From IMG/VR virus record IMGVR_UViG_3300032235_000491, positions 1 through 22,268 of that record: a DNA stretch of 22,268 bases; one strand, given 5' to 3'. The notes below the pieces were generated by a model. The model saw only the letters and a program-made list of their open reading frames with translations. It made no database searches and was not told the DNA's origin. The translations under genes were made by a program, and so were the position numbers. This DNA is from a virus. Numbering within the stretch: position 1 is the first letter of the stretch; every line of letters starts with the position of its first letter. Shown one piece after another: positions 1 through 22,268 of this stretch.

Positions 1-23
1 CGTGAAGCGATTGAAGCAGTCAT
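1..23 (-). CDS. Possible 5' end of a leftward gene cut by the window edge
   Basis: A leftward ATG at 23-21 opens a frame reading M-T-A-S-I-A-S before the window ends. It lies about 170 bases downstream of a near-consensus leftward promoter (-35 at 222-217, -10 at 199-194), the main reason to believe a gene starts here. No Shine-Dalgarno sequence is visible before the ATG; the same is true of the host-like porin gene in this window. Seven residues cannot identify a product. A rightward frame also ends at 39 over the same bases, so this call is tentative. Confidence 0.35.
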
Positions 24-193
24 TTGTTTAAAAGGGTAAGTAAAAGTCCAGGGGGGACTGGATGGTTACAGTATATCCCACAACACCCTCCATTGTGGGT
101 ATGAGAGACGTTTTTATACACCCCATAGGTCTCGGTTAATGGGTGTTACAAACATTAAAGAACTGTTACATTCCTTAATGTGTTGATGTATTT
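24..193 (-). other. Structured leader or small RNA region with several hairpins
   Basis: This non-coding stretch would be transcribed leftward from the promoter at 194-222. It contains stable inverted repeats: CCCACAA/TTGTGGG around 88-110, ACACCCCAT/ATGGGTGT around 118-147 with one bulged base, and AGTCC/GGACT at about 45-59, which is followed on the minus strand by a short T-rich run. No convincing gene is seen inside. It could be a long structured 5' leader of the gene starting at 23, or a small RNA of about 130-150 nt ending at the last hairpin. The sequence alone does not decide between these. Confidence 0.4.
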
Positions 194-222
194 ATCATAA
201 CACTGTTGGCAAATGCTGTCAA
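194..222 (-). promoter_or_regulatory. Sigma-70 promoter pointing left
   Basis: On the minus strand TTGACA (222-217) is followed after exactly 17 bases by TATGAT (199-194), 11 of 12 consensus positions. The same bases form a near-perfect inverted repeat, CTGTTG (203-208) with CAACAG (220-225), which could be an operator over the promoter. It drives transcription into 1-190, away from the rightward gene block. Confidence 0.6.
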
Positions 223-281
223 CAGGTCCAATTACCTAAGTGTCATGAGATGAATAAAAAATTTAATCGTATAAAGTTTTT

Positions 282-289
282 ACTAAATA
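282..289 (+). promoter_or_regulatory. Possible late promoter of the rightward block
   Basis: ACTAAATA matches the T4 late promoter octamer TATAAATA at 6 of 8 positions. It lies 26 bases before the ATG at 316, nearly the same spacing as the exact octamer at 6485-6478 has to its gene. No consensus sigma-70 promoter is seen for this block. In an AT-rich genome this match is weak evidence. Confidence 0.3.
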
Positions 290-315
290 CTTGTAGTATT
301 CACTACTTAAGAAAA

Positions 316-777
316 ATGAAAAGACTTCTATTAGCCTTTTCGTTATTCTTCGTTACTCCTGTAAGTGCTGCTGAAATTACATCAAGAATTACTGATTCTA
401 TTCAACTTGGTGTTCAGGGTGCTGCGGTACAATCAACTCGAATTGGAGCATCATATTCTGCTTCAGGTACAAATATTCAATCAACCTCATTTGGTGGGGT
501 AAATGGTGCTGGAACTTATGATATCAATACAGCAGGTCAAGCATTCAGTTTCTCAGAAAGCTTTAATGCTGCTGATACACCAGTCACCACTCAGTCAGTC
601 TCTGGTGGAGTTATTGCTTCTCCCAACCTTTATGGGGATAGTGTTACTCAGTTAGCAGGAGACAAAGGTACTCTTGCAGGAACCTTATCGCCTACTGGTG
701 TTCCTACTGTAACTGCTGGTGGTGCTGGAACTACCGCAACTGCACAACGTAGCATTGAGTTGAGCGTATTCAAATGA
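316..777 (+). CDS. Exported protein of unknown function, paralog of the next gene
   Basis: A 153-residue protein begins with a clear signal peptide (MKRLLLAFSLFFVTPVSAAE, cleavage after about residue 18). The frame is open from 250, but starting at 316 puts the signal peptide at the N-terminus, so 316 is preferred. The mature part is rich in Gly, Ser, Thr and Ala with almost no charge, typical of secreted beta-rich proteins. A segment with SYSASGTNI, then DINTAGQAFSFSES, resembles the next gene's SYTVTGTNI and MNQGAPFQFSET, and both end in a similar SI-x-x-SVF or TSISVF strand. No known domain is recognised. The last codon overlaps the next start (ATGA). Confidence 0.75.
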   Translation: MKRLLLAFSLFFVTPVSAAEITSRITDSIQLGVQGAAVQSTRIGASYSASGTNIQSTSFGGVNGAGTYDINTAGQAFSFSESFNAADTPVTTQSVSGGVIASPNLYGDSVTQLAGDKGTLAGTLSPTGVPTVTAGGAGTTATAQRSIELSVFK

Positions 778-1133
778 GACATATCCTAGCAGGTTTATTC
801 CTGCTAGGGTTTTCTTGTCCTGCCCTAGCAGAAAGTGTTGTACCTAATTTTACTAGGGGTACAATAAACGCAACAACTGAATCAACTACAAAAGTTATAG
901 AAACAATCCGCCAAGTTGAATATACAACTGGCACATCTTATACTGTGACTGGAACTAATATCAACATTCCTGGCACTCCTCAACAAGGAGCAAACTACAG
1001 TATTATGAATCAAGGTGCTCCATTCCAGTTTAGTGAGACTTATCTCGGACCTGGAGTGGCCAAAGAAACATGGATAGATCGCAGCACAGAAACCCAATCA
1101 ACTACCACATCAATATCTGTCTTTACACAATAA
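774..1133 (+). CDS. Exported small protein of unknown function, paralog of the preceding gene
   Basis: A 119-residue protein with a signal peptide (MRHILAGLFLLGFSCPALAE, cleavage near residue 19). The start overlaps the upstream stop as ATGA, which implies translational coupling. The mature protein is Thr/Ser-rich and carries the motif pair shared with its neighbour (SYTVTGTNI and QGAPFQFSET), about 50 residues long in all. It is probably made with the preceding protein and may form a complex or layer with it. Function unknown. Confidence 0.75.
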   Translation: MRHILAGLFLLGFSCPALAESVVPNFTRGTINATTESTTKVIETIRQVEYTTGTSYTVTGTNINIPGTPQQGANYSIMNQGAPFQFSETYLGPGVAKETWIDRSTETQSTTTSISVFTQ

Positions 1134-1672
1134 CAGGAATATTGATATTAGCACTTACAGGTTCCACAAAAAGTAAAGCACAACAAGCACCTTCCAATAC
1201 AAATATTGCAGGACCTTCAGCATCAGCTACTGGTAATGTTACTAACCAGGCAGTTCAAGTATTACAAGGTCCGTATGCAGTCAACACTTATGGTGGAGGA
1301 GTGAGTTGTCAAGGAGCAACATTTTCATTATCTCCTTTCGGAATGAGTGGAAATAATAGTAGTGATGATCCAGAATCATTCGCATCACGAAATGGTAACT
1401 GGGGAATTTCTGCTGGACTTAATATTCCATTAGATGGAAATTTAATGGACCTATGTAAGAAAAGAGCAGAAACTGAAATTGCTAGACAACAAGCAGAAAC
1501 TGATAAAGCAAGATTAGATTTTGAACTCGTAAGATTATTAAAATGTGGTGAAGCACATAAGAATGGGATAATGTTCCACCCAGAAAGTCCTTACTATAAA
1601 ATCTGTGCTGATGTTGTAGTGAAGTATCCAAGAGTTGAGGATGTGGTCAATGGAACCAATACAACTAATTGA
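1070..1672 (+). CDS. Exported protein with C-terminal helical region, unknown function
   Basis: A 200-residue protein whose start lies 64 bases inside the preceding gene in another frame; no later usable start would keep the hydrophobic segment (residues 18-32, NICLYTITGILILAL), so the ATG at 1070 is kept. That segment, followed by a basic stretch and KAQ, acts as a signal peptide or anchor. Residues about 60-120 are Gly/Ser/Asn-rich; residues 128-160 (CKKRAETEIARQQAETDKARLDFELVR without interruption) form an amphipathic helix likely to coil. Cysteines near 80, 129, 160 and 179 could form disulfides outside the cytoplasm. No known family is recognised. Confidence 0.7.
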   Translation: MDRSQHRNPINYHINICLYTITGILILALTGSTKSKAQQAPSNTNIAGPSASATGNVTNQAVQVLQGPYAVNTYGGGVSCQGATFSLSPFGMSGNNSSDDPESFASRNGNWGISAGLNIPLDGNLMDLCKKRAETEIARQQAETDKARLDFELVRLLKCGEAHKNGIMFHPESPYYKICADVVVKYPRVEDVVNGTNTTN

Positions 1673-2525
1673 TAATTCAAATTTAAGACCCATAATCGGA
1701 AATAATCCGATTAACATTCCAAACTCAAACACCAATAGAATTGCTGGTCCTTCTGTAATTTCTACTATAGAAAGACCATCAATTCGTGGTGTTGAAACAC
1801 CAGTAGTGCGTGGGTTAGAAGTACCTATTATAGATGCCCCAAATACTACTATCAAGTATCCAGTTATCAATGTTCCAACTCAAGCAGAGTTTGATGCTGC
1901 AGTAAAAGCAGAACGTGAAAAACAACAACAGGAAGAAAAACCAAAAGAGAGGGGATTACCTGATACTACTCCCCCACCTCAACTACCTCAAGTTGCTCAA
2001 ACCCCCCCTGCTCAAACCCCCATTGCTGAGATACCAGCAGATAAACCAACCACACCAACTTTTAGTGTTTATGGTGTCAATGTTAATCTACCTGACCCTT
2101 CTCTTGTTGCTACGGCTGGTGCTGTCGCAGTAGTCACAACTGCTGCAACGATAGCATCAACAACTGTTCTGAATGCTCTGAAGAATGCAGCAGAACCAAT
2201 GATTAAAGAAGCAACAAAGAATAAATTTAAAATTAAAATCAAACAAGTAAAGCCAGTATTACACTATGTCCTAGCAGAAGGTGGACATGTAGATGTTTTC
2301 GAATACTCTGCAGAAGGAACTCGTTTAGTAGAACAAGTATCTAATGTAGAGCAGTACATCAGAGACCAAGTTGAAATCAATGCTCTCTACGAGATTGATA
2401 ATAAAATTATTATTGACGATATAATCAAAGATAAATTTACAAAAGAAGGCAAAGAAAGATTTAAACCTCTCTTTGCCCCTGCTAAAAAAATTGCTAAGAA
2501 ATTATCTGCTAAATTCTCAATCTGA
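1650..2525 (+). CDS. Proline-rich membrane-linked protein, unknown function
   Basis: A 291-residue protein. The ATG at 1650 has GAGG nine bases upstream and is preferred over the in-frame TTG at 1635 or ATG at 1641; it overlaps the previous gene by 23 bases. Residues about 1-75 are Asn/Pro/Ile-rich with repeating short phrases such as RGVETPVVRGLEVPIID. A charged helix (about 80-100) and a Pro/Thr-rich linker (about 100-140) follow. Residues about 150-178 (LVATAGAVAVVTTAATIAS) are hydrophobic and may cross a membrane. The C-terminal 110 residues are Lys- and Ile-rich with a possible alpha/beta fold. It is the last gene of the rightward block. No homology is recognised. Confidence 0.7.
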   Translation: MEPIQLIDNSNLRPIIGNNPINIPNSNTNRIAGPSVISTIERPSIRGVETPVVRGLEVPIIDAPNTTIKYPVINVPTQAEFDAAVKAEREKQQQEEKPKERGLPDTTPPPQLPQVAQTPPAQTPIAEIPADKPTTPTFSVYGVNVNLPDPSLVATAGAVAVVTTAATIASTTVLNALKNAAEPMIKEATKNKFKIKIKQVKPVLHYVLAEGGHVDVFEYSAEGTRLVEQVSNVEQYIRDQVEINALYEIDNKIIIDDIIKDKFTKEGKERFKPLFAPAKKIAKKLSAKFSI

Positions 2526-2651
2526 AGTAAATTTAGAAATAATCCATACAACAACCATTGCTGGTAATTGAACTAAAACGTTATAAAGAATTTCTAGAAA
2601 GATATTATCCTTCTCTTCTTTACGTCTATCCTTTGCTGGTGCCTGAGACAT
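2517..2651 (-). CDS. Small membrane protein, 44 residues
   Basis: The frame reads MSQAPAKDRRKEEK, then NIFLEILYNVLVQLPAMVVV, then WIISKFTSD. A charged N-terminus precedes one hydrophobic helix, a common design of phage inner-membrane peptides. Its 3' end overlaps the tail of the rightward gene ending at 2525 by nine bases. No Shine-Dalgarno sequence is obvious. It follows the nuclease gene with a gap of about 93 bases and may belong to the same leftward transcript. Confidence 0.5.
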   Translation of the reverse strand: MSQAPAKDRRKEEKDNIFLEILYNVLVQLPAMVVVWIISKFTSD

Positions 2652-2668
2652 TGTGTAACACCGTAAAC

Positions 2669-2711
2669 AAATCTTTACTATTTAATAAAAAGTATGCAAT
2701 TGTAAAGATTT
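2669..2711 (+). terminator. Inverted repeat with T-run between convergent genes
   Basis: AAATCTTTAC (2669-2678) pairs perfectly with GTAAAGATTT (2702-2711), with a 23-base loop, and on the plus strand the second arm runs into a T-run. It would stop rightward transcription after the gene ending at 2525. The stem is AT-rich and the loop long, so efficiency is doubtful. Confidence 0.4.
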
Positions 2712-2744
2712 TTTAATCATTTTTCGTGTGGGTCTCCTAACAAA

Positions 2745-3158
2745 TTATTTTTTTCTTTTTGTTTCCAATAAAGCAAAATCTTTTTTCTTAGTTCCACCAT
2801 CATATTCCCACGCATATCCTTCAGCAATCATTTGATTATTAACAGAGACTTCTTCTCCGTTGATAAACAGATGCCCAATGATACGACCATACTTCTCGGT
2901 ACTATCAGGTAGTTCTGTTTTGATAAGAATGTCTTTGGCACCTTCTAATTTGTGCTTGAGCCATTCCTTAACTTCGAGACCAAGTTTCTTTTCAAAAGCA
3001 TCAGTCGTTCTGCTCTCTGGGGTATCGATACCAGCAAGACGAATTCGCTTAGTAAGGGAGATATCAAAACCCAAATCAATGTCAGCGTCAATAGTGTCGC
3101 CATCTACTACCTTGTGAACTGAGCGTATTCTATAGACGTAAGGATCTTTGTCAGCCAT
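2745..3158 (-). CDS. Staphylococcal-type nuclease (SNase/thermonuclease family)
   Basis: A 137-residue protein with the SNase OB-fold pattern: VVDGDT at residues 17-22 (calcium-binding Asp), RIRLAGIDTPES at 38-49 (active-site Arg and Asp, then Glu) and KYGRIIG near residue 90 (second active-site Arg). Length fits a single catalytic domain; no signal peptide is seen, though the C-terminus is Lys-rich. The family hydrolyses DNA and RNA to 3'-phosphomononucleotides with calcium. In a phage it may help degrade host nucleic acid. Its ATG overlaps the upstream stop as TAATG, so it is coupled to the small membrane protein before it. Confidence 0.85.
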   Translation of the reverse strand: MADKDPYVYRIRSVHKVVDGDTIDADIDLGFDISLTKRIRLAGIDTPESRTTDAFEKKLGLEVKEWLKHKLEGAKDILIKTELPDSTEKYGRIIGHLFINGEEVSVNNQMIAEGYAWEYDGGTKKKDFALLETKRKK

Positions 3159-3370
3159 TAGAATGGTAATTTAAACTTCTCAGTATTTAGTTTAGGAATA
3201 GGTAATTTTTCAAATGCTTTTGTTACTTGTTTTTCTACCACAGCACCAACAAATTCTTCTGGATTATCTAGAATTTTTTGTGCTTTCTGGTAAGTAACAT
3301 AAGCACCATAAGCAAGTGCTCCGCTAATCGCTAGACTTGTTGCTGATAGAATGATTGCTATGTTTTTCAT
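3158..3370 (-). CDS. Small exported or membrane-anchored protein, 70 residues
   Basis: The N-terminus (MKNIAIILSATSLAISGALAYGAYV) is one hydrophobic segment that could be an uncleaved anchor or a signal peptide; residues 26-70 are charged and helical. GGAG lies about nine bases before the ATG, fixing the start at 3370 inside the end of the preceding 50-residue gene. The stop overlaps the nuclease start (TAATG). Its place in a lysis-type cluster allows a spanin-like role, but no lipobox or coiled-coil pattern proves it. Confidence 0.65.
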   Translation of the reverse strand: MKNIAIILSATSLAISGALAYGAYVTYQKAQKILDNPEEFVGAVVEKQVTKAFEKLPIPKLNTEKFKLPF

Positions 3371-3476
3371 CTTTCATCTCCTCAGATGCTAACTTTAATA
3401 TGTAGTAAATACAATATACAGTAAAAGAAAGTCCACAACTTAATATTACTACAACCCCCCAAGGAAATTCACTCAT
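3324..3476 (-). CDS. Small membrane protein, 50 residues
   Basis: The frame reads MSEFPWGVVVILSCGLSFTV, then YCIYYILKLASEEMKDEK, with a polar tail. There is one long hydrophobic helix at residues 6-29 and a charged C-terminus. Its ATG overlaps the stop of the metallopeptidase gene as TGATG, and its 3' end overlaps the next gene by 47 bases in another frame. It may act with the 70-residue protein as an overlapping pair of membrane proteins. No family is recognised. Confidence 0.6.
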   Translation of the reverse strand: MSEFPWGVVVILSCGLSFTVYCIYYILKLASEEMKDEKHSNHSISNKSSD

Positions 3477-4222
3477 CAATACTTACCTTCAGTACAATAC
3501 TCTACTCTTTTATTTGGATAGTATGGATACTTTCCTTCTTGTGGTTTCATAAATCCACATCCAATTAACCAATCCATAGTCATAGGAGTTGGGCGAATTT
3601 GATCCCAAAGAGGACCTTTTGCACACATCTCCAACTTTTCAGCAGTTACATTTGATTGCTCTTCTGCCCAGTTAGCATCTGCTTCCCAAGGTACAGCACG
3701 ACTTTGCATCATAGATTCATAAGTCAGTCTAGTATTTTTCATAATCCAAGCAGGAATTTCACTATCTTGATGAACCTGTGCCATAAATGAAGTATTTAAT
3801 CCACCACCCATACAATCCTGAACAACGTGCCATCCTTCGTGTCTCATTGTTCCTAGAAACTCTCTTGGATCTTTAAGAAGAGTTTCATTAACAAAGAAAC
3901 GATTGTAGTTTGGTTTATATAATCCTACTGTTCTTGGTGTAAAGTATCTTTCTTGTGCAACATAAACAGGCACATTTACAGAATCAAGAGCAGTAATAAT
4001 TCTTTTTAGTTCTTCTCTGAATGGAGTAAAGTCTTCACTTTTTAATAATTCAGAATCAATTGTAAGTTTTTCAATTCCTTCAGTACATTCCAAAAGTATC
4101 ATACAACCCATTGCGTCCAAACTATAAGGTCTTACTGTAGGTTGTTTGGGTTCAAGTGATGCAGCAATTGCTGGAAATGATAATGTTAGTGATAAACCGA
4201 TTGCTGTTAGGATTTTTTTCAT
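3476..4222 (-). CDS. Exported HExxH zinc metallopeptidase-like protein
   Basis: A 248-residue protein with a signal peptide (MKKILTAIGLSLTLSFPAIA, cleavage near residue 20). HEGWH at residues 128-132 matches the zincin HExxH motif, and WEADANWAEE at 179-188 supplies a Glu (E180) 48 residues later that could be the third zinc ligand, as in gluzincins. Several cysteines (near 40, 46, 137, 198, 222, 243) suggest disulfides in the periplasm. It lies among lysis-type genes, so it could attack periplasmic or envelope proteins or the peptidoglycan peptide. The start overlaps the upstream stop (ATGA). No named family is recognised beyond the motif. Confidence 0.65.
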   Translation of the reverse strand: MKKILTAIGLSLTLSFPAIAASLEPKQPTVRPYSLDAMGCMILLECTEGIEKLTIDSELLKSEDFTPFREELKRIITALDSVNVPVYVAQERYFTPRTVGLYKPNYNRFFVNETLLKDPREFLGTMRHEGWHVVQDCMGGGLNTSFMAQVHQDSEIPAWIMKNTRLTYESMMQSRAVPWEADANWAEEQSNVTAEKLEMCAKGPLWDQIRPTPMTMDWLIGCGFMKPQEGKYPYYPNKRVEYCTEGKY

Positions 4223-4419
4223 TCATCCCACCATCCTTCTTCTCTATGAATCCAGACTTTCAAATCTTTTACATACTTTCTCAAGATCTGGGCCTGTTCT
4301 TCATGCCAAAAATCACCCGTCTCTATATGGAGACGGGTGTGATTGTCTATTGCTTGGAGTATTTTATGGATTGAAGCATTCCAACATTCCCTTTTAGGGG
4401 TGTTCCATTCTCTTGGCAT
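4219..4419 (-). CDS. Small acidic/Trp-rich hypothetical protein, 66 residues
   Basis: Soluble-looking sequence with five Trp residues and many charges, predicted helical (QAQILRKYVKDLKVWIHREE). The stop overlaps the metallopeptidase start as ATGA, supporting a real coupled gene. Against this, its first 73 coding positions lie inside the 58-residue gene at 4347-4523 in another frame, and no Shine-Dalgarno sequence precedes the ATG. An alternative is that only one of the two overlapping frames is used. Confidence 0.5.
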   Translation of the reverse strand: MPREWNTPKRECWNASIHKILQAIDNHTRLHIETGDFWHEEQAQILRKYVKDLKVWIHREEGWWDE

Positions 4420-4523
4420 GGGATAACTAGTGAGTGTACTTCATTATAACGTAAGTATTCAAGTTGACATTGACCTGGAGAAATTTCCATATATCCAACT
4501 ATCATAAAAGCAATTAATTCCAT
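4347..4523 (-). CDS. Small hypothetical protein, 58 residues
   Basis: The frame begins MELIAFMIVGYMEISPGQCQ and continues LEYLRYNEVHSLVIPC. Its ATG overlaps the stop of the preceding Lys-rich gene as TAATG, like many junctions in this cluster. The N-terminus is mildly hydrophobic; the middle looks like short beta strands with two cysteines. The style is familiar from T4-like cyanophage small proteins, but no function is known. The last 73 bases overlap the 66-residue frame. Confidence 0.6.
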   Translation of the reverse strand: MELIAFMIVGYMEISPGQCQLEYLRYNEVHSLVIPCQENGTPLKGNVGMLQSIKYSKQ

Positions 4524-4636
4524 TACTTCTTCTTACCACCATTCTTTGCTTTTTTAGAAGTAGCATTACCTTGGTTCTGCTTGGATTGTTTTCCTCCAGC
4601 AGATCCTTTCTTACCTTTGTTTGCTGATTTTGCCAT
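4523..4636 (-). CDS. Very basic 37-residue protein
   Basis: The frame reads MAKSANKGKKGSAGGKQSKQ and ends NATSKKAKNGGKKK: about one third Lys with Gly, Ser and Asn, low complexity and probably disordered. TAATG overlaps at both ends show tight coupling to the holin-like gene before it and the 58-residue gene after it. Such a peptide could bind nucleic acid, phospholipid or the acidic tail of the adjacent membrane protein; this is inference only. Confidence 0.65.
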   Translation of the reverse strand: MAKSANKGKKGSAGGKQSKQNQGNATSKKAKNGGKKK

Positions 4637-4992
4637 TAGGCTCCTGTGCGTGGTTGAACAAATCCTTCACCATCTTCTACTTTAGTTTCCAATGCTTCAA
4701 CTCTTGCTTCAAGAGTTTCTGGTGGTGCTTCGGGGGCAGGTGGTTCTGGTGGAGTTTCTACAAACTCCTCTTTTTTTGGTTCTTCTTTTTTCTCGTCTTC
4801 ATCATCACCACCTTTCTTCATTGTATTGATACCAAAAGTGGCAGCAGATGCGGTAAAAACTGTTGCAATAAATGTGGGGTCCATCTTAGATAGAGTGCCA
4901 GCATAGCTTGCAGTGAGAAGAGCAGCAGACCAACCCAAGATACATATACGAATTAATTGTCCCATAGCATTTTCGTTTTTCTTAGTAGTCAT
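4636..4992 (-). CDS. Two-helix membrane protein with acidic tail, holin candidate
   Basis: 118 residues: a short polar N-terminus, two hydrophobic helices (about 12-33, LIRICILGWSAALLTASYAG, and about 40-57, TFIATVFTASAATFGINT), then a strongly acidic Pro/Glu-rich tail (residues 60-100) and a short coil-prone region (ETLEARVEALETKVED). Two helices, small size and position 18 bases after the lysozyme gene fit a class II holin. Holins share little sequence, so this rests on topology and context. AGGA precedes the ATG at 4992. It is coupled to the next gene by TAATG. Confidence 0.6.
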   Translation of the reverse strand: MTTKKNENAMGQLIRICILGWSAALLTASYAGTLSKMDPTFIATVFTASAATFGINTMKKGGDDEDEKKEEPKKEEFVETPPEPPAPEAPPETLEARVEALETKVEDGEGFVQPRTGA

Positions 4993-5010
4993 TTTCCTTT
5001 GTGAATAGGG

Positions 5011-5682
5011 TTAACCTTTTTTCCAAGATTCACCTTCTGCTTTTCTTCTACGAGCAAGTCCTGCTTCTACATTTGAACCAGGATTTCTGTAGAGATATAA
5101 AGCATCTGGAACTAAGTCCCATTCTTTATTCTTCAGTCTCTTAGTGATAGTATTGAAATCACCAGAACCATAAAAACCAGCACCAAGATTATAAGCAAAA
5201 GAAAGTAGGGCACCTCTTTTACCATCACTCATTTCACTCCAATGTGGAATTTTACGAAGTGCAGGAAGAAATTCTCTCTTACACTGTTCAATTAAAAGTT
5301 CATCTGCTTCTGCTTGAGTGAGAGTATCACCCATATGGAATGCAGATCCATCTTTCTTACGGGTTGAACCCCAACCAATAGTGATTGGAAGCCCACCAGT
5401 TAGAGGGTCTGGATAGGCTTTTAAGTGACATCCTTCAAACTCTTTGATTAATTTAAGGCCCATCATAGGCATATCATCACCACCAGTTACAGTAGCGGCA
5501 GCAGATGGTGCTGATACTGGTGCCGCATTACCCTTTTTTCCTCTATAAATCTCTGCCCAATCAATGTTATCTTCCAAATATTTAACTGGAAGATTATCTT
5601 CTAACCACTGTACTGCCTTTACGTGATTAGGATTTTTTTCGTCGTAAAATTTAAAAAAATTGTGTAAGTCAATCCTTGCCAT
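5011..5682 (-). CDS. Phage endolysin, GH24 lysozyme with N-terminal module
   Basis: A 223-residue protein. Residues 72-223 match the GH24 lysozyme family: EFEGCHLKAYPD at 81-92 and TIGWGST at 101-107, giving a candidate triad of Glu83, Asp92 and Thr101, with ALLSFAYNLG downstream as usual. The family cleaves the MurNAc-GlcNAc bond of peptidoglycan. Residues 1-48 (DLHNFFKFYDEKNPNHVKAV, then QWLEDNLP) repeat the N-terminus of the C39-like protein at 5781-6452; an Ala/Ser/Pro linker (52-66) joins the parts. No signal peptide, so a holin is expected to release it. GGAGGG precedes the ATG. Confidence 0.9.
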   Translation of the reverse strand: MARIDLHNFFKFYDEKNPNHVKAVQWLEDNLPVKYLEDNIDWAEIYRGKKGNAAPVSAPSAAATVTGGDDMPMMGLKLIKEFEGCHLKAYPDPLTGGLPITIGWGSTRKKDGSAFHMGDTLTQAEADELLIEQCKREFLPALRKIPHWSEMSDGKRGALLSFAYNLGAGFYGSGDFNTITKRLKNKEWDLVPDALYLYRNPGSNVEAGLARRRKAEGESWKKG

Positions 5683-5806
5683 TTTGCCCTCCGAAATACT
5701 TTTGATACAATTGATTTGCTTCTACATGCTTACCATGATTGGTAAGATCTTTAATACGTTGTAAGATCTTTCTTTTAAAATTAATCGAAAATTCTTCCCC
5801 ACCCAT
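5669..5806 (-). CDS. Small basic helical protein, 45 residues
   Basis: Reads MGGEEFSINFKRKILQRIKD and continues LTNHGKHVEANQLYQKYFGG. Mostly amphipathic helix with many basic residues. A strong Shine-Dalgarno sequence (AGGAGG, minus strand of 5812-5817) lies six bases before the ATG, so expression is well supported. It overlaps the peptidase gene by 26 bases and the lysozyme gene by 14, an overlapped bridge between the two modular enzymes. No function is known. Confidence 0.75.
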   Translation of the reverse strand: MGGEEFSINFKRKILQRIKDLTNHGKHVEANQLYQKYFGGQNGKD

Positions 5807-6452
5807 CGTTTCCTCCTGGGCACCAGCGATGCTTTAACATTGCTTTGGTATAAATGGTCTTCTTACCATTTGTTACTGGACCAGTGTAGTTATCATTACA
5901 TGAACCATATGGATCATTGATATAATAACCTTTACCATCTGGTGTCTTACCAATTACAACACACATATGTCCACCAGTAGGATTAGATAGAGAACCACGG
6001 TGGAGAATACCAATAACAACAGGTTTTCCTCCATCAAGGCTCTTATCAATATCAGCAAAAGAAAGATTGTAACTGAAGTGCGACTTAACTCCATAAGCTG
6101 CCAGAACCTTTGTCTGCACAGCATGGTCGGTTGTATCACCAATCTCAAATACTTTTTTAACGTATTCGTCATCACCTTTAATAGCTCCTGGCTTAAAGAA
6201 AGCAAGGCACATAGCACAAGATGAACTATTACAAGTTCTTTGTGCATCTCTGTAGTTATCTACTTGATTGAAATATGGGACATCAAGTACTGCTGGAGTT
6301 GGTGGTTTTGTTCTAAAAATACCAATCCAATCAGTCTCTGCGTCATCTAAAAATTGTGTGGGTAGATTATCTTCTAACCACTGAACCGCTGCTACGTGAT
6401 TCGAATTACTATCATCATAAAATTTAAAAAAGTTATGAAGATCTAAGGTCAT
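5781..6452 (-). CDS. C39-like papain-fold cysteine peptidase with N-terminal module
   Basis: A 223-residue protein. After the N-terminal module (residues 1-47, DLHNFFKFYDD, AAVQWLEDNLP) comes a C39-like papain fold: Gln71 and Cys74 in QRTCNSSSCAMCL (aligned with the family's CGPTSLAM), His162 in GGHMCVVIG and Asp180 in INDPYG. Gly-Gly before the His and the Asn-Asp-Pro pattern are typical. Such domains cut peptides or peptidoglycan cross-bridges, or mature phage proteins. Sharing a targeting module with the lysozyme suggests a second wall- or virion-associated enzyme. The gene is first after the T4-type late promoter at 6485-6478. Confidence 0.8.
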   Translation of the reverse strand: MTLDLHNFFKFYDDSNSNHVAAVQWLEDNLPTQFLDDAETDWIGIFRTKPPTPAVLDVPYFNQVDNYRDAQRTCNSSSCAMCLAFFKPGAIKGDDEYVKKVFEIGDTTDHAVQTKVLAAYGVKSHFSYNLSFADIDKSLDGGKPVVIGILHRGSLSNPTGGHMCVVIGKTPDGKGYYINDPYGSCNDNYTGPVTNGKKTIYTKAMLKHRWCPGGNDGWGRIFD

Positions 6453-6477
6453 CGTACACTTCTATAAACACTGAAGG

Positions 6478-6485
6478 TATTTATA
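6478..6485 (-). promoter_or_regulatory. T4-type late promoter, exact TATAAATA
   Basis: The minus strand carries the exact T4 late octamer TATAAATA, ending 25 bases before the ATG of the C39-like gene at 6452. T4 late promoters need only this element with gp55-type sigma. It lies next to the T-run of the peroxiredoxin terminator, so the auxiliary transcript ends where the late lysis-type transcript begins. Confidence 0.7.
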
Positions 6486-6510
6486 AAAAAAGCACCCTTT
6501 CGGGTGCTTT
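6485..6510 (-). terminator. Intrinsic terminator after the peroxiredoxin gene
   Basis: A perfect 9-bp stem, AAAGCACCC (6489-6497) with GGGTGCTTT (6502-6510) and a 4-base loop, is followed on the minus strand by a run of T. It lies just past the peroxiredoxin stop at 6519 and should end the hli/peroxiredoxin transcript. Confidence 0.85.
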
Positions 6511-6518
6511 GATTATTT

Positions 6519-7034
6519 TCAAGATGTAACAGTCTCTCGTACCGTTGATTTTACATAATCAAGAACTGCTTCTGGAGTAGTGGCAACATAAGGATCTTCA
6601 GTTGCATTATTTCGACGACCAGGTTCTTGTGCAATCCATTCAATATAACCATCGTTGATAACAGCAGCATAACGCCATGAACGGTTACCAAAACCAATAT
6701 TAGTTTTAGTAACTAACATACCCATATCACGGGTAAAATCTCCATTACCATCAGGGATCAAAGTAACATTTTCAATATTTTGATCCTTTGCCCAAGCATT
6801 CATTACAAAAGCGTCATTAACAGAAATGCAGTAAACAGAATCGATGCCAAGACCAATAAAGTCATCGAATTTTTCCTCAAAACCAGGAAGTTGATATGCA
6901 CTACAAGTAGGTGTAAATGCCCCAGGCAACGAGAATAAAACAACTCTTTTGCCCTCAAAAAGATCTGCAGAAGTGCGTGTTACAAACTCACCTTCTTCTC
7001 GAAAAACAAATTTTACTTCAGGAACTTTACTCAT
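6519..7034 (-). CDS. Peroxiredoxin, Prx5-like
   Basis: A 171-residue thioredoxin-fold protein. FSLPGAFTPTCS places the peroxidatic Cys at residue 44 in the PxxxTxxC motif, and NRSWRYAAVI near residue 130 supplies the conserved Arg. Prx5-type enzymes reduce hydrogen and organic peroxides using a thiol donor such as thioredoxin or glutaredoxin. The only other Cys is near residue 69, not the usual resolving position of human Prx5, so a 1-Cys mechanism is likely. It shares a transcript with two Hli genes, consistent with defence against light-driven oxidative damage during infection. Start overlaps the 29-residue peptide gene by eight bases. Confidence 0.88.
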   Translation of the reverse strand: MSKVPEVKFVFREEGEFVTRTSADLFEGKRVVLFSLPGAFTPTCSAYQLPGFEEKFDDFIGLGIDSVYCISVNDAFVMNAWAKDQNIENVTLIPDGNGDFTRDMGMLVTKTNIGFGNRSWRYAAVINDGYIEWIAQEPGRRNNATEDPYVATTPEAVLDYVKSTVRETVTS

Positions 7035-7116
7035 ATGTTTTACTCAGTTGATTTACAGAATGTGCTAAAAGAACAAAAAAGGTAATTGTGGTGATAGTAA
7101 AGATATAATATCCCAT
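7027..7116 (-). CDS. 29-residue single-helix membrane peptide
   Basis: Reads MGYYIFTITTITFFVLLAHS then VNQLSKTYE. One transmembrane helix (residues 3-19) with a short polar tail, the size and shape of small photosystem or cytochrome b6f subunits. Its ATG overlaps the second hli stop as TGATG, and its end overlaps the peroxiredoxin start. Placement between Hli and peroxiredoxin genes suggests a thylakoid-membrane role, but no known subunit is recognised. Confidence 0.55.
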   Translation of the reverse strand: MGYYIFTITTITFFVLLAHSVNQLSKTYE

Positions 7117-7238
7117 CACCAAATTCCAGGAATAATTTGTCCAGTAGTGAAATAGGTTCCGACTGCGATTACGAAACCAAGCATAGCGAGGCGAGCGTTA
7201 AGAATTTCTGCCTCAGGTGTCCATCCAAATTTTTTCAT
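7116..7238 (-). CDS. hli: High-light-inducible protein, short form
   Basis: A 40-residue protein, MKKFGWTPEAEILNARLAML continuing GFVIAVGTYFTTG. It carries the chlorophyll-binding motif of the LHC-like family (AEILNARLAMLGF: Glu, Asn, Arg). The single helix dimerises to bind chlorophyll and carotenoid and protects photosystem II and chlorophyll-synthesis complexes under excess light. Its ATG overlaps the stop of the first hli gene (TGATG). Hli genes are common auxiliary genes of cyanophages. Confidence 0.9.
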   Translation of the reverse strand: MKKFGWTPEAEILNARLAMLGFVIAVGTYFTTGQIIPGIW

Positions 7239-7447
7239 CAGAGTACTCCAAAAAATAGTTTATTAGTGAATGTGTAAGAAATAAAACCAGCAATAATTCC
7301 AAGCATTGCCCAACGACCATTAGCAAGTTCTGCTCGTTCGTTATGGGTCATCATACCGTATTTAATAGCATCCTCATCAGAGATGTACATTTTTGGTTCA
7401 CGAGCAAACATATTCATTTGCCCATGCTCATTAGTTGTTACCGTCAT
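7238..7447 (-). CDS. hli: High-light-inducible protein
   Basis: A 69-residue protein with a polar N-terminus (residues 1-36) and the LHC-like helix ERAELANGRWAMLGIIAGF at 37-55, with the pigment-binding Glu, Asn and Arg. It is the first gene behind a fully consensus sigma-70 promoter (7502-7474) and is coupled to the shorter hli by TGATG. Expected to sit in the host thylakoid membrane and help dissipate excess light energy. Confidence 0.93.
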   Translation of the reverse strand: MTVTTNEHGQMNMFAREPKMYISDEDAIKYGMMTHNERAELANGRWAMLGIIAGFISYTFTNKLFFGVL

Positions 7448-7473
7448 TTCGTTTTATTACGAATTGTTACACA

Positions 7474-7502
7474 ATTATATAGCAAAAATAAAGGGGTGTC
7501 AA
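7474..7502 (-). promoter_or_regulatory. Perfect sigma-70 promoter for hli genes
   Basis: On the minus strand TTGACA (7502-7497), a 17-base spacer and TATAAT (7479-7474) match the consensus at 12 of 12. The ATG of hli is 26 bases past the -10. The -35 lies in the loop and second arm of the porin terminator. Confidence 0.85.
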
Positions 7503-7509
7503 GCACCCC
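7481..7509 (-). terminator. Terminator of the porin gene, overlapping the hli promoter
   Basis: The stem GGGGTG (7493-7498) with CACCCC (7504-7509), a 5-base loop and a T-rich minus-strand tail (7492-7481) lies 25 bases past the porin stop. The hairpin contains the -35 element of the hli promoter, so the two signals share the same bases. Confidence 0.75.
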
Positions 7510-7534
7510 AGTGTATCAGATTTTACTGATTAGA

Positions 7535-9052
7535 TCAGAACTTAAAGGTCGTCTGAACCAGAGCACCGAAGGTATCAAGACCATCGTTGCCAGTAGGATT
7601 GCTCAGATAGAACACAGCAGGAGTTACAGCGATGTTATCGGTAACTTGCATCTTGTAGTATGCCTCAAAAGCATAGTTGCCATCTTGAGCATTTACATCG
7701 TTCTGCTTGGTAACAAAGGTAGGTTGTCCAACTGCAAAACCAAGAGCATTACCCTTAGCGAGTACATCCTTCCAAACCAGACCAGTATACCAAGACTGAG
7801 AAATAGTATCACCACCTTCAGTATAACCAGAGTTATTATAACCCCAACCAGCAGAGATTGAAGGAATGATACCAGAGGTAGAAGGTTGCCAGTAACCAGC
7901 AAGAGAGAACGAGTTAGTCTGCCCACCAGTTGCACTATTAGGAAGTGCAGAAGTCAGAGTAGGAGTACCTTGAATACTTACACCATTGTTGGAATAAGTA
8001 TAGGCACCAGTCAGGTTCCAGTTCTTAGTGGTGTAAGCAAGTTGAGCAGTGGTAGAAGCAGCAGAGTTGCCGTTGAACATACCACCTTCAGCACTATCAC
8101 CCTTGTCTGCATCGCCAGCAACATAGGCACCACCAAGTGTCCAAGCACCTTTCTTAACCGAAGCACCGAAACCACCACCCAGAACTTTGCTATAGGCACC
8201 AGGAGCACCGTTGAACTGGAAGATATTCAGGATCTTATCAGCAGTGTAGACAGAAGGCCACACAGGCAGAATGTCATCCTGACGAACACGAGGACCAGCA
8301 GTAATGGTTACATCCTTACCAGCAGGGAACTTGTAGTACAAACGATTAATTGCAACTACATCACCACCATCAGCATTACCAAGATTTTCTTGGAAACCAG
8401 CATCAAGTTTGGTGAGAGGAGTAGGAGCAGCACCGAAACCACTGTCATCAAAGTTACCAGCACGAAGTTGAGTACGCAGCAGGTCTTTACCAGTGAAAGA
8501 GGTATCCAGGTTCAGTTTCACATCATAGTTGAAGGAAACTGCTTCACGAAGATTATCGTAATCATCTTTACGATCACCACCATAAGACAGACCACCCAGA
8601 ACCCACTTGGTTTCACCACGAAGTTTGGTGGTGGTGGAGAATTGAGTTGCTTCCAGAGCACTAACTTGTGCTTCCAGTTTATCAACACGACCACGAATTA
8701 CTGCAAGTTCAGCAGCAAATTCTTTTTGGAGGCGACTGAGTTCATCAGTCACTTCGGTTACACGATCAAGGCAAGCATTCAGAAGTGCTGCTGCCTCATA
8801 ACGGGTCATTGCCTTACCACCACCATAAGTGCCGTTAGGATAACCTGCTACACAACCATAACGATCTACAAGATTATTAAGTGCTTGATATGCCCAATCG
8901 GTAGGTTGCACATCAGAAAGTTGCGAAACACTTGTAACCTGCTCAGAAGAGTATTGATTGACTGCTGCAATATTAAGGTCTGCTGCATTCGCAACAGCAG
9001 GAGCAATCATACCAAGAGCAACGGGTGCAAGCATCAGTTGTTTGAGTTTCAT
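7535..9052 (-). CDS. Cyanobacterial-type outer-membrane porin (SLH plus OprB-like barrel)
   Basis: A 505-residue protein when started at the ATG at 9052, which gives a proper signal peptide (MKLKQLMLAPVALGMIAPAV, cleavage near residue 24); the frame also allows 9079. Residues about 45-95 form one SLH domain (VQPTDWAYQALNNLVDRYG, MTRYEAAALLNACLDRV) that anchors cyanobacterial porins to the cell wall. A coiled coil follows (about 98-135) and then a beta-barrel ending in Phe. The family forms channels for small solutes and ions. GC content and codon choice look more host-like than the neighbouring sugar genes, suggesting acquisition from the host. It has its own promoter, unusual leader and terminator. 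Confidence 0.92.
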   Translation of the reverse strand: MKLKQLMLAPVALGMIAPAVANAADLNIAAVNQYSSEQVTSVSQLSDVQPTDWAYQALNNLVDRYGCVAGYPNGTYGGGKAMTRYEAAALLNACLDRVTEVTDELSRLQKEFAAELAVIRGRVDKLEAQVSALEATQFSTTTKLRGETKWVLGGLSYGGDRKDDYDNLREAVSFNYDVKLNLDTSFTGKDLLRTQLRAGNFDDSGFGAAPTPLTKLDAGFQENLGNADGGDVVAINRLYYKFPAGKDVTITAGPRVRQDDILPVWPSVYTADKILNIFQFNGAPGAYSKVLGGGFGASVKKGAWTLGGAYVAGDADKGDSAEGGMFNGNSAASTTAQLAYTTKNWNLTGAYTYSNNGVSIQGTPTLTSALPNSATGGQTNSFSLAGYWQPSTSGIIPSISAGWGYNNSGYTEGGDTISQSWYTGLVWKDVLAKGNALGFAVGQPTFVTKQNDVNAQDGNYAFEAYYKMQVTDNIAVTPAVFYLSNPTGNDGLDTFGALVQTTFKF

Positions 9053-9083
9053 AAAAATGTTTTTAATACTAAACGACAATGTA

Positions 9084-9107
9084 AAGATTTACAACAATGT
9101 AAATCTT
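9084..9107 (-). repeat. Perfect 10-bp dyad in the porin leader
   Basis: AAGATTTACA (9084-9093) and TGTAAATCTT (9098-9107) form a perfect inverted repeat with a 4-base loop, about 32 bases before the porin ATG. It may be a protein-binding operator or a leader hairpin; no T-run makes it a terminator. Confidence 0.6.
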
Positions 9108-9109
9108 CG

Positions 9110-9139
9110 TTATTTAGGAGGTCTTAAGAAAATCTTAAG
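9110..9139 (-). promoter_or_regulatory. Pho-box-like 8-bp repeats before the porin
   Basis: On the minus strand three 8-mers occur at exact 11-base intervals: CTTAAGAT (9139-9132), CTTAAGAC (9128-9121) and CTAAATAA (9117-9110). The known cyanobacterial PhoB box is a set of 8-bp repeats close to YTTAAYYW separated by 3 bases. The first two fit at six or more positions; the third is weak. A further unit matching the consensus fully, CTTAACCA, lies at 9194-9187, followed after 3 bases by CTTAGTTG. Confidence 0.4.
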
Positions 9140-9148
9140 ATTAGGTAT

Positions 9149-9178
9149 ATACTACTACCATCCTGGGGTGTTTGTCAA
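9149..9178 (-). promoter_or_regulatory. Probable porin promoter
   Basis: TTGACA (9178-9173) is followed after 18 bases by TAGTAT (9154-9149), a 4/6 match to the -10 consensus. It begins right behind the GT25 stop codon and leaves a leader of about 90 bases carrying the Pho-like repeats and the dyad. Confidence 0.5.
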
Positions 9179-9189
9179 CTAAGATTTGG

Positions 9190-9987
9190 TTAAGGTTGTT
9201 GTGAAACTCCAGATGGATTTGTAATCCTACCAAGATATGGATCATAATCCATCAAATCATTGATGTCAAGGTTTGCACCAGCTTGCATCCAGAAATTTGA
9301 AATTCCATCATGACTAGATCTATGGAACGCATCCACATGATCTGGGTGAATAGAAGATCCCAATTCAATTTTATAAAGAAGTAAAGGAATAGAAAACGTG
9401 TTGCCTGAATTATAAATTAAATCATCTGCTACTGGACGTGGTTTAATTCCATTATCAAGTTTGTATTTGTCACCTCTAACATGATGACGAAGTAATTTTT
9501 CAGCATGGTGTCTGGTAATCATATAACATGCTGTAGAAAAATTATTTACAAATCTCCTATGAAGCTTTACATGAATATCACCAGTACAAATAATTGCAAG
9601 TTGAACAACATCCCAATCATAGGGAAGTCTTGCAACAAAATCATCCCAACGAAAATTCCAAAATCTCACTAAATCCAATTTACAATCATCTTCCATGATG
9701 ATTGCATATGGGCTATCAGATGTTTCCATCCAATGTTTAATTGCTTTTAAATGGGAAGTAATACACCCTATTTCACCAGAAGTCATGCTTTCTGGATATC
9801 TACCTTTAATGATATCACTTAGATCATCTTCACGCCCATCATATGCAGATATACGCTCATAATTTGTTATATCCCAATATTGAAATTGGGCTTCCATATA
9901 TTCTTTTCTATCTGGTTGACCGTCTAGATTCAAATAATAAACGGGACCAAAGTTTTTCAGTTTATCCATTGATTTATTTTTATCCAT
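9190..9987 (-). CDS. Glycosyltransferase family 25
   Basis: A 265-residue protein with GT25 signatures: VYYLNLDGQPDR at residues 16-27, GEIGCITSHLKAI at 71-83 and IIMEDDCKL at 97-104 (metal/nucleotide-binding acidic motif). GT25 enzymes include bacterial lipooligosaccharide beta-galactosyltransferases and collagen galactosyltransferases. It is the last gene of the sugar cluster, overlapping the GT4 gene by eight bases. A sugar acceptor on host LPS or on a phage protein is plausible; donor and acceptor cannot be read from the sequence. Confidence 0.8.
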   Translation of the reverse strand: MDKNKSMDKLKNFGPVYYLNLDGQPDRKEYMEAQFQYWDITNYERISAYDGREDDLSDIIKGRYPESMTSGEIGCITSHLKAIKHWMETSDSPYAIIMEDDCKLDLVRFWNFRWDDFVARLPYDWDVVQLAIICTGDIHVKLHRRFVNNFSTACYMITRHHAEKLLRHHVRGDKYKLDNGIKPRPVADDLIYNSGNTFSIPLLLYKIELGSSIHPDHVDAFHRSSHDGISNFWMQAGANLDINDLMDYDPYLGRITNPSGVSQQP

Positions 9988-10930
9988 GTTGTTCGATTAC
10001 TTTCATTATACTAGGAATATAATGTGTTTGTAAAATTTCTTTCCAATCAAATTGTTTTGAATACTCTAAAATTTCTTCTCTATGAGAAATAGAATATTCT
10101 CTATTCTTAATAATTTCAGATTCTACAAACTCCAAATCTTCAATCTTATCCTCTGGAATTACAGTGATAAATTCCTTTGTTTGATCAAGATTTGCCTTAC
10201 CCCACTCACATACAACTACACCCAAACCAGCAGATAGTGCTTCCATACAAACAAGAGGGTGTGCTTCTCCATCAGAAAGAAGAACTAGATTTCCATAGTC
10301 TGTTAATTCATTATAGAGAGTTTCTTTTGACCATTCCCCAAGATAATTTTTATTGGTATTAAACCTACTGTCAGCAAGATTACCAGCAAACCATAGACTA
10401 TTAATAGATTGGAAAAGATGCTGTCTTTTTCTATAATCAATTTTTGCAAGATAGATTGATCTATCAGGATATTCAGGAGTTTCTTTAAAATTAAATTTAG
10501 AAGTGTTTACACCATTAGGAGTAATATAAAGATTATTTTCAGGAATATTAAACATTACCTGATAGACTTTCGAAATTCCATCAGATAAACAAAAGATATT
10601 TGGTTTAATTCTAGAGAATTCATTGGCAACATTTACATACCCACCAAACATTTGCGGACGTTCAAGATATCCAAAATGACTTGTAATAGCAGATGGGTAT
10701 TGAATGAAAGGACAAACATCAATAAATTCATCATAATGAACATGGACAAAATCTGGTACAAATGCATTGATACCATTAATAATTTGTCGGTAATCTTTGG
10801 TATTGATTATCTGAACTTCATGCCCAAGTTCCTCAAGAGCAAGTTTAGTATCCCAAATAAGTATTTCTACAGCACCCCAACCAGTAGGGGGGATTGGCAT
10901 AATTCCTGGACCAACTAATGTAATTTTCAT
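9980..10930 (-). CDS. Glycosyltransferase family 4 (GT-B fold)
   Basis: A 316-residue protein with the GT-B layout: GWGAVE near residue 17 (acceptor-side Gly-rich loop), PNGVNTSKF at 138-146 linking the domains, and EAHPLVCME at 222-230, the GT4 E-x7-E donor-binding motif. It is shorter than most GT4 enzymes (350-400 residues) but has both domains. Such enzymes extend LPS or exopolysaccharide from nucleotide sugars in the cytoplasm. ATGA overlap with the gene before and an eight-base overlap with the GT25 gene show coupled translation. Confidence 0.85.
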   Translation of the reverse strand: MKITLVGPGIMPIPPTGWGAVEILIWDTKLALEELGHEVQIINTKDYRQIINGINAFVPDFVHVHYDEFIDVCPFIQYPSAITSHFGYLERPQMFGGYVNVANEFSRIKPNIFCLSDGISKVYQVMFNIPENNLYITPNGVNTSKFNFKETPEYPDRSIYLAKIDYRKRQHLFQSINSLWFAGNLADSRFNTNKNYLGEWSKETLYNELTDYGNLVLLSDGEAHPLVCMEALSAGLGVVVCEWGKANLDQTKEFITVIPEDKIEDLEFVESEIIKNREYSISHREEILEYSKQFDWKEILQTHYIPSIMKVIEQHG

Positions 10931-11394
10931 TTTACTAACCTCTGGGGATAATCAGTACAAATACCATAGCAATTATATACATTTAAAGAAGAAAAATCCT
11001 TATCTTTAATTGATAGTTCTGGCATAACAATTACACTAGATGCAGTATAAGGTTGTCCTGGATAAGTCCAAATATATTTTTTACTAGTTAAAGTAAACTT
11101 ATCAGTTTCGTGCCAAAAATAATTATATCCACTAGTTTTATTCACAAAATAATAAAGAGCGTCAAGATTTTTACAATGAATCCACAAATGATCCATACGC
11201 TGAGCTAACCAATATTGGGTGACAATATATTGTGAATCATCATGTCCCAAATACAATTGACCATCAATAGTATTATATCGAATATCAATTTCCACATCAA
11301 AATCCAGATCAATTGCTTTATCAATAATTTCTGGTTGATTTTCAGTTAATGGATTAGGACCATCAATGTTTCCCCTATGTGCAATAATTTTCAT
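10927..11394 (-). CDS. Short GDPD-like phosphodiesterase fold protein
   Basis: 155 residues from the ATG at 11394, two bases after the upstream stop. The N-terminus matches glycerophosphodiester phosphodiesterases: HRG at residues 6-8, EN at 18-19, EIDIR at 35-39, and GHDD at 50-53, so the metal and catalytic positions are kept. The family is usually 230-300 residues; this one lacks the insertion domain and much of the C-terminal barrel. It could cleave a glycerophosphodiester substituent on a glycan or lipid, or release lipid phosphate. Activity is uncertain because of the short length. Confidence 0.7.
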   Translation of the reverse strand: MKIIAHRGNIDGPNPLTENQPEIIDKAIDLDFDVEIDIRYNTIDGQLYLGHDDSQYIVTQYWLAQRMDHLWIHCKNLDALYYFVNKTSGYNYFWHETDKFTLTSKKYIWTYPGQPYTASSVIVMPELSIKDKDFSSLNVYNCYGICTDYPQRLVK

Positions 11395-11396
11395 AA

Positions 11397-12128
11397 TCAA
11401 CCTCTAATACATGCAGCATCCATAGAACATGGTGCTAAATCGTTGGCAGAAAATCTCCGTAAGAAAGATCCAAACTTAAATGCTTCTGGAGATGGTTCCC
11501 AAATAGCTTCATAAACACTTTCGATATCATCATAAGCATTTTTGGACCAGTTAAGAAATTTTGTTCCAAAAAATTGAATAGTATCTGGAAATCTTGGATG
11601 ATGACCTGGAAGATAAAATTTATTTGGATCACAATCCTCAAGATTTGGAAAATTTAATAATACAGTATCATACCTAGCAAGAACTACCCAATCATATTTT
11701 TCAGTTACTTCTGGACTTTTCCTATAAGTCTCAAAAATATTAGATACTGTTTTAATAGACCAAAGTTGAGACATTACATTACTGTAATTTTTATGGTTCC
11801 AATGATCACCATCAGGATGCTTTCCAGTAAATTTTTTATCTACATATTCTTTGGCATTTGGTGGTAGATCAAAATGTCTCGGTTCATCATGAACTAAAAT
11901 TAATGGTTGATACTTCTCACAAATTAATTCCAATGCATTTGGTGGTATTGGACAGTTATTAATTCTAGACCAAGAAGAATAATCAAATTCTCCACCATCT
12001 TCTTTCCACCACGCATGACAAAATACATCAGTATCATATTTGTCAATGATAGATGATTTGTAAACTCTTTCAATTTCTGGATTATCAACAAATCTGGGTT
12101 GACCAAAAAATAATAATGCTACTTTCAT
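11397..12128 (-). CDS. Putative glycosyltransferase of the GQPR type, copy 1
   Basis: A 243-residue protein that shares its plan with the gene at 13504-14208: FFGQPRFVDNPEI near the start (copy 2: YSGQPRHLKEC), DVFCHAWW (copy 2: DVFAHIWY), a central SQLWSIKTVSNIFETYR helix (copy 2: SMFYSLSEANNLKKKYE), and YDWVVLARYD (copy 2: YDCVVRLRTD). The last carries an Arg-x-Asp that may be a metal-binding motif. No classified family is recognised with certainty, but position among transferases argues for sugar transfer. TGATG joins it to the HAD-nucleotidyltransferase gene. Confidence 0.6.
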   Translation of the reverse strand: MKVALLFFGQPRFVDNPEIERVYKSSIIDKYDTDVFCHAWWKEDGGEFDYSSWSRINNCPIPPNALELICEKYQPLILVHDEPRHFDLPPNAKEYVDKKFTGKHPDGDHWNHKNYSNVMSQLWSIKTVSNIFETYRKSPEVTEKYDWVVLARYDTVLLNFPNLEDCDPNKFYLPGHHPRFPDTIQFFGTKFLNWSKNAYDDIESVYEAIWEPSPEAFKFGSFLRRFSANDLAPCSMDAACIRG

Positions 12129-13504
12129 CAGACTTCTCCTTCATAGTGTTCAAGGAAGTAATTCAAATCTTCTGGAGTTCCAATACCCCACATACCAGAT
12201 TTGTCAATCTCTTTGATACGGATTTTTTTACCATCACCAATCGCTTCATTAAATACTGGGCAGACATAATATTCATTATTAACACGAATATCTTTAGCAA
12301 TCATTTGTTCTGCATACTTCACATAGTCAGAACCTTTCTTCCAATAATAGATACCAACAGTGGCATGTTCAGAGATTGGTTTTTTCTCAGCAACTTCCTC
12401 AACATAACCTTCTTCACCAAGTTTAGCATAAGACCACTTAGGATGGGTTGCAGGGAAGGTTACGATACCACCATCAACTTCACCATTTTGGAATGCATAA
12501 AGAGTTTCATTACTATCCCATTCAACAAACTGATCAGAGTTTGCCATTACAAGGGGTTCATCATTATTGATAAACTCCTTTGCAAGAAGAGTGGTGCAAC
12601 AAGCACCTTCAGTTAGACCATCAACTTGGACAATATTGCATCCAGGAGCAATCAAAGGAAGTAGATAGTTCAGATTATACTTTTCATAATGTTCTTTTTG
12701 AACAATAAAGGTATAGTTTGCTTTGATATTCAGGTTCTCAACAACCACTTGGATCATTGGTTTACCTTTAACTTCAATCAAAGGTTTGGGGAAGGTGTAG
12801 CCCTGACTAGCAAATCTGCTACCAGCACCTGCCATAGGAATAAGAACATTCATTGTTTTACTCTCCCATGCCACTTTTTGTTTTGTACCATTCAGAATTT
12901 TTTTAATACGATCAATTTTTGCTTGATTAAGATCTTTACGATCTTCTACAGGAACTAAATGTGCCTTACTATCAAGAGCACCTTGACGACCAATATGACT
13001 ATCTTCGACAATCACAGTATCTGTAGGAAGTGCCCCAAGAGCAGTCATACACTTCCAATACATTGCTGGGAATGGTTTATTGCGAACAACGTCTTCATTA
13101 GAGACGTACATATCCACAAATTCCAGAAGTCCAAGACGTAAGAGAATGATCTTTACAGTATTCCGAATACTGTTAGATGCAACAGCAATCTTATACCCAG
13201 AATCTACAAGTTGTTGAAAGTATCCCATCAACTCATAATCTTTTGCAACACAATCGTTAAAGATCTTCAGTGTTGCCTCTTGCTTATCTCTCCAAATCTT
13301 ATCATAAAGGTCTACAGGAAGACCTTTATTTTTGGTTAAAAGTTCTAGTTTTGCTTTGGTAGGAAGACCGTCATAAATGCTAACATGCTCTTCTCTAGCG
13401 ATAGCATAATCTTCTCCAAGTGCTTGGTTTAATGCCTCATAATGATAATCTTTACTATCGATTAGGACGCCATCCAAATCAAAGATAACAAGTTTAGTCG
13501 TCAT
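12128..13504 (-). CDS. Fusion of HAD phosphatase and sugar nucleotidyltransferase
   Basis: A 458-residue two-domain protein starting at the ATG at 13504, which overlaps the upstream stop as TAATG. Residues 1-195 are a HAD-family phosphatase: FDLDGVLIDS (Asp9, Asp11), ASNS near 109, Lys in RNKPFP near 143, and VEDSHIG near 167. Residues 218-458 are a nucleotidyltransferase: GAGSRFASQGYTFPKPLIEV with the G-x-G-x-R and Pro-Lys signature, and ANSDQFVEWD as the metal site. The pair could remove a phosphate from a sugar bisphosphate and then activate the sugar-1-phosphate with a nucleotide, giving a donor for the cluster. The sugar is unknown. Confidence 0.82.
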   Translation of the reverse strand: MTTKLVIFDLDGVLIDSKDYHYEALNQALGEDYAIAREEHVSIYDGLPTKAKLELLTKNKGLPVDLYDKIWRDKQEATLKIFNDCVAKDYELMGYFQQLVDSGYKIAVASNSIRNTVKIILLRLGLLEFVDMYVSNEDVVRNKPFPAMYWKCMTALGALPTDTVIVEDSHIGRQGALDSKAHLVPVEDRKDLNQAKIDRIKKILNGTKQKVAWESKTMNVLIPMAGAGSRFASQGYTFPKPLIEVKGKPMIQVVVENLNIKANYTFIVQKEHYEKYNLNYLLPLIAPGCNIVQVDGLTEGACCTTLLAKEFINNDEPLVMANSDQFVEWDSNETLYAFQNGEVDGGIVTFPATHPKWSYAKLGEEGYVEEVAEKKPISEHATVGIYYWKKGSDYVKYAEQMIAKDIRVNNEYYVCPVFNEAIGDGKKIRIKEIDKSGMWGIGTPEDLNYFLEHYEGEV

Positions 13505-14208
13505 TATTTTTTGTCTCTCCAAAGAACATAGTGCCAATTGTTTTTAGTGATGGGAAGTTGTTGTCTCTTTTGAGCATTAAATCCAATAATACATTCTGGA
13601 TTTATTTCTGCACCCATCTCACAGATTTCGACGAAGTTTTCATAAACGTCAAGATATTTATCCATCAATTCAGAAGACCCAAAAGCAAAGTGATCATTAA
13701 TTCCATGATCCAAATGCGCCCATTCGTTAAGAACATTCACGGCATTCAAATCATAGTTTGAAATAGGACCAATAGGAGTATGGAAGTATTCGTCAGTTCT
13801 CAAACGGACAACACAATCATACTTGAAACCATTTTCTTCCTCATATTTTTTCTTAAGATTATTTGCTTCACTCAGACTATAAAACATTGAGATGATGTTA
13901 TTGACTGGGTGAGGAAATCTAGGATCTGGATGGATGTCTTCTGCTTCAAATTCCTTTGGTTCTTCAAAGACAAGTCCTTTAGGATGCCATTTATCAACCA
14001 TAAAATCTTTAAGATCTGCTTCCCAACGTCCACGATCTTTATATTGATCCCAAAAATAAGTTCCAACCCATGCCTCATCATACCAAATATGAGCAAACAC
14101 ATCAATCTCACAATCAGGATTTACATCCCAAAAAGTCTGACGATGGTTCTCATAGCATTCTTTCAGGTGCCTTGGTTGACCCGAATATAACATTGCAATT
14201 TTAGACAT
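13504..14208 (-). CDS. Putative glycosyltransferase of the GQPR type, copy 2
   Basis: A 234-residue paralog of the protein at 11397-12128, with the motifs SGQPRHLKEC (9-18), DVFAHIWYDEAW and YDCVVRLRTDEYF; the last gives an Arg-Thr-Asp that could bind a metal-nucleotide. Starts eight bases inside the GT6 gene end and joins the next gene by TAATG. Two copies flanking the sugar-activating fusion suggest that both use its product, or transfer to successive positions. A transferase role is inferred from context. Confidence 0.6.
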   Translation of the reverse strand: MSKIAMLYSGQPRHLKECYENHRQTFWDVNPDCEIDVFAHIWYDEAWVGTYFWDQYKDRGRWEADLKDFMVDKWHPKGLVFEEPKEFEAEDIHPDPRFPHPVNNIISMFYSLSEANNLKKKYEEENGFKYDCVVRLRTDEYFHTPIGPISNYDLNAVNVLNEWAHLDHGINDHFAFGSSELMDKYLDVYENFVEICEMGAEINPECIIGFNAQKRQQLPITKNNWHYVLWRDKK

Positions 14209-14920
14209 GATATTTACTATTATCTTTTGCTAGGTGTACAATTTTTGGTTCAAATGTGCATTGATTGGCAAATAATTCTGGGTATGCAAAACTCGGAGAA
14301 ATAGTATTTACATCATCAGAGTTTTCTGCATAAAATTTATTCAGATGACTTTCATCATGCCATACAGCAATAATGCCTTTATTGTGATCTTCATCAATTC
14401 TACGATCCAATTCTTCAATTAAATCTAAAACTTCAGGAACTTTACCACCCCACACACATCCTTGATAATACACATCAGTATTATCATTTTCAGTTACAGA
14501 AGCATTAGAAAATTCACGAACTTCAAATGCTCCTGGTTCTTGATTATGTGGAGGCATCTCCAAATAATGACACGGATGATGAACACCAATATATTTTTTA
14601 GTATCATCAAAAAGATCTTCAACACTTACAGTATCAACAATCCGCATATCTGCGTCTAAGAAAAGCATCCAATCACATTCTTTAATATCTTCAAATGCAT
14701 TTTTTATCATTTTAAATCTATAAAGAGTGATGTAAGGCCAATCCAAATGCTCTTGCTTATAAACAACAGCATTCTCTGGTGCCTCAGACACTTCACCATC
14801 AGTGAAAATTATATACTTTTTTTCTACATTTGGCAACAAATAAGTTTCACAACTTTCATACCAGGAAGGTAAAAAGTTTAGATATTTTTCTGTTCCAATA
14901 AAAATAATCGCTACTTTCAT
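14201..14920 (-). CDS. Glycosyltransferase family 6 (ABO/alpha-1,3-galactosyl type)
   Basis: 239 residues from the ATG at 14920 (TAATG with the GT11 stop). GT6 motifs: FLDADM with the metal-binding DAD at residues 89-91, HHPCHY near 114, YYQGCVWGG at 151-159, and WHDESHLNKF at 177-186, the hallmark of this family. GT6 enzymes transfer Gal or GalNAc in alpha-1,3 linkage to a beta-galactoside; the human A and B transferases need a fucosylated (H) acceptor. A GT11 fucosyltransferase lies directly upstream. Length is close to the catalytic domain alone, without the membrane stem of the animal enzymes. Confidence 0.88.
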   Translation of the reverse strand: MKVAIIFIGTEKYLNFLPSWYESCETYLLPNVEKKYIIFTDGEVSEAPENAVVYKQEHLDWPYITLYRFKMIKNAFEDIKECDWMLFLDADMRIVDTVSVEDLFDDTKKYIGVHHPCHYLEMPPHNQEPGAFEVREFSNASVTENDNTDVYYQGCVWGGKVPEVLDLIEELDRRIDEDHNKGIIAVWHDESHLNKFYAENSDDVNTISPSFAYPELFANQCTFEPKIVHLAKDNSKYHV

Positions 14921-15708
14921 TAAATTACAATCCAATCGGGACAATAAAGATCTTTTGTATCTAGGTGTGAATTGCCAGGACCAAACCATTGAGATGGTGC
15001 AATAACCTTTTTACTTTTTGCTAACCAAGCACCCCACCAACTAAATGAACTATTTGCAATAATATGTTCTTCACAAAGAGACATTAAACAAAGATCAACA
15101 TAATTACTATTATTTTCCGATACTAAAAATCTATCGTCGGCAAATAGTTCTTGTTTTTTACACCATTCTGGATCATCAGAAAATACAATTACAGTTCTAT
15201 CATTATCAAATTGTTTTAATGCTTGCTCATAATAATTAAAGTCTAATGGATTATGATTTTGATTAGTAAGATAATCAGTTCTTCTAATATGAAGAGAGAT
15301 TGGATTATCTACACTATCAATCATTTCCTTTGCGGGTTCATAAATCTCATCACGAAATTCAAAGTCTTCTCTTATTTCATCTTCAACATTTTTGAAGTAT
15401 TTTTCAGATTGAAAAAATCCTTGAAGATTTACCCATTTGGGACAATTATCGAAAAGATCTTCATCGAAAGTGAATCCCTTTTCTACAATTGTTTGCCTAT
15501 TACCATCAATATATTGAACATTCAATAAACTAATATTAGTCATTTTGAATGGATTAAACAATTGATGATCTTTCCATTCATCCAAATTATTTGATGGTGG
15601 AACACAATAATTATAATTATTTTTTCTGGCAATTCCTTTTAGAGCAGCATATTGGAACATTTGATTTCCAAGTCTACCTAATTGCCCAATAGCGTTAAAT
15701 CCTATCAT
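14920..15708 (-). CDS. Fucosyltransferase family 11 (alpha-1,2 type)
   Basis: A 262-residue protein with GT11 motifs: GRLGNQMFQYA at residues 11-21, HIRRTDY at 140-146 (GDP-fucose-binding Arg) and ANSSFSWWGAWL near 218-229. GT11 enzymes move fucose from GDP-L-fucose to a galactose, usually alpha-1,2, the linkage of the H antigen. Its donor is made by the two genes just upstream. It overlaps GDP-fucose synthase as ATGA and the GT6 gene as TAATG, so synthesis of donor, fucosylation and GT6 extension are translated in order. Confidence 0.92.
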   Translation of the reverse strand: MIGFNAIGQLGRLGNQMFQYAALKGIARKNNYNYCVPPSNNLDEWKDHQLFNPFKMTNISLLNVQYIDGNRQTIVEKGFTFDEDLFDNCPKWVNLQGFFQSEKYFKNVEDEIREDFEFRDEIYEPAKEMIDSVDNPISLHIRRTDYLTNQNHNPLDFNYYEQALKQFDNDRTVIVFSDDPEWCKKQELFADDRFLVSENNSNYVDLCLMSLCEEHIIANSSFSWWGAWLAKSKKVIAPSQWFGPGNSHLDTKDLYCPDWIVI

Positions 15709-16634
15709 TGATAATTTTCCTTAAACCACTTATAAGTTTTTTCTAATCCTTCTTCAAGACCTACTTTTGGAGACCAACCAAGGGAAGAAATTCTACTAGA
15801 ATCCATAAGTTTTCTAGGAGTTCCATTTGGTTTCGTTGTATCCCAACGTACTTCTCCAGTATATCCAATAATTTTAACAATAGTCTCAGTGAGATCTTTA
15901 ATACTAATATCAGTACTACTACCAATATTAATAAACTGCTCATCATTATATTCAAGCATACAAGTGTAACATGCTTCAAAGAAATCGTCAATGTATAAGA
16001 ATTCTCTTAATGGAGATCCATCACCCCAACACTCAATATAAGGATCATTATTAACTTTAGCATTATGAACTTTCAACATAATACTTGGAATAACATGACT
16101 TGATTCTGGTTTAAAATTATCCCTAGGTCCATATAAATTTGTAGGCATCAAAGAAATAGCATTAAATCCATATTGTTGTTGATATGCCTTACACATCCTA
16201 AGTCCAGCAATTTTAGCAATTGCATAAGCATCATTAGTTGGTTCTAAATGTCCAGCAAGAAGTTGATCTTCAGTAATAGGAATTTTAGGGAACTTAGGAT
16301 AGATGCAAGATGATCCCAAGAATACTAACTTTTTAACACCATACCTATAAGCAGCATCAATAACATTAGTTTGGATTAACAAATTGTCTCGTATAAAATC
16401 TGCTGGATTATCTCTATTACATACAATTCCACCAACTTTAGCAGCAGCAAGAAAGACATATTCTGGAGTATATTTTTGAAAAAATTCTTCCACCTGAAGT
16501 TGATCTGTTAAGTCTACTTCTTTTTTACTTGCCGTAATAATATTAAAATGTCCTTTATTTTTTAAATTTTCTACTATTGCTGATCCTACTAATCCTCTAT
16601 GACCAGAAACATAAATTTTAGAATTACTGTCCAT
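15705..16634 (-). CDS. fcl: GDP-L-fucose synthase
   Basis: A 309-residue short-chain dehydrogenase from the ATG at 16634 (GAGG upstream); the frame also opens at 16652. GHRGLVGSA at residues 11-19 is the NADP-binding loop, SSCIYP near 107-112 gives the catalytic Ser region, and YAIAK near 136-140 the catalytic Tyr and Lys. The enzyme epimerises and reduces GDP-4-keto-6-deoxymannose to GDP-L-fucose with NADPH. It overlaps gmd by 11 bases. Usual length is about 315-320 residues, so it appears complete. Confidence 0.93.
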
Positions 16635-17625
16635 ATACACACATGTCCTCAACTAATTGATTAAAAGATATTTTAGGTTCCCAACCTAATTGTTTTTTTG
16701 CTTTCGATGGATCTCCTAATAAAGTTTCCACTTCTGCAGGTCGAAAATATTTAGAATTAACTCTAATGACTTGATTTCCAGAATATGTATCATATCCAAC
16801 TTCATCAAGTCCTTCACCTTCCCAAGCAATTTTCATCCCAAAATAAGGTGCTGCTTCCTCTACAAATTCTTTTACAGAATACTGAACTCCAGTTGCAATC
16901 ACATAATCTTCTGGTTGATCTTGTTGAAGCATTAACCACATTGCCTCAACAAAATCTTTAGCATGTCCCCAATCACGCTTAGCATTTAAATTTCCAAGTT
17001 CAATAAATTGTTGTTCGCCTGTGGAAATTCTTGAAAGTCCTCTAGTTATTTTACGAGTAACAAATGTCTCACCACGGCGAGGAGATTCATGATTAAAAAG
17101 AATACCTGTACAGGCATACATTTCATATGCCTCACGATAATTCTTAGTAATCCAATATGCATAGAGTTTTGCTACGCCATAAGGAGAACGGGGATAAAAA
17201 GGAGTAGTTTCACGTTGAGGAGTTTCTTGAACCAATCCGTAAAGTTCACTGGTAGATGCCTGATAGATGCGTACACGATCTTCCATGCCCAAGAGACGCA
17301 CTGCTTCAAGAACACGAAGAGTTCCCACACCATCCACATCAGCAGTGTATTCAGGCATCTCAAAGGATACCTTGACGTGACTTTGAGCACCAAGATTATA
17401 AATTTCATCAGGTTGAACATTTTGAATAACACGAACTATATTAGTAGAATCTGTTAGATCACCATAATGGAGATGGAGTTGGTTATAAATGTGATCAATT
17501 CTATGAGTATTAATCAGAGAACTGCGACGAATAATACCATGAACTTCATATCCTTTTTCCAAAAGAAGTTCAGCTAGATAAGACCCATCTTGTCCAGTAA
17601 TACCAGTTATTAAAGCTACTTTCAT
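16624..17625 (-). CDS. gmd: GDP-mannose 4,6-dehydratase
   Basis: A 333-residue dehydratase of the short-chain dehydrogenase superfamily. [12 protein letters not shown] at residues 8-19 binds NADP, STSELYG at 124-130 holds the active-site Thr/Ser and Glu, and YGVAK at 149-153 the catalytic Tyr and Lys; [15 protein letters not shown] and [15 protein letters not shown] are typical Gmd segments. It converts GDP-mannose to GDP-4-keto-6-deoxymannose, the first step to GDP-L-fucose. It opens the sugar operon, with a possible promoter directly upstream. GDP-mannose would come from the host. Confidence 0.95.
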
Positions 17626-17646
17626 ACACGAGTACTATTTTTATCC

Positions 17647-17675
17647 ATTATACAAGATATTCAAATATTATACAA
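17647..17675 (-). promoter_or_regulatory. Possible promoter of the sugar operon
   Basis: TATAAT (17652-17647) has TTGTAT 17 bases upstream (17675-17670), the latter overlapping the end of the radical SAM gene. The gmd ATG is 22 bases downstream of the -10. The -35 match is poor (3-4 of 6), so read-through from upstream is an alternative. Confidence 0.4.
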
Positions 17676-18485
17676 CCTTTCCTTTCTTTTTACCGACATC
17701 ATAGGAGTATTGACAGGTTTATATCCAATAGTTTTATTTGCTGGACACATTTTACAAACATCTTCAGATTGTCTATTAAAAAATTCTTCAACTTCTTTAT
17801 CAGTAGCATCATAAGTTAAAGGTTTATATTTTAAATAAGGTTCCCATTTTTTAGACAGTTCATATTTTTCTGACATTAAAGGTAGATATGCAATTGGTGG
17901 ACATTTCCAAATCATATCTTGATGTAGTTGAAAACATTTACCATTCATGAAGCAATTATTCCAACTTGCTTCAGCATCATTATCTTCAAATGGTTCAATA
18001 CTATTACCATACCCTTTGTATATTAAAGACCAATGTTTATGATCAGCATTGCATCCCCAAGAAAATTTGTATTTTTTAGTCCAAGTTTCAAGTATTTTTA
18101 ATTTTTTTCTTATTACTTTTTTATAAACGTCATCATCACTATGAAGAGATATCCACAAATTTATATCAAGTTCACTCAAAACTTTAGGCAACTCTGGATG
18201 TTTATCTAACAATATTCCGTTAGTAATCAATCCTATTTCACAGTCACCCCACATCTCCCTTGAAAGATATAAAAAATCTATGATGTCTTTACGCATCAAA
18301 GGTTCTCCACCAAGAATATTAAAGGTCTTTGGTTTTATTCTTTTGTTCCAATATGAGAAAGATTTTTTAGCATCCTCTAATGATACTTTTCCTGGAAGAT
18401 CATGATTTGTAAAATCAGAACAACTATCACAAGTAAAATTGCACTTATGTATCACATGAAAATCTAAAACAGGGATAATTATCAT
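17661..18485 (-). CDS. Radical SAM enzyme, single-domain with C-terminal Cys cluster
   Basis: A 274-residue protein. CNFTCDSC gives the CxxxCxxC motif (Cys15, 19, 22) for the 4Fe-4S cluster, and ILGGEPLM near 57-64 binds SAM. Cysteines near 178, 184 and 195 and a CKMC pair near 246-249 may hold a SPASM/twitch-like auxiliary cluster. Such enzymes modify peptides, sugars or RNA by radical chemistry; the substrate here is unknown. It lies between a terminator and the sugar operon, so a role in glycan or protein modification is possible. It is clearly more AT-rich than the porin. Confidence 0.85.
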   Translation of the reverse strand: MIIIPVLDFHVIHKCNFTCDSCSDFTNHDLPGKVSLEDAKKSFSYWNKRIKPKTFNILGGEPLMRKDIIDFLYLSREMWGDCEIGLITNGILLDKHPELPKVLSELDINLWISLHSDDDVYKKVIRKKLKILETWTKKYKFSWGCNADHKHWSLIYKGYGNSIEPFEDNDAEASWNNCFMNGKCFQLHQDMIWKCPPIAYLPLMSEKYELSKKWEPYLKYKPLTYDATDKEVEEFFNRQSEDVCKMCPANKTIGYKPVNTPMMSVKRKERLYNI

Positions 18486-18511
18486 GACATCAATTAACAG
18501 ACATTATAGTT

Positions 18512-18545
18512 ATAAAAAAAGAGTGGAGGTATACCCCCACTCTTC
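18512..18545 (-). terminator. Intrinsic terminator
   Basis: AGAGTGG (18520-18526) pairs with CCACTCT (18537-18543), with an inner GG-TATA-CC, and the minus strand continues into seven T (18520-18514). It would end the transcript from 18678-19234 or extend through the hairpin region before it. Confidence 0.8.
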
Positions 18546-18677
18546 AGTAACTCAGGCTCGCCACCAATTCTTTAACTGGAAATTGGAAACCAGGCGGAGA
18601 AAGAATTCCCCATCCGCACCACTTGCTCTTTAATGGAAAAGCAAGAAACCAAAATGAGGGTCATTTGACTCCACCAC
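18546..18677 (-). other. Non-coding region with several alternative hairpins
   Basis: No gene is seen. Inverted repeats include AATTCTTT (18566-18573) with AAAGAATT (18600-18607), nested CTGG (18576-18579) with CCAG (18590-18593), the competing pair CCAATT (18564-18569) with AATTGG (18581-18586), and CTTGCT (18622-18627) with AGCAAG (18640-18645). Together with the terminator just after it this looks like a structured 3' region or a small RNA on the minus strand. Confidence 0.5.
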
Positions 18678-18917
18678 CTAATTTACAAACAAATTAGGAA
18701 AGGTAAGTTGAACTAATTTCGGTATTTCAATCGCGGCATAAAATGCACACAATACTAAAATATCCCAAAACTTATACTTGATTGCAAAAGGTACGACAAA
18801 AATATTACCAATACATTTTACAACTAATCCAACCTTGGGGTCTCCCCATAACAGAACAAAATATCCTGATAAGAGAAGAATGTTGCCAATGTATCTTAGT
18901 ACATCAGACTTTTTCAT
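18678..18917 (-). CDS. Small polytopic membrane protein, 79 residues
   Basis: Two to three hydrophobic segments (RYIGNILLLSGYFVLLWG at about 8-25, VVKCIGNIFVVPFAI at 32-46, ILVLCAFYAAIEIPKLV at 53-69). GGAG lies eight bases before the ATG. The pattern resembles small conserved membrane proteins of T4-like cyanophages; function unknown. It lies downstream of the 72-residue gene under a consensus promoter. Confidence 0.7.
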   Translation of the reverse strand: MKKSDVLRYIGNILLLSGYFVLLWGDPKVGLVVKCIGNIFVVPFAIKYKFWDILVLCAFYAAIEIPKLVQLTFPNLFVN

Positions 18918-18964
18918 AAGGGGTTGCTCCCGACCAGTGCGCTTTTATAGTCATCCCGAGACTA

Positions 18965-19183
18965 TCATACATTAACTTTTACCTCTTCAAGATCATTATA
19001 AATGTATTCCATAAGCATCTCATAATCATCCAAAGGATCACCAGAGAATACTACACCTTCTTGTTCATAATAACGTCGCACCTTTTTATAAAGTTTCGGA
19101 TTCTTTACATCAAGGTAAAATTCACCATCGGCAGCGCCACGAAGAGTTTGAATGTCTTTCTTGAATTTAGAAGTAATAGTCAT
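18965..19183 (-). CDS. Small soluble protein of unknown function, 72 residues
   Basis: Begins at the ATG at 19183 (MTITSKFKKDIQTLRGAADG); the frame is open to 19234, but that would run over the -10 and -35 elements. Charged and likely alpha/beta, with an acidic end (DYEMLMEYIYNDLEEVKVNV). It is the first gene after the perfect promoter at 19234-19206, 22 bases past the -10. No domain is recognised. Confidence 0.75.
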   Translation of the reverse strand: MTITSKFKKDIQTLRGAADGEFYLDVKNPKLYKKVRRYYEQEGVVFSGDPLDDYEMLMEYIYNDLEEVKVNV

Positions 19184-19205
19184 TGTTTTGAATGTTGACT
19201 TTGTT

Positions 19206-19234
19206 ATTATAGAGAGTATTTGATTTATTGTCAA
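19206..19234 (-). promoter_or_regulatory. Perfect sigma-70 promoter
   Basis: TTGACA (19234-19229), a 17-base spacer and TATAAT (19211-19206) match the consensus at all 12 positions on the minus strand. It lies 25 bases beyond the 3' end of the CAT-anticodon tRNA and drives the 72- and 79-residue genes. Confidence 0.85.
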
Positions 19235-19258
19235 TGGGGACAGTTGAAAATCTGCCCA

Positions 19259-19331
19259 TGCTCCTTGCGTGGATCGAACACGCCTCAGGCGAATTATGAG
19301 TTCGCTGCATTCACCAGATTGCTAAAGGAGC
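19259..19331 (-). tRNA. tRNA with CAT anticodon (elongator Met or Ile2)
   Basis: Acceptor stem GCTCCTT (19331-19325) pairs with AAGGAGC (19266-19260), discriminator A at 19259, no encoded CCA. The anticodon stem GCGAA/TTCGC encloses CTCATAA, so the anticodon is CAT; the T arm is GCGTG-TTCGATC-CACGC. The G1-C72 pair and the absence of three G-C pairs in the anticodon stem rule against an initiator. Met elongator and lysidine-modified Ile (reading ATA) cannot be told apart by eye; an AT-rich phage would gain from the latter. Confidence 0.85.
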
Positions 19332-19375
19332 TTAAAATTCTCTGGTATGAACAAAGTATTTAATAAAAATTTTAA

Positions 19376-19549
19376 TCAACAAGCATCATTATGCTCTGTA
19401 TGTATGCGAACAATTTCTTCATCAGCAGGTATCATAACTGCAGATTTTCCTTGATTATTTTTTATAATGAATGTTTCACCATTTTCAACTCTTTCAAGAT
19501 AATTATCAAAATTATCTTCAAATTCTTGTATGGAAACTTTGTTAATCAT
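19376..19549 (-). CDS. Phd/YefM-like antitoxin without visible toxin
   Basis: A 57-residue protein, MINKVSIQEFEDNFDNYLER then VENGETFIIKNNQGKSAVMI. It matches the N-terminal DNA-binding domain of Phd/YefM antitoxins: the first strand, the helix with Leu/Glu-rich face, the VENGE turn and the strand ending in A-V-M-I-P. The usual toxin-binding C-terminus is short. The ATG overlaps the oxygenase stop (ATGA). No Doc, YoeB or other toxin gene is next to it. It may neutralise a host toxin or act as a repressor. Confidence 0.7.
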   Translation of the reverse strand: MINKVSIQEFEDNFDNYLERVENGETFIIKNNQGKSAVMIPADEEIVRIHTEHNDAC

Positions 19550-20121
19550 TTTAATTTAGGTCCGTACATCCAAGTAACTAAAGAAGTTCTTTTTCCTTTT
19601 GTGACGCGAGAAACTTTATGTGGTATTCGTGAATCAAATATTATCATAGTTCCCCTTTCTTTGGGCGCTTTAACACTTCTACCATGATAATCTATAAAGT
19701 ATAAGTCACCACCTTCGTACTCTGAAGGGTCAGTAACTAAAAGACTTGCACTCAATTTCCTAGTAAAAAATGGGTTTGTTGATGTTCCATAATCACTGTG
19801 CCAATTATAATGCCCTTCTGTATTATATGTAGTGATTTGTATACTCTCTAATCTATTGAGATCATATTCCCAAATTTTCTTATTACTCAATCCAATATAA
19901 TGAGAGAAAATACTACATGCCCAATGATCTTCATACCACCAATTAATTTTTGAATTTCTTATTTTCTCATCCATTCTACCACGAATATCACCACCAACTT
20001 CAGCATTTTTAAAAGTATCCATATTTAATTTTTCAACTTCTTCAAGCATCAAATCTATGAGTTTATCTGGAACCACCTGAATATGGAAATCTACTGCTTC
20101 TGCTACTTTATGGGCAAACAT
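19546..20121 (-). CDS. 2-oxoglutarate/Fe(II)-dependent oxygenase
   Basis: 191 residues from the ATG at 20121; the frame extends further back, but that part would be the tRNA-Pro gene. The double-stranded beta-helix signature is complete: YNWHSDYG gives His108 and Asp110, IPHKVSRV gives the distal iron ligand His168, and KGKRTSLVTW gives Arg178 for 2-oxoglutarate; GGDLYF at 138-143 is also typical. Closest in style to the prolyl-4-hydroxylase/PKHD group. Such enzymes hydroxylate protein, nucleic acid or small molecules and are frequent in cyanophages; substrate unknown. Confidence 0.88.
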   Translation of the reverse strand: MFAHKVAEAVDFHIQVVPDKLIDLMLEEVEKLNMDTFKNAEVGGDIRGRMDEKIRNSKINWWYEDHWACSIFSHYIGLSNKKIWEYDLNRLESIQITTYNTEGHYNWHSDYGTSTNPFFTRKLSASLLVTDPSEYEGGDLYFIDYHGRSVKAPKERGTMIIFDSRIPHKVSRVTKGKRTSLVTWMYGPKLK

Positions 20122-20144
20122 AGTAATAAAATAATTTATACTAA

Positions 20145-20218
20145 TCGGGGTGACAGGATTTGAACCTGCGGCGTCTCGCTCCCAAAGCGAGTGCTCTACC
20201 AAACTGAGCTACACCCCG
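20145..20218 (-). tRNA. tRNA-Pro (TGG anticodon)
   Basis: Acceptor stem CGGGGTG (20218-20212) pairs with CACCCCG (20152-20146), discriminator A at 20145, CCA not encoded. D arm TAGCTCAGTTTGGTAGAGC, anticodon stem CTCGC/GCGAG with loop TTTGGGA giving TGG, and T arm with GGTTCAAATCC. A strong promoter ends 12 bases upstream. Its 3' end is 23 bases from the oxygenase ATG, so tRNA and mRNA probably share one transcript. Confidence 0.93.
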
Positions 20219-20229
20219 TTATTCATTTA

Positions 20230-20258
20230 ATCATACACCAATTTCAATTTCGTGTCAA
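20230..20258 (-). promoter_or_regulatory. Sigma-70 promoter for tRNA-Pro and the oxygenase
   Basis: TTGACA (20258-20253), a 17-base spacer and TATGAT (20235-20230) match 11 of 12 consensus positions on the minus strand. The -35 overlaps the last codons of the radical SAM gene. Confidence 0.8.
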
Positions 20259-21442
20259 CTATTTAGAATAGGTTCTAATTCGGGAAATAACTCTAAAGTG
20301 TTTTCATTTCTTATTTTATCTAAAGCATTTATATATTTTTTAAATTTTGGTATTAAATGAGTATTATCATCATCCAATCTTAAAATATTTTTCATCACCT
20401 CAAATTGTTCTATGGATGTTTTTGAATTATTTGGGATTAAAAAGTCATTAATATGTTCATCTATTTTTTCAATTAATTTCATTTTCATTTCATTAGGAAA
20501 AATATCAATCGAAAGATATTTAGGTCCTGTTAAAAAATATATATTAAAATTATCTACGGTAGATATTAAATTATCTTCATATAATTTTTTATGAAAATCA
20601 AACACATGAAAGGAATTTATTGCTTGATATACACAATCTATTGTGTATGAATTCCCATAATATTCCTTAAGATAATTTATATTTTTAACCGTATTATCCC
20701 AATTTAAACCCTTTCGTATCATTTCACCCCACTTACCATATCCATCCAAACTTATAGTTAATTCAATATCATTAAATTTTTTCCAAAGATCTATTATATT
20801 TTTATTCTTATAATTTATAATACTAAAATTGGTATTATACTTTATTTTAACATCATATTTTTCCAATTCTATCAATTTATCAATAATTTTATAATGTTCA
20901 TCCATGATCAGTGGTTCTCCACCGACAAAATATATTTCTTCAACAATATCAAATAAAGGTTCTATATCTGCCCAAACATCTATTTTTTGTACTGGATTAG
21001 TTTCAGTATCTTTTAAAACTTTTTTTATCTCAGATCCCCAAGAACTACTAAATTCTGGGCAACACATTCTACACTTAAAATTACAAACATTACTGAATCT
21101 AAAATCCCAATAAACAAAATTAAACTTATTTACTGATCCATCATTTTGAGTACTTTTAACGACATCAAAGTGGTGTTTATATTTTTTATTAACTTTTTTT
21201 CTTAAACTATCATTACCATTTTGTTCATTGAAATTACAATCTTTACATATATCCAAGTCTTTACCTTTCAATAAATCAATTCTAAATTTTCTAACAGAAT
21301 AACTATTCCATATTTCACGCAATGAACTTGTTTTTATATTGCCGAAGTTATATTCATAATTAGAAACACAGCATGGATGAACATGCCCATCTTGTCTAAC
21401 ATGCAATCCTACCCACGGCATTATACAAAAATGTTCATTCAT
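20255..21442 (-). CDS. Radical SAM protein with N-terminal SPASM-like region
   Basis: A 395-residue protein. Cysteines at 6, 24, 25, 66 and 69 (FCIMPWVGLHV, HPCCVSN, CKDCNF) resemble a SPASM/twitch auxiliary-cluster region, here placed before the core. CNFKCRMC at 120-127 is the CxxxCxxC motif, and YFVGGEPLI near residue 172 binds SAM. SPASM enzymes commonly modify peptides, sugars or protein side chains. The gene is extremely AT-rich compared with gnd upstream and the porin, a sign of separate origin. The substrate is unknown. AAGG lies about 12 bases before the ATG. Confidence 0.85.
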   Translation of the reverse strand: MNEHFCIMPWVGLHVRQDGHVHPCCVSNYEYNFGNIKTSSLREIWNSYSVRKFRIDLLKGKDLDICKDCNFNEQNGNDSLRKKVNKKYKHHFDVVKSTQNDGSVNKFNFVYWDFRFSNVCNFKCRMCCPEFSSSWGSEIKKVLKDTETNPVQKIDVWADIEPLFDIVEEIYFVGGEPLIMDEHYKIIDKLIELEKYDVKIKYNTNFSIINYKNKNIIDLWKKFNDIELTISLDGYGKWGEMIRKGLNWDNTVKNINYLKEYYGNSYTIDCVYQAINSFHVFDFHKKLYEDNLISTVDNFNIYFLTGPKYLSIDIFPNEMKMKLIEKIDEHINDFLIPNNSKTSIEQFEVMKNILRLDDDNTHLIPKFKKYINALDKIRNENTLELFPELEPILNS

Positions 21443-21447
21443 AAAAA

Positions 21448-21570
21448 TTACTTGTTACCTTTTCTATGTATGTAATCTATACCAATTATAGGTACAACAA
21501 TTATCCCAAATCCACAAAGTCCCAACCAAACTGGACTTGCTGCTAAAAATTCTATCAAGTGAAAAACCAT
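21448..21570 (-). CDS. Small membrane protein, 40 residues
   Basis: Reads MVFHLIEFLAASPVWLGLCG then FGIIVVPIIGIDYIHRKGNK. A hydrophobic N-terminal part, one main transmembrane helix and a basic C-terminus. Its ATG overlaps the gnd stop as TAATG, so it is translated after gnd. No function is recognised. Confidence 0.65.
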   Translation of the reverse strand: MVFHLIEFLAASPVWLGLCGFGIIVVPIIGIDYIHRKGNK

Positions 21571-22268
21571 TATCTTGTATGATGTCCTCCAAACATATAA
21601 CGCATTCCGTTTAAGATCTTTGCTCCGAAAGATCCGAGATTGCGTGAGTTAAATCTCTCAAAAAGGGCAGTAGTAATAACAGGTGCGGGAACCCCCAGAT
21701 CCACAGCGGCAGAAACAGTCCAACGACCCTCACCGCTGTCGGATACACCTCCAGAGAACTGTTTAAGGCTATTATCCCTGCGTAACACATCAGCAGTAAG
21801 ATCAAGTAACCAAGACCCAACCACGCTACCACGACGCCATAACTCAGCAACCTCAGCAACGTCAATATCATAGCAATATGATTCTGGATCCGCCATAGGG
21901 GCAACTTCCGCATCTCCTTCTCTGACATACTGAGAACCTGCATTTGCATTTTTAATGATGTTAAATCCTTCGGCATATGCTTGCATAATACCATACTCAA
22001 TTCCATTGTGAACCATCTTCACAAAGTGTCCAGCACCTGGACCACCACAATGCAACCATCCATATTCAGCAGAAGTCACATCAGATGTTGGATCCGTTCT
22101 ATGGCAGGAGTGAATATCTGGGGAGAGGGCGGAGAATATCTTTGCACAAGTGGCGACTGCAGTATCTCCACCTCCAACCATAAGACAGTATCCACGATCC
22201 AAACCGTAAACACCACCACTAGTGCCGCAATCAATATACTGGATGCCCTGCTTTGCAAGTCGTTCTGC
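21570..22268 (-). CDS. gnd: 6-phosphogluconate dehydrogenase, 3' part, cut by window edge
   Basis: 233 codons of the C-terminal portion; the start lies beyond 22268. Visible: YIDCGTSGGVYGLDRGYC (NADP-domain end with the Ser-Gly-Gly substrate loop), GGPGAGHFVKMVHNGIEYGI (catalytic Lys and His-Asn), and ENCL-free helical C-terminus ending FGGHHTR. It belongs to the short decarboxylating form (about 300-340 residues) rather than the long 470-residue form. It oxidises 6-phosphogluconate to ribulose-5-phosphate with NADPH production. Cyanophages carry gnd as an auxiliary gene to supply NADPH and pentoses for nucleotides. GC content is higher than in the downstream radical SAM gene. Confidence 0.93.
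   Translation of the reverse strand, partial: AERLAKQGIQYIDCGTSGGVYGLDRGYCLMVGGGDTAVATCAKIFSALSPDIHSCHRTDPTSDVTSAEYGWLHCGGPGAGHFVKMVHNGIEYGIMQAYAEGFNIIKNANAGSQYVREGDAEVAPMADPESYCYDIDVAEVAELWRRGSVVGSWLLDLTADVLRRDNSLKQFSGGVSDSGEGRWTVSAAVDLGVPAPVITTALFERFNSRNLGSFGAKILNGMRYMFGGHHTR

Follow-up and report, generated by a model that had tools for sequence, protein, structure and literature searches.

A putative Pho-type operator, a T4-type late-promoter motif and a hairpin leader ahead of a cyanophage porin gene

Results

The porin locus and its repeats

The DNA analyzed here, called the window throughout, is a virus record of 22,268 bases that matches T4-like cyanophages, including the Synechococcus phages DSL-LC03 and S-SRM01, the latter from a Singapore reservoir. 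Its minus strand encodes a porin (Pfam matches PF04966, 5e-23, and PF00395, 6.6e-8), and upstream of the porin lies a glycosyltransferase-25 gene whose stop codon falls inside the first upstream repeat. The features assigned to the interval ahead of the porin are collected in Table 1, with early transcription predicted to start near 9142 and late transcription near 9105. In S-SRM01 (L242, 3207-3868), tRNA genes for Arg, Asn, Thr and Gly stand directly ahead of the porin promoter, and tRNA-like ends occupy the same place in several relatives.

Table 1. Porin gene and control-region features in the window, in order of coordinate.
Feature	Position	Strand	Description
Porin gene	7535..9052	-	505 aa from ATG at 9052; SLH domain and OprB barrel
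Conserved leader core GTCGTTTAG	9069..9077	-	Lacks a GTGTGAGG site
Leader hairpin	9084..9107	-	Perfect 10-base inverted repeat, arms 9107-9098 and 9093-9084, 4-base loop
Putative T4-type late-promoter -10, CTAAATA	9111..9117	-	Within CTAAATAA (9117-9110), third repeat of the preliminary description; from motif and relatives
Module D, CTTAAGAT-TTT-CTTAAGAC	9121..9139	-	Repeats at 9139-9132 and 9128-9121; plus strand reads CTTAAGAA-AAT-CTTAAGAT, 9123-9141
Sigma-70-like early promoter	9149..9178	-	TTGACA 9178-9173, 18-base spacer, TAGTAT 9154-9149; 10/12 matches
Module A, Pho-type pair CTTAACCA-AAT-CTTAGTTG	9176..9194	-	Boxes at 9194-9187 and 9183-9176; from Su matrix and recurrence in relatives

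A preliminary description of this DNA had pointed to three octamers at exact 11-base steps on the porin strand (the two repeats of module D, then CTC and CTAAATAA), to an upstream pair with the same step (module A), and to a distance of 48 bases between the two groups. These spacings hold, with the 48 bases counted between the final base of the first upstream box and the base at which the triple begins. Sullivan et al. (PMC3037559) applied CTTAN7CTTA to cyanophages as a Pho consensus; the window contains this pattern three times, and every copy falls in this region: the upstream pair, and the downstream pair read on each strand. Since 1.14 matches are expected in the window as a whole and at least three turn up in 10 of 100 shuffles, the count is unremarkable, and the notable part is the clustering in one promoter.

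A scoring matrix derived from 24 published cyanobacterial Pho sites (72 octamers; Su et al., PMC1906773) separates the two groups. The upstream pair ranks first of 44,500 window positions at 12.5 bits, with the runner-up at 10.4, and falls inside the range of the published sites. The first two repeats of the triple rank 45th of 44,500 on the porin strand, the second and third 1,023rd of 44,500, and the whole triple 58th of 44,478. On the opposite strand the downstream pair comes 27th of 44,500. The upstream pair thus stands well clear of chance, the first two downstream repeats exceed it moderately, and the third contributes nothing as a Pho box. Judged from its sequence, CTAAATAA is the -10 element of a T4-type late promoter and not a Pho box. 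The headline reading of the triple as a single Pho box does not survive this result, its first two members being weak in the orientation proposed; the pair mentioned second in that description is the better Pho-box candidate.

Module A and the early promoter

The second box of module A overlaps the -35 hexamer of the sigma-70-like promoter. Of 83 module A sites in relatives, 78 have a spacer of 17 or 18 bases between -35 and -10; from the second box to the -10, 78 of the 83 phage sites measure 20-21 bases (21 in the window). Module A thus agrees with Pho boxes both in its matrix match at 11-base steps and in its position relative to the -10; the matrix match of module D is moderate. Three tandem TTAA cores are not found at module A, which has two boxes, the second reading TTAG. 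No third box stands out in the profile of these sites, and the triple score there, 7.3, is unexceptional.

Recurrence was examined from protein and from DNA. A protein-based search of IMG/VR gave 80 phage porin loci, of which 74 together with the window yielded 75 upstream regions, 60 of them distinct and 59 of these with a sigma-70-like promoter. A module A pair scoring at least 8 lies exactly in the -35 register in 15 of the 59 distinct promoters, against 0.12% of all offsets, and the remaining 44 score -5.4 or lower. This bimodality indicates that module A is a discrete element, present or absent, and not a graded one. The phage upstream regions, like the host regions considered below, include close relatives, and counts from them are not independent events.

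A blind scan of 2.9 million viral contigs with YTTAACCN4CTTARTTGACA returned 113 sites, 88 of them ahead of a porin; the motif joining module D to the late element, CTTAAGN6TTAAGN5CTAAATA, returned 68, with 62 ahead of a porin, and the two motifs co-occur at 34. Among the other module A sites, 12 have no readable frame behind them, mostly at contig ends, and 13 precede other reading frames. Nine of the latter stand before small secreted proteins (L161, L174, L181, L186, L189, L198, L200, L205 and L223), which matched phrog_417 in all three of the nine that were tested. The remaining four comprise one hypothetical gene found twice (L168 and L176), a site before tRNA genes and one that is unexplained; the hypothetical gene means that module A is not strictly confined to envelope genes. 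We rejected a generic cyanophage promoter as an explanation, given that both blind-found modules mostly precede porins and that most other readable genes behind module A encode small secreted proteins. The cultured phage S-SRM01 has neither module A nor module D at its porin; together with the 44 of 59 promoters without module A, this implies that the control is not general. As a side observation, proteins of the phrog_417 type resemble small outer-membrane barrels.

Module D and the late promoter

In the window, module D scores 6.4 bits on the porin strand and 7.0 on the opposite strand, and is weaker than its counterparts. Across 47 of 49 relatives, the window included and L123 and L131 dropped (related sequence with no porin behind it), scores of at least 8 bits were reached by 38 of 47 on the opposite strand and 11 of 47 on the porin strand, over a background of about 1% (1.2% for the opposite strand); most relatives give the better Pho-box score on the opposite strand. 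An exact 11-base step between TTAAG repeats is seen in 28 of 34 porin upstream regions identified through module A; for regions identified by protein the figure is 7 of 58. Other TTAAG spacings are almost absent from phage porin upstream regions. One subtype reads CTTAACCA-ATT-CTTAAAAG on the opposite strand, a near-match to module A.

The late element resembles known T4-type motifs: CTAAATA is reported as the late-promoter motif of phage Aeh1 (PMC1524935) and NATAAATA as that of S-PM2 (PMC2984593). ATAAATA replaces CTAAATA at the same site in relatives. An TATAAATA-like -10 thus lies just upstream of the porin, and the late genes of the group share the motif. In S-SRM01, 17 of 20 structural genes have HTAAATA in the 80 bases upstream of them, compared with 7 of 34 other genes; the classes were assigned by hand using the annotation, and the count leaves out the gene at position 22. 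The window's own endolysin gene is preceded by TATAAATA at 6485. Similar sequences, ACTAAATA, TATAAATA and TCTAAATA, stand shortly before genes at 282 (+), 3191 (-), 6485 (-) and 20267 (-), the last with TTGACA immediately after it. Late transcription from T4-type promoters relies on gp55 together with gp33 and gp45; no gp55 gene was found in the 22,268-base window.

The leader of the transcript

Aligned across 31 sequences, the leader hairpin pairs in 94.5% of cells, and 26 cells have changed on both sides; shuffles give 9.6 such cells and slid controls no more than 8. In the same 31 sequences, the count of pairs changed on both sides and the count of pair types are no higher than in shuffles, and Rfam gave nothing near a gathering score within 8900-9300. 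Downstream of the hairpin, the core GTC[CG]T[AT]TAG is found in 93 of 121 distinct phage leaders, a set that mixes loci found by protein and by motif, and in none of 32 host loci. Conversely, GTGTGAGG is absent from all 121 distinct phage leaders and lies at most 40 bases from the start in 41 of 45 located host porin genes (15 of 32 in a rougher count). We take GTGTGAGG to be complementary to the conserved motif of the small RNA Yfr1. It is probably both the Yfr1 target and the ribosome site of host porins, and porins are reported as Yfr1 targets in Prochlorococcus (PMC6778093).

A different hairpin, with variable stems and a nearly constant 11-base loop (GCC-NCAACTAYTYG-C type), occurs in 21 of 60 distinct phage porin upstream regions, for example in leaders L019, L022, L039 and L046 and at about 3935-3965 of L242. 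A similar loop sequence precedes small secreted proteins at L174 and L181.

Host promoters

Of 30 host pstS upstream regions, all from one family of host genomes, 21 carry a pair above the 95% null. Most of these pairs read CYTAACCN-N3-CTTAACCN and, like module A, consist mainly of two boxes, with a -10 that we read about 19-20 bases after the second. One part of the preliminary description is therefore borne out: the promoter of the phage porin carries a direct repeat of Pho type, its boxes 3 bases apart, which recurs in register in phage porin promoters and lies near the geometry of host pstS.

For host porins, 60 regions were reduced to 45 by removing 14 without a located start and L313, which has a false start. 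At 12 bits or more, 11 of the 45 carry reverse pairs (0.05 expected) and 5 carry forward pairs (0.10 expected). This enrichment, taken with the phage modules, indicates that paired TTAAC/TTAAG boxes belong to the porin promoters of both hosts and phages. The exact module A motif has 13 matches in the host genome collection, none of them picocyanobacterial by title, and a query with host PstS found no cyanophage pstS.

Discussion

Our analyses place a porin-linked, register-constrained Pho-type pair, fused to an early promoter, ahead of a cyanophage porin gene, with an 11-bp repeat, a late-promoter -10 and a hairpin leader alongside. We consider it somewhat probable that three elements are combined in this control region, namely an early promoter of host PhoB type, a late promoter of the phage and the hairpin leader, and propose the following model for its operation. 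Module A would act as a putative operator for the host PhoB/SphR-type regulator, its second box lying over the early -35. Under host phosphate shortage, phosphorylated PhoB may raise early transcription of the porin, and at other times the consensus -35 would supply a basal level. The late promoter CTAAATA would take over late in infection. Module D, between the predicted early start and the late promoter, could let the same regulator modulate either promoter, and the resulting porin transcript would carry the stem-loop leader. PhoB as the binder, the direction of regulation, the effect of phosphate, the part played by module D and the passage from early to late promoter are what we infer from sequence comparison.

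Several features of module A speak against a PhoB reading, namely the TTAG core of its second box, the consensus -35 and the lack of an evident third box. The same can be said of its absence from 44 of 59 phage porin promoters and from S-SRM01, of the host matches to its exact motif, none of which is picocyanobacterial by title, and of the lower scores of module D in the window than in its relatives. PhoB-dependent promoters usually do without a good -35. The main rival to PhoB is a different OmpR-family regulator of the host, governing porins in response to osmotic, redox or other signals, for which the 11-bp repeats would be the operator and the signal followed would be one other than phosphate. 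The strict 11-base spacing of the TTAAG repeats would suit any dimer of this family, and host porin promoters carry mainly reverse pairs, unlike host pstS promoters; the best described regulator for a TTAAC box with an 11-base step is nevertheless PhoB, and we judge the rival unlikely, if worth keeping in mind. RpaB was rejected. For its HLR1 site, which we take to be KTTACAWW-N2-KTTACAWW, no match with up to three mismatches lies at module A or D, the 33 matches across the window do not depart from chance (26.9 expected), and the nearest HLR1-like match, at 9078-9095 with two mismatches, overlaps the hairpin.

Module A might instead be mainly a strong constitutive early promoter, with CTTAACC as a strength element or an unregulated relic of a host Pho site. 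In favor of this, TTGACA is the -35 at every module A site of the scan, and the boxes are dispensed with by 44 of the 59 promoters of phage porins; yet the register of CTTAACC is exact despite a changing upstream neighbor (a tRNA-like end by a simple pattern in 11 of 20 scan cases), and a relic would decay, which makes this account improbable. Module D also has an alternative reading. Its CTTAAG repeats double as an inverted repeat (TCTTAAG-N5-CTTAAGA), longer in some relatives such as L094, which could fold into a hairpin where the early mRNA begins and stabilize that mRNA, in place of serving as an operator. Flank covariation gives no support to a hairpin kept by pairing, with 16 Watson-Crick pairs against 13.8 expected at -2/+2; the subtype TTTAAG-N5-GTTAAG loses the symmetry at -1/+1 yet holds the 11-base step, and a loop would tolerate other lengths, which are almost absent. 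We therefore think a role as RNA structure quite unlikely. That the repeats arose by chance in AT-rich DNA, a notion to which the base composition of the region and the shuffled windows lend some color, is hardly credible given 15 of 59 promoters in exact register and the share of blind matches ahead of porins (88/113 and 62/68); the register and spacing tests led us to reject it.

With PhoB retained as the preferred regulator, how does the locus compare with known systems? The SphR/PhoB boxes described for pstS, sphX and phoA (Su et al. 2007, PMC1906773) are likewise direct repeats, each 8 bp long and CTTAACCT-like, with gaps of 3 bases, and their second box lies at about an equal distance from the -10. 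Module A differs in having two boxes only, in the fusion of the second (CTTAGTTG) to a consensus TTGACA -35, and in serving a phage gene. A further parallel comes from a host porin. Slr1908 of Synechocystis presumably belongs to the same OprB/SLH family as the phage porin and, like it, has a PhoB site in its promoter, the phage site being putative. There, PhoB was reported to bind the promoter and phosphorus deficiency to induce the gene, and at the motif tested PhoB bound less well whichever of the three TTAA cores was mutated (PMC11126600); slr1908 thus differs from the phage porin as a host gene with three TTAA repeats, demonstrated PhoB binding and phosphate induction.

Phage genes under host PhoB control have been described as well, including pstS in P-SSM2 and, in S-PM2d, the genes S-PM2d004, DNA polymerase and uvsX (PMC10976474). 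The window shares with them a phage gene and a putative host Pho site; here the genes encode porins and outer-membrane proteins, a second, opposed repeat and a late promoter are added, and the site is a candidate from sequence. In the gel shifts reported for S-PM2d, PhoB bound two of the four tested promoters with predicted boxes, failed to bind the other two, and bound one for which no box had been predicted, so that predicted Pho boxes are unreliable (PMC10976474). The late element shares with the T4-type late promoters of S-PM2 and Aeh1 a -10 motif just upstream of the gene, and differs in that 11-bp TTAAG repeats and an early promoter precede it. Middle transcription in S-PM2 has been proposed to arise where early and late promoters overlap (PMC2984593). 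In the literature searched, which lay mostly outside subscription journals, we came across no description of a Pho-type site ahead of a cyanophage porin.

What would such an arrangement accomplish for the phage? We speculate, tentatively, that the OprB/SLH porin and the phrog_417 proteins form a small phage outer-membrane regulon, in which a phage-adapted PhoB operator would provide early pores under phosphate stress, the opposed operator and the late promoter would take over during replication, and a substituted leader without GTGTGAGG would let the phage mRNA escape host Yfr1, which controls host porins. Many waters are phosphorus-limited, and phage genomes draw on this element as they replicate. 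Should the phosphate sensor of the host indeed switch on a phage porin, nutrient status would set the outer-membrane permeability of the infected cell, and its reach would extend beyond uptake proteins such as PstS.
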